A DNA stretch of 64,000 nucleotides from a virus: the IMG/VR virus record IMGVR_UViG_3300033146_005439, positions 1 to 64,000 of that record. One strand, given 5' to 3'. The position numbers were made by a program, and so were the translations under genes. The notes beneath the pieces are model-generated. The model did not search any database and had not been told where the DNA came from. It saw only the letters and a list, made by a program, of their open reading frames with translations. Positions within the stretch are counted from its first letter, which is position 1. The number at the start of each line of letters is the position of its first letter. Below, one piece after another: positions 1-64,000 of the stretch.

Positions 1-1356
1 ATTTAAATCAAAACTTACCTCAATTTGAGGTACTCCTCTTGGGGCTGGTGGTATATCTGCTAAATCAAATCTCCCTAACGTTTTATTGTCACTAGCCATT
101 TCACGCTCACCTTGCACAACATGTATTGTAACAGCATCTTGATTATCTGCGGCTGTTGAAAAAATTTGTGTTTGTTTAGTAGGTATAGTAGAATTTTTTT
201 CAATAAGTGTTGTGGCTACACCACCCAAAGTTTCAATTTTAAGAGATAATGGACATACATCTAATAATAATACATCAGTTACATCACCCATTAAAACACC
301 AGCTTGAATAGCTGCACCCAAAGCAACTACTTCATCAGGATTTAAATTTTTATTAGGTGCTTTACCAAAGAACTCTTCTACCGCTTTCTGTATAGCAGGA
401 ATACGAGTAGAGCCACCTACTAATAATACTTCATCAATATCTTTAGTTAAAATCTTAGCATCATTTAATACTACTTTACAAGGTTCTAAAGCCCTCTTAA
501 TCAAATCTTCTGTCATAGCATCAAATTTAGCTCTTGTAAGTTTGAGGTTCAAATGTTTTGGGCCAGAATTAGCTTTCTCTGCTTCATCTTTTAAACGCTG
601 CATAGCCATTTTATCGTTAGTTAAATCCATACCTTCTGCTTTTTTAAATTCAGCTACCATCCAATCAATTATTTTTTGATCAAAATCTTTACCACCTAAA
701 GCTGTATCACCATGAGTAGCTATAACTTCAGTAACACCATCTCCCACGTCAAGTAAAGAAATATCCATTGTCCCTGCACCAAGATCAAAAATAGCAATTT
801 TTTCTTCTTTATTAGTACAACCATAAGATAAAGCTGCTGCAGTTGGTTCATTAATAATGCGTTTTACATCTAACCCGGCAATTTTGCCAGCATCTTTTGT
901 GGCTTGTCTTTGTGAATCATTAAAGTAAGCAGGCACAGTAATAACTGCTTCAGTTACTTTACTTCCTAAATACTCTTCAGCATATTTCTTTAGCTCTGCT
1001 AACACCGCCGAAGAAATTTCTACAGGGGATATTTTCTCACCATCTATTTCTATTAAAGCTTCTCCAGCAGCTCCTTTTACAATCTTAAAAGGTGCATGCT
1101 TTTTAAATTCTTGAACATCAGGATCATCAAACATACGACCAATTAAGCGTTTTGCTTCAAAAACTGTTTTTTCTGGATTAGTAGTAGCTTGTCTTTTAGC
1201 AGATTCTCCTACTAATTTACCTTCCTTTGTAAAAGCTACTACTGAAGGTGTAGTTCTATTACCTGAAGCATTAACTATAACTTCAGGTTTATCTCCTTCC
1301 ATAACAGCTACACAACTAAAACCAGTACCTAAATCAATTCCAATTATTTTTTCCAT
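1..1356 (-). CDS. dnaK: Molecular chaperone DnaK (Hsp70), 3' truncated by the window edge
   Basis: The reading frame is open from an ATG at 1356 to the window edge, giving 452 residues. It starts [19 protein letters not shown] and follows Hsp70 closely: RTTPSVVAF near residue 34, [28 protein letters not shown], the phosphate-2 loop [21 protein letters not shown], and [11 protein letters not shown]. The visible end lies in the beta-type substrate-binding domain. It would be an ATP-dependent cytoplasmic chaperone working with the phage DnaJ at 29970-30794. The Shine-Dalgarno AAGGAGG sits inside the end of the upstream zinc-protein gene, so the two are co-transcribed. In the first phosphate loop the usual DLGTTNS is DLGTGFS: a conserved threonine is glycine. 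Family assignment is certain. The missing part is only the C-terminus. Confidence 0.97.
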
Positions 1357-1359
1357 CTT

Positions 1360-1542
1360 TCAATCCTCCTTGTTATTGTCTAATTTATCCATACAATCTG
1401 AACATAAAACATCCGTTTTCAAAGGTATAGGTTCGAACATATAAATACTTTCTACATATTTATCACACATACCACAATAAATATCTCTTATCGGTGGGTT
1501 ATATGAATTATCTATTTCCCATTTAACTAACTCATTTTTCAT
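1360..1542 (-). CDS. Small zinc-binding protein (60 aa) upstream of dnaK
   Basis: This 60-residue acidic protein has two CxxC pairs, CGMC near residue 23 and CSDC near residue 47, which could bind one zinc ion. The ATG at 1542 has a GAGG Shine-Dalgarno seven bases upstream. Its TGA stop lies three bases before the dnaK start, so the genes form one transcript. I do not recognise the family. The position suggests an accessory or regulatory protein made together with DnaK, but that is inference. Confidence 0.75.
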   Translation of the reverse strand: MKNELVKWEIDNSYNPPIRDIYCGMCDKYVESIYMFEPIPLKTDVLCSDCMDKLDNNKED

Positions 1543-1556
1543 ACCAATACCTCTTT

Positions 1557-1584
1557 ATAATAAGTATTAAAAAATATTTGTCAA
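1557..1584 (-). promoter_or_regulatory. Sigma70-type promoter for the dnaK operon
   Basis: Read on the minus strand, a perfect -35 hexamer TTGACA (1579-1584) is followed after 16 bases by TATTAT (1557-1562). ATTATA at 17-base spacing is an alternative. It points at the 60-aa zinc-protein gene starting at 1542, so the leader is very short. It lies in the 132-base divergent gap with the plus-strand tail genes. No equally good promoter for the plus-strand genes was found in this gap. Confidence 0.7.
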
Positions 1585-1674
1585 GTAAAAAATTTAAATT
1601 AATCTAACCTTAGTAATATAGTAATTCTCGTGTTTAATTTTAACATATAAATATAAATTTAGCAAGGAAAAATT

Positions 1675-3876
1675 ATGGCTGATTATTTTATAGATTTTAG
1701 TGCTTCTAGTAATGGTGATGGTAGTAGTAGTTCTCCATGGAATCAATTCACATCTTCAGAAAATAGTTCTGTAAATGCTGGTGATAAATTATGGTTTAGA
1801 CGAGTAGATCCTGGAGATAACAATAAATATATAGCATGGAAAGCAGGAACATCTAGTACAAACCGTATTTATTATATAGGATGGCCTAAAGAAAATGACG
1901 CATTTTATACTAGTAGACCTTCTAGTATGCGATCTGCTTGGGACCCTGATTCAGAAACATATACTATACAAAGCACTAACAGTGGTTCTACCATTTTAGC
2001 TAACTTAACAAGTTATATTGAAATACATAGATTTAAATTTAGTCATAATTATACTAATTATAATGCAAGCGCTCCTGCAGTTAAAATTGATGGTAAAAAT
2101 AATATAAACATTTACACGTCTATTCTTAGATGTTATACATCTTCAACAAATGCTAATGCAGCTGTGTGCTTTATTAATAATAGTTCTAACATAGTTTTTA
2201 ATGATTGTTATCTTAAACAAGATAATAATGCTACTAGTACCTCCTATTTATATTCTGAAAATTTTAAAATAAATTCTTCCACAGTTACTTTTAATGATAC
2301 AGAGTTTTCTTGGGATACTGTAGATCACATAAATGATACTCGTAAAATGTATGTCTATGTATCTACATCTACATCATGCACATATATAAAAGATTCTACT
2401 TGTGTTTTTAAAGGAGGCTCTTTTAAACTATATTGCTCTACTACTACAATTAATGCTACCACTTATACAGCTGTAACCAATATATTAAATAATGCTACAG
2501 TAACTATGTCAGGCACTAATGTATATTTTTATAACGAAGCGGCTTCTACTGCTGCTACATATAATACAAACACAGCTCCTTTATTTAATGTAGAAAATGC
2601 GTCATTTAAATATATACAAAGTTCTGTAAATTGGCCTAATAGTACAACAGGAGGTTCTGCTAGTTTTTTACGAAGTAGAGGAGCCTCAGATTTATATATA
2701 AATTCAGTAGAGATAACAAATTTAAAACACACTTGTGCATCTTTTCTTTCTATTTATGATAATTTTAATACTTTAAGTTTAACTTCTATAAGTGGTAGTA
2801 TAACATTACCTGCTTCTAATAAATTAGATAAAAGTCCATATTTTTTAGGTTTAAAAAATTATAATTATGTAGAAAATAATGCTACTATAAGTGGTGTTAA
2901 TATTCAAGGATCAGCTATTATATATGATATGTCTAGAGATACAGACAGCATAAGTAAAACACTTGTTGTAGATAATACATCTAATATATTTAAAAATATA
3001 AAAAATATAGCATTAATAACTTCTAATACTGATAATCTAATTTTTAAAAAAGTATCTTTTGATACAGTAGTATTAATGATATCTACATACAATAATTATA
3101 ACTTTTTAATTGGGCAAAGTAACGGACATACAAAAAATTATGTGTTTGAATCGTGCACTACTAATTGTTCTACAAATGCTTTATTAAACATATTCAGTAA
3201 CAATAATAATGTTGCTTATTGTAGGCATAGTTTAGATATTAAAGTAATTGGCTGTTCTGGTAATAGTTATATTATACAAAATAATATCGGTACATATGAT
3301 TTTAAACCTACTAATTTTAAATTATACAGTAAGTATAATACAAATTTCACAAACAATATAAACGAAGCTCCTGATAAATATGAATTAACCACTTTAAATG
3401 ATGACTATGCTTCAGACACTTTAATCACAGAAACAGAAGGTTATTATTTAAAAACATCTTTAGTAGCAAGAGAAGGAGGTGCAGGATTTAGTAACTATGT
3501 AAAAGTTAAAACGGGTATACTTAAATATCAATTCAAATTTCCAGCTCAAGGTGAAGATACCTTATGGGTAAATATACCAAATCCTGGAACATACACCATA
3601 ACTGCTTATTTATTACATGTAGGTTCTAACACATTAGCTAATAATGATGTTGTATTAATAGCAGAAAAATATGAAACTACATATCAACCAGTAAGTAGTA
3701 CTAGTTTACTCACAGATTCTTCTACTTGGAAACCTTCACTTACTAATAGTACCCCTTATAAATTAACTGCAAATATTACTGTATCTTACGGTCAATTTAT
3801 ACCTATATACTTTTATATTAACAACACAAATACAGATAATTCTTTTTATTTTGATCCTCAATTAACCGTAGTATAA
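1675..3876 (+). CDS. Putative tail spike or receptor-binding protein with beta-helix character (733 aa)
   Basis: This is the first of three plus-strand genes, with AAGGAAA five bases before the ATG. The N-terminus (MADYFIDFSASSNGDGSSSS, then PWNQFTS and NAGDKLWFRR) resembles the opening of right-handed parallel beta-helix proteins such as pectate-lyase-like spikes. The rest is rich in Ser, Thr and Asn, with many short strands and Asn turns (for example NNINIYTS, NIVFNDCYL). From about residue 590 a different region looks like a C-terminal beta-sandwich. No catalytic motif is visible. By context it is a virion surface protein binding or degrading a host glycan. Function is inferred from fold-like composition only. 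Confidence 0.55.
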   Translation: MADYFIDFSASSNGDGSSSSPWNQFTSSENSSVNAGDKLWFRRVDPGDNNKYIAWKAGTSSTNRIYYIGWPKENDAFYTSRPSSMRSAWDPDSETYTIQSTNSGSTILANLTSYIEIHRFKFSHNYTNYNASAPAVKIDGKNNINIYTSILRCYTSSTNANAAVCFINNSSNIVFNDCYLKQDNNATSTSYLYSENFKINSSTVTFNDTEFSWDTVDHINDTRKMYVYVSTSTSCTYIKDSTCVFKGGSFKLYCSTTTINATTYTAVTNILNNATVTMSGTNVYFYNEAASTAATYNTNTAPLFNVENASFKYIQSSVNWPNSTTGGSASFLRSRGASDLYINSVEITNLKHTCASFLSIYDNFNTLSLTSISGSITLPASNKLDKSPYFLGLKNYNYVENNATISGVNIQGSAIIYDMSRDTDSISKTLVVDNTSNIFKNIKNIALITSNTDNLIFKKVSFDTVVLMISTYNNYNFLIGQSNGHTKNYVFESCTTNCSTNALLNIFSNNNNVAYCRHSLDIKVIGCSGNSYIIQNNIGTYDFKPTNFKLYSKYNTNFTNNINEAPDKYELTTLNDDYASDTLITETEGYYLKTSLVAREGGAGFSNYVKVKTGILKYQFKFPAQGEDTLWVNIPNPGTYTITAYLLHVGSNTLANNDVVLIAEKYETTYQPVSSTSLLTDSSTWKPSLTNSTPYKLTANITVSYGQFIPIYFYINNTNTDNSFYFDPQLTVV

Positions 3877-3877
3877 T

Positions 3878-4837
3878 ATGGCAAAATATATAAATGTACC
3901 AACTCCAGTTTTATTTACTGATAGTACTACAACAAATAGTGGTTTATATAATAAAGCAGGTTATGTTTTATCTCCAAAAACTACCTTTACATATAGCCCG
4001 TTAACACAAATAAATCCTAATGTTTATTTAAAAAATAAACTTATAGCTTTAGATTCTTATGGTATTGAGTATTCTTACGCTTTATTACCTATCACTAAAG
4101 AAACTTTTTCAAAAACTACAGTATCTGGTACAATTCCTGCTTTAGGGTTCTATTACTTTTCTTGGGCAGAAGTTTCTAAAACATTATTTCAAATATATTC
4201 TGATTCTTTATACATATATGCAGCTACTACAGAAGGTCTTGACATATATAATATAGAAACAAGCCTATTAGTATGTACTAAAAACATACCTAATCAACAA
4301 GTGATTACTATTTGTGGTAATCAAACACATATATATTTTGGTACTTCTAATGGAATATATTCTATATATATAGATGACATAACTACTAATTGTAGAAATG
4401 CCTCTATACATAAAGAAAATTTTTCTTTACAATCTAATAATATAAAATACTTACATTTAAATCAAAATGACTTAGCTGTATGCACTGATAAAAGTGTAGA
4501 ATATATAAACTTAACTTCTTCCGGCAACCCCACTTATACTTATATTAATAATGCTTTTAAATGCTACATAACAAAAAAATCTTTATATTACATAACTACA
4601 TCAGGTAACTTATATAATTTAAATTATATAAACAATTATAAAACTAATTGGGTAATACCTACAAAATATTACTCTACAAATGGTACTATTTTTAAAGAAA
4701 ATATTAAATTAACCGATATATATATAACTGAAAAAACAACAACTAGTGGCTTAAATACTATTTTTTGCACAACAACTAGTGGTCTATACATTATAAATGA
4801 GGATAATGATTTTTATTTAACTTATTACTTAATATAA
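3878..4837 (+). CDS. Putative tail-fibre-associated beta-propeller-like protein (319 aa)
   Basis: It starts one base after the preceding stop, without an obvious Shine-Dalgarno, suggesting translational coupling. The middle has propeller-like repeats of strand, turn and strand: LYIYAATTEGLDIYNIE, HIYFGTSNGIYSIYI, LYYITTSGNLYNL and FCTTTSGLYII. The last two share a near-identical DNA segment (acaacaactagtgg) about 35 bases apart, so the blades may have duplicated. There is no signal peptide or membrane segment. Likely a virion surface protein acting with its two neighbours. I do not recognise the family. Confidence 0.5.
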   Translation: MAKYINVPTPVLFTDSTTTNSGLYNKAGYVLSPKTTFTYSPLTQINPNVYLKNKLIALDSYGIEYSYALLPITKETFSKTTVSGTIPALGFYYFSWAEVSKTLFQIYSDSLYIYAATTEGLDIYNIETSLLVCTKNIPNQQVITICGNQTHIYFGTSNGIYSIYIDDITTNCRNASIHKENFSLQSNNIKYLHLNQNDLAVCTDKSVEYINLTSSGNPTYTYINNAFKCYITKKSLYYITTSGNLYNLNYINNYKTNWVIPTKYYSTNGTIFKENIKLTDIYITEKTTTSGLNTIFCTTTSGLYIINEDNDFYLTYYLI

Positions 4838-4842
4838 CTATC

Positions 4843-5067
4843 ATGGATATACATTTAAATATACATAACACAAATAAATTAACAAGTGTTTGGTGTGATA
4901 AGAAAGCTAATATTAATAATAAAAAAGTTTATATAAGCACTTTAGATAAAACTTTTATTATTGACTTAAAAAAACAAAACATAGCTGCAGATTATACTGT
5001 AGAAGGTATTCGTGTAGATAAAGTACTTCTAGATTCTAACGATATTACAGATCTTAATGTAGTTTAA
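4843..5067 (+). CDS. Small protein downstream of the plus-strand fibre genes (74 aa)
   Basis: This 74-residue protein starts five bases after the previous stop. The segment KKVYISTLDKTFIIDLK resembles a single propeller blade like those of the gene before it. It might therefore be a separated tail of that protein or a small accessory subunit. The TAA stop overlaps the TAA stop of the convergent minus-strand gene in the palindrome TTAA at 5064-5067, leaving no room for a terminator between the units. Confidence 0.5.
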   Translation: MDIHLNIHNTNKLTSVWCDKKANINNKKVYISTLDKTFIIDLKKQNIAADYTVEGIRVDKVLLDSNDITDLNVV

Positions 5068-5360
5068 TAATTTATAGGTTGAATTATATCTTCAAATAAA
5101 GCTTCTCTTTTTAAACGTTTTAAACCTAATTGTTTTTTTACATAATAAGCTTTATCTTTATTAATTGTACCAGCACCAAACATCATACCTTCAGGATCAT
5201 CTCTATAATCCCAAATACCACCTAAACTTTCTTCACCTTCATCATTTATTTTTACTTCTAAGGCTAAACCTAAAGGATGAAGAAACTGCCTATTAACCTC
5301 TTGCAAATAACCTAATTCTCTAAATTCTTTTATATCCATATATTTTATTTCTTCTGACAT
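5064..5360 (-). CDS. Conserved phage protein of unknown function (98 aa)
   Basis: The core GYLQEVNRQFLHPLGLALEV followed by GGIWDYRDDPEG is a pattern I recognise from uncharacterised proteins of many large tailed phages. The DDPEG motif is the most conserved part. The GGAGG Shine-Dalgarno is well placed before the ATG at 5360. This is the last gene of the long minus-strand run and overlaps the preceding gene by 16 bases. No biochemical role is known to me. Confidence 0.75.
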   Translation of the reverse strand: MSEEIKYMDIKEFRELGYLQEVNRQFLHPLGLALEVKINDEGEESLGGIWDYRDDPEGMMFGAGTINKDKAYYVKKQLGLKRLKREALFEDIIQPINY

Positions 5361-5719
5361 TCCAAACCCTCCAAATGATCTAGAGCTTCTTGTAAAGCAT
5401 CTATAAAACTTTGCACCCCTTCTTTTGAATCTATTATAACACCTGTTTGCAGCTTCATATTACCTGTTAATAACAAAGTAGTAGCATTTTTAATACGCCA
5501 CCATAGCTCAGCAAAAAAATCCAAAATAAAGCCCTTATAAGGCCCTTGGCGCATTGTAGCTGTAGTCACCCAAAACTCCATAGTAACCATATCAAAATCT
5601 TTAGGAGATGAAACTTCTATAAAAACTTGTTCCCCACAACCACAAGAACAATTATACACATACCAAACAATATCATCATGTTTAGCTAATAAACAAATAT
5701 TATTAGAAATTTTAGACAT
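5345..5719 (-). CDS. Uncharacterised protein with Cys-rich N-terminal hairpin (124 aa)
   Basis: The N-terminal part contains CSCGCGEQVFIEV (about residues 24-36), which could form half a zinc site. The rest is predicted alpha/beta, with a hydrophobic segment (GFILDFFAELWWRI) and a helical C-terminus. AGGAG precedes the ATG at 5719. It overlaps rnhB by eight bases and the downstream gene by 16. I do not recognise the family. Confidence 0.6.
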   Translation of the reverse strand: MSKISNNICLLAKHDDIVWYVYNCSCGCGEQVFIEVSSPKDFDMVTMEFWVTTATMRQGPYKGFILDFFAELWWRIKNATTLLLTGNMKLQTGVIIDSKEGVQSFIDALQEALDHLEGLECQKK

Positions 5720-6323
5720 ATTCGAATACTCCTCTAAATGTTTTTCTATGATACTTAGTTATACCAAATTTAACTATAGCATCTTTATGTTTTTTAGTAC
5801 CATAACCAGAATTAGTATCAAAACCATACATAGGATACTTTTTATGTAAAGCCAACATTAAATTATCTCTATAAACTTTCGCAATAATTGAAGCGCAAGC
5901 TATAGATAATGATTTATTATCACCTTTTATTACACTCTCATAAGGAATACTCATATCAAAAGTCATATTACCATCTATTAAAGCATAATCACAAAAAACT
6001 ATTCCTTGTAAAGCCTTCTGCATAGCTACCTTAGTAGCCTCAAGTATATTATATTCATCTACATAATCATTAGAAACTTCATAAATACTACAATCACAAG
6101 TAGTTAAAATTAATTCATTATACTCTTGTCTTTTCTTTTTAGATAATTTTTTAGAATCTTTAACTTTACCTAATAATTTAGAAACTGCTTCTTCAGGAAC
6201 TACAACTGCAGCAGCTACTACTGGTCCACAAAGTACTCCTCGACCTACTTCATCAACACCACAAGGAACGAAACCTTTATCTATTAAATTATATTCTAAT
6301 TCAAAAGTTGGATGTTTATTCAT
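5712..6323 (-). CDS. rnhB: Ribonuclease HII
   Basis: This enzyme cleaves the RNA strand of RNA-DNA hybrids and nicks at single ribonucleotides. The catalytic residues are visible: the Asp-Glu pair in CGVDEVGRG, Asp in ALIDGN, and Asp in ASIIAKVYRD. The GYGTKKH motif typical of RNase HII follows. I chose the ATG at 6323 (203 aa). The frame stays open upstream to 6425, but that extension is hydrophobic, fits no RNase HII, and lies over the neighbouring gene. The start overlaps the upstream stop by eight bases. Its probable job is primer removal or ribonucleotide repair. Confidence 0.95.
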   Translation of the reverse strand: MNKHPTFELEYNLIDKGFVPCGVDEVGRGVLCGPVVAAAVVVPEEAVSKLLGKVKDSKKLSKKKRQEYNELILTTCDCSIYEVSNDYVDEYNILEATKVAMQKALQGIVFCDYALIDGNMTFDMSIPYESVIKGDNKSLSIACASIIAKVYRDNLMLALHKKYPMYGFDTNSGYGTKKHKDAIVKFGITKYHRKTFRGVFEYV

Positions 6324-6498
6324 TTTCTTTCCATATAAAACGTAATTTAACAAAAGAAGGGTTCGTAATAGAAGCACCATTAATAAGTTTAATATCAAAA
6401 TTCTTATTACTAATGGTAACACCATATTTAACTAAATAATCATAAACAGCTTCGGCTAAATCCCCTTCACTTAAATCGACTTGTTTAAATACCTTCAT
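6316..6498 (-). CDS. Small hypothetical protein (60 aa)
   Basis: A 60-residue protein starting MKVFKQVDLSEGDLAEAV, with a helical N-terminus followed by strands. GAGG lies seven bases before the ATG at 6498, and the stop overlaps the rnhB start, a typical coupled arrangement. No motif is recognisable. Confidence 0.6.
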   Translation of the reverse strand: MKVFKQVDLSEGDLAEAVYDYLVKYGVTISNKNFDIKLINGASITNPSFVKLRFIWKENE

Positions 6499-6499
6499 A

Positions 6500-6805
6500 T
6501 CAATCCTCTACATTAGACCTGAAACGACTTAAAATGTCAGGATTAGATAATTTTTCTACTTTTTCCTCTACATTCTCTTGTAAAAGTTCTTTTTGTTGTT
6601 GCTCCACATATTTTTTATAAGCTTTACGCGAAGTTAAATAGTAAGGAACATAAGTAGATTTTACTTTAGTTTTAATAGTTACCTTTTCAGGAGCATATTC
6701 AAATTCCGCGCATCTTCTAGATTTATTTTGTGCAACAGATACTTTTTTTATTTTACAAAACTTACCATTAGTATGTGCACATACTCTACATTTTACTTTT
6801 TTCAT
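6500..6805 (-). CDS. Small Cys-rich phage protein (101 aa)
   Basis: Four cysteines lie in the first 35 residues (CRVCAHTNGKFC, then RRCAEFEY), a compact pattern seen in uncharacterised phage and Gram-positive mobile-element proteins. The C-terminal half is charged and helical (KYVEQQQKELLQENVEEKVEK), possibly a coiled coil. GGAG precedes the ATG at 6805. It overlaps the upstream gene by 20 bases. Metal binding is likely; the role is unknown. Confidence 0.65.
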   Translation of the reverse strand: MKKVKCRVCAHTNGKFCKIKKVSVAQNKSRRCAEFEYAPEKVTIKTKVKSTYVPYYLTSRKAYKKYVEQQQKELLQENVEEKVEKLSNPDILSRFRSNVED

Positions 6806-6980
6806 TAGGTGTCTCCTTATATACTTCGTTAATACCTTTTAATTCTAAGTCAATAGCCATACGCATTAATTGATCATATTCTTCAAAAAAACCCCTATCT
6901 CTTGCTATTTCTGCGATCATTCTAATATCTTTAGACATACGAATATTTTTATTAAAATAATATTTTAATTTAAGTAGCAT
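6786..6980 (-). CDS. Small hypothetical helical protein (64 aa)
   Basis: Mostly helical (IRMIAEIARDRGFFEEYDQL). The ATG at 6980 has AAAGG seven bases upstream inside the end of the preceding gene. The alternative ATG at 6938 has no Shine-Dalgarno, so the longer form is preferred. No family recognised. Confidence 0.6.
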   Translation of the reverse strand: MLLKLKYYFNKNIRMSKDIRMIAEIARDRGFFEEYDQLMRMAIDLELKGINEVYKETPNEKSKM

Positions 6981-8091
6981 ATTTTACCTTTTTTAACCAT
7001 TCTGAACTTAGATAAGCTGCTTCAAAAAAATTAGCATCCACAGTATAACCAGTTAGCCATTTAATTACTCTAACATCTGCAGTAGTTATAGGCTTATTAA
7101 TTTTTATAAGACCTCCAGAAATTTTACTACAATCAGCTGTAGGAAATTCACAAATACCAGACTTCTTTAAAATACAAGTATGATTTTCTTTATAAATTAA
7201 TTCATGCTCAAAAGGAACGAGGTCACTTGAAACATTTAAAGAAGCTCTGTTCTTTTTTGCTTCCATACATTTAAATTCCATAATACACCCTTTACAACCT
7301 ACTTCAGAAGGTCTATAATAATGGGCGTTATAATCTCTATCTAAATTATGAGTATAAGAAATTAAACAAGAAGTTTTACTAAAAATAGGCACATCTAATT
7401 CTTTAGCACGTCCTTTAATATAATTAAGCCTATCTAAAGAAATCATCTTTTTATGTCCAAACTTATATCCAGGATAAGGTTGTAAGTCATATCCTCTAGA
7501 CTGCCAAATCTTAACAACATAAGGCTTTCCTTGTAAACCTGAATAACCTACAGCTAAATCATAATAACGTGCTAAATTTAATACATAATCTATTGATTCT
7601 TCACTATCATTTACATTATAAATAATAGGCCTAAATTCAATAGAATACTTATACTGATGTCTTCTATTAAAAGTTTTATGTAAATTAAGCTCAAAAGAAT
7701 CTTTTGAAACACCATTATACTTAATAGGACCATTTTCTAAACCAAAAGTACTAAATGCAAAATGTAGATCTAAATCAAAAGGCCTATCAGGAAACTTGCT
7801 AAAATCACCTTTAGTTATAACAACAACAGGGCCTTTATGTCTAACTTTTTCTAAATTTTCTAAAATAGTAACAGTATTAGCTATTTGAAGTAAAGGATCA
7901 CCGTAAAAAATATTAACTACCACAGGTAATTTGGTAAAAATACTATTTATATCACTCGGCATTGTTGTATAACTAATATTCTTAGACCATTCATCCATTA
8001 ATCTACAGTACTTACATTTAAAACATGTAGTTAAAGAATTACCTATACAAATAAAAGATTTTGAAATATATAAATCATGTAAATAATCCAT
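6970..8091 (-). CDS. Radical-SAM-like iron-sulfur protein with atypical Cys cluster
   Basis: The 373-residue protein has CFKCKYC (CX2CX2C) near residue 23, then VVVNIFYGDPLL where radical SAM enzymes have the GGEP motif. Alternating strands and helices follow (VVVITKGDF, FAFSTFGLE, SIEFRPIIYN), consistent with a partial TIM barrel. A second Cys group (GCKGCIMEFKC) near residue 265 looks like an auxiliary cluster region. Canonical radical SAM enzymes have CX3CX2C, so the first spacing is one short. It lies among nucleotide-metabolism genes, so a nucleotide or RNA substrate is possible, but nothing here fixes it. Confidence 0.5.
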   Translation of the reverse strand: MDYLHDLYISKSFICIGNSLTTCFKCKYCRLMDEWSKNISYTTMPSDINSIFTKLPVVVNIFYGDPLLQIANTVTILENLEKVRHKGPVVVITKGDFSKFPDRPFDLDLHFAFSTFGLENGPIKYNGVSKDSFELNLHKTFNRRHQYKYSIEFRPIIYNVNDSEESIDYVLNLARYYDLAVGYSGLQGKPYVVKIWQSRGYDLQPYPGYKFGHKKMISLDRLNYIKGRAKELDVPIFSKTSCLISYTHNLDRDYNAHYYRPSEVGCKGCIMEFKCMEAKKNRASLNVSSDLVPFEHELIYKENHTCILKKSGICEFPTADCSKISGGLIKINKPITTADVRVIKWLTGYTVDANFFEAAYLSSEWLKKVKYAT

Positions 8092-8101
8092 AAAAATACC
8101 T

Positions 8102-8494
8102 TTAATATTTCTTAATAATAAGCTCAGGTTCTTTTTCTAAAAGCCTTGTAGCTAAATCATCATAAGTTATTAAATAGTCCAAAAAAGTATCAATTTCCTT
8201 ATCATGATTTAAGCGCCACTCCATAGCTGTATCATAACAAGTACTATTTAAGGGATAATCTAAAGCAGCCATATAAATTATCACCTCTTTTTGAGCTTCT
8301 TTTAATTTAGTACAATCATTTATATTAGTATTTTTAGTTAAACAGTCCTCCATAACATTTATACTATTATTTAAAGCTGTTTGTGCTTTAGATAAATCGC
8401 CTGAAATATCACAAGGAGGCTTAAAAGATTCTTGTGCTAAAAGAGTACTACTAAAAAATAATAGAATAAATAAACAATACATAAACTTAGCCAT
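8102..8494 (-). CDS. Secreted protein with signal peptide (130 aa)
   Basis: The N-terminus MAKFMYCLFILLFFSSTLLA is a clear Sec signal peptide with a likely signal peptidase I site before QES. The mature part is about 110 residues, helical, with four cysteines that could form disulfides outside the cytoplasm. I chose the ATG at 8494, six bases after AGGAG; the ATG at 8500 abuts the Shine-Dalgarno. It overlaps the upstream secreted-protein gene by eight bases. Lysis control or superinfection exclusion is conceivable, but the family is not recognised. Confidence 0.65.
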   Translation of the reverse strand: MAKFMYCLFILLFFSSTLLAQESFKPPCDISGDLSKAQTALNNSINVMEDCLTKNTNINDCTKLKEAQKEVIIYMAALDYPLNSTCYDTAMEWRLNHDKEIDTFLDYLITYDDLATRLLEKEPELIIKKY

Positions 8495-8933
8495 TATCAT
8501 CTCCTTTAATATTATTTAAATGTTCTATACATCTATTATACACAAAAGACTTAATTAAATGTACATAACTTAAATACCAATCTGTATCCGCCCAATGTAC
8601 TGGCGCTGTTTTAATTACTAAATCTTGTAAAGCTAAAACTTGTGTATGACATAAGTTATACTGTTCATAAGTTCTTTCAGCACACATATTATTTGTATAA
8701 TTACGAGCTTTTAAATTATGAATTAAATATAAAATAGCTATATCTGAAGCTCTATTAGCTATATCATAACAATTTTCTGGCGTTTCCGGATATTTCTCTG
8801 ATGTAAATAAAGTGCTTTCTTTATAAGTATCCTTTAAATCTTTATAAAACATATTTGTAGGCAACACCGCCCTAGCAGAAGTACTCATAAACAGTACAAA
8901 TAGTATAACATAAGTTTGTTTTAAAATCAACAT
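8487..8933 (-). CDS. Second secreted protein with signal peptide (148 aa)
   Basis: MLILKQTYVILFVLFMSTSARA is a signal peptide with a good AxA-type cleavage site before VLP. The mature region has four cysteines (ENCYD, NNMCAE, NLCHTQ, NRCIEH) spaced along helices, similar in layout to the protein encoded just downstream. AAGGAGG precedes the ATG at 8933. The pair is probably made and exported together. It shows that the host has a Sec pathway and an extracytoplasmic compartment where these proteins act. Confidence 0.65.
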   Translation of the reverse strand: MLILKQTYVILFVLFMSTSARAVLPTNMFYKDLKDTYKESTLFTSEKYPETPENCYDIANRASDIAILYLIHNLKARNYTNNMCAERTYEQYNLCHTQVLALQDLVIKTAPVHWADTDWYLSYVHLIKSFVYNRCIEHLNNIKGDDNG

Positions 8934-9922
8934 AAATAAGCCTCCTTAGAAATAACTTCTTCAGTTTTAGGCCCAAAACCTAAATGAGTAACTTCAGGTA
9001 ATTTAGTTAATAAAGTATTTAAAGCTTCTTTATTTAAATAATTACAAAAATTCAAAAAAACATAATCTGGTTTTAAATCTCTTAAAGCATCTTTATATTG
9101 CCAAAAAGAAAAAGAAGCTACACGTCTAACACGTTTAGTATTAGTTGTATATTCAGTAGCTAATTTTAAATCTTCCCAAGAAGTTTCTACGCTGTCATCA
9201 TAAAAAGAACCTGAATAACCATTAGGTAAATTACCTACTCGTATAGGATAGGTTCTAATAGTCATAAAAACATTTCCTAAATAAGCTGGATGTAAGTCAC
9301 ATTCATTCAAAGCTCCTTGTACTGTAATATTTCTACTCGTACAATAAGGATAAAATTTAGAATTCAATGATAAACTATAACCTTGAGGTACTTCTAAAAA
9401 AGCAGTAAGACCTTTTTCTAAAGAAGTAGCTAAATCAAAATCTTGTATAAATTCTTGAAGTTCTTTTATGTCTTTAGCCACTTTAGCTGTTCTATTAATC
9501 TTACGAGCCAAAGCAGAACCTACCCCATTTTGTGTAGAAGAAATTTTTTGTATAGGACCTTTTTTTTCAAATAATATATCTTCATCACTTATAATTGTTG
9601 CATTTTTATGTATATACAAACGTTCTTTATCAATTTTATATAAATCTAGTTCTTTTAATAATATACTTGGATTAATAATAGATCCTGAAGGTAAATAAAT
9701 AAAAGAGTCGGGATTAATAATAGCTGAAACAGGTAGTTGTTTTACTACACATTTTTCACCATATAAATAGAAAGTGTGCCCTGCATTAGGCCCTGAAATA
9801 GAAACAGCAATATCTATAGTATAATGCTTACTTAAATAAGCAGCAAATAAACCTTTACCTGTAGAACCAAACTGACCATCAATTAAAATATTTAATTTTC
9901 CTTTTTTAAACAATGTATTCAC
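8927..9922 (-). CDS. purZ: PurZ-type adenylosuccinate synthetase (base Z pathway)
   Basis: PurZ joins dGMP and aspartate to give the precursor of 2-aminoadenine deoxynucleotide. The 331-residue length matches phage PurZ, not bacterial PurA (about 430). The P-loop reads GQFGSTGKG at residues 16-24: Ser20 stands where PurA has its catalytic Asp (GDEGKG), the substitution described for PurZ. Other matches are GPNAGHT (44-50), the VPQGYSLSLN region with YPYCTSRN (178-198), YPIRVGN, and TNTKRVRRV (261-268). These resemble, from memory, Vibrio phage phiVC8 PurZ. The called start is a GTG at 9922; a TTG at 9916 is spaced better from AGGTG. It overlaps pyrF by 17 bases. Confidence 0.9.
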   Translation of the reverse strand: MNTLFKKGKLNILIDGQFGSTGKGLFAAYLSKHYTIDIAVSISGPNAGHTFYLYGEKCVVKQLPVSAIINPDSFIYLPSGSIINPSILLKELDLYKIDKERLYIHKNATIISDEDILFEKKGPIQKISSTQNGVGSALARKINRTAKVAKDIKELQEFIQDFDLATSLEKGLTAFLEVPQGYSLSLNSKFYPYCTSRNITVQGALNECDLHPAYLGNVFMTIRTYPIRVGNLPNGYSGSFYDDSVETSWEDLKLATEYTTNTKRVRRVASFSFWQYKDALRDLKPDYVFLNFCNYLNKEALNTLLTKLPEVTHLGFGPKTEEVISKEAYLC

Positions 9923-10589
9923 CTATAAACTCATTTAAAATGTCGAGCTCTTTTAAAGATCTAGGATATTTTCTGCCTAAAACAATAAAATCTCCTCCGG
10001 CACGTAAAACCTCAGAAAAAGTTCCTACATGAACTTGATTTTTATAATCAGCAAGCTGCTTCTTATCTAATACTACTCCTGGAGTTAAAGTCTTTAAATT
10101 AAAACGTTTAGCTAAATAAATATAACTACTGGGAATAACAACACCAAAAGATACTTTATGTTTAGTATTAAAACTAGCTATAGTTGCACACATTAAAGTA
10201 TAAATATAAGATATTCTTTCAGTATCTAACATACCAGAAGAACTCAACATAGATACAAAAAATAAAAAAATACCATGCTCTTTGGCAGCTTTATAAGCAG
10301 CCTCTACAGAAGTTTCATTAAAATTAGCATAAGTTATAGTTAAATATTTAGTCTTACCTGAAAGTTCTCTAATATAATTAGTAATAGTTTCAGGAGTATC
10401 GTAAAGTTTTAAATCTAAAAATAAATCGACTTTATATTTTTCAGCCAAATTTACTATGTATGTATGTTCAAAACGATGCCATAAACTATTTAATTTAATA
10501 GAATGCACTCTACCAGAACTTTGCTTAAAATAGTACTCTAGACCTTGAGGACTTTGACAAATATCTATAGCTCTAACAATAATATTCAT
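9906..10589 (-). CDS. pyrF: Orotidine 5'-phosphate decarboxylase (PyrF)
   Basis: This enzyme converts OMP to UMP. The catalytic set of the family is complete: Asp9 (RAIDIC), Lys32 (SIKLNS), then Asp59, Lys61 and Asp64 in FLDLKLYDTPETI. TPGV and GGDFIVLGR follow as phosphate-binding segments. The length (227 aa) is usual. I chose the ATG at 10589, which overlaps the upstream stop as TAATG and has CAGG seven bases upstream; a TTG six bases earlier is less likely. It lies directly upstream of purZ. A phosphoribosyltransferase-HAD fusion at 20484-21365 could provide the preceding step. Confidence 0.88.
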   Translation of the reverse strand: MNIIVRAIDICQSPQGLEYYFKQSSGRVHSIKLNSLWHRFEHTYIVNLAEKYKVDLFLDLKLYDTPETITNYIRELSGKTKYLTITYANFNETSVEAAYKAAKEHGIFLFFVSMLSSSGMLDTERISYIYTLMCATIASFNTKHKVSFGVVIPSSYIYLAKRFNLKTLTPGVVLDKKQLADYKNQVHVGTFSEVLRAGGDFIVLGRKYPRSLKELDILNEFIGEYIV

Positions 10590-10801
10590 TACCAAACCTG
10601 TCTTGTAGTAGTAGGATCTAAAACAAAAGATTGTCTTCTAGAAACTTGTTTAACATGTGTATTATATAAAATATCTACCCCATGATTATATTCTATAATA
10701 TCACTAGTAACAGTTATATTGGATATCACTTTTAAATCAACACCAATAAGCTTCTTTAACAAAAATATTCTTAACTTAAATAAGTATTTAGTAAACATCA
10801 T
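10589..10801 (-). CDS. Small hypothetical protein (70 aa)
   Basis: A basic protein with an amphipathic N-terminal helix (KYLFKLRIFLLKKLIG) followed by strands. Two adjacent ATGs (10801 and 10798) follow AAGGAG; the second has the better spacing of six. The stop overlaps the pyrF start as TAATG, so translation is probably coupled. No family recognised. Confidence 0.55.
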   Translation of the reverse strand: MMFTKYLFKLRIFLLKKLIGVDLKVISNITVTSDIIEYNHGVDILYNTHVKQVSRRQSFVLDPTTTRQVW

Positions 10802-11217
10802 AGACTCCTTATAACATCACTTACTAACTTCCCATCAACAGAAGAACCAAAATGTTTCTTAACTATACCTATAGCCTGCATTTTATTTTTTAATTTTGAA
10901 AAATCTATAGTATTAATATAATCTTTTAATTCTTCTTCAGAAATTTGTGTAGGCATATAAGAAGTAGCAACTAACTTAAGAGTACTTTGTGCAGACTTAG
11001 TTAATTCTGCTGTCTTATCTTCAGCTTTAATGATACCAGTTAAAACCATAATAACTTGTTCATCTGTAGGAATACCAATCACATAAGATTTACCAATCTT
11101 AGTTCCTTTTAAACGAGCTAATTCTCCCATTATAACTTTTAAATCATTAGCTAAATCAGTATTACCTTCTTTACGTGCCTTATTTAAGTCGTTCTTAATT
11201 CTATCATAAGTAAGCAT
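10798..11217 (-). CDS. GatB/YqeY-domain protein
   Basis: The 139-residue protein matches the YqeY family: an N-terminal helical part (YDRIKNDLNKARKEGNTDLAN), the middle TSYMPTQISEEELKDYI, and the C-terminal signature IGIVKKHFGSSVDGKLVSDVI. In bacteria the domain also forms the tail of the GatB subunit of tRNA amidotransferase, where it contacts tRNA. The free-standing form has no firmly known activity. I chose the ATG at 11217, six bases after GGAG, over an upstream TTG. Its presence in a phage may mean an effect on charged tRNA, but that is inference. Confidence 0.8.
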   Translation of the reverse strand: MLTYDRIKNDLNKARKEGNTDLANDLKVIMGELARLKGTKIGKSYVIGIPTDEQVIMVLTGIIKAEDKTAELTKSAQSTLKLVATSYMPTQISEEELKDYINTIDFSKLKNKMQAIGIVKKHFGSSVDGKLVSDVIRSL

Positions 11218-11232
11218 AATAAACTCCAAAAG

Positions 11233-11805
11233 TTAAGTCCATAAATACATTCTAATATGCATTAAACGTTTTAAATTATAAGTATCTTCTAAATCCCAAA
11301 AAGTTTCTAATCTATTTAATTCTTTATAAATTTTTAAATTTTTATCTGTTGATTCTAACCAATGCACATCATCGGTAGCTTCATATAAAAAGTCGATAAT
11401 TAAATCTCGTTTAGGTCTTTCATTTTTCCACCACCAATATAAATCTTCAATTTCAGAAGCTACACAAGCATGATATTTATCAGAATCCCAATTAATAGTT
11501 TCAAAACATTCTTCTTGTTCAACAAATCTTTCTAAAAACTTAAAATTCACATGTAACATCAATTCTGGTATATCATAATATTGTGTAGGATCAAGCCCTG
11601 TGGGACACTTACTATAATTATACTTAGGAATATACTTATGCTTAAATTCCCATAATTTTTGTTCAAAATAAAACTTTTTATAACTAAAATATTTTGGAAT
11701 TGTTTCTTTAAAAAAATATTGTATTTTATGATTCCGTTTATTATAAACATCTATCTCATGAAATTCCTGAAGTGTTCCAACTTTAGGGGTTTTTTTATAA
11801 ACCAT
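11233..11805 (-). CDS. Conserved phage protein of unknown function (190 aa)
   Basis: Rich in aromatic and charged residues. The segment ASEIEDLYWWWKNERPKRD (about residues 118-136) is typical of an uncharacterised family I have seen in large phages. It is probably all-helical. AGGAAATT precedes the ATG at 11805. It lies between the HNH gene and the yqeY-like gene. No function can be assigned. Confidence 0.6.
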   Translation of the reverse strand: MVYKKTPKVGTLQEFHEIDVYNKRNHKIQYFFKETIPKYFSYKKFYFEQKLWEFKHKYIPKYNYSKCPTGLDPTQYYDIPELMLHVNFKFLERFVEQEECFETINWDSDKYHACVASEIEDLYWWWKNERPKRDLIIDFLYEATDDVHWLESTDKNLKIYKELNRLETFWDLEDTYNLKRLMHIRMYLWT

Positions 11806-11819
11806 AATTTCCTAAACTC

Positions 11820-12065
11820 CTAGTTTTTATGTAACTTTTTATGACAATCTTCACATAAAGTTATAAGATTCTTCATTGGCTCATTATAAGGATACTTTTT
11901 TGTATATTTAGAATGATGCACACATAAAGTTTTATCAGTAGCCCCACAAGTTCTACATGCCCATTTATCTCTTTTAAATACTAATAATCTTTTCTTTTGC
12001 CATTTAGGATGCTTAAGAGCTCTAGCATATTCCGCTTTAGTTAATCTTTTATATTTTCTAGTCAT
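11820..12065 (-). CDS. HNH endonuclease (81 aa)
   Basis: A small free-standing HNH nuclease: CRTC at 37-40, catalytic His pair CVHH at 50-51, and CEDCHKKLH at 71-79, giving the two Cys pairs that hold zinc and the ββα-metal site. AAGGA precedes the ATG at 12065. It sits just downstream of a structured RNA (12083-12170) and of nrdJ, a gene type often targeted by homing nucleases. It could be a homing enzyme or a genome-packaging HNH; size and context favour homing. Confidence 0.85.
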   Translation of the reverse strand: MTRKYKRLTKAEYARALKHPKWQKKRLLVFKRDKWACRTCGATDKTLCVHHSKYTKKYPYNEPMKNLITLCEDCHKKLHKN

Positions 12066-12082
12066 AATGTATCCTTAAAAAT

Positions 12083-12170
12083 AGAGGGTTAGATGTAGCT
12101 TCGTATTATCAGCCTCGGGTAGACATCACGGCCAGGTTCAAATGGTAGCATCTAGTTTCCCTATCCCTCT
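12083..12170 (-). ncRNA. Unassigned structured RNA between nrdJ and the HNH gene
   Basis: The nrdJ-HNH gap is 110 bases in an otherwise gapless operon. Transcribed on the minus strand it folds as follows. Outer helix AGAGGG (12165-12170) pairs with CCCUCU (12083-12088). Next UAGAUG (12149-12154) pairs with CAUCUA (12090-12095). GCUA pairs with UGGC (12131-12134). CGUG pairs with UACG (12102-12105), enclosing GUC paired with GGC. Three of these helices use G-U pairs that would be A-C mismatches on the plus strand, so the minus strand is the RNA. The outer helix is followed by AUUUUU and then the HNH Shine-Dalgarno. It matches no riboswitch or ribozyme I know. Confidence 0.6.
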
Positions 12171-12175
12171 TAGCA

Positions 12176-14560
12176 TTAACCACACCTACTATAAGAACAA
12201 TTAATACATTTTATGCAACCCTCACTAAATATTAAAGACTCTTCTCCACAAGAAGGGCATTTATTTTCTCCAGCTTTTAAATTATAAGTTCCTATATATT
12301 TAGAAAGCACCCTAGAAATAGCTGTAGAAAAAGCAGTAATATTACCGTTACTCTTCTTTAATTGCTCTACTATATAACGTGGGAGAACACCATGCCTTAA
12401 ACCTAAACTTAAAAGTCTTGTCATAGCTTTCTGATCATCATCCATTAAAATACCAGCTAAATCTTTATACACAACAGGTGATCTACGAATAACTACTTCT
12501 AATTCATATTTTCCTCCACCTTGTTTACGTACTATACCATTCTTACAAGATTTTGGCAAGTATAAATCTTCAGTTGAACCACAAAAAATTTCATAAGGTT
12601 TATCATCTAATAAACCAATCAATACCGTCCACATTTCACCTTTAATAGAAGTATGTATAATATCACAAGGTATTTCTTTAGGTCTTTTAGGAGCACAATT
12701 AGGTATAATAGAAACAGGCCTATTATCATCAGCACATACTTTATCCGAACTTTTAGATAAAACAGATCCTATAATATCATTAGGTCTATACGTGGTGCAC
12801 CCTTTAAGACCTAATCTATGTGCTCTAATAAAAATATCTTTATATTCTTCAAAAGAATAATCTACAGGTACATTAATAGTTTTACTAATAGAAGCACAAA
12901 TATACTTTTGAAAAGCAGCTTGCATATTTAAATGAGCATTTACAGATAAATTATCAGTTGTTTCAAAATAATCAGGCACCTCAGAATCTTCACCAAACAT
13001 ATTTGTATAAAGTTCCCAAGAATAAGTTCTAACCGCTTCAACAGTTGTCTCTTCACTGGAACGTTTAACCTTTCTATCATATTCTATAGAAAAAATAGGT
13101 TCAACACCTCCAGATACATTATCCATTACAAGACTGGTAGTACCTGTAGGAGCTATAGTAAGATATCTACTATTACGTACCCCATGTTTAAGTATTGCCA
13201 TTTTTAATTCTTCAGGTAAATCTGATAAAAAAGGACTTTCTACAAATTGAGTTTTCTGAATAGCATCAAAAGTATCCCATTCTTTAAAAGGCCCTAAAAA
13301 TTTAGATAATTCATTACCTACAGCATAAGCTTCATTACGCATAACTTTAGCAATTTCCTCTGCTAAATCTACTGCCTCTAAAGAAGAGTATTTTAATTTA
13401 AGCATAGCAAACATATCACCAAGACCAGTTAAACCTAAACCTATTAAACGTTTTTGTCTAACTATTTCAGCTTGTTCTTTTAAAGGATAATAATTTTTAT
13501 CCAAAATTCTATCTAAAGCGGCCACCATAAAACGCACTACTTTTTTAAACCTTAAAAAATCAAAAGAAGCTTTTTTTGTAAAAGGATTATCTACAAACTG
13601 AGTTAAATTAATAGAACCTAAATTACAAGAAGCATGTGGTATAAGAGGTTCTTCACCACAAGGATTTGTAGCCAAAATATATTCAGACATCCATAAAGTA
13701 TTATAACGATTAATAGTATCTTCAAATAAAATTCCTGGTTCAGCAAAATCATAATTAGAACGAATAATAAGATCCCATAGTTCTCTAGCAGGTAAAGTTT
13801 CATAAACTTCTACAGGATATCCTTTATCTAACCAAGCCTTTATATTACCGTCCCATTCAATGTCATATTGCTCAAAAGAAGTATCTGGAAAAATCAAATC
13901 CCAATCCTTATCTTGTTTTAAAGCTTCTATAAAAGCATCAGAAATATAAACACTTAAATTAAAATTTTTATAAGGTTTATATTTATCAGGTAATTTATCG
14001 CCCTCTCTTTTACAAATAATAAAATCTTTAATTTCAGGATGCCATACACCTAATACTCCAATCTGAGCTCCGCGCCTATTTCCACCAGCTTCTATAGTAC
14101 CACAAGTAGTATCAAAAATACTCATAAAAGATAATACACCTGTAGATCTAGAACCAGTTGACTTTATTACAGAATTCTTAGGTCTTAAAATACTAAAAGA
14201 ATAACCTATACCACCACCAGCTTTCATCACAATAGCTGCTTGAGACACAGCATTCATAATAGATACCATAGAATCTTTTTTAATAGGCAGAACAAAACAA
14301 TTAGATAAAGTTTGGTTCTTTTTATTTGTGCCTAAAGCATACAAACCTCTTCCCGCAGTTAAAGCCAAATGATTACTAAAAATGTCATAATAAGTATCTT
14401 TATAATCATCACCTAATATATTTTTATATGCATTGTCCTCTTCATCAGAAATATTATCAAAAATACCAACCACAATACGCTTATAAAAATCTTCTTCCGA
14501 TTCTTCATTATTTCTATATTTCAACTCCCATATATCTCTACTAAATGCTGTTTTTATCAT
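12176..14560 (-). CDS. nrdJ: Class II (adenosylcobalamin-dependent) ribonucleotide reductase
   Basis: This 794-residue enzyme reduces ribonucleotides to deoxyribonucleotides without oxygen or a separate radical subunit. The features are: SNCFVLP with the active-site Cys, MKAGGGIGYSFS, STGVLSFMSIFD, NPCGEEPLIPHASCNLGSINL (the radical Cys region, about residues 299-319), and LTIAPTGTTS near residue 468. The C-terminus carries a zinc ribbon (CPSCGEE, then CIKCINCSYSRC), typical of NrdJ. GGAG lies eight bases before the ATG at 14560. It would supply dNTPs for replication and depends on host B12. No intron or intein interrupts it. Confidence 0.93.
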   Translation of the reverse strand: MIKTAFSRDIWELKYRNNEESEEDFYKRIVVGIFDNISDEEDNAYKNILGDDYKDTYYDIFSNHLALTAGRGLYALGTNKKNQTLSNCFVLPIKKDSMVSIMNAVSQAAIVMKAGGGIGYSFSILRPKNSVIKSTGSRSTGVLSFMSIFDTTCGTIEAGGNRRGAQIGVLGVWHPEIKDFIICKREGDKLPDKYKPYKNFNLSVYISDAFIEALKQDKDWDLIFPDTSFEQYDIEWDGNIKAWLDKGYPVEVYETLPARELWDLIIRSNYDFAEPGILFEDTINRYNTLWMSEYILATNPCGEEPLIPHASCNLGSINLTQFVDNPFTKKASFDFLRFKKVVRFMVAALDRILDKNYYPLKEQAEIVRQKRLIGLGLTGLGDMFAMLKLKYSSLEAVDLAEEIAKVMRNEAYAVGNELSKFLGPFKEWDTFDAIQKTQFVESPFLSDLPEELKMAILKHGVRNSRYLTIAPTGTTSLVMDNVSGGVEPIFSIEYDRKVKRSSEETTVEAVRTYSWELYTNMFGEDSEVPDYFETTDNLSVNAHLNMQAAFQKYICASISKTINVPVDYSFEEYKDIFIRAHRLGLKGCTTYRPNDIIGSVLSKSSDKVCADDNRPVSIIPNCAPKRPKEIPCDIIHTSIKGEMWTVLIGLLDDKPYEIFCGSTEDLYLPKSCKNGIVRKQGGGKYELEVVIRRSPVVYKDLAGILMDDDQKAMTRLLSLGLRHGVLPRYIVEQLKKSNGNITAFSTAISRVLSKYIGTYNLKAGENKCPSCGEESLIFSEGCIKCINCSYSRCG

Positions 14561-14571
14561 CAGATGCTCCT

Positions 14572-14673
14572 TTACACTTTATTTAACATACGCATAGCTA
14601 CTTGATAAGACCACCAATCCTTAATATTAAGTAGTGTTTGTATAATTAATTGTTTTTCACTAAGTTTCTGCAT
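14572..14673 (-). CDS. Very small ORF between dut and nrdJ (33 aa)
   Basis: The frame starts MQKLSEKQLIIQTLLNIKDW and ends VAMRMLNKV. The ATG comes one base after the dut stop, with AACAGGAG well placed upstream. The TAA overlaps the Shine-Dalgarno region of nrdJ (AAAGGAGC). Both ends fit the tight operon spacing, and without it the operon would have a 114-base gap. It is therefore probably a real short gene. It looks like a single amphipathic helix; the function is unknown. Confidence 0.55.
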   Translation of the reverse strand: MQKLSEKQLIIQTLLNIKDWWSYQVAMRMLNKV

Positions 14674-14674
14674 A

Positions 14675-15115
14675 TTAAACTACTCCTGTTGAACCAAGAC
14701 CACCTCTATCTTTATTACCCAAAGTATGTACTATTTCAAAATATAAAGTTGGTTGTTTTTTATTTATTCTAAATTGACAAATACGTTCATTAAATCTTAT
14801 TAACGTATCTTTTAAAGCTATAGCTGGAAAATATAAAATATCATTATCCCCATTATAACTTTCATCAATTACTCCAAAATGATTAGCCTGTATAATACTA
14901 AAATTCTTATAAGTACTACTACGAGGCACTATATTCATTTCAAAACCAGGAGGTAACTCTACCGATAAACCTAAGGAAATCAATTTAAAATCACCAGCTT
15001 TTAATTCTACAGTTTCTGCAGCTCTTAAATCTATCCAATCACCTTGGTCTAAACGTTGAGGCAAAATTAAATCATCTACATGGGGTTTAATACGTATAAA
15101 ATAATTAGCAAGCAT
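14675..15115 (-). CDS. dut: dUTP diphosphatase (dUTPase)
   Basis: It hydrolyses dUTP to dUMP, keeping uracil out of DNA and feeding dTMP synthesis. All five trimeric-dUTPase motifs are present: [31 protein letters not shown] and the C-terminal RGGLGSTG. I chose the ATG at 15115 (146 aa), nine bases after GGAGG. The upstream ATGs at 15142 and 15139 would add residues outside the family and lie in the neighbouring gene. The TAA stop is directly followed by the 33-aa ORF. Confidence 0.94.
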
Positions 15116-15119
15116 CACT

Positions 15120-15353
15120 CTATTCCTCCACAATCTCATCAATATACAATCTTTTTTGATCTACCTTACAACCTAAAATAACATAGGCACTTACTTTTTT
15201 ATATTCATTTTCTACTTCAGAAGAATAGTAAAATAAAGCACACCAATTACCACATAAAGAATTTTCATTATATGGACATTGACTATTAATATAAATAGGT
15301 TTCTTTGATTGCATTGATTCAAATGCTTTTCCTACATTTTTAAAAACTTTCAT
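15120..15353 (-). CDS. Small Cys-containing phage protein (77 aa)
   Basis: Four cysteines ([20 protein letters not shown], then VILGCKVD) form a pattern common in short uncharacterised phage proteins, probably a zinc or iron site. The ATG at 15353 follows a GGGG-type Shine-Dalgarno. The end overlaps the Shine-Dalgarno of dut. Function unknown. Confidence 0.6.
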
Positions 15354-15362
15354 ATAAACCCC

Positions 15363-15719
15363 CTAATTATTTTTTATAATATAATGTGGTATAAATTCAA
15401 TAATCTTATCTTCAATAAGCACTCTAAAACTTACAGTAGCTATAGGTTGCTTTTCCAATTTAAAAAGTTCATTCGAGTGTAACATAATAAAACCTTTTTG
15501 TAAAGTAAACTCTATAGGAAAAAATTCCAAGCTTTCAATTTCTAATAAAATATCTTCAGGATATTCTAAAAAAATTCCTGTGAAAATAGTATCTTGCTTT
15601 ACATTAACCAAATGATTATTATTAAATAAAATTAATAAAGAATCATCTGCTAAATCGTACATAACATCTTCCGAATAAACATTTACCAAAACAGGTATAT
15701 CATTTTTTACAACATACAT
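15363..15719 (-). CDS. Hypothetical beta-rich protein, possibly dUTPase-like fold (118 aa)
   Basis: The order of segments TGIFLEYPEDILLEI, QKGFIMLHS and KLEKQPIATVSFRVL is reminiscent of the beta-strands around motifs II to IV of dUTPase or dCTP deaminase, but the catalytic motifs are absent. I chose the ATG at 15719, eight bases after AGGAG. It lies between the polymerase and dut genes. The resemblance is weak and could be chance; otherwise I do not recognise it. Confidence 0.5.
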   Translation of the reverse strand: MYVVKNDIPVLVNVYSEDVMYDLADDSLLILFNNNHLVNVKQDTIFTGIFLEYPEDILLEIESLEFFPIEFTLQKGFIMLHSNELFKLEKQPIATVSFRVLIEDKIIEFIPHYIIKNN

Positions 15720-15724
15720 AATCA

Positions 15725-18700
15725 TTACTCCTGAAATGCTTTACATTTAGAACAAATTAATTTAGAACCATAATGATCATCTGGTACAAATTCCATAACG
15801 TTATGGCCACATTCCTCACCATCAATTTCATTACTACATTCACCTTTAAGCCAACAAGGACCAATGACAGCATCAGTATACATAGGCATTTGTTTAAAAT
15901 ACATATTAAAACCTTCATCTACAGAAGATGTTACAATTTTAGCTACTTCATCTACTTTATCTTTAGGGCATTCTACAACAATTTCATCATGAACACTTAA
16001 CACCAACTTAGCTTCATAAGGCAATTTTGCTAACTTATCCACACAAATAATCATGGCCTTCTTAATTGTGTCTGCATCACTGTTATGGACTATGATTCCA
16101 TTAGCTGTGAAATAATGTATTTTATCGCAAATTAAATCATATGTAGGCTCAACACCCTTGTAATCTAAGCTCACAACCTTTACAAAATCATAATCTAAAA
16201 ATGAAGACAAAAACTCTTTGGCCTTACCCTCAGGTAATTTTTCATAGAATTTTCTCCAACTTAAAAAAGAACACTTACCCAACTTAAATCTTCTTAACTG
16301 TGCCTTCTCATTAGATGTAAAATCAGTAAAATAAGTAGCAGTCTTCCTAAGTTCCCTTTCTATAAGTTTTGGTATAAACGAAGGAACTATACTACCATCA
16401 CCCGTTTTATAATTATACTTATTTGTCTCTAAAGCTTTATTTTTATAATCAACAGAAAAACCTATTAATTCTTTAAATACAGCATTATATCTTTTATGAA
16501 TCTGTAAACGATAAGTAGTTAAACTATTATCATTTTTATATTCTTTTAAGTTAGAATTAATACCTAAAGAAAATAATAAGTTTTGTACACCTGATGCTAA
16601 TTTTTTAGAAACAGTTGTATAAGAAGGACCACTATTTTTTGTAACACCACCATCTGTAGAAAACAAGCCATTCAATAAAGCACCTTTATTCTCTAAACTC
16701 TCAGTATAAAAATACTCTGGAATACTTTTATCTTTATGTATCACATAATCTAGGCCTATATGTTTTAAAAAACCTCTTATAACAACAGAGTATATATTAT
16801 AAGTTGGTAAATCTTCTCTGATTTCATCGTCCCTATGCTGTACACCTAACCTTACACTATACCCAAAAAGTTCTTCTATAAAAGCACAAAACTTGTCTGC
16901 CAACTCTCTTTGTTGTTTAGGACATACAAATCTGATCTGGTTATGCTGGTTATAACTACCATCTCCAATTAAACAACCTATAACAAAAGCTAATTTAGGG
17001 TTCATAGTAGCTGGGTAACTATATTCCTTATATGTTTCTCTCCAATGGCCCTTCTCATATTTATACCCAGATATATCTGTAGTTATACCATTTATAGGGG
17101 TCAAAGGCACCAACAAAAAATCCTCCTTTACATCTATATCTTTTACAACCTTATCCAACAATACTCCAGAATTATTACTTACAACTGGGATTTTATGATT
17201 TAAAGTGATGCCTAAAACTGAGCCATTAGACAACTTTAAATCATAAACTTCTTTTTTACCGGAATATACACCTAGGGCTGAGTCTAAACCAAAGCCTGTT
17301 TCCAATGTAACCTTTCTATCTATATAATTACCAATGTAACCTAACCCGTTTATATTACTATCAAAAACCAAACACCCTTGAATACGATGGTTTTTAGCCT
17401 TACGTTTAACTGCACCAACCACTTTTTTACGCATAGGGTCCGAATAATCAGGTATCTTATAAAAACGTCTTCTACCAGTAATAGTAGTACTACTATGTTC
17501 TTTAATAGCATTATTAGCTGATTCTTCTAACCAAGCAGCTAGTTTAGAATTAACCTTAAAATAACTATTAATAAGTTTTTGTGCTTCATCCTTAGATATA
17601 CCTAACCTTTTACCTAAACCTGTCGCAGAAATACCATAAGCTAAACCAAAAGAAATAGCTTTACTGGCTGTTCTCTGAGGTTTTTTTACTTCTTTATAAT
17701 CTACCTCAAAAATCCTTGAAGCATTAACTGTATGTAAGTCTAAATTATTATGATGAGTTTCAATAAAGTTTGGCTCTCCTGACATATCCCCCATAATAGC
17801 TAATTCTGCAGAATTTTGATCTACAGTAACTAAAGCCTTATCCTCACCAGCAATAAAACAACTTCTAAATTTTTGTTTAGCAGGTATATTCTGTAAATTA
17901 GGATTATTAGAACTCATTCTACCTGTAGAAACCATTTGTTTAAATTGAGTATGAAGTCGTCCTGTCTTTTCATGAATACGTTCTACAACAGCTTCACCAT
18001 AAGTAGTATACAATTTATATAATTTTCTATATTTTAAAATATCATCTATAACAGGATGGCCCGCATATCTTTTTAAAGCAGCTGCATCTGTTTTTTCTAA
18101 ACTTAAACCTAATTTGGTTAAAGCATCTAAAAGTTGTGCTGGACTATCTATATTAATAGACGCTACACCAAAAAGAGTTGTTTGATCTTGAGTTTTAGAT
18201 AAACGATTTTCTATATTAACTTTTAAAGCCTCACCCTCTTTCTCGGCCTCCTGCATAATAATGCGCCATTTTTCTATATCTAAAGTAATACCATTAAGTT
18301 CCATTTCAGCTAAAGGTTTAGTAAACTGCATTTCTAATTCAACAGCTTCATGTAAATTATATTCAGAAACTTTCTGTAATTGCATATTACGTATTATATC
18401 TAAAGTACAAACATCTGTAGCAGCATAAGATAACTGACTTTCTGTAAATTCTTGATAATAATCTTGAAAAGTACCTCTTGGTTCTTTATCCATTTCCATA
18501 TTTAAGTATTGTCTAACTAAAGCAGCTAAACTAAAACCTCGTTGTTTTACACCTAAATTTAACAATTGTTCTACCAACATAGTATCATAAATATTCTCAA
18601 TGTAGTAACCAAACTGAGCTTTTAATACTTTCATATCATAGTTACAATTCTGTAATATTTTTAAAATATTTTTATCTGAAAATAAGTCTTTAAACAAAGA

Positions 18701-18943
18701 ACCATGTATAGATACATCAGGTAAATCACTTCTAACATCAAATACAAAAGCTTTACCAGGGATACCTATCTGAATAAGGGTGGTTTGACAAGTAAAAGGA
18801 TCTAAACCTGTACCCTCAGTATCTAACTCCAAAACAGGGAAATTAGATAAATAAGACAAGACTCTACGAGCTTCCTCTTCTGTTTTTATATATTCAAAAG
18901 GTGGTGGTGGAACTGATACCCTATTAGCCGACATTATACTCAT
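15725..18943 (-). CDS. polA: Family A DNA polymerase (candidate DpoZ) interrupted by an intein
   Basis: The 1072-residue precursor has an N-terminal 3'-5' exonuclease (D41 and E43 in ELDTEG, NYD at 101-103, YAATD at 173-177) and a family A palm. Motif A is VTVDQNSAEL (D375, E380), motif B is R424, K428, F432 and Y436, and motif C is LSVHDE near 982-987. There is no 5'-3' exonuclease. Residues 524-954 are an intein; the spliced enzyme would be 641 aa, joined at HRIQG and SDADTIKKAM. Motif A differs from the usual DYSQIELR. The C-terminal tail has a possible zinc site (ECGHN, then CSKC). With purZ nearby it is a candidate for the DpoZ type that accepts dZTP. Confidence 0.93.
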   Translation of the reverse strand: MSIMSANRVSVPPPPFEYIKTEEEARRVLSYLSNFPVLELDTEGTGLDPFTCQTTLIQIGIPGKAFVFDVRSDLPDVSIHGSLFKDLFSDKNILKILQNCNYDMKVLKAQFGYYIENIYDTMLVEQLLNLGVKQRGFSLAALVRQYLNMEMDKEPRGTFQDYYQEFTESQLSYAATDVCTLDIIRNMQLQKVSEYNLHEAVELEMQFTKPLAEMELNGITLDIEKWRIIMQEAEKEGEALKVNIENRLSKTQDQTTLFGVASINIDSPAQLLDALTKLGLSLEKTDAAALKRYAGHPVIDDILKYRKLYKLYTTYGEAVVERIHEKTGRLHTQFKQMVSTGRMSSNNPNLQNIPAKQKFRSCFIAGEDKALVTVDQNSAELAIMGDMSGEPNFIETHHNNLDLHTVNASRIFEVDYKEVKKPQRTASKAISFGLAYGISATGLGKRLGISKDEAQKLINSYFKVNSKLAAWLEESANNAIKEHSSTTITGRRRFYKIPDYSDPMRKKVVGAVKRKAKNHRIQGCLVFDSNINGLGYIGNYIDRKVTLETGFGLDSALGVYSGKKEVYDLKLSNGSVLGITLNHKIPVVSNNSGVLLDKVVKDIDVKEDFLLVPLTPINGITTDISGYKYEKGHWRETYKEYSYPATMNPKLAFVIGCLIGDGSYNQHNQIRFVCPKQQRELADKFCAFIEELFGYSVRLGVQHRDDEIREDLPTYNIYSVVIRGFLKHIGLDYVIHKDKSIPEYFYTESLENKGALLNGLFSTDGGVTKNSGPSYTTVSKKLASGVQNLLFSLGINSNLKEYKNDNSLTTYRLQIHKRYNAVFKELIGFSVDYKNKALETNKYNYKTGDGSIVPSFIPKLIERELRKTATYFTDFTSNEKAQLRRFKLGKCSFLSWRKFYEKLPEGKAKEFLSSFLDYDFVKVVSLDYKGVEPTYDLICDKIHYFTANGIIVHNSDADTIKKAMIICVDKLAKLPYEAKLVLSVHDEIVVECPKDKVDEVAKIVTSSVDEGFNMYFKQMPMYTDAVIGPCWLKGECSNEIDGEECGHNVMEFVPDDHYGSKLICSKCKAFQE
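16082..17374 (-). mobile_element. Intein with LAGLIDADG homing endonuclease inside the DNA polymerase
   Basis: In-frame insertion of 431 residues, from Cys (codon 17372-17374) to the HN pair ending at 16082, with Ser as the first downstream extein residue. The N-terminal splicing block starts CLVFDSN, and the C-terminal block ends FTANGIIVHN. The two DOD endonuclease helices are visible as FVIGCLIGDGSY and LLNGLFSTDGG, so both splicing and homing parts look intact. The site is the conserved NxxIQGS(A/D)AD segment before motif C, a favoured insertion point in polymerase genes. Confidence 0.92.
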
Positions 18944-18947
18944 ATAA

Positions 18948-20012
18948 TTACCTCATTAGTACAGTTACTTTAAAAATATAATTATAAAAAGAATATTCAG
19001 AAGCCTTACCTTGAATGTAAATAGGCTCTAATAAAACATCTAATGATTTAGATAATTTGTGCCCTTGACTTACAGAAGACGCTTTTTTTAAACACCCCAC
19101 AAAATAACCTGTGACAGTTAGACGAATAGTTTCTACAGGATACTTTTTAATTAATTTACCAAAACTATTTATAGAATTTTTATATTCACCTTTAAACATA
19201 TAACGACATAAATCTATAACAGCAGGATCAGCTACATCTGTGCCTTCAGGTAATAAAAAAGTCCTAACACTATTTAAATCCCATGAACCTTCTGAAATCA
19301 CAGTACCTAAATAACCTAAAGCTTTCCTTAAAATTCCTTTAGACATATCAACAATGTATTGTAAAACTTCAATATTATAATTAATACCATCAAACTGACA
19401 TACATTTTCCAAAGCTTCTAACATTTCTACATCATCAATTGCAGAAAATACAAAATGATCACATCTATCTAAAAAAGCGTTGTCTCCTCGTTTATTAGCT
19501 AATTTTTCAGGCTCATTAGTACAAAAAATAAAATATACATGTTCATAAGCATCCTCCATAACTTTTAAAAGTAAATCTTTTGCTGCAGCTGTTAACTTAT
19601 GGCACTCATCAAAAATAATAATTTTATTCTTTAAACTAAATGCAGAAAAAGATAAATCTTTAACAATAGAAGCTATATCAGCTTTACCACTTTCAGAGCC
19701 TACATTTATTTCTAAATAATCTACACTATTTTGTGCTAAAATAGATAAACAATTAGCACATTTTAAACAAGGTTTAGTAGGATCAGTAGTTTCCGTACAA
19801 TTCAAACTCAAAGCTAAGATACGAGCCATAGTAGTTTTACCTGTCCCTGCAGGACCACTAAAAAGCATAGTATGTGTTAATTTATTTGTTTTCAACCTTT
19901 GAGACATAATCTTTTTTACAGAAGCATTACCTAAGAGTTCTTCTACTCTACAGGGTCTATATACGGTTTTTAAATCGTTTGCAGCTCCTTTTATCTGTCT
20001 TTTTATTAACAT
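18948..20012 (-). CDS. dnaX: DnaX-like clamp loader ATPase
   Basis: A AAA+ ATPase of 354 residues resembling bacterial DnaX: the YRPCRVEELLGN opening, Walker A GPAGTGKTT at 53-61, a four-Cys zinc site (C72, C82, C85, C88), Walker B IIIFDECHKL at 131-140, and FIFCTNEPEKL before a sensor region. It would load the phage clamp (36899-38041) onto primed DNA. I chose the ATG at 20012, six bases after GAGG, instead of a GTG at 20024 that overlaps the upstream gene more. It lies directly upstream of the polymerase gene. No delta subunit was recognised in the window. Confidence 0.88.
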   Translation of the reverse strand: MLIKRQIKGAANDLKTVYRPCRVEELLGNASVKKIMSQRLKTNKLTHTMLFSGPAGTGKTTMARILALSLNCTETTDPTKPCLKCANCLSILAQNSVDYLEINVGSESGKADIASIVKDLSFSAFSLKNKIIIFDECHKLTAAAKDLLLKVMEDAYEHVYFIFCTNEPEKLANKRGDNAFLDRCDHFVFSAIDDVEMLEALENVCQFDGINYNIEVLQYIVDMSKGILRKALGYLGTVISEGSWDLNSVRTFLLPEGTDVADPAVIDLCRYMFKGEYKNSINSFGKLIKKYPVETIRLTVTGYFVGCLKKASSVSQGHKLSKSLDVLLEPIYIQGKASEYSFYNYIFKVTVLMR

Positions 20013-20020
20013 AAGTAACC

Positions 20021-20482
20021 TCACATAAAATATCGTATATAAATTTCAGTTAATACACCATCACCTTTTAAAGCTTTTAATTGTTTAGCTTTCCTTCGAA
20101 TTAATAAATTTGCATTATTAGGACATACTGTATTAGTTGCCAAACAAGCACATTCTAAATCAGATAATTTGCTGGCTACAAATAAAACTTCTTCTGCTGT
20201 AACATTATACCGTCTCAAAATTTGCAAAAAAACATCTTTCTTACTTTTTTTAGCCCAATAAAAAGGAATATTTTTATTACGAAAAAAATTATAAGAAATT
20301 TTATTATCTGAAGATAAAAAAACAATAGGAAACTTACACTTTAGTTTATTTATAACTTCAAGGTCATCCATATTAAACAATTTATAAGGTACATTACTTA
20401 ACTCATCATAAAAAACTTTACCTTCTGTTAATACACCATCTACTTCAGAAACAATTAATTTTATATTACTCATATCACTCAT
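20021..20482 (-). CDS. KdsC-like HAD protein lacking the nucleophilic Asp
   Basis: This 153-residue protein follows the KdsC and sialic-acid-phosphatase type of the HAD superfamily: LIVSEVDGVLTEGKVFYD, then FNMDDLEVINKLK, VFLSSD, a Lys in AKKSKKDVF, and GDGVLTEIYI at the C-terminus. The usual DxDGV starts with the nucleophilic Asp; here it is Glu (EVDGV). It may therefore be inactive or altered. The start at 20482 follows AAGGTGA. It neighbours sugar-related genes, so a role in sugar-phosphate chemistry is plausible. The assignment to the fold is firm; activity is doubtful. Confidence 0.72.
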   Translation of the reverse strand: MSDMSNIKLIVSEVDGVLTEGKVFYDELSNVPYKLFNMDDLEVINKLKCKFPIVFLSSDNKISYNFFRNKNIPFYWAKKSKKDVFLQILRRYNVTAEEVLFVASKLSDLECACLATNTVCPNNANLLIRRKAKQLKALKGDGVLTEIYIRYFM

Positions 20483-20483
20483 T

Positions 20484-21365
20484 TTAATTCACCTTTTTAC
20501 CACATAGCATACAAACACCTTGCTTATCAATATTTAGTAAACAAGAATGTTCTTTTGAAATTAAAGACATAGTTTCTATACAAAGAACACATTTATCGGT
20601 CCTCTTAGCAATTTCTATTGCTTGTGCATAATGACTTTCTACAAATACTGTAGCATTACTTTGATTAAAATGCAATGCTTTATATTCCGGCGTAAAAGAT
20701 TTTTTTCTTCTTTCTACTGCAGTAGAATACGGCTGCATAATTAAATCATTATACAACACCCCATGCTTATCTAACCATGCTTCTGTTATACCCCTCCAAC
20801 GTTCAATTCTATTAGTACATATACTATGTATCTTAACTTGAGGTAATAAAAAAGGAAACACACCTTTAGAAATTTCATTCATATAAATAGAACCATCATC
20901 ATCAAATACTGCTGGATCAGTACAAATAACACCGTCCATATCAAACATATAGCTCTTGGTGGCTTCAATACCTAAAAAATTCCATTCAAACATACGAGGC
21001 CCATTTAATACTTCTGCATATAGATCTACTTTATTAATAGCTTTTGGGTGAGCGTATATAGCACAAGTAATACAATCATAGTTACGAGCTTCTTGTAAGC
21101 CTTTCTGCATAGCAGCGCCGCCATAAATACTATCATCTACTAAAAGAACCTTTCTACCCTTGGCTCTAAATAAAGAACCTCTGGCACCTACTTTTGGAAC
21201 TTCTCCTATAGCAGCTAAAGGTACTCCTAATAACGTAGCTAAAATCGAAGCAGGTAACATACCACTTCTAGGAATACCTATAACTAAACCTACATCCTTA
21301 GGTATTTTAGAAATTAATTTAGCTTTTATATCAAAACTAAGATCTTTTATAGATTTAAAATTCAT
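20484..21365 (-). CDS. Phosphoribosyltransferase-HAD phosphatase fusion protein
   Basis: Residues 1 to about 125 are a type I phosphoribosyltransferase, with GIPRSGMLPAS and the PRPP motif VLLVDDSIYGGAAM at 73-86. From about 135 a HAD domain follows: YMFDMDGVICTD (D142 and D144), ICTNRIERWRG, and FVESHYAQAIEIA. The C-terminus ends in CMLCGK. Such fusions occur in phages and some bacteria near sugar-modification genes. It may transfer a base to PRPP (orotate would pair it with phage PyrF) and trim a phosphate, but the substrate cannot be read from the sequence. Confidence 0.82.
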   Translation of the reverse strand: MNFKSIKDLSFDIKAKLISKIPKDVGLVIGIPRSGMLPASILATLLGVPLAAIGEVPKVGARGSLFRAKGRKVLLVDDSIYGGAAMQKGLQEARNYDCITCAIYAHPKAINKVDLYAEVLNGPRMFEWNFLGIEATKSYMFDMDGVICTDPAVFDDDGSIYMNEISKGVFPFLLPQVKIHSICTNRIERWRGITEAWLDKHGVLYNDLIMQPYSTAVERRKKSFTPEYKALHFNQSNATVFVESHYAQAIEIAKRTDKCVLCIETMSLISKEHSCLLNIDKQGVCMLCGKKVN

Positions 21366-21874
21366 GATTTATTATATTTAATCCTCCATTCAGACCAAGA
21401 AATATTAAAAAATTCCTCGCAAGAAATTTCTTTTAAAAAAAATAACCACTCCTCTTCAGTAGGAGGTGCCTGCATAGTAATAAAAGTCACACCTGAATAT
21501 ATAAGATAAGCTTTTATCATCTCATTAACAAAAATATAAAATCTCTGGGCTAAGTGCTGTTGAGACATTATATGTGCAACATCAATAAATTTAGCTAAAT
21601 ACTGTAGAGAAGCTCTTTTTGATAAACTTTTAATACAGGAAGACTCTTCTCTAATTAAATGTACATATAAAGCTTCTGGATATTTATGTATCACTTGAGG
21701 TAACTTCCAAAACAACCGAGGATCACTCTCTATATGATTATCAGGATAAACATAATCTATATTAGTACTTAAAGTATTAGTTTCATGTGCTGACGTATAA
21801 TAAGGAAAATAACTACAAGCTTTACTAAAAGTTGTAGTACAACACCTACCTGTGCCTAAAATAAAAACCCTCAC
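21362..21874 (-). CDS. Sulfotransferase-like P-loop protein
   Basis: The 170-residue protein opens with MRVFILGTGRCCTTTFSKAC, resembling the PAPS-binding loop of sulfotransferases (GTGRxGTT). SALYVHLIREE and SIKSLSKRASL-like segments follow (about residues 70-90), in the place of the 3'-phosphate-binding region. It starts with GTG at 21874, seven bases after AGGAG. It is short for a sulfotransferase and lies in the glycan cassette. Sulfation of a sugar is the likely role if it is active. Confidence 0.6.
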   Translation of the reverse strand: MRVFILGTGRCCTTTFSKACSYFPYYTSAHETNTLSTNIDYVYPDNHIESDPRLFWKLPQVIHKYPEALYVHLIREESSCIKSLSKRASLQYLAKFIDVAHIMSQQHLAQRFYIFVNEMIKAYLIYSGVTFITMQAPPTEEEWLFFLKEISCEEFFNISWSEWRIKYNKS

Positions 21875-22395
21875 TATTTTACTCCTGTTAAACTAAGATT
21901 AATATACCCATGATCATGCCCTCTTATAGGAGCCCCATTCAATATACTAGAAAAACCAGCTAAAGACAACAATTTTTTTAAATATCTTTCGTCAAACACA
22001 GCTCGATGAATATTACCAGGACCACCGTAAGTAAAAATTCTGCCATTTAACCATGTCATAAAATCATCATCATCATTAAATTTGCGCCAAGAATCACCAC
22101 AATGTTTATTTAAATAACAATGAACTAACTTTTCAAAATCAGGAACATGTAATTCTAAACAAGCGTCTTTTTTCAAAACACGGTAAGCTTCTTTTAAAGC
22201 ATCTAAACTCCTATACCACCATATATGCTCTAAAACATGACTAGCATAAATCAAATCTATAGAATTATCTTTAAAAGGTAAAGAATCAATCCCCCAACGT
22301 ACTACAATATCTATGTTATCAGCCTCATAAGGCCCTAAAGTTACCCAAGAATTATCAATTCTTTTATTTCCTGGCCCAATCTCAACTTTATTCAT
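21874..22395 (-). CDS. SAM-dependent methyltransferase (class I) of the glycan cassette
   Basis: The N-terminus VEIGPGNKRIDNSWVTLG is a SAM-binding motif I variant. LPFKDNSIDLIYASHVLEHI is the motif II-III region common to methyltransferase-11 proteins, followed by KEAYRVLKKDACLELHVPD. The length (173 aa) suits a minimal domain. The ATG at 22395 follows GAGG. Genes of this kind next to glycosyltransferases usually act on sugars or on sugar-bearing lipids. Confidence 0.8.
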   Translation of the reverse strand: MNKVEIGPGNKRIDNSWVTLGPYEADNIDIVVRWGIDSLPFKDNSIDLIYASHVLEHIWWYRSLDALKEAYRVLKKDACLELHVPDFEKLVHCYLNKHCGDSWRKFNDDDDFMTWLNGRIFTYGGPGNIHRAVFDERYLKKLLSLAGFSSILNGAPIRGHDHGYINLSLTGVK

Positions 22396-22402
22396 AATAA
22401 CC

Positions 22403-23305
22403 TCAACTAGTGTAATTTTTAGGTGCCCATTTTAAAGTACCATCCCAATCTAATAATTTATCAGAAAAAACAGCATAATCATTATACTGTTTAGATCCTG
22501 TAGCTTGATACATAGATTCAGGTGTTTTTATAATATCTTTTAAATAGTTATAACGCTCTTCAAAAGTACTGCCTTTTAAACTGCCTCCTGGCCTATTATA
22601 CCCAAAAAACCCTATATGCATCTGTCTATTAACAGATGGCATGATTACATTAAGATCTTCTTCTATTCTAGCTACATCACATAACCTATTTATCAAACCA
22701 GCTTGTTGATGATGCATATCAGTTTTATATCTATAAGTACGATCATGCCAATAACTTTTGTACAAGTCATTTAAAGCACACACAAAAGCGGCTGGATGCT
22801 CATAAAAAGCTTCTTTTGCGCAAGGCCTTACAAAAGTATTAAAAAAGTATTTATTGATAACAGGTGCTTGTGCTGCATAATGCCTATCTAATCTTATATC
22901 ATGAACATCTCCTGAATCATTAAAATTAAAAGAAGATATAACGGACCAAGAAGGCCCAATTAATTTAAATACAGCATCTAAATAAGCAAAATAAGTCTCA
23001 TGAATAAGTATATCATCCTCAATATAAAGTAACCAATCTTGGGTTTTATCAAAAACATATTTAAAACCTTCTAAAATATTAGCAGACAAACCAAATCTTT
23101 GTTTTCTATGTACACATTCATAAGGATAAGGATATTTTTCTATAATATGTAGTATCTCTTGAGGTGCCTCAAATTCAATAATAAAAATAGTTTTCAAAGT
23201 ATAATCTAACTTAAAAAATTCTCTAGCACGTATTTCATAATCAATACTTAATTGTAGCATTTCAGGTCTATTAAAAACCGGACGCATAATATAACGAGTA
23301 GTCAT
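22403..23305 (-). CDS. Glycosyltransferase, GT-A-like (300 aa)
   Basis: RPVFNRPEMLQLSID and the acidic motif WLLYIEDDILIHE (about residues 93-105) fit a GT-A enzyme with a metal-binding EDD triad, resembling GNT-I-like or hypothetical glycosyltransferases. Aromatic residues and HDRTYRYKTDMHHQ follow. I chose the ATG at 23305, seven bases after AAGG, over a GTG six bases earlier. It sits in the cassette between two methyltransferases. Donor and acceptor are unknown. Confidence 0.7.
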   Translation of the reverse strand: MTTRYIMRPVFNRPEMLQLSIDYEIRAREFFKLDYTLKTIFIIEFEAPQEILHIIEKYPYPYECVHRKQRFGLSANILEGFKYVFDKTQDWLLYIEDDILIHETYFAYLDAVFKLIGPSWSVISSFNFNDSGDVHDIRLDRHYAAQAPVINKYFFNTFVRPCAKEAFYEHPAAFVCALNDLYKSYWHDRTYRYKTDMHHQQAGLINRLCDVARIEEDLNVIMPSVNRQMHIGFFGYNRPGGSLKGSTFEERYNYLKDIIKTPESMYQATGSKQYNDYAVFSDKLLDWDGTLKWAPKNYTS

Positions 23306-23307
23306 AA

Positions 23308-23790
23308 TCACACCTTTTTAGTTAATAAAATAAAATTATTACCTTCTTCTTTATATTCTTGTGGAGCTAAACCAGCTTGACTACAAAAATCAGATAACCA
23401 TTGCCGATCAAAACCTATATAATGAAAATTTTCTTTATACGTTTGACCGCCATATAAAAGCCAACTAGTATGTTGTGCTTTCCCAGGTGTATAATTAGCA
23501 CATATAACGGCTAGATTAGGCACTCTAAATTCTATAAAACCTCCCTTCTTTAAAACCCTTGCCCATTCAATTAAAATGGCTGATGTTCTTGATACAGGAA
23601 AATGTTCTAAAATATCAGAAGCTAATATATAATCAAAGGATTCTTCAGAATAACGAGATAAATCGGTAACATCACCAATAACATCTACATTAGGGAGTGT
23701 TTCTCTAATATCATAATTAGTACATTTATATCCTTTAGGATATTCTTCGTAAGTTCTATTACCACAGCCTAAATTTAAAGTTTTTTTCAT
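23308..23790 (-). CDS. SAM-dependent methyltransferase (second of the cassette)
   Basis: TLNLGCGNRTYEEYPKGY is motif I, VIGDVTDLSRYSEESFDYILASDILEHF covers motifs II-III, and WARVLKKGGFIEFRVPNL motif IV. At 160 residues it is a short class I methyltransferase related to the one at 21874-22395. GAGG lies eight bases before the ATG at 23790. Probable target: a sugar residue made by the cassette. Confidence 0.82.
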   Translation of the reverse strand: MKKTLNLGCGNRTYEEYPKGYKCTNYDIRETLPNVDVIGDVTDLSRYSEESFDYILASDILEHFPVSRTSAILIEWARVLKKGGFIEFRVPNLAVICANYTPGKAQHTSWLLYGGQTYKENFHYIGFDRQWLSDFCSQAGLAPQEYKEEGNNFILLTKKV

Positions 23791-23793
23791 TTA

Positions 23794-25200
23794 TTAAACC
23801 TCATTATGTTTCATATATTTTAAATTACCGCAATCCCAAATGCGGTCGTAACCCTCAAGGACTCTATTCTCCCACTCACTTAATACTTGAATATCATCTG
23901 CAGTTTTTCTAAAACTAAATCTATGCTTCCTTTTCTTACCATCAATATACCAATAATTAGGTTTGGTACATCCTACAAAATCAAAACCCAACACATCATA
24001 CAATTTACCAGAAGACCAACGCCTATCAGCATACGAAATAAGTATTCTCCAAGTATAATAATGTTCAAAAAAATTTAACAATTTAGACGCTATACCGATA
24101 ACCTGATAATTTAATTTTGTACAAAACCTATGAAGTTCCCAGACATCAACATAAGCATATCTATACCCTTTAGCCAAAGAAGGCCTAGCAAAAGTCATAA
24201 CAGCTACTAAGTAACCTTCATAAAAAGCCCCTAATTTTATAGAAGCTCCTGCACCATAACCTTGGAGATGATTTTCTTCACAAAAAAGTCTAGCTTCTCT
24301 TGCTGAAATTTCTTGAATAACACATTTTCTAGCATAAAGTTTACATAATTTAGCGGAATTTATAATAGCTAAAAGACGTGATTCAACAATACTCTTTTTA
24401 TATACCCACTCATCTTCAAAAATAGTTATAAGTTGAAAACCTTTACTTATACAGGCTTCCAATTTATTTAAATGATAATACCTATTTTTGCCATTCAACT
24501 CTGAATGCCAATAAAGGCCGCAGTATTCTATAGCTATTTTTAAATCTAATAAAACTATATCTAACTCATAAGGCTTTATTAAACTTCGATTATTACTCAC
24601 ACATTTCACATCATAATCATTTAATAAACTAATAAGTTCATCTTCGGCATAAGATCTTCCAACACCACTGCAAATAGGACATCTAGTTTTCTTACTTATA
24701 AAATTTCCCCATAAAACATAATAAATATGCCCGTTAGCACAAGTACATTTTAAAGGTGTTTTAGAATTTATATAAGCATCTTTTAACTGATATCCTTCCA
24801 CTTCAAGCTTATCTTTAACATACTCCGTAGATAATTTTACACCACCGTAGCAATAAGGACATCTGTGATTACCGTTATTCCAATTATGCCATGAACTTTT
24901 AAAAATATGACCTTCAGGACAACGTAATGTTAACTTTGTAAAAGCATTTTTATATTCAGAAGAAAGTAGACTATATCCCTCTTCACTAACTTTATTATTT
25001 ATATACTCTACAGATTTTTTAAATTTACCGCTACAAAAAGGGCACCCTACCCCACGTCTAAAATGATCCAATCTAATGCTGTGAACATGTCCTTTATCAC
25101 ATTTATATCTTAACTTAGTTTTAGAATTTACATATTCTGATAATAAAACCCACCCTCTTTTTGCAAATGCTTTCTTTATACTTTTTGTACTGTTTCGCAT
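23794..25200 (-). CDS. Homing-endonuclease-type protein: three zinc repeats, Vsr-like nuclease, GNAT-like tail
   Basis: Three repeats of about 65 residues, each with CxxGH and CPxC (for example CDKGHVHSI and GCPFCSGK), form the N-terminal half and probably bind DNA. A Vsr-like (EDxHD, PD-(D/E)XK) nuclease follows: YELDIVLLDLKIAIEYCGLY, then a helix and LITIFEDEW. The C-terminal 150 residues (ENHLQGYGAG, FARPS, ISYADRRWSSGKLYDVLGF) resemble the Mom-like GNAT fold often joined to such nucleases. The start overlaps the upstream glycosyltransferase by 25 bases with no clear Shine-Dalgarno. It is probably a selfish insertion in the cassette. Confidence 0.78.
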   Translation of the reverse strand: MRNSTKSIKKAFAKRGWVLLSEYVNSKTKLRYKCDKGHVHSIRLDHFRRGVGCPFCSGKFKKSVEYINNKVSEEGYSLLSSEYKNAFTKLTLRCPEGHIFKSSWHNWNNGNHRCPYCYGGVKLSTEYVKDKLEVEGYQLKDAYINSKTPLKCTCANGHIYYVLWGNFISKKTRCPICSGVGRSYAEDELISLLNDYDVKCVSNNRSLIKPYELDIVLLDLKIAIEYCGLYWHSELNGKNRYYHLNKLEACISKGFQLITIFEDEWVYKKSIVESRLLAIINSAKLCKLYARKCVIQEISAREARLFCEENHLQGYGAGASIKLGAFYEGYLVAVMTFARPSLAKGYRYAYVDVWELHRFCTKLNYQVIGIASKLLNFFEHYYTWRILISYADRRWSSGKLYDVLGFDFVGCTKPNYWYIDGKKRKHRFSFRKTADDIQVLSEWENRVLEGYDRIWDCGNLKYMKHNEV

Positions 25201-26321
25201 AACGTAGCTTCTAATCTTGTTATCATCTTTTTCCCTATAGTCGTGTCATCAAAATTTGTATTTATATACTCTTTTAACTTCTTCCCTCGTAATTTAGCTT
25301 CTTCTTGATTTTCATAAACATTTCTCATAGTTAACGCTGCCTCATAAATATTTGCTTCTGCCCATAATTGATCTCCTTTATACCAAGGACTATAAGGCAT
25401 ACCAAACACAGGTGACAAAGCATAATCTATAAGATAACTATTATCAGAATTTAAATAAGTAAGTACACCACCAAACCCTGTTTCTATAACAGGCTTACCA
25501 TAGGAACCTGCTATAAAAGGACTTAAACCAAAACCTTCTCCTCTATCTAAAGAAATAAAACAATTAAAACGCTTATATAAAGCTCGCATTTCATCTTCAG
25601 ATAACATATCAGATACGAAAAAAATAGGTGGATAATTATCAAAAACAGTAACCTCTTTTAAACGAGTTATAGTTCTACGAATAGCATCTCTTTCAGAATC
25701 TGAATAATCAGATCTATATGTCTTCATCACTAAAGCCACATCTTCATTATTTTGAAAGGCATACCAATAAGCTTTAATTACAGCTAAAGGATTTTTCCTT
25801 TCAACAAATTGATTAACAAAACCAAAAGTATAAGTACTATCACTTAAGCCTTCTATACTATAAGTAGCAGCTTCTTGTACATCATCGACAGGTATAGCAT
25901 GTGGTAAAGAATAAATAGGTAATGTAACACCACTCCTTTTAAATATATCTACATTCCAATCACAACCTACAAAAATAATATCAGCATTATTATTAATAAA
26001 AGGTGGCCAAGAAGGATGTAATTTAGTTGTCTCCCATATAGTATACCCTACATTAAACTTAGAGTCTTCCCTAAATTTAGGCCAAAATTCTGGAGTACAA
26101 TGCATAATAACTACATTATATTCAATATCTTTTCTAATTAAACTTTCTATAATAGGACCTGCTTTACCTAAATCAGGATTTGCTTTTTCAAAAGATATTG
26201 GTTCTAAAGTTAAAGGTATTCCTAGTTTATGCAATGCTAATATATAACCTCGGGCAGCTTTTGCGTAGCCTGAATTATCTAAACAAGGGCTAATATATTT
26301 AATTCCTTTAATTTTACTCAT
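25176..26321 (-). CDS. Glycosyltransferase family 4-like protein (381 aa)
   Basis: GT-B enzyme: the N-terminal domain has SPCLDNSGYAKAARGYI, and the C-terminal domain has FGFVNQFVERKNPLAVIKAY and the donor-binding signature RGEGFGLSPFIAGSYGKPVI (E-x7-G type). It would transfer a sugar from a nucleotide sugar to an unknown acceptor. I chose the ATG at 26321, six bases after AGGAG, over a TTG six bases earlier. Similar in plan to the protein at 26958-28298. Confidence 0.82.
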   Translation of the reverse strand: MSKIKGIKYISPCLDNSGYAKAARGYILALHKLGIPLTLEPISFEKANPDLGKAGPIIESLIRKDIEYNVVIMHCTPEFWPKFREDSKFNVGYTIWETTKLHPSWPPFINNNADIIFVGCDWNVDIFKRSGVTLPIYSLPHAIPVDDVQEAATYSIEGLSDSTYTFGFVNQFVERKNPLAVIKAYWYAFQNNEDVALVMKTYRSDYSDSERDAIRRTITRLKEVTVFDNYPPIFFVSDMLSEDEMRALYKRFNCFISLDRGEGFGLSPFIAGSYGKPVIETGFGGVLTYLNSDNSYLIDYALSPVFGMPYSPWYKGDQLWAEANIYEAALTMRNVYENQEEAKLRGKKLKEYINTNFDDTTIGKKMITRLEATLCETVQKV

Positions 26322-26337
26322 ACACAACTCCTGCTTT

Positions 26338-26946
26338 TTAATTAGGTAATTTATTAGGTAAATAATCTACATATTGGCATTGTTCTTTTATACTACTAAT
26401 AAAATGGCGCCATTGTTTTAAATTATGATTCCATCTTTGATTAAACATATTTCTTAATACTTTATAATTAGTATTGACTATACGAGATTGTAAAAATCCT
26501 TCTGGAATATTCCATTTAACTCGTTGTAAATCTTCTCCTTTTAAACGTTTTGTATTATTAAAATTATCAGTAACCTCTATTAGAATATCATTAAATATAT
26601 TAATAATCCTACCATCAGTACCTTCTTCAAAATCAAATATAGTTGTAGGTCTTTTTTGAATAGTATGCATAGTAGATGCACTATTTTTAGTAGTCCCTAC
26701 TCTATAAGTATCAAATTCTTGCCACCAACCTCTGGGCGCCTTAATAAAAATCCATAATTGCATAGATTCCAAAAATTTATTATGCCCGCCATCATTAAAA
26801 GCCATCCCACGACAAGTTTTCTTCATTCTATCAAAACGTTCTATTGTCCACCACTCATCAAAAGATATAGCCTCATCTTTAAAAGACAAAGAAGTTCCTG
26901 CTAAAGCCCATTCATAACCAGCTTCACCTAAAATTTTAACCTCCAT
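26338..26946 (-). CDS. Thymidylate-synthase-X-like protein (202 aa)
   Basis: The sequence WWQEFDTYRVGTTKNSASTMH near residue 75, and later GFLQSRIVNTNYKVLRNMFNQR, match a family common in Firmicutes phages that I recall as distantly related to ThyX. The classical ThyX signature RHRxxSxNExSxRY is not intact: the Arg-His-Arg part is replaced by EFDTYR. It may therefore bind nucleotide or FAD without making dTMP. AAGGGGG precedes the ATG at 26946. It interrupts the run of glycosyltransferases. Confidence 0.6.
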   Translation of the reverse strand: MEVKILGEAGYEWALAGTSLSFKDEAISFDEWWTIERFDRMKKTCRGMAFNDGGHNKFLESMQLWIFIKAPRGWWQEFDTYRVGTTKNSASTMHTIQKRPTTIFDFEEGTDGRIINIFNDILIEVTDNFNNTKRLKGEDLQRVKWNIPEGFLQSRIVNTNYKVLRNMFNQRWNHNLKQWRHFISSIKEQCQYVDYLPNKLPN

Positions 26947-26957
26947 ATAAATCCCCC

Positions 26958-28298
26958 TTAAAAAGATTCTACTTTAATTATGTTATCTTTATTACTTTGT
27001 TCAGATCTCTCTAAACGAAGCTCTTTAACTAAATTATTAAAAATAGAACGCCACTGACCAGATATCTTTCCAGACCATAAAAATTCATCATGCACCCAAG
27101 TATAAGCCTTAGCAGCTTTAAGTTGAGCTTCTTCATAGTTATCATAAACATTTAACATGGTATTAACTAAATCAGGCACATCAACTAAGGGCCTCATTAT
27201 ATCGTTATCATTAGGTACACAAGTCCATAAATTTATATCAGAACCACTATTAACTAAATAACCTTTATCTTCAGTAATTAACTCTCTCATAGCTGTATTA
27301 TTAGGAGAAATAACAGGTTTATTACAAGCCATAAATTCTAACCACTGTAATCCAAAACCCTCACCTAAAGTAGTACTAATACCGCAATCCACAGAATTAT
27401 ACAACATATTAACAACCTCTGTGGGATAACCTTGATTAGGTTCAAATTGATCAGGTAATACAATATCAGAACCTATATTTAAATCTAAATTTTTACATAA
27501 TTCAGCTATGTCCCAACCCTGATCTTTTTTTGCCATATGCAAATAAAGTAAAGATTTGGGACGTTGTTTCTTAAATTCTTTAAAAGCTATCAAAGTTCTA
27601 GGAATATCTTTACGTTGTTGATTACGGTTAATATTCATAAAAATAAAATCATCAGCGCGAGATTTAAAATAATGTCGCCTAAATTCAGAAATAGCTTGTT
27701 TATCTACAGGAAAATAATCGGTATCACTAAAACCATGATAGATAACATCAATATCATTTACTAAATCAAAATTGATTTGTTCCTTAGATCCTACTTGCAC
27801 CATAGATTCCAACATATTAGCAGCTTTCTTAGTTTCTTCTATACCAAATTTAGTATAACTAATTAATTTATCAACAAAACTTAAATTTAAATACCACATG
27901 GGTTTTATAATACTATCTGTAGGATAATACATAATAGTCTTAAAAGGTTTTCTACGTACTGTTACATCCTTAACTTGTTTTTTTAAAGCAGGAATAAGCT
28001 CAGGCAAAAAATCTACTATAAAAGAATCTTGAATTATAAAAAGAATATCAAAGTCGGCTTGTAAAGCATGTTGACAAAACCTCTTACGACCATAAGGATC
28101 TCCTTCTACAACATCCATAGCTGGCCAAATGTTATAAAGTTTTTGATAAGGTGAAGGTAGACCATGATAATTAATCCCAAAAATATCAATTTCATACTTC
28201 CCTGTAGCTTGTAATATACCTAAAATATTTTTTGCTATATTACCAAAACCTGTAACACAAGTTGGTGAATCCATATAAGCTAAAATCTTTGTTTTCAT
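26958..28298 (-). CDS. Glycosyltransferase family 4 (446 aa)
   Basis: GT-B fold: an N-terminal CVTGFGNIAKNIL loop, FIFMNINRNQQRKDI at the start of the C-terminal domain, and STTLGEGFGLQWLEFMACNKPVI as the donor-binding motif with E-x7-E spacing. A helical C-terminal extension follows (KAYTWVHDEFLWSGK). AAGGAG precedes the ATG at 28298. This is the first glycan-cassette gene in transcription order. It may act on phage or host glycans. Confidence 0.87.
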   Translation of the reverse strand: MKTKILAYMDSPTCVTGFGNIAKNILGILQATGKYEIDIFGINYHGLPSPYQKLYNIWPAMDVVEGDPYGRKRFCQHALQADFDILFIIQDSFIVDFLPELIPALKKQVKDVTVRRKPFKTIMYYPTDSIIKPMWYLNLSFVDKLISYTKFGIEETKKAANMLESMVQVGSKEQINFDLVNDIDVIYHGFSDTDYFPVDKQAISEFRRHYFKSRADDFIFMNINRNQQRKDIPRTLIAFKEFKKQRPKSLLYLHMAKKDQGWDIAELCKNLDLNIGSDIVLPDQFEPNQGYPTEVVNMLYNSVDCGISTTLGEGFGLQWLEFMACNKPVISPNNTAMRELITEDKGYLVNSGSDINLWTCVPNDNDIMRPLVDVPDLVNTMLNVYDNYEEAQLKAAKAYTWVHDEFLWSGKISGQWRSIFNNLVKELRLERSEQSNKDNIIKVESF

Positions 28299-28308
28299 AT
28301 AAATCTCC

Positions 28309-29466
28309 TTAATTTTTAATCTTTCTACTAGCTAAAAAGGCATTATTATAATTTACTTCACATATATCATCCAAACAAGCCTTCAATTTAACATTCTTAT
28401 CTAAATATTTTTTTAATTTAGTAGGGGATAAATTAACTAAACCTACAAAATCTTCATAAGATATGAGTTCACTAATTTTCTTAGCATTATAAGTGGTTCT
28501 TGAATTTTGCCTAAGTACCATTTCTTTACCAGCTACTCTAACAGGCTCTTTATAAACTTTAATCTTATCAATCATAACACTAGCTAATTCTTTTTCTCTT
28601 TTCTCCAATATTTTCTTTACAGATCTAACATGCTCCCATTCTTCAACAAGTTGTTCATTAGACATAGAATTTAAAGGCAAAAAATTATAACCGTCTTTAT
28701 CACAAACATCTATATATTTCTTACAAATACTTCTATAATCGCACCAACCACATAAAACATTTAATGTAGGTTTAGCTTCTTTTTTAGTAAAAGACTTCAT
28801 TTCTTCATATAAAACTGATAAATAATTATTAAAGTCATCTAAATCTTGTTCAGTTCTATAAGTATAAACAATTTCTTGTTTTCTTAACATATCCAAACTA
28901 AGAATTACTCTTGAATATTCAGGATATAATTGTTGAATTACTAAATTATACATTGATAATTGAATATCATGCCGTAACTTATTAGCATCAGGAACTGTTA
29001 CAGATGTTTTATAATCTACAACTAATATAGTATCATCATCTAATTCTACTACTTTATCTATAGCTCCTATAAGAGGTACACCTTTAGAAGTTTTAATATC
29101 TAAAGTATCTTTAAAACCAAAAGAAATTTCTAAACCTAATATTTTTCTACCTAAAGCAAAATTATTTATTCTTTGCTTAACTAAATTTTTACCTTCAACA
29201 ACACCTTCATACTCTTGTATGCCCTCTTTTACTGCACACTTATCATAATAATCTAAAATAACTTTTTTATGCTTCTTAGAAAATTCAGATAAATTTTCTT
29301 CCATCCAAATATTTCCTGCAAACTCTAAAGCAGAATGGCAAGCTAAACCTAGTCTAAAAGAAGGATTATCAGCTTTAGGTGCTTTTTCTACATAATTTAA
29401 TAAGTATCTTTGTTTACATTGTAAAAAAGTTGAAATACGTGAAGCACTTAATTTTAATTCACTCAT
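28309..29466 (-). CDS. RecB/Cas4-like PD-(D/E)XK exonuclease with iron-sulfur site
   Basis: The 385-residue protein has the RecB-family nuclease core: GAIDKVVELDDDTILVVDYKTS provides D137, D151 and K153, with Q169 and Y173 behind in the QLSMYNL helix. The iron-sulfur pattern of Cas4 and AddB is complete: C17 (FLQCKQRY) plus C239, C242 and C248 (CGWCDYRSIC). GGAGG precedes the ATG at 29466. It would process DNA ends during recombination or replication, next to the RuvC-like gene. No CRISPR array is present, so a Cas4 role is unlikely. Confidence 0.88.
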   Translation of the reverse strand: MSELKLSASRISTFLQCKQRYLLNYVEKAPKADNPSFRLGLACHSALEFAGNIWMEENLSEFSKKHKKVILDYYDKCAVKEGIQEYEGVVEGKNLVKQRINNFALGRKILGLEISFGFKDTLDIKTSKGVPLIGAIDKVVELDDDTILVVDYKTSVTVPDANKLRHDIQLSMYNLVIQQLYPEYSRVILSLDMLRKQEIVYTYRTEQDLDDFNNYLSVLYEEMKSFTKKEAKPTLNVLCGWCDYRSICKKYIDVCDKDGYNFLPLNSMSNEQLVEEWEHVRSVKKILEKREKELASVMIDKIKVYKEPVRVAGKEMVLRQNSRTTYNAKKISELISYEDFVGLVNLSPTKLKKYLDKNVKLKACLDDICEVNYNNAFLASRKIKN

Positions 29467-29986
29467 CTATAGCCTCCGAAAAATATAAATATCCATATTC
29501 TTTATCTAATCTATATGTATATAAATCTAAAACTAACTGGGTATAGCACATTAATTGTGCTTGAGCATCAATTATATCATTTTCTTTAGAAAAAATCAAG
29601 TCCTTTTTACCTAAAATAGATACCATAAAATTAAAAAGATCTTTTTTTGTTTTTGCTTTAAAAAAAGCTTTGACTGTATGATTACTAATGATATAAGGTT
29701 CTATATTAAGTACAAACATACAACAAAATTTAGCAACTCCAGCAAATTCACTTAAAATTTTTAAAGTCTTAACATTTTTTCCTGAAAAAGTATCCTCAAT
29801 AACTACATGTGTAGGTTTTGTTTTATAAAAAACCTCCCTTAACTGGTTATAAAAAACACATAAACGATCAGCTCTTTCTAATTTTGGACTTGTTTTTATA
29901 AGTCCACCTTTAAAAGATTTACCATCAATTGTATAAGACCAACCAGTACTAGCCGCTGAAATATCTAAACTAAGCAGAGATATCAT
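29459..29986 (-). CDS. RuvC-like Holliday-junction resolvase
   Basis: An RNase-H-fold nuclease of 175 residues. The acidic tetrad is visible: D8 ([13 protein letters not shown]), E64 (HVVIED), and D137 with D140 (ENDIIDAQA). The layout is that of phage RuvC-like resolvases. It should cut branched DNA during recombination or before packaging. AAAGGAG precedes the ATG at 29986, inside the end of dnaJ. It overlaps the RecB-like gene by eight bases, which fits a joint recombination role. Confidence 0.82.
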
Positions 29987-30794
29987 TACAAATCTCCTTT
30001 AAAGTAGCTAATTGCTGTTCATTTAAAGAAGATATATCTGGGTACATTAATTCAAAAAATAAAAGTACATCTCCTCTTGGGCCGCCATTTAAACCTTTCG
30101 GTCCTTTATTAGAAAGCACTGTATGTGCCCCATCCCTCACACCTTTAGGCACATTAAAAGTTATGTTTAAAGTATTTTCAACAAAACCATTAGAACACTC
30201 AGTACAAGGTTTTTCTATTATAAAACCTCTACCTGAACAAATAGAACAAGGTACCTGGGTATGCATCATCATATGGCCTCTGGAATGCTGCTTAACCACC
30301 CTACCAGAACCATTACAAGTTTTACACATAGAACGCTTTTCAGCACAAGTTCCTTGACAATTTGAACAAGGTTCTTTAATTTTAATATCTATAGTTTTAG
30401 AAGTACCAGTAAGAACTTCATAAAAAGTAACTTGTACAGTTATTTTAATAGTAGAACCTTTTTTAGGTTGTGTATTAGAAGTAGAAAACCCTTCTGTAAA
30501 ACCATTCCTAAAATGAGTTCTAAAAATATCATCCATAGAAAAACCACCGAAACCGCCAAAACCCTCAAAACCTGCATTACCTGCAAAAAAACTACCTTGA
30601 TCATAACGAGCTTTTTCTTGAGGATCTGATAAAATACTATAGGCCTCATTAATCTTTTTAAACATATCTTCCGCTGCAACATCTTTATTCTTATCTGGAT
30701 GATACTTAACAGCCAGTTTTCTATAAGCCTTTTTTATTTCTTCAGCAGAAGCCTCTTTAGATACTCCTAAAATATCATAATAATCATTCGACAT
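29970..30794 (-). CDS. dnaJ: Co-chaperone DnaJ (Hsp40)
   Basis: A J domain (residues 1-65) with YHPDKN holding the HPD triad at 32-34, a Gly/Phe linker ([10 protein letters not shown]), then four zinc motifs ([32 protein letters not shown]) and a C-terminal beta domain. The first zinc motif lacks the usual final Gly. At 274 aa it is shorter than E. coli DnaJ. The ATG at 30794 follows GGAGG; the upstream open frame to 30818 overlaps the neighbour and is unlikely. It stimulates DnaK, here probably the phage copy at 1-1356. GrpE was not seen. Confidence 0.95.
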
Positions 30795-31098
30795 ATTTAA
30801 CCTCCCATTCAAAACCACAATCTAAACATTTATAAATATTATTATTTTTAAAAGAGGCTGCACCACATAATAAACAAGTATAACCATAATCTACCATATT
30901 ATTAACATTAACAGCTTGATTATAATATTCAAAAACTTCTGAAGGTAATAATAATAAAACTTCCTGTTTAGGTATATACAATTCTGTATCAGGTTTAATA
31001 AAAGTCACACCCTTACATTTATAACAAATATAATAAAACTTATTTTTAGTTGTATAAAAAAGTGAATTATTTATATCACACTCAAGACATTTAACCAT
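30784..31098 (-). CDS. Zinc-ribbon protein (104 aa)
   Basis: Four CxxC pairs: CLEC near residue 4, CYKC near 25, CLLC near 75 and CLDC near 91, so two zinc ribbons are probable, one at each end. Between them is a helical stretch ([15 protein letters not shown]). The start overlaps the upstream stop as TGATG. It precedes dnaJ. Probably a DNA- or RNA-binding accessory protein of unknown function. Confidence 0.65.
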
Positions 31099-31478
31099 CA
31101 GGACTGCTCCATAGACTCTTTATCCAAAGGTAAAATAGTCATCACTTGACCTATAATCTCTAAAAAGTCATCTTTAAAATTAAAAGCTATAGGACAAAAT
31201 AACTGATTTTCTTGTAAATCAGGATACATTTTAGCAGCAAAAAGAACTTTAGTTAATAAAGAAATATTAATTAAACTACCATTATTACGAACTAGTTCAA
31301 AAGAGGTCTCATCGTCTTTAAAAAACTCAGGATCTAAATCTTTAAAAGTACCTGAAACAGGCACCTTTAATTTATAACGTTCATCAAACACTTCAAACTT
31401 ATAATTACGAGGTGGTAATAAAGACATAGTAGGAATACCTACATGAATTGAACTTGCACCACTTATATTACTTTCCAT
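31098..31478 (-). CDS. Hypothetical protein (126 aa) next to ssb
   Basis: No motif is recognised. It is beta-rich in the first half (NYKFEVFDERYKLKVPVSG) and contains an acidic C-terminus. GGAGG precedes the ATG at 31478. It starts two bases after ssb ends, so it may belong to the replication machinery. Confidence 0.55.
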   Translation of the reverse strand: MESNISGASSIHVGIPTMSLLPPRNYKFEVFDERYKLKVPVSGTFKDLDPEFFKDDETSFELVRNNGSLINISLLTKVLFAAKMYPDLQENQLFCPIAFNFKDDFLEIIGQVMTILPLDKESMEQS

Positions 31479-31480
31479 AA

Positions 31481-31801
31481 TTAATCCTCCAAAACAATAA
31501 AATTATCTATAACTACTTCTACCCAAACCATTGTATTATGACCGCCACAATACTTACATGTAGTATCGAAAGAAGACTTCTCTATATGACCTTGTACTTC
31601 TATACGAGTATTTTCAGATAAACTACCCAATTCTTCTGCTAAATCTCCCCAAGCACTAACATTTATAAATTGATTTCTAGTATATTCCGGTGGAACTGGT
31701 ATAGCTAAAGTAGCTTTAAATAAAACAGCTCCACTATCATAAGTATTAAATTTTTTTCGTTTAATACGTCCTATAAGCCTAACAAAATTATCACCTAACA
31801 T
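31481..31801 (-). CDS. ssb: Single-stranded DNA-binding protein
   Basis: An OB-fold protein of 106 residues: FVRLIGRIKRKKF, LFKATLAIPVP, FINVSAWGDLAEELG (the SSB signature WGxLAE) and RIEVQGHIEKSSF. An insert with CKYCGGH sits before the final strand, a possible zinc site not usual in SSB. The acidic end IVLED is short compared with the bacterial tail. I chose the ATG at 31801 after AGGTG. It overlaps the primase gene and coats single strands at the fork. Confidence 0.85.
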   Translation of the reverse strand: MLGDNFVRLIGRIKRKKFNTYDSGAVLFKATLAIPVPPEYTRNQFINVSAWGDLAEELGSLSENTRIEVQGHIEKSSFDTTCKYCGGHNTMVWVEVVIDNFIVLED

Positions 31802-32819
31802 AATCACCTAAATAAGCATAAGCTTGTGTTAAAGTTAAATCTGCAGGGTCTTCACCTTCAGTTGCTTTCATATACACCTTATGAACAGGAATACCTCCTT
31901 TTAATAAAGCTGAAGATAACTTAGTGCCGGTAACACCAGCTTCATCTGGATCTAACATTAAAACCACACCTTTCAAGGCATAATTTTTTAATAGTTTAGC
32001 TTGACCCATAGTAACATTAGACCCCATGACAGCCACAGTATTAAATAAACCATATTCATGAAAACGCCAAACACTTTTAAAACCTTCAACCACAATCAAA
32101 GGTACTGTTGTACCATAAATACGTGCTTTATTTAAATTATAAAGTACCTTATCTTTATTAAAAGGTTTTGTCAACAAATATTTATAATCTTCACCTAAAA
32201 CATTACCAGAAATATCTCTTAAACTATAAGCTAGTAATTTATTATTAACATCCCTGATAGGAATTATATCTCTTACAATATTATAAGCATCTATAAAGCC
32301 ACCTGCAATTTCAAAATGATCTAATGTTTCCTTTTTAAAAGCTCCATTTTTTTCTTCCATAAAAAAAGTAGATCTAAATGGTTTATATAAATTTAAAGCC
32401 TCTTCTGAAACATACTCTGGCAAAGGTGGGTCTACATGTGCTTCTATAAAATTTTTACGCTCTTGTTCATGCTTTCTTCTTGCTGCAGCTAAAGAAGCCC
32501 CTTCATAATCACCTACCATTTCTTTTAAAAAATTTAAAGCAGTTATAAAATCTACTTTAAGTGCAGCTTTAATTAAACCTATAATATCATTTCCATATTC
32601 TTCATGACATTTATGTGTAAAACAAACCCAAGTACGCCTTTCTAAATTAAATCTAAAAGCACTCCTATTATCACCTCCATGTATAGAACAAGGACCTCTA
32701 ATCTCACGAGAATTAGATCTAAGATATTTAATCCCTAATTGATCCAACAAATAAGGTACATCTACTGCTTCTTTTAAAAAAACAAGATCATCTTTCTCAT
32801 ACAAGTGCGTCTGACTCAT
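31791..32819 (-). CDS. dnaG: DnaG-type DNA primase
   Basis: The N-terminal CHC2-type zinc site uses C44, H47, C66 and C71 (RGPCSIH, WVCFTHKC). A TOPRIM domain follows, with E245 in IVVEGFKS and the DPDEAG pair at 290-292. The protein is short (342 aa) and lacks the C-terminal helicase-binding domain of bacterial DnaG, as usual in phages. It would prime leading and lagging strands with the DnaB-type helicase encoded just upstream; the two overlap by 23 bases. GAGAGG precedes the ATG at 32819. Confidence 0.92.
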   Translation of the reverse strand: MSQTHLYEKDDLVFLKEAVDVPYLLDQLGIKYLRSNSREIRGPCSIHGGDNRSAFRFNLERRTWVCFTHKCHEEYGNDIIGLIKAALKVDFITALNFLKEMVGDYEGASLAAARRKHEQERKNFIEAHVDPPLPEYVSEEALNLYKPFRSTFFMEEKNGAFKKETLDHFEIAGGFIDAYNIVRDIIPIRDVNNKLLAYSLRDISGNVLGEDYKYLLTKPFNKDKVLYNLNKARIYGTTVPLIVVEGFKSVWRFHEYGLFNTVAVMGSNVTMGQAKLLKNYALKGVVLMLDPDEAGVTGTKLSSALLKGGIPVHKVYMKATEGEDPADLTLTQAYAYLGDYVR

Positions 32820-34266
32820 TCTGAACCTCTCCTTGACCTAATGTATTTATATCCCCGATATCTAAAGTATCACTACCACTAAAAATATGTTTCTCTACTT
32901 GATGCATCATTGGCACTTCTAAAATAGTTAGTTTAGAATGAATAAACTTATAACCTATACCCGCAGAACCGGTTGTACCTCCACGCCTAGAATCTTTAAT
33001 ATATAAACCATAATGACCTATTTCATCTAAATCCCAAGCATTTTCTTCAGCTTCCTTTAAATCACGTAATCCCCAAAAAGCAATAACATCAGCATAACGA
33101 GCTATACGATCTGAATCAGCTACATCACCAGCTCTACTTAACTGAACAGCCGCCAAAAAAGGTATATTTAATTGACCAGACAAATCTTTTAATTTAGTAG
33201 TAACATCACCTAAAATTTGATATTCTTTTCTTCCTTGTTCTATACTGGATAAATCAGGTTCTTTAATATAATCAAAAATACCTAGTTGAATATCCTCCTT
33301 TAATTTATACTTCTTATACAAAGCTGATATTTTATCAACGGAATATCCAGGCAAATAAAAATGAAAAAGTTTACTCGCTTTTAAATACTCTACTGCACGA
33401 AGTACTCTATCATAAATTTCAGCGTTACCTTTAAAACCACCATGTTTAATAATACGTTCATCTACACCACTAATATTAGCTAAAATACGCCCCCGCCATT
33501 CAGGAAAAGTCATCTCTGTATCTATGTATAAAACTGGTTCTTGTTTCTTAATAGAAACATTAGCCGCAATATTAGTAAGTAAAGCACTTTTACCCATCTT
33601 TTTTCGGGCGGCAATAATAGTTAAAGTACCAGGAATTAAACCATCAATTGCTTTATCTAAAAAAGGATAACCTGTGGATAAACCTAATGTCTCTATTTTA
33701 GTATCTTCTATACTTTTAATATAATCTTCTAAACCATCGCCAATATGAATAGGTTCTTCAATAGCTGAACTTTCTAAAGATAAAGTTAATATGTCTGCTT
33801 GTACTTTATTTAAAAATGTATCACTAGGTACCGTTTCTACTTTTCCAGCACTGTCCAATAATTCATATCTATTACGATGCAAACTTACAAATAATTTATA
33901 TTTAGTACTATCATCCAAAAGTTTATGAACGTATAAATCAAAATTAGAAGAATTCACCTCTGTTTTAAATATAGCAGACAAAAAAGATTCATCCTCTAAC
34001 TCTGTATAACCTAATTCACTAGCTATCTTAGTTAAAATAGGAACATCAAAAGAACGCACACCTGTTTTATGTGCTATAAACATTATATTAAATAATTTAC
34101 GAGAATCCTCTGCTAAAAAATCATCTTCAACAACCTTAGACAGTAATGAATAAAAAAGGTCTTCGTTACATAAAGATAAAGCCAAAACAGAACGTTCGTT
34201 ACCATAATCACAAAAAGTTAAACGTACATCATCTGAATCAACTGTGTCTTTCTTGATATAATTCAT
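32797..34266 (-). CDS. dnaB: Replicative DNA helicase, DnaB-type
   Basis: 489 residues: an N-terminal helical domain, then the RecA-like motor from about residue 195. Walker A is AARKKMGKSALL (219-230), followed by VLYIDTEMTFPEWRGRI with the Walker B-like acidic pair, and AAVQLSR as the H3 motif. TGYPFLDKAIDGLIPG precedes Walker A as in DnaB. It unwinds DNA 5' to 3' at the fork. GGAG precedes the ATG at 34266. Neither an intein nor a separate loader was recognised. Confidence 0.93.
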   Translation of the reverse strand: MNYIKKDTVDSDDVRLTFCDYGNERSVLALSLCNEDLFYSLLSKVVEDDFLAEDSRKLFNIMFIAHKTGVRSFDVPILTKIASELGYTELEDESFLSAIFKTEVNSSNFDLYVHKLLDDSTKYKLFVSLHRNRYELLDSAGKVETVPSDTFLNKVQADILTLSLESSAIEEPIHIGDGLEDYIKSIEDTKIETLGLSTGYPFLDKAIDGLIPGTLTIIAARKKMGKSALLTNIAANVSIKKQEPVLYIDTEMTFPEWRGRILANISGVDERIIKHGGFKGNAEIYDRVLRAVEYLKASKLFHFYLPGYSVDKISALYKKYKLKEDIQLGIFDYIKEPDLSSIEQGRKEYQILGDVTTKLKDLSGQLNIPFLAAVQLSRAGDVADSDRIARYADVIAFWGLRDLKEAEENAWDLDEIGHYGLYIKDSRRGGTTGSAGIGYKFIHSKLTILEVPMMHQVEKHIFSGSDTLDIGDINTLGQGEVQNESDALV

Positions 34267-34690
34267 TCTCTCTCCTAGTTAATTCTCTTTTAAATGATGC
34301 AATTAATTCTGAAATAGTTTTATCAATACCTTGTAACATATATACTTCATCTTGTAAAGCTTCTATTTCTATTTGTATAGAAGATAAAGTAGCCGTTTCA
34401 TATATAAGTTTATTACGTGCCTCAGCTTTTGTTTTATATTTTTTTAAATACTCTGGCGTCATTAATTGAAATAAAGTAGCTTCTAATAAACGTTGTTTAT
34501 CATTTAACCTCATTTTTGTTTGATTAAATTGAAATTTAAAATAAATCAAATACTGTGATAAAGCTATCACATATTGACTAATTTCTAGACTAGATACTTG
34601 ATTTAATTTAGAAACATCAAAATGAAAAATAGAATTAACATAATTTTTATTAGGATTTATTTGCTTAAACATATCAATATCATCCTGCAT
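34238..34690 (-). CDS. Helical coiled-coil protein upstream of the helicase (150 aa)
   Basis: Long helices (KTKAEARNKLIYETATLSSI, IEIEALQDEVYMLQGIDK) with heptad character suggest a coiled coil. The ATG at 34690 lies seven bases after GGAGG and overlaps the upstream stop as TGATG; a TTG just before it is less likely. It overlaps dnaB by 29 bases. The position next to the helicase makes a helicase accessory or loader conceivable, but there is no motif to support it. Confidence 0.55.
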   Translation of the reverse strand: MQDDIDMFKQINPNKNYVNSIFHFDVSKLNQVSSLEISQYVIALSQYLIYFKFQFNQTKMRLNDKQRLLEATLFQLMTPEYLKKYKTKAEARNKLIYETATLSSIQIEIEALQDEVYMLQGIDKTISELIASFKRELTRRENELYQERHS

Positions 34691-34920
34691 CAAGAAACCT
34701 CCTTATCCTCATTTTTATTTTCTTTTGTAACATAACAACCAGTACAAAAATAATCAAACTCATAAGTACCTGTTTCATGATTATAAAAATTATACCAATC
34801 AGATTTCATACCCACTTGTTTACATTCTAAAGATAAATCACAATAATGACTATCCCCAGTCATAGTGCCATCTTTTAAAGGTATAAAATCCATACAATCT
34901 TTTATTAATATATCAGTCAT
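34690..34920 (-). CDS. Small Cys-containing protein (76 aa)
   Basis: Four cysteines (DCMDF, HYCDLSLEC, FCTGCYV) could bind metal. The ATG at 34920 is six bases after GAGG; the upstream ATG at 34932 has no Shine-Dalgarno. It overlaps its neighbours on both sides. I do not recognise the family. Confidence 0.55.
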   Translation of the reverse strand: MTDILIKDCMDFIPLKDGTMTGDSHYCDLSLECKQVGMKSDWYNFYNHETGTYEFDYFCTGCYVTKENKNEDKEVS

Positions 34921-35257
34921 GTAGTGCCTCATAAATACGAGTTAAAACAAGATCTTGCGTAATCACATCTTGTTTATCATAAAAATAAACTAAAACTAAA
35001 TTAGTTTCTTCACAATATTCAACTTTTAAATTATCCCTTCTTTTTTGGGCATATAAAGCTTTAATATCTGAATGAAAATGACTTACATACTTAAAATGTT
35101 GTTCACCTTGACATTCAATTAAAACTCCTAAAGTTTTAATATAAAAATCAAAGAACAAACGAGTATTTTTATAATATACATAATATTCACATTTTATATC
35201 ATCAAATGGATATAACTTATGTAAAACATTATAAACATTATCTGCTATTTTACTCAT
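34913..35257 (-). CDS. Vsr-like / PD-(D/E)XK endonuclease (114 aa)
   Basis: FFDFYIKTLGVLIECQGEQHF (residues about 30-50) has the layout of the small Vsr-type nucleases of phages: an acidic residue, an ExxGxxHF-type core, then QKRRDNLKVEYC and LVLVYF. It starts inside the recA stop (ATGA overlap). It could be a homing nuclease or a repair enzyme acting with RecA. The nuclease fold is fairly clear; the role is not. Confidence 0.68.
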   Translation of the reverse strand: MSKIADNVYNVLHKLYPFDDIKCEYYVYYKNTRLFFDFYIKTLGVLIECQGEQHFKYVSHFHSDIKALYAQKRRDNLKVEYCEETNLVLVYFYDKQDVITQDLVLTRIYEALHD

Positions 35258-36318
35258 GTTTTATTTAAAGAGGCGTCTCTTTCTTTCTGAGCTTGATAAA
35301 AAGGAGTTAAACCCACCATAGAAATTACTTGATCTTTAATTTCAAAAAAAACTTCTGGATGCTTATTAAAATAATCCCTAACACCCTTATCACCTTGACC
35401 TATAGTTTCTCCTTTATGATAATACCAAGCTCCCTTTTTTTCAATAATACCTAGATCTACAGCATATGTTATAATCTCATATTCCAAATCATAACCCACA
35501 CCGTAGTATAAAGGAACTATATTAGATTTAAAAGGAGCACTTAATTTATTTTTAACTATTTCACATTTGGTCATGTGCCCTATAACTGTACCATCTTCAT
35601 CTTTAATTCTATTAGCAACAGCTTGTGCCCCAGAAACCTTAATCCTACCTGTAGCATAAAATTTTAAAGCATTACCACCAGTTGTAGTCTCTGGATTACC
35701 ATAACCACCTACTTTATTACGTGTCTGATTAATAAAAATAACACATACATTATTTTTTGCTGCTATAGGGACATACCTAAGTAAAGTAGTACTCATTAAT
35801 CTAGCTAAAAGAGCTATTGTAGTATCACCTATTTCCTTTTGGGCTTGATCTTGTGGTATTAAAGCTGTTACAGAATCTACAACAACTAAATCTAATTCTC
35901 CCGTCTTCATTAATATTTCGGCGGCATCTAAATTTTCCTCTCCAGTAAATAAATCAATTACAATAAGTTTATCTAAATCTACACCCATAGATTCAAATAG
36001 TTGAGGATCAGCGCTATGTTCTGCATCAATAAAAGCAGCAGTCATACCACGTGATTGTGCTTCTGCTATAATAGACATAGCAAGTGTAGTTTTGCCAGAG
36101 GCTTCTCCACCAAAGATCTCGTAGATTCTACCTAAAGCTACACCACCTCTACCTAAATTCATATCTAAACCAATACTTCTAGTAGAAATAGTATCAATAA
36201 TAAGAGGTTTTTCTGACATAGGCTTAACTACATCACCATACTTCTTTTGAATAGCCTTCTTAGCTAAGTCTAATGTAGATACAACTTTTTTAGTCTTACT
36301 ATCTTTTTTCTTAACCAT
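35254..36318 (-). CDS. recA: RecA recombinase
   Basis: 354 residues with the full RecA core: Walker A GGEASGKTT (in place of GPESSGKTT), AAFIDAEHSADPQ, Walker B LDLVVVDSVTALIP, and loop 2 INQTRNKVGGYGNPETTTGGNALKFY. The extra N-terminal Lys-rich segment (VKKKDSKTKKV) and the C-terminal helical tail resemble bacterial RecA more than T4 UvsX. It promotes strand exchange in recombination-dependent repair or replication. GGAG precedes the ATG at 36318. Confidence 0.97.
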   Translation of the reverse strand: MVKKKDSKTKKVVSTLDLAKKAIQKKYGDVVKPMSEKPLIIDTISTRSIGLDMNLGRGGVALGRIYEIFGGEASGKTTLAMSIIAEAQSRGMTAAFIDAEHSADPQLFESMGVDLDKLIVIDLFTGEENLDAAEILMKTGELDLVVVDSVTALIPQDQAQKEIGDTTIALLARLMSTTLLRYVPIAAKNNVCVIFINQTRNKVGGYGNPETTTGGNALKFYATGRIKVSGAQAVANRIKDEDGTVIGHMTKCEIVKNKLSAPFKSNIVPLYYGVGYDLEYEIITYAVDLGIIEKKGAWYYHKGETIGQGDKGVRDYFNKHPEVFFEIKDQVISMVGLTPFYQAQKERDASLNKT

Positions 36319-36329
36319 ACATAAATCTC

Positions 36330-36902
36330 CTACTTTTTATAAATTAAATCAAAACCTTTATAATTTTTAGCTTCTCGTTCAGACCATAACTTAGCTTTAC
36401 GTTCAGCTTTTAACTGTAAAAATTCATATTCATTACTGTTTAATAAATTAATAACTTTATCAGTTACCCATTTACAATTTACCCACCCAAATAAAGCTAA
36501 AGTAGGACCACTTTTTAAATTCAATTGTTCTTCATATTGAAAAAGACCTTCTATAATAAGAGCTGTATCTATTAAAGCTTCTTTATAAGAAATAGATAAC
36601 TCAACACTACGTTTTTTAACAAAATTAGACAATATAGCCCTATCCTTATCTCTATTAGAAACTAATTTACAAATGTTACCTTTATAATAAGCATACATAT
36701 TATAAAAGTAATCTATCAAATCATCAACAGATTTTAAATCATGCCTTACTGGTTTTTTTACAATAGAATAATCACGACTCTTTAAAAAATCAATACACAA
36801 AGCCTCTAAATCAGCCTCTGTTTTAACTGAACCTCCAAAAAGGTCCCTCTGTTCTAGATCAAATAAAAGTTGCTTAAAAGTATCTAAATAGGCCGCTGTC
36901 AT
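36330..36902 (-). CDS. Hypothetical protein between recA and dnaN (190 aa)
   Basis: Mostly alpha-helical with charged C-terminus (KAERKAKLWSEREAKNYKG). It lies between recA and the clamp gene, overlapping the clamp end by four bases, and is likely part of the replication machinery. I compared it with the missing Z-pathway proteins: it has neither an HD motif (DatZ) nor the acidic MazG pattern. Family not recognised. Confidence 0.55.
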   Translation of the reverse strand: MTAAYLDTFKQLLFDLEQRDLFGGSVKTEADLEALCIDFLKSRDYSIVKKPVRHDLKSVDDLIDYFYNMYAYYKGNICKLVSNRDKDRAILSNFVKKRSVELSISYKEALIDTALIIEGLFQYEEQLNLKSGPTLALFGWVNCKWVTDKVINLLNSNEYEFLQLKAERKAKLWSEREAKNYKGFDLIYKK

Positions 36903-38041
36903 ACTCTTCGCCTAATAGGTGTTAAAAGAGCCCTTTGATTATGATTATTAACATCTTTTAAAATAAACAAACCATTTTCATTAGAAAAACAAACTTCCAC
37001 TTGGGTATCATCTATAGCATCTAAACTCTGAACTAAATATTGACCATTTAAATCAATCAACAAATTTTTAGTATGCTCTATAGCACCACTATAAATAAAA
37101 GAAGCATTATCAGCAAATACTTGTAATTGACCGTCTTCTAATTGTAAAGTAACTCGCTTATAATCATCATCAAGAGCGTTTATAAAAGGGACTAAACTCG
37201 ATAGTAATATATATTTATCTATTACAATAGAATCAATATATTGCTCAAAAGTTTCAGTATAATCAGGAAAATTATCTCCAACTAATAATCTACCATGTAA
37301 AGTTGTATTATTGATAACCACTTTAATAAAACCCTTAGATATATCAGCATCGAAAAAAACTGAAGTTTCTGGTTCTAACAATCTTCTAAGAACCATAATA
37401 AATTGATAAGGTATTAAATAAGAAATATCTTTAACATCACTAGTATTATCTACAGAAAACTCTGCTAATTTTAAAGCATCAGTTCCAGCAAAATATATTT
37501 TATCTTCTGTAAATTTTAAATTAATGCCTTGTATAAATAATCTTGCTGAACTAGGATCTGTTGCATAAATAACTTTACTTATAGCGCTCTTTATTACATC
37601 CGAACTTAACACAAAGGAAGGTTCTCCAAAAGCTGAAGGTAAAAACATTTTTTCCGTAGGAAATAAAGGTAGTTTTAAAGAACTTTTTGCTGACTGACCA
37701 TTAGAAAAAGTATTTACAACTTTAACTGTAAAACTATGCTTATTAAGTTTTAAAGATACCCTATCTACACCCTCTTCATCATTCCATATTTTAAAACTAT
37801 TTACAAAAGAAAACAATTTAAAATAAGGAATACAAGCTCTACCAGTTTCTTTTATACTTAAATTATCATAACAAACTTTAGTTACAAATAAACGACCATT
37901 TGTTGCTAAAAAAACAACACTACCATCCTTACGAGCTTCTAAAAAAACTTGCCCAGTTACATCCTGTGCAGCAGGTTTAATAACAGTACTAACAGCTTTT
38001 AACACTTCTTGTAATTCAAATAAATCAATTAATAATTCCAT
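36899..38041 (-). CDS. dnaN: DNA polymerase III beta subunit-like sliding clamp
   Basis: 380 residues, close to the bacterial beta clamp, with three similar domains. The first has ELLIDLFELQEVLKAVSTVI and a QDVTGQVFLEA segment, the second SDVIKSAISKVIYATDPSSA (the ATS-like pattern of DnaN), the third DKYILLSSLVPFINALDDDYKRV. It forms a ring that tethers the polymerase. It is the first gene after the promoter at 38085-38113, with AAAGGAGG before the ATG. Most phages use the host clamp, so an own copy is notable. Confidence 0.9.
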   Translation of the reverse strand: MELLIDLFELQEVLKAVSTVIKPAAQDVTGQVFLEARKDGSVVFLATNGRLFVTKVCYDNLSIKETGRACIPYFKLFSFVNSFKIWNDEEGVDRVSLKLNKHSFTVKVVNTFSNGQSAKSSLKLPLFPTEKMFLPSAFGEPSFVLSSDVIKSAISKVIYATDPSSARLFIQGINLKFTEDKIYFAGTDALKLAEFSVDNTSDVKDISYLIPYQFIMVLRRLLEPETSVFFDADISKGFIKVVINNTTLHGRLLVGDNFPDYTETFEQYIDSIVIDKYILLSSLVPFINALDDDYKRVTLQLEDGQLQVFADNASFIYSGAIEHTKNLLIDLNGQYLVQSLDAIDDTQVEVCFSNENGLFILKDVNNHNQRALLTPIRRRV

Positions 38042-38084
38042 ATATACCTCCTTTTAAAAAAATATTATATATCTAATTAAAATT

Positions 38085-38113
38085 AGTATAACATATTAAT
38101 AAAAGAAAGTCTA
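38085..38113 (-). promoter_or_regulatory. Sigma70-type promoter of the replication operon
   Basis: On the minus strand TAGACT (38108-38113, four of six to TTGACA) is followed after exactly 17 bases by TATACT (38085-38090, five of six), with the extended TG just before. It lies in the 79-base gap between the structural block and dnaN, and reads into dnaN and the genes after it. As no other clear promoter was found down to 5064, it may drive much of a 33-kb transcription unit, though weak internal promoters cannot be excluded. Confidence 0.75.
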
Positions 38114-38120
38114 CTAAAAT

Positions 38121-39986
38121 TTAAACGCATTGAATAAAAACATTTAAATTTTTAAACCAATGCTTACGAGAAACTATCGAGTATTTAACATATAAATCTA
38201 TACAATTTAAAGGTAAAGAAGCCTTAATAAAACCATATAAATCTTTTTTAAATAAAGTACCATGTTTTTGTAAAATAAATTTAATCTGCTCATCTATATC
38301 GGAATAATCCTCCAAATTAACATAATCAGATACCCTTACTGAAGATTTACTTCTAGAAGATGCCTTATAATAGTAACTTTCTATATGAAAAGCCCATAAA
38401 TAAGACTTATTCCTATCTAAAGAATATATCTTGTCATAATTTTTTATATAATAATATATAGGTGAACCATCTTCACCAGAATTAATTTTAATGTTTACAT
38501 ACCTAGGGTTTCTGCCAGCTGAAAAATTATTTATATCCAAAACTTGTTCTGTATGTTTAAATTGTTCATACATAGGGGTTGTAGTAAAATTAGGTAAAAT
38601 TTTAGGTTGTATAAAAGCAACTAAACTTTTACTATGTAACTGACCATATATATAGGTATTTAAAGTAACTAAATTACCTCCTATAAGATTAAAAGAATTT
38701 TCTATTTTAGAAGCTTTCTTTAAAGTACCACCATTTATTTTAAATTGTGCGTAAGGCCTATAAGTCTCTGCAGCTCTTATATGTATATAATCTAATACTT
38801 CATAAGAACTTGTATTAATAAAACAACTTAAATCTTTAATATTTCTAGAATAAAAAGTATTATCCCATCCTATAACATAGCCTACTAAATCTTTCTTAAA
38901 TAATATATCACAATAAGCATATAAAACTTTATAATTAGAATTTAGACAATAAGTATTAATCATAGCATATAAATAAACACTTTGTAATAATGAAATAGCT
39001 ATAACAGAACTACTTTTTAATATAGAAGGTTTAATTGAAACAACTAGATCTTTATATAAACGACCTGTATTTATATAAGTAATTAAATCAAAAAGTTTCA
39101 TTGTAGAAATAGTAATGTATAAATCTTTGTATAAATCTTTATTTATATAAGTATATAAAAATTTTGTTTGATTAAAACCCTTAAACCCTTTAATAACACC
39201 ATATAAAACTTTAAAAGGTATACAATAAATAGAACCTATTAAATTTAAATAAGCTAAATTAGCACTTAAATATATATGTAAATCTTTAATAGCATAACTA
39301 TGTAAATAAACACTAAACTCTTTATAAGGAATACTAACTAAATAAGTATTTAAAAATAAACTACTTAAATTTATACCAGTAATATAAGTAGAAAGAAGTT
39401 TATATCTTTTACTAAATATATAACCTTTTAAATAAACATAAGCCCAACCATAAATAAAACTTTTAATACTTAAACTTTGTCTTAAATAAATTTTAAAAAA
39501 AGAAGTTTTTAAATCTAAAAAACCTTTTAAATAAACACCTTCTATATTAACATGTATATCATAAAATTCTATAATATTTATAAAAGCATTTAATTTAAAA
39601 GGTTCTACACTATAAAGTAAACTTTTTAAATCAAAATAAATAGACTTTCCTTGTAAAACACGTATAAATACTTTAAAATAAATATTAGAAGTGTGCTCTA
39701 TATTTCGTATAAAAGCTGTATAAGAAAGAGTATCTGTAAAAGTCATTACTCTAATAAAAGAATGTAGATACAAAGAAGGTATCTGCACAGCAATATAAGC
39801 ATTTAAATAAATACTTAAAGGATTACCATAAATAAAACTTTCTAAAGTATCTGCGGATTTAAAAACACAAGGTAATTTAAGAACTTGTATAGTACCTTTG
39901 GCATAACCTAAAACTATACGCCTACATTCAGTGGCATATACACCACTTAAAGCTCTTGCTTTTAAGTTATCATAATTATAGGTCAT
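38121..39986 (-). CDS. Repeat-rich solenoid-like virion protein (621 aa)
   Basis: The first 440 residues are a degenerate repeat of alternating aromatic and hydrophobic strands, with cores such as IYLNAYI, LYLHSFI, YLKGFLDLK, IYLRQSLSIKSFIYGW, IYLSANL and KDLYITIS, spaced about 14 or 28 residues. This suggests a stacked beta-solenoid. The C-terminal part (from about residue 430) is different. It ends the structural gene run, just before the replication promoter. No catalytic motif or signal peptide. Probably a tail or capsid surface fibre. Confidence 0.55.
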   Translation of the reverse strand: MTYNYDNLKARALSGVYATECRRIVLGYAKGTIQVLKLPCVFKSADTLESFIYGNPLSIYLNAYIAVQIPSLYLHSFIRVMTFTDTLSYTAFIRNIEHTSNIYFKVFIRVLQGKSIYFDLKSLLYSVEPFKLNAFINIIEFYDIHVNIEGVYLKGFLDLKTSFFKIYLRQSLSIKSFIYGWAYVYLKGYIFSKRYKLLSTYITGINLSSLFLNTYLVSIPYKEFSVYLHSYAIKDLHIYLSANLAYLNLIGSIYCIPFKVLYGVIKGFKGFNQTKFLYTYINKDLYKDLYITISTMKLFDLITYINTGRLYKDLVVSIKPSILKSSSVIAISLLQSVYLYAMINTYCLNSNYKVLYAYCDILFKKDLVGYVIGWDNTFYSRNIKDLSCFINTSSYEVLDYIHIRAAETYRPYAQFKINGGTLKKASKIENSFNLIGGNLVTLNTYIYGQLHSKSLVAFIQPKILPNFTTTPMYEQFKHTEQVLDINNFSAGRNPRYVNIKINSGEDGSPIYYYIKNYDKIYSLDRNKSYLWAFHIESYYYKASSRSKSSVRVSDYVNLEDYSDIDEQIKFILQKHGTLFKKDLYGFIKASLPLNCIDLYVKYSIVSRKHWFKNLNVFIQCV

Positions 39987-39990
39987 GCTT

Positions 39991-42900
39991 TTATATATCC
40001 CACCAAACTCTTAGTTTACTATCAAAATAATCAAAAACAGCTTGTGCTGGTATTTTTGATCGAACATAAATAGCTTTACTATCATTTATACGTATATCAG
40101 AAACTTTTAAAGAAGGAACTACACCTATAGATTTAATATAAGGAACTGAAGAATCTTCCCCAAAATTCTTACTAATTAAGGTTAATTTTATTTGTAAAAA
40201 TCTAAGCCTTTTTAAAAAATAATTATCTTTAGGCACAATACTCCAATTATCAACAGAAGTGTTCCAAAAAGGATCTTCTTTACGTGGTAATATAGTACCT
40301 AATAAAGCATATTCTCTTTTAGACACATTAAAATCATGAGAAAATATAATAGGATATGCAGGCTCATAAGTAAAAGTATTAGAAGGAATAAAATCACTAT
40401 AATATAATATTTTATCTATATTTCTTGTATAATTATTTATATAAGTTATACTATGATTATGTTTATTATATACTATACAATAATAAGTATTAGCTTGTAA
40501 ATAAGTTACATTATTTAAAAAAGATTTAGTATAAATTAAAGTGCCTTTTGCTGAATAATGCCTTATTTCACCATTATTAAAAGATAAAGCTACAAAAAAA
40601 CCTCCTACCTTATCTTCTGTCAAACTTATTACTTTAGAAGGCATTAAAATACTAATAAGAGGTTCATCTAAATTAACTCTATATTTACTTACAAAAACTG
40701 AATTAGATGCGGTAGTACTAACTACCCAACAAGAATTTTCTTCAGCGCTACATAATAAAGAAGGACTTTGTAAAGAAATATTAAAAATCAAAGAAGTATC
40801 TAAACCAATAATAGTTAAATTACTTTGTGAAGTACAAGTATAAAAAATATAATCGGACATATAATGCACACAAAAATCTGTTAAATAATTTAAATATAAA
40901 ACATGTTTAGAACTTAAATCAGATGAATAAATAGCTAATAATAAATTAGGTAATAAAAAAACTATATTATCTGATAAAGTAAAAAGTACTTTAATATATT
41001 CATAGGGCTCTTCAACATCATTAGCAGTAAAATTAGCTGCATGTAAAGACTTACCTGAAATATCTTCCAATTCAATATTAAAACTAGTTGCACGCTGCTT
41101 AATAAATATTCTATTACAATTACATCTATTTTCTGAAATACCTACAATTTTTTGTAAACTAGAACTTAAATCACCTAAATCCTTATAAGTATCGGTATGT
41201 ATATCATATAATTTAGCTCCTACAGGAAATAAATCATTACTTGAAACACACCAAGCAATATCACTAAATAAAAAAGGTGGTTCATTAGATTGTTTTATTT
41301 CTATAGTACTTACATATAAATTTTCATCAACACTTATATTATTTTTACCTAATTCTAAATCAGCAACTACTTTAACATAACTTGCTTTATTAGCTTCTTC
41401 AAAATCTATAACTTTAGTTATATAAACTCCTTGAGATAAAATAGATGTATTAAAATAAGAAGCTAACACTAAATTACCCTTATTAGAATTAGAAGCTACA
41501 TCATAAACTTGTTCTTGTAATATATTTAAAAGACCATCTGAAGATTTATATATAATAGATTGAGCATAAATAATAGTATTATATATAGCTTCATCATTGA
41601 TATCTTTAAATAAAGAAATATTTAATAAAAAAGAACCTTCTATAACTTTAGTAATTTGATTTACTACATAACATTTCCACCATTTATTATCCTCTAAAAC
41701 ATATATATAATAAGTGTCATCAAGTAAATTAATCTTAAGATATTCTTCTCCTAATAAAACATCTGTTTCTAAAACTACATATAAAAGACCAGTTATATAA
41801 TCATACTCATAAATTCTAGTTGCGCCGTAACTAATCCCTCGGGCTTTAGCAGTTATAGTTAATTTTTGAGTACTAGTATTATAATCACAAAATCTAAAAG
41901 AATGTTGCTCATTTATTAAACTAAAAGATTGTATTTCTACACAATTATTTGTTATAACATCATACTCATATAAACACATATTAGTGGAATTTATAGATAC
42001 TAATATAATAAAAGTATTATCATCCTTATAAGTAGCTGATATATACCCTGAAGATATATTTATAGTATAAGCTGTTATATTATTAGGCAAACCATTTAAA
42101 TCATGTTTATATACTTGATCATAATCTATAACATACACACAAGCATTACCAGAATGGTAATATAAAGCAACATAAGAATTAGATAAATAAGGCTGCATAT
42201 CCATATATAAACTAAAAGTATCAGTTAAAATATCATATTTAAATAATTCTTTTAAATTTCCGGGATATTTATGTGCTAATATGTAACAAACTAAATTATC
42301 TTTATCTAAACTCATAGTTTGAGTATTATAAATAAAGCCTAAATCTACTGTAGATAATTGGGGTTGTTTATATTTATACTGCCAAGGAGTATCTAAAGAA
42401 GCTATACTTAAATAATTAGTTGAAGAAACAACTTCAGTGTTCAAAAAAGTTCCAGAATACCAATTGTTATAAACATTAGAAATAATAGTACCTGCATCTA
42501 TACCTTTATAAGGACCTTCTTTATTTAAAGCTAACTGAATATAATCCCCTTTAGTGGTTGGATCAGGATCTATACACACATAGGCGTCCACAGAATCAGG
42601 CTTACAATTATTATATATATAAACAGGCTCTGATTTCCCTTCATAACCTATAGGAGTATCATCTAAATATTCATAATAAGAAGAACCATCTTGACCAAAG
42701 CTAATACAATAATCATTATTTAAAATCTTAAATTCAAAAACTTCAATAGAAATACCACTAACAACACATCTTATATATTTAGCAATAGAAGGTTCTGGTA
42801 AAGTAGCATAATATGCTTGAGCACTAACGTTAGTAACCACTTTCTTAAAATTGTAATTATCATCTTCTTTATAATAAAAATAAATATCGTTTTTATTATT

Positions 42901-43116
42901 TAAATTATTAGCATAAAGTTGTAAGCTATCTAACTTGATTTTATATCCTAAATCTACTTCTAAACAAAGTATGTCAGAATTTTGCAAAATTACACCAGAA
43001 TAAGTAGTAATATTATCTTTAAGTAGATTCAACTCATAAGAAGATAAAGCTACATTACCCACACCTGAAGAAACTGTATATAAATAACTATTATGTATTA
43101 AATTATATGTCACCAA
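39991..43116 (-). CDS. Large virion protein with discoidin- and propeller-like regions (1041 aa)
   Basis: The N-terminal region (LEVDLGYKIKLDSLQLYAN, then KYIRCVVSGISIEVFEFKI) resembles an F5/8-type (discoidin) sugar-binding domain. The middle is a long series of propeller-like blades (KELFKYDILTDTFSLY, CLYEYDVITNNCVEIQSF, TRIYEYDYITGLLYVV). The start is non-ATG: TTG at 43116 or GTG at 43113, after GAGG. Expected in the tail-fibre or baseplate region. Identity is inferred from fold-like pattern only. Confidence 0.55.
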   Translation of the reverse strand: MVTYNLIHNSYLYTVSSGVGNVALSSYELNLLKDNITTYSGVILQNSDILCLEVDLGYKIKLDSLQLYANNLNNKNDIYFYYKEDDNYNFKKVVTNVSAQAYYATLPEPSIAKYIRCVVSGISIEVFEFKILNNDYCISFGQDGSSYYEYLDDTPIGYEGKSEPVYIYNNCKPDSVDAYVCIDPDPTTKGDYIQLALNKEGPYKGIDAGTIISNVYNNWYSGTFLNTEVVSSTNYLSIASLDTPWQYKYKQPQLSTVDLGFIYNTQTMSLDKDNLVCYILAHKYPGNLKELFKYDILTDTFSLYMDMQPYLSNSYVALYYHSGNACVYVIDYDQVYKHDLNGLPNNITAYTINISSGYISATYKDDNTFIILVSINSTNMCLYEYDVITNNCVEIQSFSLINEQHSFRFCDYNTSTQKLTITAKARGISYGATRIYEYDYITGLLYVVLETDVLLGEEYLKINLLDDTYYIYVLEDNKWWKCYVVNQITKVIEGSFLLNISLFKDINDEAIYNTIIYAQSIIYKSSDGLLNILQEQVYDVASNSNKGNLVLASYFNTSILSQGVYITKVIDFEEANKASYVKVVADLELGKNNISVDENLYVSTIEIKQSNEPPFLFSDIAWCVSSNDLFPVGAKLYDIHTDTYKDLGDLSSSLQKIVGISENRCNCNRIFIKQRATSFNIELEDISGKSLHAANFTANDVEEPYEYIKVLFTLSDNIVFLLPNLLLAIYSSDLSSKHVLYLNYLTDFCVHYMSDYIFYTCTSQSNLTIIGLDTSLIFNISLQSPSLLCSAEENSCWVVSTTASNSVFVSKYRVNLDEPLISILMPSKVISLTEDKVGGFFVALSFNNGEIRHYSAKGTLIYTKSFLNNVTYLQANTYYCIVYNKHNHSITYINNYTRNIDKILYYSDFIPSNTFTYEPAYPIIFSHDFNVSKREYALLGTILPRKEDPFWNTSVDNWSIVPKDNYFLKRLRFLQIKLTLISKNFGEDSSVPYIKSIGVVPSLKVSDIRINDSKAIYVRSKIPAQAVFDYFDSKLRVWWDI

Positions 43117-43124
43117 AATTTACC

Positions 43125-46100
43125 TCACTCGGAAATTAACCATTCTATTAATAATGCTGCTGTATAGTCTAAATATAAAAAATCTCTACTTTTATCTACA
43201 CTAATATAAACAGACACCACACCACTTACGGGTACTTGTGTATAAATAAGAGGTAAAGTGCCCGTAGATAAATTATGAACTACTTGTTTATTAGGCTCTC
43301 TAATATCTATATAATAATTAGCTTCTTTATAAACCTCTAAAGCATTAGCTAAACTAGATTTACTATAATTATAAATTTTTAAATCCGCAAAAAAAAGATT
43401 GGTAAATAAAGAACCTTCAGAAAAAGCTTGTCTAAGACCGCCACCTAATTTAAAATAAATATTTGTATCTTGTGAAAACTTAAAATAACTTTTAGCACTT
43501 AAAGCCCTTTTACCATCTAAACATAATTCAAAATTATCACCCGAATTATTTACACCTGCAGAAGACATATCCCAAGTAAAAGAAACTGCTACATCTTCTC
43601 CTATATTAAAAAATTTATTAACAGGAGCTCTTTCCAAGTAACATAAATTAGCTTCTTTTAATAAGCCATACTCAAAAGCAAACCAATTGCCCCTTTTTAA
43701 AATTAAAGATATATATTCATTATTATTATTAGATAATGTAAAAAAAACAACTGTCTGTGGGTTTCTAAAAATATCTGAACCATGAGATGTTGTACCTAAT
43801 TTAACTATAAAATCTATTGTACCTCTACTAAAAGAAAGCTTAGTTAAAGGTATAGATAAATATTCATCTTCAAATAAATATAAAGATTTAAAATTATAAA
43901 TATAATTATCACATGTATTTCTTTCTATTCTAAAAGTATCTAACCATAAAGTAACAATGGAACTATCTTTAAAGTAAGGTTGTATTTTTATAGTATTTAA
44001 TTTAAAAGCTTTTCTTAAATCTAAATCTGCATTTAAATAAGTTCCTAAATTATAAGGAAATTTCTCTACCGCTTCAAAAAAACTTAACCTTACAGAATTC
44101 CAACCCGCTTTTAAATCTTTAGGTGTTATCCTAAACTTATACCAAAAAACTGTTTTATCTTCTGTTAAACCTTCTAAATATATATAAAATTTATCTGTAT
44201 TTAAACCTTCAGGCCCTGAAATTTTTAAGTCAAAACATAAAAAATCAAAAATAGAAAAATTTAAATCTACACCTAAAGAATCTCCAGGATTATATAATAC
44301 TTCTTCAAATAAAATATTAGGTCCTAATTTAATAACTAAAGATCTTGAACCTTTTAATACATTTAAACTATCATTAGTTAATATAGTAGTACTATATAAA
44401 GTTTTCCACCACCACCAATATTCAGTAATATTAAAAGTACCTAAACTAAATAAATATAACTTACATAAGGCTCGATCTTTTTTAAAAGAACTATCATTAT
44501 TAAAAGATTGACATTCTGCTGTATTAGCTGTTAAAGCTACCCAATAAGATTGTATTATATAAGAATATAAAAATAAATTTTGAATTCCCCAATCAGTATG
44601 ACTATCCGCATCTTCATTAATAATATAAATATTATATAAACCTGGTTCTTCTAAAACAAAATTACTTATTTGATCTGTCCAATTAGAACCAACCACTAAA
44701 ACATTAATAGTTTGTGAATATTTACCCTCAAAATATAAATATTGATTTTTATAAATATCTGTATTTAAAGCTTGCCATCTTACAATATATTTTCCAGAGT
44801 TTAAATACAAAGAATCTTCTATTTTATATTTTTTACATAAATATAAATCAATTAAAGGACCTTCAAACTTAAAATATAAAATGGAATCTTTCTTTTTATA
44901 AAAGGAAACTTTAGCCGGATCTTCATAAGAGTCCGCGCTATAGGCATAAAAGGCTTCTTCATTAAACCACTCAGCATAATTGACTAAACCTTCTAAACTA
45001 TGGGCACTTATTTGAAAAGAGTCTCTTAAATAATAACATATTACAGGATATTTATGACTATCTATAAATAAATTCGTATTCACTTCTCTATAAACTTTAA
45101 CTTCTTTTAATCCAGTCAAAAAACTTAAACTATTTAAATTAGTAGTAACATCAGTATAGTAAACTTCAATGTACTTAGCATCCAATACTTCAATTTTTAA
45201 ACGCCTCGCCGCAAAAAGTTCAAGTAATACTATATTATTATAAAAATTTCTTGTAGATAAATAAAAATTACTTAATACATTTGTAAAATCATCACCAAAA
45301 AGAGTTGTAGATACTAAAATATTTATTTTTAAAACACCTTCTAATAAAATATCTTTATATAAACCATTATAAATTTCTATACGTGATATATCATAAACAG
45401 CATCAAAAGTTAATATCAAAGAAGGCTGAACTAAACTTTCTTGCGGTTTTTCAAATATCCACCCAGCTAATACTGAAGGATCATAGTTTATGTTGTTATC
45501 AACTACATTATATACTGGAAAAGTATCAACATAATAACTAGTTTGTTCCGTAGAGCATCTATACGCAACATTAGTATCTAATAAATAATCAGTACTAAAT
45601 GTACCTAAATAATGCCAAGAAGTATTAAACTTACCTGTAGGAGTTAATCTATAACGTATGTCAGAGTATATACCTAATTTACTTATAGTAGTAGCTTTAG
45701 TACTTAAACACTCTATTTTTAAAAGTAACCATCTACAATCCAAATAAGTAGAAGAAAATATTACATTATTAATATCATCTATATCATCATTAGAATATTC
45801 TATAACATTACTATATTTATCTATAAAAAGTAGCTCACTTGAATCATCACCACAATAATAATTTCGTATTATATCTAAGCTATATCTTTGTTTTAAATCT
45901 AAAGCTATTAATAAAGTAGTACTATTTACAACTAAATGGGGTTGCTCAACTAAAAAATAATTAGAACCATCCATACTAGTGTATATTAAAAAAGAAGCAT
46001 CATCACTTAAAGCATCTATGAAAATAAATTTATTTGTAGGCGCTTTCTCTTTTAATTTAAAACCTACAAAAGTATCTTTATATAAAATAGCAGGCTTAAA

Positions 46101-49100
46101 CAAATATATATAGTCAATACTAAATAAATCAGCTTGAAAAACATCATAGTTAGTCTTAAAATTATTAAAAGATATTTTTGAAAAAACAGTATCAGGGTAA
46201 ACACCCTTATATAAAAGTATATTATTTATAGAAAAAATAAAAGTATCAGCAACTTTCACAAAAGTTATCAAATTATAAGTGTGTAAACAAAAATTAGAAA
46301 AATAATGTGTATAAAGAAAAGTGGTATCTTTATAAATTGTAACTTTTACTGTACAATCACTAGAACCTACAACACTATCTAAAAAAACTTTTATATGATC
46401 ACCATAATTAATTTCTAAATTATAAGAAATATCATATTGAGAAGACCTAAACCTATTATCACTAACACTATATTTTAAATAAAAATCAACGCCTAAATCA
46501 CCATAAATATTAAATAATTTATACATAGAAAAAAAAGGTTCAGGTTTATCTACGTATATCATTAAGTTAGCACAAGTCTTAAAGGTAACACAACTATCTT
46601 CTTCAGTAACCGTAGCACCTCCAATTAGATCAACTACCCATTCAGACAAAGAACTTCCTTCAAAATCATATTTATAAATATAATCACCTAAAATAAAATT
46701 AGTGTTTGAATTTAATCTTATTTCTTCTCTACCTATATGAGTACCCACAAAAATATAATCTATATCCACCAAAGTATCTTCGTATAATAAAGAAAAATTA
46801 CGTAAAAGATGTACTATATTTGGATCATCAGTTTTTATTAAAAAATAATTTGTAGAAACAGGTTCAAAAACACCTTCGATTTTTGTAGTATCACAATAAA
46901 ATTTTGTAGGTAATTCTAAAGGTACGTCATGTATTAATAAACCTTTAAATTCCCAATAAACAAAATCACAAGATATGTACAATAAACTAGAATCAACTAA
47001 ATTAACCAAACCATAAGTAGGCAAATTTATAGCTATCATACCTTGATTTTCTATAAAAAAAGTTGACTTTTTTACTAAATAAGGCTTTGGCCCATAAGCA
47101 GGCTCTAAAATAGAGTCTACAGAATTTAAAGAGCTATAAAAAATTAAATCAGAAGAATTTAACAACATTTTAGGTAAATTAATATTTAAATCAGCAGGCA
47201 CTTCATAAGGATTAGAAAAATCTAATTTTAATTCTTTACTTTTAAAATGTTTTTTAACATTATTTAAAGAAAGAGCACTTTTATCTGTAGTTACTTGCTG
47301 TTTTGTATTAAATAAAAATTCTTTTAAAGAAAAAGTATGAGCTGATTTAAATTTTAAATTAAAATGTTTATAATTATTAGTTACTGTTGCGGAAAGTCCT
47401 TTTGTATAAACAGCGGTATTAAGTGATTCCTGAGAATTATCATTATTAGTAGCTAAAACACTAGTAATTTCTACTAAAGAACTACTGTATAAACTTTTAG
47501 TATAAATCTCTATCTCAAATAATTTTGTACTATAATGTAAATCTGTAAAAAATCTAAAACCTTTACATTCTACAGGTGTAAATGTATATTCTAAAAAATT
47601 CCAATATAATAAATAACTACATAAATATATATCTTGAGCATGTTCTTCATAAGAAGGTAGTTTTTTAATAACAGGATTTCTCCATAAATAAATATCAACA
47701 TTAGGATCATCACCTTTAAAATAAGTAGTATCATTTACATTAATAGTTTCAAAAGTAGTATCTTTAATATAACTAAAACGTCTATCAGATAAAACAGAAC
47801 CATTAGTATAATTCAAATCATGCAAATAAGCTAAATAAAAATTTTTAAAATTATTAGATTCCTTAAAATATATAGCGATTTTATGTATAGGTAATTGTAT
47901 ATCTTTAGGAAAATATAAATCAAAGGCTATAGGATCTTCTTCATAATCAATTAACTTATCAGGACAAACATAAAATTCAGCTATATCTGGATAAGAGCCC
48001 CTCAACCATTCAGCATCACCATTAACATAAAAATAAGCATGTTTACCATAAGTTTCTAAGCCGTCGGTTGAGGTACCTAAACCTACATTAACATAATCTA
48101 TACCTAATAATCCTGAATCTAAGAATACTTGACCATCGGATAAAGCGTCTTTACCAAAATACATATTTTTATGCTCAACCCACTGTGTATATACTCCATC
48201 ACAAGTTGTCCACCTATGAAAGTGGGTTTCTTCAAATAAATCCACATCAAAACTTAAATCTTTACAAATAGCTACATTATATTCATAAAAAGAATCTTCT
48301 ATATTACCTACTACAAAAATATTGGAAATATCCAAAGGCTTATCAAAAAAAATATCTAAAGATAAATCAACTGCTTTATATTTTGAATGACCATAAAAGG
48401 CTAAACCAGATAAACCTGTAGAGTGTACCTCCGTAGGAATAACAGTATCTATTATTTCTCCTTCTGCATAAAAATAAGTAGCATCTATGGCTAAGTCACT
48501 ATTTAAACTAGCTAAAATTGTAACATTATATAAACCTATAACATCTCCTTTACACAGCATAAAATTACAATCTACTTTAATTAAATTTAAATTTTTAGAA
48601 TATAATTTATCTTCAGCTAAGTTAGGCGTTATCAATTTAGAATAAACCACCTTATAAGAACCATCATTTCTTGGCCTTAAAACTTTTAAAGCTGCACCTT
48701 CATAGGCATAACCTGAAAATCTAAATATATGCATACGACCATTAGCTGTGGCTACATGTGTTATATCTACTATAGTTCTACCAATACTATTAATATTATA
48801 AAGTTCAGTTAAATTCTTAAAAGTAGAAACATCAGATAAGGTAGTAAAAGTATTTACAAAGTCTGCTCTTCCTATTTCAACACTATAATTATCAGGTTTA
48901 TGCGTATAAGCGTCTCTAAAAGCATCATTATCGCGTAATTTATTTTTAGTATTAGTATCTAATAAAACGGTAGCCTTATACTCAAAACCATCAACTATAT
49001 CTAAACCTTGTTCACTTATACCAATAAAGTTAAAAGCACCGTCATAAAAACCTAATAATTCTGCACATTTGCTATATAATATAGTAACTACACTATCCTT

Positions 49101-49958
49101 ACCTAAAGTACCACTTATGATTTTAAAAGTAGAAGATTCTGTATAAATTACTTGAGAATAAGCATAACTACCCACACCTACTAAAGCCAAAGCATTTTCT
49201 ATAAGTACTGCTAATTCTTTACCAGAAATATTTGATAAAGTGCCTAGTTCAATTTTTTCAATACCATAATTATCTATATTTATATATAAAAAATCAGAAT
49301 AATCTGTAATTAAATTAAAATAAGCATCCGTAGAAAAACCTTCTATATAACCTTCTTTACCTGCACCTAAACAATTTTTCGTATAATTAACATAATAAGA
49401 ACAATTTCTATTAGTACATAAAGAAACATCATTAGAATCAAAACTAATATGACTAATATAAAAAATATCATATAATTTAACATCTAAACCTATATAAAAT
49501 CTAATGTCCTTAATGTCATCTTGCCAAGTAATTTTTTCTCTCAAGTCTAACATATAATTATGCCAAGTATCTCTACTAGCATCTATATTAAATTCAAAAG
49601 AGCACTCTTCTGACCAAGTAGTATCTTGTATTCTTTGCCACATAAGTTTAGCTTTAGAAATACCAGGCACTGATCTTTCTATATTTTTATCTTCCCATTT
49701 TAATTTAACATTAAATATATAAAAATCAGCAGCTTTAAAAGGAACAACACCATCAGATCTACCTATATAACAAAAGGTATCTAAAGCAGTGCCAAATAAT
49801 ATAGAATCCCAAACACCATATAAGGCTATATTAGTGTAGATATCCCAACCTTCTACATCACCATTAATACCAAAAGTAGATTGTAATATAGAGTAGGTTT
49901 CAAAACGACAACCCACACTATTACACATATTACGTGACTGTTTTAAAAAATTATACAT
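43125..49958 (-). CDS. Giant virion adhesin with LamG-like C-terminus (2277 aa)
   Basis: The largest gene in the window. Near residues 205-315 it has a motif shared with the protein at 55745 (LYINIDNYGIEKIELG, later FKIISGTLGKDSVVTILY and ELLGF), resembling the IN motif of flagellar hook-associated proteins. Several discoidin- and lectin-like stretches follow. The last 250 residues have concanavalin-like (LamG) features: FSRGTIDFIVKLGTT, SLILKRGNWFAFEYG, VAVSFTWDMSS, NLFFADLKIYNYS. The start overlaps the next gene upstream by eight bases. Likely a baseplate or fibre protein that binds host surface glycans. Confidence 0.6.
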   Translation of the reverse strand: MYNFLKQSRNMCNSVGCRFETYSILQSTFGINGDVEGWDIYTNIALYGVWDSILFGTALDTFCYIGRSDGVVPFKAADFYIFNVKLKWEDKNIERSVPGISKAKLMWQRIQDTTWSEECSFEFNIDASRDTWHNYMLDLREKITWQDDIKDIRFYIGLDVKLYDIFYISHISFDSNDVSLCTNRNCSYYVNYTKNCLGAGKEGYIEGFSTDAYFNLITDYSDFLYINIDNYGIEKIELGTLSNISGKELAVLIENALALVGVGSYAYSQVIYTESSTFKIISGTLGKDSVVTILYSKCAELLGFYDGAFNFIGISEQGLDIVDGFEYKATVLLDTNTKNKLRDNDAFRDAYTHKPDNYSVEIGRADFVNTFTTLSDVSTFKNLTELYNINSIGRTIVDITHVATANGRMHIFRFSGYAYEGAALKVLRPRNDGSYKVVYSKLITPNLAEDKLYSKNLNLIKVDCNFMLCKGDVIGLYNVTILASLNSDLAIDATYFYAEGEIIDTVIPTEVHSTGLSGLAFYGHSKYKAVDLSLDIFFDKPLDISNIFVVGNIEDSFYEYNVAICKDLSFDVDLFEETHFHRWTTCDGVYTQWVEHKNMYFGKDALSDGQVFLDSGLLGIDYVNVGLGTSTDGLETYGKHAYFYVNGDAEWLRGSYPDIAEFYVCPDKLIDYEEDPIAFDLYFPKDIQLPIHKIAIYFKESNNFKNFYLAYLHDLNYTNGSVLSDRRFSYIKDTTFETINVNDTTYFKGDDPNVDIYLWRNPVIKKLPSYEEHAQDIYLCSYLLYWNFLEYTFTPVECKGFRFFTDLHYSTKLFEIEIYTKSLYSSSLVEITSVLATNNDNSQESLNTAVYTKGLSATVTNNYKHFNLKFKSAHTFSLKEFLFNTKQQVTTDKSALSLNNVKKHFKSKELKLDFSNPYEVPADLNINLPKMLLNSSDLIFYSSLNSVDSILEPAYGPKPYLVKKSTFFIENQGMIAINLPTYGLVNLVDSSLLYISCDFVYWEFKGLLIHDVPLELPTKFYCDTTKIEGVFEPVSTNYFLIKTDDPNIVHLLRNFSLLYEDTLVDIDYIFVGTHIGREEIRLNSNTNFILGDYIYKYDFEGSSLSEWVVDLIGGATVTEEDSCVTFKTCANLMIYVDKPEPFFSMYKLFNIYGDLGVDFYLKYSVSDNRFRSSQYDISYNLEINYGDHIKVFLDSVVGSSDCTVKVTIYKDTTFLYTHYFSNFCLHTYNLITFVKVADTFIFSINNILLYKGVYPDTVFSKISFNNFKTNYDVFQADLFSIDYIYLFKPAILYKDTFVGFKLKEKAPTNKFIFIDALSDDASFLIYTSMDGSNYFLVEQPHLVVNSTTLLIALDLKQRYSLDIIRNYYCGDDSSELLFIDKYSNVIEYSNDDIDDINNVIFSSTYLDCRWLLLKIECLSTKATTISKLGIYSDIRYRLTPTGKFNTSWHYLGTFSTDYLLDTNVAYRCSTEQTSYYVDTFPVYNVVDNNINYDPSVLAGWIFEKPQESLVQPSLILTFDAVYDISRIEIYNGLYKDILLEGVLKINILVSTTLFGDDFTNVLSNFYLSTRNFYNNIVLLELFAARRLKIEVLDAKYIEVYYTDVTTNLNSLSFLTGLKEVKVYREVNTNLFIDSHKYPVICYYLRDSFQISAHSLEGLVNYAEWFNEEAFYAYSADSYEDPAKVSFYKKKDSILYFKFEGPLIDLYLCKKYKIEDSLYLNSGKYIVRWQALNTDIYKNQYLYFEGKYSQTINVLVVGSNWTDQISNFVLEEPGLYNIYIINEDADSHTDWGIQNLFLYSYIIQSYWVALTANTAECQSFNNDSSFKKDRALCKLYLFSLGTFNITEYWWWWKTLYSTTILTNDSLNVLKGSRSLVIKLGPNILFEEVLYNPGDSLGVDLNFSIFDFLCFDLKISGPEGLNTDKFYIYLEGLTEDKTVFWYKFRITPKDLKAGWNSVRLSFFEAVEKFPYNLGTYLNADLDLRKAFKLNTIKIQPYFKDSSIVTLWLDTFRIERNTCDNYIYNFKSLYLFEDEYLSIPLTKLSFSRGTIDFIVKLGTTSHGSDIFRNPQTVVFFTLSNNNNEYISLILKRGNWFAFEYGLLKEANLCYLERAPVNKFFNIGEDVAVSFTWDMSSAGVNNSGDNFELCLDGKRALSAKSYFKFSQDTNIYFKLGGGLRQAFSEGSLFTNLFFADLKIYNYSKSSLANALEVYKEANYYIDIREPNKQVVHNLSTGTLPLIYTQVPVSGVVSVYISVDKSRDFLYLDYTAALLIEWLISE

Positions 49959-50361
49959 GCTTTTTTCTTAGTCTACATTTATCTTTCAAATCTTTATAAC
50001 AATTACCCTCATTATCTACACCAGAACATACACCACAATAAAATAAATCTGTATCAGCATTAATTTTTATAAATTGCTTATTATATTTTACAAAAAAAGC
50101 CTTCTTTTTATAATATAAAGCTTGTTCTAATAAGTATAATCTTACCTTATATTCAATGTCTTTTAAGGTATACTCCACAGATTTACCGCAAGCATCACAT
50201 TTATAGTATAAAGTATCTAAATCAACATCCTCTACTTTTAACTTTAATAATTCTTCTTCAGAATAATCTTTTTCTAATTTAAATACATAAGAATATCTAG
50301 TAGTATCTATATCTAAATCCATAAAACTACCACAATCACAAGGTATCGGTATAAAATTCAT
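49951..50361 (-). CDS. Zinc-binding protein inside the structural block (136 aa)
   Basis: CDCG near residue 8, CDACG near 55 and CGVC near 108, plus CYKDLKDKC, could bind one or two zinc ions. The region between is alpha-helical and charged. It lies between two giant virion genes and overlaps both, so it may be an assembly factor or a small structural component. Family not recognised. Confidence 0.6.
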   Translation of the reverse strand: MNFIPIPCDCGSFMDLDIDTTRYSYVFKLEKDYSEEELLKLKVEDVDLDTLYYKCDACGKSVEYTLKDIEYKVRLYLLEQALYYKKKAFFVKYNKQFIKINADTDLFYCGVCSGVDNEGNCYKDLKDKCRLRKKHV

Positions 50362-53300
50362 TCCTCATCTTCCTCTTCTGTAGGTTGTTCTTCTTCATAC
50401 TTATTATGCGCTATATAATAATGATCAGCACCAAAATAATCAGGATCTTTTACTATATATTGATTTTTAAATATATTGTAGTAACGCGTTAAAATACCAG
50501 CTGTATTATAAAATTCTCCAGATTGATTTGCTCTAACATATCTATATTCTATAGTACCTTCACCACAAACTATAGTTTCGTAAGGAGGAAAAACATACCA
50601 TTCCCATAAATGACCGCCTGGATAAAATAAAGATTTAGCTTCCACAGGTATAAGAGTACCTGTATCATTATTTCTTAATGTAAAAGACCATTCAGGCACT
50701 CGAGTAACACCTACTCTTTTAAAAAAATTACCTAAAACATCTTTAAGACAAGAATCATATACTATAATACCACTAATAAGTTGACTAGTTTTATCATAAA
50801 GCTCTTTTTGCTTATTTTCAAGTTCTAAATAATCTCCTTCAACTATAACAAACTCATCTTTAATTTCTGATAAACTACGACTATAAAACTTACTTATGGT
50901 TTTTAATTTATGTTTAGTAACTAAAGCTGCACCACTTATACCATAACGAGTGTCTACTTGTACAAGTGTACTTATTTCTTCTGGGTGTCTATGTAAAGTT
51001 CTATATATATCTGTCCCTTGAACAGGAAAATTTCCACAAGAACCTTTTGATACTTTAAATAAACGTTCATAAGTATTTAATTTAACATCTACATCCATAT
51101 AAATACTTTCTCTTAAAGAAAAACCTATTAAATGTATAAATTCTCCTAAATAATTACTTTTATTATTTTCTTCATAATAATTATTTAAATTCCTTATATA
51201 AATAGGATCTATACTTAAAACAAGTTTTACATAAGAAATGCCATATTTAGCTTCTTCAAAGGTCAATTTATGACGCAATTGAAAATCTTTAATCGTAAAA
51301 TCTAAAGTATCTTCGGAAAAAGTTTGCATTATATACTCTTTTTCTACATCTTGACCATTTATACCAAAATACAATCTTATATTAGGTATAGCAAACCACT
51401 TATCAAAACCCAAAGCATCCGTAAATTTACCGTAATTAAAACTTAAATTCAAATACTCTATTAATTTAGGTAGTTTAAAAGTAATCAATATAGTTAAAGA
51501 AGTTAATAAACTCGCTTGTTTATATAGTAGGTCTAAAGGTATAGAACCTGGTATATCTATTAAATTATCCATAGATGAAAACATAGATTCTGGGTCATCA
51601 GTTGGTAAATTTAAATTAACTAAATAATCATCAATAACAAATACTTGTTTAGGTATACCAGTGTCTAATAAGTCTCTCTTTATATGTATAGCTAGGCCTC
51701 TATTAAAAAAGTATTCTTTTTCTTCACCCATATTATTAAAGTAACCTATGGTACGTCTTTCTTTTCTAGCTAATTCCTCTAATTCTTCTGTGGAGTCTTT
51801 TGATTCTTTTTTTTCATATAAAACCCTACCTGCTTTATATTCAGCAATATTATTAGGCATAGACAATGTATATACACCATTTAACCAATCTATACCAGAA
51901 CATAACTTATAATAATGAATATCTTCTTCTATATTAGTAATATCAGAAAAAACAATACCATCTGGAACATCACTAGGATCTTCTACTATATTAAAATCAG
52001 AGTCATATAATAAAGCAGGCCCTTCATCTAAGTAAAAAGCATAATAATATAATTTTGTTTGCTCTTCCTCATTTTCTAAAACACCTATTCTAAAACTAAT
52101 AGTATGTAGCCCTTCAGTAGGTACGCGTCGTCCTTCCCTTAATCTATAGTCATAACCATATTCAGGATAATTAATATCTAAAAAAGGTAAATAATCATAA
52201 ATTAGTTCATCTAAAGTATCATTTAAAAAAGATTCTTCAAATAATTCTGTACGATCCTGCTCTATAATCACCTCTAAAGATTTCCACTCCTGTCTCCAAG
52301 CATGCATAATTGATTCATGTGGTAAAGCTGCATTAGGACTTGCAACATTTAAAGGTTTATAAGTTACATAACCATTTACTCTTTTTAAACCTTCTAAAGT
52401 TTTCTTATTATATTCTGGAACACTCTGTGGATAAGTTATACCAGCTATAGTATGATGATCATAAAAAACATCATTGTATCTTAATGACTCTTCTACAAAT
52501 ACCTCATCTAAATTATGGCTATCTACATTTGTACCTAATAAAATGCCTAATTGATTAATATAACTTGATATATTATCTTCATTAAAATATTTTTTATATT
52601 GATAATCTTCTGCCGCAAAATCTAAACTTGTTAAAGCATAATTTTGTGGAACAGGCATCCATTTATCTCCTAAAAATGAAAATATAGTATCACCAATAGT
52701 TTGATTATAGTAATAATTAAAATTACCTTCACTTCTAAAAGATATTAATTGGTCTCTATAAGTATCACCAAAAGGTGGCATATTTTCACTAGAACATTGT
52801 TGCATATTATATAAATTTTCACCTTCTAAATGCGTTACCATACGAGCAGTACCAGAAAACCAAGCATCACTAGTACGTGTACCATTTATAAAAGTATAAT
52901 CACAGGAACAATCATTAAAAGATAAATGTGTAAATAGTACTCTTCCTAAATTATCTTCAGGCCCTAACATGCGCATATCAAATCTATTATGTTCCCAATG
53001 ATCATAACATTTTTTAGGTACCTGTCCTGGCTCAGTTTCATCATCTTCATAATCTTCAGCTGTACATTCCCATAATTCCATAACACCTAAGTCACCACCA
53101 CCTTGTATGGCTAAACTAGTTTGCTCGTATTTAGCAAAATCTTTACAAGAAACATAAGGATACCACATCCAATAATCTATATGACAAGAAGGTGGCGGAT
53201 AATAAGTATGATCACCACAAGGAGGTGCACTACCTTGAATATCCGTTCTATAATATATTTTAGATGCTTGAACTACATTACAATAACCATTAGGTTTTAT

Positions 53301-55733
53301 AATATGCCAATCATATGTAGCTGACCAAAAATATTTAATTTCTACAGAACTACAATAAGGCTGTTTAACCCAACTAACAATATCTGTCTTAATTTGTCCT
53401 TTAATATAACCAGTTAAAGTACTTTTAAAAGGCACTGATAAAATAATAGGAGCTCTTTCTAAATTAGAAAATATGAATTTAGTACCTTGCCACTCCACTT
53501 CTTGATTAATTTTTTTTACAGCATCTCTATTAGGTTTAGGAGGTTTATTCAAAGGATAAAAAGTTATAAAAGCATCATCTATTTCTTCATAAGAAGCATA
53601 AGGTTTTGTGTTTAACTGATCTGTATCACTATATTTTTCATATATAATAACTTTTTTTATAAATATATTAGCTTTATATAAAGTTGTAAAAGAAGCATAA
53701 TCTTTAGGAGCAATAACTATAGCATTATTTTCCATAGAAGTTAAACCTACATATTTAGTCATGTAATCTATAGTTTTTTCCTCGCCAAATAAAGTTACAC
53801 CTACTAAACTTAAACCTTCTAATTCTAAAGGTCTAATTAAACTATGTAATAACTTAAATTCATCTGGTATATTTAATAAGATTAAACCACTATTACCTAA
53901 AAAATTTAAAGCATTAGTAGCAATACTTATATTTTTATATACAGTTATTTTATACAAATTATAACCTAAAGTATATGACTCTACTGAAGGTGTATAAGTA
54001 GGTGGTTTTTCATTATGATAACAAGTATCTAAGTACCATCCTATAGGTTGAGCTTGTAAACCATCACCACAAACAGATAAAAAATTTACTTCTGCTTTTA
54101 CTGAAAGTGTTTTTAAATGAAATCTTAAATCAAAATAAGGTAAATATGAATATTGATTATGTGAATTATAACAAGTAAAAGAAGTTTGAGCTAATAAAGC
54201 ACCACAAAAAAGTTTCGTTATTTTTATACTATCATACTCAAAGTAAGTATCATTATAAGAAATAACTACTATAATATTTTCCCCAAAACGCGTTTCTACA
54301 TCTATATCAAAATAAGAAGCCCAAATATCTTTATTTAAATTATTAAATACTTTGTCTGAATAAAAAAAAGTTAATAAAAATAAAAATTTTTGTAGTTTAT
54401 TAAAAACATTATCATAATAAAGTCTAGCTTCCTCTGTATCAGGTAAATCTTTTTTTAAAAAAAATAAAGAACTATAATCTACTAATTCTGCAGGATAACC
54501 TATATCTAGTAAACTTAAATTAATAGCTACTACTTTAGTATTTATCTTAGGATTATCACCTAATAATTTTATATACTTATCTTTTTCTCTAGATACTTCA
54601 AAAATATAATCAAACTCTTGAGAGGAAGAAGTCTTATTATAAAAAGTAGAATAAATAATAGGTAAACAAGGAGACTCTTCTAATTCAGTAATTAATGTAG
54701 GATAATCTGCAACTATACCATCTGAAGCATTGCCTTTTGTTAATAAAGTACTCTCGTTTTCTAATTTAAAAGTATCAAAATTAGAAATATATACTCTAAA
54801 AGAATCAATTTTAAAATCTACTATTTCATTATTTAAATAAATTACATCTGGCCTATCACCCCCAAAAGTAAAAATCTCAGGATTAATAAAATAAGTATAA
54901 AAAAAATCAGAAGTCCACCTATTACGTAAAGAATTATATCTTACCTCAAAAATACTATAAGCATTAACTTTTTCCCCAGACTGTAATTTTATATCAGATA
55001 AAGCAGTAAAATCATTATTAGCACAAACAACATAACCATTATAATACTTACACTCCGCTTTAGCGCCGTTACAAGGGTAAATAATAAAATCTTCCTCTTC
55101 TGAAGTATCTATATTTAAAGTTTTAAATTTTTGAGTATATTCAGAATCTGAATGTGTGCATTTAAATTCTGGAAAAATAATAGTATAAAAACCACAATCT
55201 GTAAGTTGATTTTTATCTAATTTATAAAAATAATCTTCATTTCTCCACCAATAACATCTACCAAAAGATACTCTATTATTTAATAAAGCATAATTTATAG
55301 GTAGATGATCACAAACACCAGAATAAGTGGTAAAACCTAAAATAGAAGGTGTATAACAAGAACAATTTAAAGATGTACCATCTGATATAGCATCTGTATC
55401 TGGATTATGAAACACACAATGGTCTTTATTATAACTACTAATAATAGAATAATCTATAGTAGTATCACTTATAGTAACTCTACAACAATCTCTTATGGCA
55501 TCTAACTGATATAAACTAGGTAAAATACAACAAGGTTCTACTTTATTTAGACGAGGTTTATATTTAGTACACCTAAACTCATTACCTATTAAATTACATC
55601 TAGGATAAAAACTAGGTAAATTACCTTGTGTATAATCTACAAAAGTACAAGTAGTATCTTCAAAATTCCAATAAATACAAGTACTAGAAGCATAAATATC
55701 CCAATACTTACAAGGGACCCCAAAATCTTCCAT
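50358..55733 (-). CDS. Giant Cys-rich virion protein (1791 aa)
   Basis: The first 235 residues hold 19 cysteines, often as CC or CxC (EPCC, RDCC, NCSCY), and a second Cys-rich part lies near residues 795-860. These suggest disulfides in the mature virion or a metal-bound knot. The rest is beta-rich with many aromatic residues and an acidic C-terminus (EEEQPTEEEDEE). AAGGG precedes the ATG at 55733. Co-directional with tail genes, so a tail-fibre or baseplate role is likely. No known domain is recognised. Confidence 0.55.
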   Translation of the reverse strand: MEDFGVPCKYWDIYASSTCIYWNFEDTTCTFVDYTQGNLPSFYPRCNLIGNEFRCTKYKPRLNKVEPCCILPSLYQLDAIRDCCRVTISDTTIDYSIISSYNKDHCVFHNPDTDAISDGTSLNCSCYTPSILGFTTYSGVCDHLPINYALLNNRVSFGRCYWWRNEDYFYKLDKNQLTDCGFYTIIFPEFKCTHSDSEYTQKFKTLNIDTSEEEDFIIYPCNGAKAECKYYNGYVVCANNDFTALSDIKLQSGEKVNAYSIFEVRYNSLRNRWTSDFFYTYFINPEIFTFGGDRPDVIYLNNEIVDFKIDSFRVYISNFDTFKLENESTLLTKGNASDGIVADYPTLITELEESPCLPIIYSTFYNKTSSSQEFDYIFEVSREKDKYIKLLGDNPKINTKVVAINLSLLDIGYPAELVDYSSLFFLKKDLPDTEEARLYYDNVFNKLQKFLFLLTFFYSDKVFNNLNKDIWASYFDIDVETRFGENIIVVISYNDTYFEYDSIKITKLFCGALLAQTSFTCYNSHNQYSYLPYFDLRFHLKTLSVKAEVNFLSVCGDGLQAQPIGWYLDTCYHNEKPPTYTPSVESYTLGYNLYKITVYKNISIATNALNFLGNSGLILLNIPDEFKLLHSLIRPLELEGLSLVGVTLFGEEKTIDYMTKYVGLTSMENNAIVIAPKDYASFTTLYKANIFIKKVIIYEKYSDTDQLNTKPYASYEEIDDAFITFYPLNKPPKPNRDAVKKINQEVEWQGTKFIFSNLERAPIILSVPFKSTLTGYIKGQIKTDIVSWVKQPYCSSVEIKYFWSATYDWHIIKPNGYCNVVQASKIYYRTDIQGSAPPCGDHTYYPPPSCHIDYWMWYPYVSCKDFAKYEQTSLAIQGGGDLGVMELWECTAEDYEDDETEPGQVPKKCYDHWEHNRFDMRMLGPEDNLGRVLFTHLSFNDCSCDYTFINGTRTSDAWFSGTARMVTHLEGENLYNMQQCSSENMPPFGDTYRDQLISFRSEGNFNYYYNQTIGDTIFSFLGDKWMPVPQNYALTSLDFAAEDYQYKKYFNEDNISSYINQLGILLGTNVDSHNLDEVFVEESLRYNDVFYDHHTIAGITYPQSVPEYNKKTLEGLKRVNGYVTYKPLNVASPNAALPHESIMHAWRQEWKSLEVIIEQDRTELFEESFLNDTLDELIYDYLPFLDINYPEYGYDYRLREGRRVPTEGLHTISFRIGVLENEEEQTKLYYYAFYLDEGPALLYDSDFNIVEDPSDVPDGIVFSDITNIEEDIHYYKLCSGIDWLNGVYTLSMPNNIAEYKAGRVLYEKKESKDSTEELEELARKERRTIGYFNNMGEEKEYFFNRGLAIHIKRDLLDTGIPKQVFVIDDYLVNLNLPTDDPESMFSSMDNLIDIPGSIPLDLLYKQASLLTSLTILITFKLPKLIEYLNLSFNYGKFTDALGFDKWFAIPNIRLYFGINGQDVEKEYIMQTFSEDTLDFTIKDFQLRHKLTFEEAKYGISYVKLVLSIDPIYIRNLNNYYEENNKSNYLGEFIHLIGFSLRESIYMDVDVKLNTYERLFKVSKGSCGNFPVQGTDIYRTLHRHPEEISTLVQVDTRYGISGAALVTKHKLKTISKFYSRSLSEIKDEFVIVEGDYLELENKQKELYDKTSQLISGIIVYDSCLKDVLGNFFKRVGVTRVPEWSFTLRNNDTGTLIPVEAKSLFYPGGHLWEWYVFPPYETIVCGEGTIEYRYVRANQSGEFYNTAGILTRYYNIFKNQYIVKDPDYFGADHYYIAHNKYEEEQPTEEEDEE

Positions 55734-55744
55734 TAAATAAACCC

Positions 55745-57301
55745 TTAAGAATAATCAAAAAATAATCTATAAATTACTTGAGAAGCACCTGTTTCTGAAG
55801 CACCTAACTTTATACCAAACCATATAGGATCAGAAATTAAAGAGGTATTACCTACTAACTCTGAATCATCTGCATTAGTTACTTCACTTAAATTAGCTTT
55901 TGTTGCATGTAAATAAGCCGGAGGTATATCAGAATCAATATCTGTTGGTTGTATATTAGGATAAAATTCAATACCATCTTCGTTACCTGAACCTGCCGGC
56001 TGTCCTGGACCAGCAGTACCAAAATGCATTAAGGTATCCATATTACCGGCATCATGATGTAAAAAAGAACCATGACTATGTAAACCAAAACGAACACTAC
56101 TTAAAATACAAGCACCACTTAATACTTCAAAGCCCACACATTTAACATCGGATTCTGTAGATACAGTAACATTTCCAAAATTAATGCTATCTATATCGTA
56201 ATATTGAGGTAAAGGCCCATGACAAGTAACTTTAAAAGTATCACCCGCCCTCAATTTATCTGAAGAACCATTTGATTTAAAAGTAATATTAACTCCTCTA
56301 GATCCTAAAGACATACTTACACCAGAAGCTGAAGTTAACGCAGCTCCTGCCATATCACCACGTGTAGAAGAATATGCAAAATAAGCTTGACCAGGTAAAG
56401 CATCTAAATTAGTTCCTTCAGCATAATCAGGTTTATAACAATCAATTGTCCAACTTCCAGTATCAAACACTGCATCAGAAAATTTAACCATTAAACCTAA
56501 AGTACCTACATTATACCAATAATCCGGGTATAATAACTCTGTAGCTGAAGTTGAGGAATCACTTACAGGAGAAGAACTCCAAGACATCTTTGGAACATTC
56601 CCCGTACCAGCACCCATCGTAGTACCATTAGTAGTATCTATACTCAAAGTATAAGTAGTATCAGCACTTCCATTATATATACCACCAGTAGTTAATACAC
56701 CATCATAATTTATATTAGATACTGGGTCACCTATACCACGTGAATAGCCTGAATTATCATTTGTTATTACAATAGTATAAATTTCAGGCAAAAAACCTTT
56801 ATACACGCCAGATACATCTAAATAACCTTGATAATTATTATTACTAGCAGCACCCCCAACTTCATCACGAGTATCAAAACCCAAAACTTGATAAGCATTA
56901 TGATCACCTGAAGTACTTATGGCCACAGATGAAGATAAACCTAAACTACCAGAATATATTTTAAAACTATTACCAATACTTTTATTATTTTCCCATAAAC
57001 ATAAAGATTTATCCCAAGTGTCATCATTTTTACCTAAACTTCTTAATTTATTAGTAATATCTTGAGCTATCATACGTGGATCTAAATCTATACCAGAAGT
57101 TAAAGTTATGTAAGGTCCTGAAGAACCATCTAATTGTAAATATAATCTATTTGTTGTAGGCCCTATATTAATTGTATCTCCTATATTACTAAGAGCTGTA
57201 GCTGTTCCTGATGTACCTTTACAGCCTGCACCTCTACCATCACTTATAGTACCACCCAGAGTTACATCATATTGTACCCACCTTGTTTCAGCTGCACACA
57301 T
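55745..57301 (-). CDS. Virion protein with flagellar-hook-like IN motif (518 aa)
   Basis: From about residue 50 the segment NRLYLQLDGSSGPYITLTSG followed by DPRMIAQDITNKL and FKIYSGSLGLSSSVAI, ending QVLGFDTRDE, repeats the motif seen in the 2277-aa protein. A Gly/Thr/Ser-rich middle follows, then a C-terminal domain with several His (SHGSFLHHDAGNMDTLMHF). I chose the ATG at 57301, eight bases after GGAGG, rather than a GTG two bases from the site. Composition is less AT-driven than its neighbours: Gly and Ser are frequent. Probably a structural protein of the tail tip. Confidence 0.6.
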   Translation of the reverse strand: MCAAETRWVQYDVTLGGTISDGRGAGCKGTSGTATALSNIGDTINIGPTTNRLYLQLDGSSGPYITLTSGIDLDPRMIAQDITNKLRSLGKNDDTWDKSLCLWENNKSIGNSFKIYSGSLGLSSSVAISTSGDHNAYQVLGFDTRDEVGGAASNNNYQGYLDVSGVYKGFLPEIYTIVITNDNSGYSRGIGDPVSNINYDGVLTTGGIYNGSADTTYTLSIDTTNGTTMGAGTGNVPKMSWSSSPVSDSSTSATELLYPDYWYNVGTLGLMVKFSDAVFDTGSWTIDCYKPDYAEGTNLDALPGQAYFAYSSTRGDMAGAALTSASGVSMSLGSRGVNITFKSNGSSDKLRAGDTFKVTCHGPLPQYYDIDSINFGNVTVSTESDVKCVGFEVLSGACILSSVRFGLHSHGSFLHHDAGNMDTLMHFGTAGPGQPAGSGNEDGIEFYPNIQPTDIDSDIPPAYLHATKANLSEVTNADDSELVGNTSLISDPIWFGIKLGASETGASQVIYRLFFDYS

Positions 57302-57322
57302 ACACACAACCTCCTTATAAAA

Positions 57323-57973
57323 TTATTTTTTTTGTTCTATAGTAAAAATATACTTAACTGTAGGCATATAATTATTATTCATATCTCTTACTCCAGAAAT
57401 AGTTACAGTATAAGTTCTTCCATACATAAAATACATACTTTGAGGTGTTATACTACAAATTAAATCTTTATATGCAGAACCTGCAGCAGATATTGTAGCT
57501 TTTAAATACTTATGTCTAAAATTATAGGTTCTAAATGATGCTGAAAAAAAAGAGGACTCTTTAAAAGTAACATCATTAACCATATTAATACCAAAAGTAA
57601 GCACGTAATCAGTAGGAAAATATTTAACTTTATTATAAATAACTTTATAACCAAAAGTTAAAATATACTCTTTTTCAATACTATCTACACCATTAGTAGC
57701 TACTGCTCTAACTACACAAGATTTTTTAGGATAAAACTTATACTTTATATTATATCCTCCTAAAATAGGTGTATATATACCAGATAAAGTTATAATACCA
57801 CTTGTAGTAGGTAAAAAACAATGAGTTACCTTAGAATTATCTATATAAAGATATGTTCCTGAACAAGTGACACTATTACTATAATCTACAAGATCTACAC
57901 TTAAAGATAACCCTTTATCAATATTTACTATTTCATCTTTTGCTATATTAAAATTCTTAATTTCTATACTCAT
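57323..57973 (-). CDS. Ig-like virion protein (216 aa)
   Basis: Beta-rich protein with Ig-like strands (CSGTYLYIDNSKVTHCFLP, YNIKYKFYPKKSCVVRAVA, YTVTISGVRDMNNNYMPTVK). The last matches the ending of SbsA-like Ig domains. GTAGGTATATT lies before the ATG at 57973. It sits between two large adhesin genes and is probably a connector. Confidence 0.55.
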   Translation of the reverse strand: MSIEIKNFNIAKDEIVNIDKGLSLSVDLVDYSNSVTCSGTYLYIDNSKVTHCFLPTTSGIITLSGIYTPILGGYNIKYKFYPKKSCVVRAVATNGVDSIEKEYILTFGYKVIYNKVKYFPTDYVLTFGINMVNDVTFKESSFFSASFRTYNFRHKYLKATISAAGSAYKDLICSITPQSMYFMYGRTYTVTISGVRDMNNNYMPTVKYIFTIEQKK

Positions 57974-58004
57974 AATATACCTACTTATTAAAAGGTTAGA
58001 TTAA

Positions 58005-60584
58005 TCAACTTAAACGTTTCATTATAGGTCTAAATTCGACATCAACTTTAGTGTTATCTAAAACAAAAATACATTGGTCTGGATCTATACCATCATATTT
58101 TGAAAAAATATTAAAAGTCAAATAAGTTAATCTTGTAGGAATAACATCAGCACAAATAGGTAGTAATATAGAATCGGTATCTAAAATTGGTTGTTCTGAA
58201 ATTTTTGTATAAAAAACCCAACTTTTCTTCAATTTATTACCTTTAACAGAATTATCAAAAACTTCTACATAAACAGATACTTTATCTGAAAAATTATAAC
58301 TATGTAAATCACTATAAATAGTATAACCACCAGAAATAGTAGTATAACTATAGTTACTAAACCTATTGTTAATCTTTAAAATTAAAGTATCTAAATTAAT
58401 ACCTGTTCCTTTATCTATAATATCAAAAGTTATACTGTTTTCAATTAAAGCATAGGTACTATTAGGTAAAGGTTCTATATTACATATATATGGCAATATA
58501 TAATCTTCTATCAAACTAAACCAATAATCTAACCTAAATAAATTAGGCTCAGGTGCAGTATCATACACTTCTAAATAAACATACACTAAAGCATTATAGT
58601 GGTACTTATTAGGATTTTTAAAAGAAATCTCTAAACCTTTTAAACCTACACCAACATTAAATTCAGTCACTTTAAAAAAAGAAGATTCTTCTAATAAAAT
58701 ATAACCTGTGTCACCAATATAAGAAACTTCTCTTACTTTAAAAATTAAAGAAGTTTTATCTAAACTATAACCATAAGGACTTAGTCGTAACCATATTTCA
58801 GAATTAAGTGCATTACCATCAGAATAAGGTACAGGCTTAATAGCTTGTATAAAACTAAACTGTGCTATTGTAGAAGTTACTTCATTTGACCCTATAGGTA
58901 AATGCCTACTTAAATAGTTATAAAAAAGAGAAGTATCATCACTAAACTCACTTAAAAAATTTATAGGGCTGGTATGTACTGAATCACTTAACATAGTACA
59001 AAAAATAGCACTGCTTTTTTCAGTTAATTGTAAACAAAATACATTTGATTTAAATAAATAATCTAAATAAAGAAGATTTAAATAAGAAATATACTCTTTA
59101 TAGTAATTAACTTTAAAATAACCAAAAAAATCTAAAGGTTTAAATGTAATAATCTCATAACCATGCGGAGAACTTTCAGCACCTGCTATAAAACTAGGTT
59201 GTAATTTAATAGAAAAAGTACCTTTAACTAAATCTGTACCTAAATTAATATTACCACCATCAGTTGAAGCATAAAAAGTAACAACTTGATCATAAATCAC
59301 ATCTTTAGTGGTATCATACCAACCACTGGTATAATTTATAAGGCACCAACCATCTATATCTGTTAAAACCTTACCATCAGGATCAGAAAAGGTACCACCT
59401 TGATCTCCTGTTCTTGAAAAAGTTACTTCTTTATTAGAAACACCTACATTATATTGATCTAAAACCAGAGCTTTTAAAGTAATTGTAGTATTATTACACA
59501 TAAAACTCGGACCATCCACATAAAGGGTGATGGTATTAACATATGGTAACATAGTATCACTTATAATATTATAATAAGACCAAGGCTTAATACCTAAAGA
59601 ACCGTCTATTTCACTTCTAGCCATATAGTACTTTTGTAATCTTACTACTTCATCTTTATACAAAGCTATATCATCAATAACTAAATAATTACCATAAGCA
59701 TCCACAGTATTCAAAATATAAGATCTTTGTACCTCTTTTTTAATTAAATCATAATACAATAATTGACTTTTTTTTACTATACATAAAAAACTTATATAGT
59801 AAGAACTAAAACTTAAAGCCTCCACATCTTTAAATAAACCTGACTTAAAAAAGGTAAGCACAGCACCAGAAGATTTATCTAATTTATATAAAATACCTTT
59901 ATCTTTATTTAACTCATTATATTCTGCACTTTGTAAATATAAATCATTAAAAATAACAACAGAATCATTTATATTATAATAATTAAAAGGAGCTTGCTTA
60001 TTTTTTAAATATACTAAAGTACCTGAAACAGAAGAAACTTCTACTTTTTCCAAAGCATTTAAATTATTAACATTAGAACTTAAACCTAAGTATAAATAAC
60101 TAGTAGAAGTTATATTAGAAGTATCCGCTATATTTATATAACCTGTACCAGAAACTGTAGAACTACTTAAATGTGTATAATATACTTCAGGTGTAAAAGA
60201 TTGAGTATTAAAAATATAAGAAGAATCACTATAAGATTTAACTAATGAATAATACTTTACTAAAGTACTAGTACTAACTTCTAGTTGCCAAAAAGTCACT
60301 TCTGTATAATAACCAGAAATTGTAGTATAAAGATACTGACTAGTAAGAAACAACATATTATCGACATATACAGTAGTATCTCTAGGCCCAATGTAGTCTA
60401 ACGATATAAAAGTAGTATGTTGTTTAAAATTAGTATTAAAAGAAAAACTATCAATTAAAGTACCACTAGTATTTTTTATATATAAAAAAGAATCTATATT
60501 AGACGTATCAATACTACCATAAGTTCCTAAAATAGGCGTAATACAAAAATTAGAATTATTAAACCTAACATTCTCTTGTACCAT
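58005..60584 (-). CDS. Paralogous adhesin, first of three, with Big_1-like Ig domain (859 aa)
   Basis: Shares a domain order with the two genes upstream: a stretch ending KGILYKLDKSSGAVLTFF and FKDVEALSF, then an invasin-type Ig domain (LYVDGPSFMCNNTTITLKAL, later VLTDIDGWCLINYTSG) near residues 350-440. A C-terminal extension contains another Ig-like domain (EPLPNSTYALIENSITFDI). It would project from the virion and bind receptors. GGTGG precedes the ATG at 60584. The family is inferred from internal similarity and known Big_1 patterns. Confidence 0.6.
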   Translation of the reverse strand: MVQENVRFNNSNFCITPILGTYGSIDTSNIDSFLYIKNTSGTLIDSFSFNTNFKQHTTFISLDYIGPRDTTVYVDNMLFLTSQYLYTTISGYYTEVTFWQLEVSTSTLVKYYSLVKSYSDSSYIFNTQSFTPEVYYTHLSSSTVSGTGYINIADTSNITSTSYLYLGLSSNVNNLNALEKVEVSSVSGTLVYLKNKQAPFNYYNINDSVVIFNDLYLQSAEYNELNKDKGILYKLDKSSGAVLTFFKSGLFKDVEALSFSSYYISFLCIVKKSQLLYYDLIKKEVQRSYILNTVDAYGNYLVIDDIALYKDEVVRLQKYYMARSEIDGSLGIKPWSYYNIISDTMLPYVNTITLYVDGPSFMCNNTTITLKALVLDQYNVGVSNKEVTFSRTGDQGGTFSDPDGKVLTDIDGWCLINYTSGWYDTTKDVIYDQVVTFYASTDGGNINLGTDLVKGTFSIKLQPSFIAGAESSPHGYEIITFKPLDFFGYFKVNYYKEYISYLNLLYLDYLFKSNVFCLQLTEKSSAIFCTMLSDSVHTSPINFLSEFSDDTSLFYNYLSRHLPIGSNEVTSTIAQFSFIQAIKPVPYSDGNALNSEIWLRLSPYGYSLDKTSLIFKVREVSYIGDTGYILLEESSFFKVTEFNVGVGLKGLEISFKNPNKYHYNALVYVYLEVYDTAPEPNLFRLDYWFSLIEDYILPYICNIEPLPNSTYALIENSITFDIIDKGTGINLDTLILKINNRFSNYSYTTISGGYTIYSDLHSYNFSDKVSVYVEVFDNSVKGNKLKKSWVFYTKISEQPILDTDSILLPICADVIPTRLTYLTFNIFSKYDGIDPDQCIFVLDNTKVDVEFRPIMKRLS

Positions 60585-60588
60585 TTAA

Positions 60589-62409
60589 TTATACCACCTT
60601 AGCCTTAATTAATACTATCCTATCTTCGATACCAGAAGTATAAGCAGTTTGTGCTTTTCCAGAATAATCAAAATAACTTGTAAATACTACAGAACTAGTA
60701 ACATACCCTATGGTATCATCATCGGATACTAAAACTTTCTGACCTATCATACCATCTGTATATTGATCCTTTATTACTATATCTATAGTAGAATAATTAT
60801 GAGTAGTAGCAGGAAGAACAGTAGGATACACATGCATAGATATAAAATCCTGATAAGGTCGTAAAGGAGTTATTTGATAATTAAAATATTTTCCAAAGTC
60901 ATAAGTTGTCCCATAAAAAGTAGCTTTATTTTGTAATCTATATATGTTATCATCAAAAACAGCTAAAGCTTTTACAGGTATTATAGTGTTTCCTATAGTC
61001 TCTAAATTGTCTAAAGTAATACTACCATAATAATTAACGTTATCTAAATTTTTTGTTACTACTCCTGAAATAGCTGTAACATAATCTATATATGTAGCAT
61101 TAATAGAACATACATTAGCTTCCACCAATAACTCCATAGATAAAGCATAATCATTTAAAGAAATCTCAATAAAATTAGAATCTTCTAAAGAAGTAACTTT
61201 CAAAAAAGCATTATTTTGAAAACGTTCAATATTAAAAACATATGACACACCTGATAAAGAACTAAAATAATATATTTGATCATCTATTAAAGTATAAGGT
61301 CTTCCTCCTACAGAATAAGTATCTTCATTTATTATATAACCAAATTCATAATTCTTATGTTCATACACTTCAGAAAGTTTTATACAAAACTTATAAAAAG
61401 AAATTCCAGAACAATTAACATAATTAGGTGTTGAAACTTTAACTTCGAAATTAATGTTTTCTAATAAGTAATAATTAGACCTTAAAGAACTTAAACCTGT
61501 AATAGGTGTTTGTAATATTAAATTAGAACCATCCATATAATAAGATCCTGAAACTAAGGACCATTTATCTAAATCTAAAGTTAAAGCATTAAAATTATCA
61601 GAAAAAGTTGTAGCAGCAGAGTAACCTAATAAATAATCCATTGATAATAAATTTAAAATATTACCTTTTACATATAAAGTTGTATGAATATCTTTATAAA
61701 AATTTAATTTGTCCACTATATGAGTAAACATAGCAGCACTTACATTCTTATATTGATCAGAAACACTAGTTAAAAGCAAAGAACCATTCATACTAGAATA
61801 TCTAGATAAAGTACCATTATTATAATTACTAAATATAAAAAAACTACTTATAATAACAACAGAATCACCTTTTTTATAATTATAACTTAAAGTATTATCA
61901 AAAAATAAAGTGTCATCGACTACTTTAACAACACATAAAGTATCAAAAAAGCCTTCCTTATTAAAACCTAATATCACAAAATTATTTGTAAAAATACACT
62001 TATCAAAATAAGCATCTACTTTTATAAAATTATCTGATATAAAACAGTCTTCCGATAAAGTAGTTACATAACTTTCTACAAAAAAAGCTGAAGAATCTTC
62101 TACAAAAGGTTGATCTATTAAAAAAAATTTATCCAGACTAACTATTCCTTGATTTCTATATAAATGTAATCTTATAACATAAAAATAAGTAGTTTGTTTT
62201 TCCTTAACTAAACACCAAAAACCTATACCATCATATACTAAATGATATAAGTCATATAAATATAAATTAAAATCAATAGTAAAAGTATAAACTTTCTTAC
62301 CATTCGAAGTTATAGCATATAATAAACAGGCCTTATTATCAATATAATAAAAATATATTCCATCAAAAGCCATATGAGAATAGGGGACATTTAAATTAGA
62401 AAAATCCAT
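60589..62409 (-). CDS. Paralogous adhesin, second of three, with Big_1-like Ig domain (606 aa)
   Basis: The core (FIFSNYNNGTLSRYSSMNGS, YKNVSAAMF, then a lectin-like stretch FSDNFNALTLDLDKWSL) parallels the protein at 62418. The C-terminal Ig domain starts VYPTVLPATTHNYSTIDIVI and ends with a Gly-Lys turn (DYSGKAQTAYTSG), matching the invasin-type repeat. No good Shine-Dalgarno is seen before the ATG at 62409, so coupling to the upstream gene is likely. Confidence 0.6.
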   Translation of the reverse strand: MDFSNLNVPYSHMAFDGIYFYYIDNKACLLYAITSNGKKVYTFTIDFNLYLYDLYHLVYDGIGFWCLVKEKQTTYFYVIRLHLYRNQGIVSLDKFFLIDQPFVEDSSAFFVESYVTTLSEDCFISDNFIKVDAYFDKCIFTNNFVILGFNKEGFFDTLCVVKVVDDTLFFDNTLSYNYKKGDSVVIISSFFIFSNYNNGTLSRYSSMNGSLLLTSVSDQYKNVSAAMFTHIVDKLNFYKDIHTTLYVKGNILNLLSMDYLLGYSAATTFSDNFNALTLDLDKWSLVSGSYYMDGSNLILQTPITGLSSLRSNYYLLENINFEVKVSTPNYVNCSGISFYKFCIKLSEVYEHKNYEFGYIINEDTYSVGGRPYTLIDDQIYYFSSLSGVSYVFNIERFQNNAFLKVTSLEDSNFIEISLNDYALSMELLVEANVCSINATYIDYVTAISGVVTKNLDNVNYYGSITLDNLETIGNTIIPVKALAVFDDNIYRLQNKATFYGTTYDFGKYFNYQITPLRPYQDFISMHVYPTVLPATTHNYSTIDIVIKDQYTDGMIGQKVLVSDDDTIGYVTSSVVFTSYFDYSGKAQTAYTSGIEDRIVLIKAKVV

Positions 62410-62417
62410 TAAAACTA

Positions 62418-64000
62418 TTAAGTCTGAGGTGCACGAGCAGTAACTAAACCTTTACCATATTGTGTTCCAGCAGTTAATTCTGTAACAGCTTTACCATTTT
62501 CATCAGTATTAACATAAGAAGGACCAGAGATATCTCCTAAATTAGCATCAAAACTAACACGACGTCCTACTATAGGCTGTAAGTATTGATCTGTTACATA
62601 AGCTGTAATTATACTTTTACTATAACTATCTGCGGGTAACACTGCCGGTGAAGCAGTTAATGCTATAGCTGCTATAAAAGATTTCATAGGACTTAATATA
62701 TAACCATGTCCAGTAGTTAATATATAAATATTTCCTGAATCAACGCTTAAATCTTTAATCCTTGAAAAATCAATATCATTATCTACTATTTCTGACACAT
62801 AAGCTGAACCATAATAAGGTAAATCATTGGTAAAACTTTTTATATATACTCTACCTCGTGTAAAAATAAAATTGTCATAGATTAAATCTAAAGAACTAGT
62901 ACTATCTGTTTTAACACTAAGAATAAATTGTGCTTCTGTATCATACATATCTACTGTATATAAAGTAGTTTCAGAACTTACTATACCTGATTCTACAGTT
63001 TTATAAAAAAAGCTTACTTTTGTATCATCTAAGCCCTGATTCCTACGCATACCTAATATATAATTAGTAGCGTTAGTACTAATGCCTGAAGCTACAGTGT
63101 CTGTTTCTTTTCTATAAACCACTGAAAAATTACTAAAAGTATTACTACCAAATTCTGTACTATAACCCCTAGAAATAATACAATATCTATTAGATTCCTG
63201 AGGAAAAAGTAAACCTAAAGACTGTTGATAATATTCACCTGAAGAAATATTACTATCAATAATAGAACCACTCACAGTAACTTCAAAATAATCATCAGTA
63301 TAATACTTAGAAATAATAGTATTATTAGTTTCAGAAGTAGAATAAGACCTTAAAGTATTATTATTTATAGTCAAAGAACCACTTAAAGTAACCCATTTAT
63401 TTGAATCAGGTAAACTACCATTAGTACCTGTAAACTCATCATCATATGTAGACCCTTCAACATAAGTTTTATTAATAGTACTAACATCTAAAAAAAGTAT
63501 AGAAGGCCCTTTTAAATATAATAAAGCATCTACTTCTCCGACATCTTTAAATATATCAATGGTTGTAAATGTAGCAGCTTTTACATCTTTATATACACCA
63601 CTACCATATTTTTCTTTAAAAAAACCTGAATGAGAGTCGAACTTATATAAAGCTCCTGAAGTTTCATCTGAACCATTATAATTATTAAACATAAATAAAT
63701 GTTTATGAAATAATATTGAAGTGTTTTGTGCATAATCATGTTGTAAAGAAGAAGTTAAACGTACTCCTCCATATAAAACACTATCCACAACCACTTCTTC
63801 TGATTTACCTAAAGCATTAGGCCCTATAAATAAAGTTGCTCCTTCTATTAAAAAAATATTATTGTAATATTTATTTAAATATAATACGGTATCTCCTTGA
63901 GAAGCATTCTTACTTAAAGTTGTATGATAATGTTCCACAGTAAACGCATCAGCATTATATTTATGAGAACTATTTGCTTCAAAATTAAATGTTTGCTTTA
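62418..64000 (-). CDS. Paralogous adhesin, third of three, 5' end outside the window
   Basis: The frame stays open past the GTG at 63938 to the window edge: in-frame codons for FNFEANSSHKYNADAFT precede it. The gene therefore starts upstream, and at least 526 residues are inside. It has a repeat unit (TLSKNASQGDTVLYLN), then GALYKFDSHSGFFKE and YKDVKAATF, a LamG-like region (FTGTNGSLPDSNKWVTLSGS), and a C-terminal Big_1 domain (TASPAVLPADSYSKSIITAY, then NTDENGKAVTELTAG). Confidence 0.62.
   Translation of the reverse strand, partial: KQTFNFEANSSHKYNADAFTVEHYHTTLSKNASQGDTVLYLNKYYNNIFLIEGATLFIGPNALGKSEEVVVDSVLYGGVRLTSSLQHDYAQNTSILFHKHLFMFNNYNGSDETSGALYKFDSHSGFFKEKYGSGVYKDVKAATFTTIDIFKDVGEVDALLYLKGPSILFLDVSTINKTYVEGSTYDDEFTGTNGSLPDSNKWVTLSGSLTINNNTLRSYSTSETNNTIISKYYTDDYFEVTVSGSIIDSNISSGEYYQQSLGLLFPQESNRYCIISRGYSTEFGSNTFSNFSVVYRKETDTVASGISTNATNYILGMRRNQGLDDTKVSFFYKTVESGIVSSETTLYTVDMYDTEAQFILSVKTDSTSSLDLIYDNFIFTRGRVYIKSFTNDLPYYGSAYVSEIVDNDIDFSRIKDLSVDSGNIYILTTGHGYILSPMKSFIAAIALTASPAVLPADSYSKSIITAYVTDQYLQPIVGRRVSFDANLGDISGPSYVNTDENGKAVTELTAGTQYGKGLVTARAPQT

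What the first reader, a model, noticed from the sequence alone, without database searches (positions are those of the whole stretch)
12066..12175. Structured RNA of no recognised class between nrdJ and an HNH gene
This is the largest gap inside the operon (110 bases). The minus-strand RNA has helices AGAGGG/CCCUCU, UAGAUG/CAUCUA, GCUA/UGGC, CGUG/UACG and GUC/GGC. Three contain G-U pairs that would be A-C mismatches in the opposite strand, so the folding direction agrees with transcription. The outer helix ends in AUUUUU, then AAGGA for the HNH gene. It could regulate HNH expression, protect or cut the mRNA, or be a new riboswitch, ribozyme or homing-associated RNA.
Basis: seen in the sequence. 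Interest (0 to 1): 0.65.

Follow-up and report, generated by a model that had tools for sequence, protein, structure and literature searches.

The report
GC-rich spacer beside phage HNH gene
A 110-base gap between two phage genes is unusually rich in G and C, but it folds no better than shuffled sequence and has no known relatives, so it is probably spacer DNA that came in with a mobile nuclease gene rather than a new kind of RNA.

Summary
The gap at 12066-12175 (minus strand, between nrdJ and an 81-aa HNH gene) is real and every helix named is present letter for letter. The claim of a specific structured RNA is not supported. The minimum-energy fold is -22.6 kcal/mol on BOTH strands, and 10-25% of dinucleotide shuffles fold as well. 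There is no Rfam match. No homologue was found by blastn, exact core patterns or a covariance model, including in 13 other phage records of which nine are relatives, so covariation cannot be tested. In those relatives nrdJ is followed by unrelated sequence. What is unusual is composition: at 43% G+C against 29% for the genome, it is the only GC-rich spacer in the phage, and its G and C are balanced. Best reading: a lineage-specific spacer in a gene block (gap, HNH, orphan gene) that replaced other genes between nrdJ and the YqeY gene. At most it acts as a passive mRNA insulator, like the hairpin upstream of phage 25 seg43. A genuine orphan RNA element is not excluded (about 0.25).

The parts
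12066..12175 (-). intergenic spacer nrdJ-HNH, 110 bp, 43% G+C
12083..12170 (-). 88-nt core enclosed by the outer inverted repeat AGAGGGATAG / CTAACCCTCT (9 of 10 pairs)
   Evidence: pairing probability of AGAGGG/CCCUCU about 0.9; shuffle P 0.10
12102..12130 (-).
   Evidence: pairing probability 0.93-0.98
12089..12151 (-). 20-codon ORF MLPFEPGRDVYPRLIIRSYI, probably not coding
   Evidence: codon use and GC3 outside the phage's genes; 9% of shuffles have one as long; no tblastn match
12138..12176 (-). 12-codon ORF starting in the overlap UAAUG with the nrdJ stop, in frame with HNH but closed by UGA
   Evidence: UGA is a normal stop in this phage
11820..12065 (-). 81-aa HNH endonuclease gene; AAGGA ribosome-binding site at 12072-12076
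   Evidence: Pfam PF01844, PHROG 119
12176..14560 (-). nrdJ, adenosylcobalamin-dependent ribonucleotide reductase, complete with its C-terminal Cys motif
   Evidence: Pfam PF02867; alignment
11233..11805 (-). orphan 190-aa gene downstream of HNH, part of the lineage-specific block
   Evidence: no homologue

Best explanation
The gap is a lineage-specific, GC-rich spacer belonging to a block (spacer, HNH gene, orphan 190-aa gene) that sits between nrdJ and the YqeY gene where the related phages have other genes. The HNH gene is found elsewhere in relatives, so it appears to have moved here, and the spacer came with it or was left at the junction. In the nrdJ-HNH mRNA it would form a moderately stable fold, as any sequence of this composition would. 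At most it separates translation of the HNH gene from nrdJ without covering the HNH ribosome-binding site. Shown: composition, lack of homologues, different genes at this place in relatives, unsequestered ribosome-binding site in the predicted fold. Inferred: arrival with the HNH block, and the passive role.
For: Relative L057 (polymerase 65% identical in its best segment) runs nrdJ - 25 aa - 63 aa - YqeY with no such gap; L051 and L053 have a gene directly after nrdJ; G001-G003 have an unrelated 107-108 bp gap. The HNH gene lies about 3 kb further downstream, after RNase HII, in G001-G003 at 64-65% identity. The 190-aa gene has no homologue. GC and G/C balance unlike any other spacer. Folding no better than shuffles. 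SD to AUG 47-82% unpaired.
Against: The HNH and 190-aa genes have ordinary phage composition, so a common foreign origin with the spacer is not visible. No source sequence was found. A GC-rich, G/C-balanced noncoding island in an AT-rich genome is also how real RNA genes look. No target-site duplication or insertion boundary was identified.
Confidence: 0.52

Rival explanations
1. A genuine lineage-specific structured RNA element in the mRNA, an outer stem closing an 88-nt multi-branched domain just upstream of the HNH ribosome-binding site, that dampens or insulates HNH translation or marks a processing site, as RNA structures do for T4-type homing endonucleases.
For: Only GC-rich and G/C-balanced spacer of the genome; outer stem and CGUG/UACG stem have high pairing probability; core fold at the 10th percentile of shuffles; the place next to an nrd gene and an HNH gene parallels mobE and seg43(25) (PMC2988022).
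Against: Folding not significant; both strands fold equally; no homologue, so no covariation; ribosome-binding site not sequestered.
Confidence: 0.25
2. The gap is a transcription-control point: a weak terminator for nrdJ or a promoter for HNH, as in relatives G001 and G003, where the nrdJ-downstream gap carries a TTGACA-17-TATTAT/TATGAT promoter inside a long hairpin.
For: Same place and nearly the same length (107-110 bp) in relatives; AUUUUU follows the outer stem.
Against: No terminator-like match in the gap and no promoter-like match there among the best 60 listed; the stem before the U run closes 75 nt rather than a short loop; sequence unrelated to the relatives' gap.
Confidence: 0.1
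3. The gap encodes a very short peptide (20 aa at 12089-12151, or 12 aa coupled to the nrdJ stop).
For: AGGG 7 nt before the ATG; this phage does have mini-ORFs in operon gaps, e.g. a 33-codon ORF at 14572-14673.
Against: Codon score below all of 3000 real gene segments; 9 of 19 third positions G/C, reached by 0.12% of real segments; an equal ORF arises in 9% of shuffles; no match in phages.
Confidence: 0.06
4. A new small riboswitch or self-cleaving ribozyme class.
For: No Rfam class matches; multi-branched predicted fold.
Against: Single instance; no conserved core detectable; hammerhead core CUGANGA absent; no metabolite gene downstream (HNH and an orphan gene).
Confidence: 0.04

Closest known systems
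Hairpin upstream of seg43(25), Aeromonas phage 25 (described in PMC2988022)
   Same: Structured segment directly 5' of a free-standing endonuclease gene's ribosome-binding site, not covering it; role unproven there as well.
   Different: There a single hairpin of very high stability; here a branched fold no better than shuffles. seg43(25) is segD-like, not HNH.
mobE of T4 and of phage Aeh1: HNH homing endonuclease between or inside ribonucleotide reductase genes (PMC2988022, PMC3014915)
   Same: HNH gene beside a ribonucleotide reductase gene; intercistronic RNA upstream; UAAUG overlap at the end of the upstream gene.
   Different: Class I nrdA/nrdB there, class II nrdJ here; [quoted passage not shown] here the UAAUG starts only a 12-codon ORF; homing not tested.
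Promoter-hairpin in the nrdJ-downstream gap of related phages G001 and G003
   Same: Same place, nearly same length.
   Different: Unrelated AT-rich sequence; 16-bp stem with three compensatory changes; strong sigma-70-like promoter.

Membership tests
Any Rfam 15 family | match at or above the curated gathering score | tested here: not met
   none in the window; best match at E<=10 far below gathering scores
tRNA / tmRNA | ARAGORN-detectable cloverleaf | tested here: not met
Hammerhead ribozyme | core CUGANGA | tested here: not met
   absent on both strands of the gap
Conserved structured RNA (any) | compensatory changes among homologues | not testable with these tools
   no homologue found
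Conserved structured RNA (any) | folding energy beyond dinucleotide shuffles | tested here: not met
   z -0.74; P 0.25 for the gap, 0.10 for the core
mobE-type hairpin-regulated endonuclease gene | ribosome-binding site sequestered in the RNA structure | tested here: not met
   SD to AUG 47-82% unpaired in a 241-nt context
mobE-type hairpin-regulated endonuclease gene | HNH gene adjacent to a ribonucleotide reductase gene | tested here: met
mobE-type hairpin-regulated endonuclease gene | endonuclease promotes its own homing | not testable with these tools
   needs mixed infection; Pfam finds only the HNH domain in the 81-aa protein
Intrinsic terminator | GC-rich stem, short loop, U run | tested here: not met
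   no match in the gap; the stem before the U run encloses 75 nt
Small protein gene | codon use like the phage's genes | tested here: not met

The most novel reading that the evidence does not exclude
An orphan, lineage-specific structured RNA of a new class lies between nrdJ and the HNH gene and regulates HNH expression, or is a homing-associated catalytic or regulatory RNA that travels with the HNH gene.
Probability: 0.06. Interest if true: 0.6.

Novelty: new member of a known kind. Interest (0 to 1): 0.2.

Why it matters
If it is only a spacer of a mobile HNH block, it is one more case of endonuclease genes settling beside ribonucleotide reductase genes in phages. If an RNA function were shown, it would extend the T4-type control of homing endonucleases by RNA structure to a class II reductase operon in an unrelated phage group. 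It also shows that helices picked by eye and G-U direction arguments need shuffle and ensemble controls.

Tried and rejected
Homologues: blastn against phages and plasmids (nothing convincing); exact core patterns in IMG/VR and in GTDB genomes: none. Covariance model from the single sequence over 34 sources and over 13 other phage records: only the window itself, plus one chance-level match at E 0.45. Closer relatives through NrdJ, polymerase, HNH and the 190-aa gene: only HNH and the polymerase alignment gave any. A 12-nt match in L056 turned out to lie in a reading frame starting after RNase HII. Similarity of the gap to the nrdJ-downstream sequence of L057, L049 or L050: not above shuffles. 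TGA read as Trp would open a 33-codon frame across the gap in frame with HNH, but TGA ends 21 of 77 larger ORFs, so recoding is rejected. Degraded N-terminus of HNH: the frame agrees, but I saw no similarity to the extended N-terminus in relatives (by eye only). Hammerhead-like 'CUGAUAA...GAAG': core not met.

Full report
WHAT IS THERE. On the minus strand nrdJ (12176-14560) ends with its Cys-rich tail and TAA, followed by 110 bases and then an 81-aa HNH gene (11820-12065) with AAGGA as ribosome-binding site. The phage is a 111,382-base virus record with 29% G+C.

IS IT MORE THAN CHANCE? By folding, no. The gap folds to -22.6 kcal/mol, z = -0.74 against dinucleotide shuffles, with 47 of 200 as good. 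A separate run gave P = 0.25 for the gap and 0.10 for the 88-nt core; a perfect 6-bp outer helix appears in 13% of shuffles. The opposite strand also folds to -22.6, so the G-U argument for direction has no weight. In the ensemble the outer stem (about 0.9) and CGUG/UACG (about 0.95) are likely, UAGAUG/CAUCUA is at 0.11, and GCUA/UGGC and GUC/GGC are below 0.01. Among 57 windows of the same genome with matched G+C, 17.5% fold as well or better on the minus strand.

By composition, yes. The gap is 43% G+C and its core 47%; only 26 of 11,130 90-nt windows of the genome reach the core value, and no other spacer of 60 bp or more comes near (others run from 17 points below to 5 points above the genome mean). 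The strong G over C skew of the coding strand vanishes in the gap. Against GC-matched windows the plus-strand fold is exceptional (1.75%), which follows from this balance of G and C. Such islands can be RNA genes, foreign DNA or inverted repeats; composition alone does not decide.

KNOWN CLASSES. No Rfam family reaches its gathering score in the window or, at E <= 10, anything beyond noise in 12000-12250. No tRNA or tmRNA was found. The hammerhead core is absent.

RELATIVES. Close relatives are missing from IMG/VR: exact 8-residue patterns of NrdJ, of the polymerase and of the 190-aa protein gave none. HNH and a polymerase alignment led to nine contigs of related phages. The best, L057, has 65% polymerase identity in its best segment and runs nrdJ - 25 aa - 63 aa - YqeY; L051 and L053 have a gene directly after nrdJ. 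G001, G002 and G003 do have a gap of 107-108 bp there, but of unrelated AT-rich sequence: a TTGACA-17-TATTAT or TATGAT promoter lies within a 16-bp inverted repeat that keeps all pairs through three double changes between two sequences (with only two sequences, 71 of 500 shuffles do as well). Their gap is not similar to the window's. A covariance model from the window's sequence finds nothing in any of 13 other phage records. Covariation is therefore untestable.

WHERE IT CAME FROM. The HNH gene sits after RNase HII in G001-G003 (64-65% identity, more than the polymerase's 52-56%) but next to nrdJ here. The 190-aa gene that follows it has no homologue. Spacer, HNH and 190-aa gene together occupy the place between nrdJ and YqeY that small genes fill in L057. 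I therefore read the spacer as part of, or the seam of, a lineage-specific block around a mobile HNH gene. This is inference: the two genes have ordinary phage codon use, so a common foreign origin is not shown.

HOW IT WOULD WORK. On the polycistronic mRNA the spacer would fold moderately and its outer stem would end 6 nt before the AAGGA of the HNH gene, which stays 47-82% unpaired from SD to AUG. Sequestration as in Aeh1 mobE is thus not predicted; the nearest parallel is seg43(25), where a hairpin upstream leaves the site free and its effect is undetermined (PMC2988022; PMC3014915). Translation of a 20-codon ORF inside the gap is unlikely: its codons score below all of 3000 real segments.

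VERDICT. A real compositional oddity and an unproven RNA. Most likely a spacer of a mobile-gene block (0.52); a real RNA element 0.25; transcription control 0.10; peptide 0.06; new ribozyme or riboswitch 0.04.

Noticed in passing
8927-9922 (-): PurZ-like adenylosuccinate synthetase: PHROG 1211 '2-aminooxy adenylosuccinate synthetase', best phage match 42% to Ochrobactrum phage vB_OspP_OH, and GSTGKG at the site where PurA has Asp (the Asp-to-Ser point from general knowledge). Suggests 2-aminoadenine (Z) DNA; the rest of the Z pathway was not checked.
   Followed up: partly
15725-18943 (-): PolA-type DNA polymerase with an intein-like insert at about residues 524-954. G003 carries it at the same site, G001 and G002 lack it, and L056 and L057 seem to carry an insert at a different site.
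   Followed up: partly
L046 3311-3417 and L048 4199-4307 (-): Gap after nrdJ in related phages: sigma-70-like promoter nested in a 16-bp inverted repeat with three compensatory changes; operator, terminator or RNA hairpin.
   Followed up: partly
genome G000 95067-95155 and 97714-97854 (outside the window): Two spacers with very stable hairpins: a 21-bp stem at -27.3, and a terminator-like CCCCATGG hairpin with a T run followed by a TTGACT promoter-like site and a second hairpin, -40.2. Stronger structured-spacer candidates than the finding.
   Followed up: no
14572-14673 (-): 33-codon ORF MQKLSEKQLIIQTLLNIKDWWSYQVAMRMLNKV between dUTPase and nrdJ, filling the 114-bp gap.
   Followed up: no
12176-14560 (-) against L046 794-3310: NrdJ is 46% identical to the relatives' in its C-terminal third but about 30% in the rest, suggesting replacement or recombination of the catalytic part.
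   Followed up: no
L057 17152-17211: Near-perfect 17-bp hairpin AGTAGTACTGGCTTAGT/ACTAAGTCAGTACTAC directly before the YqeY gene of the nearest relative.
   Followed up: no
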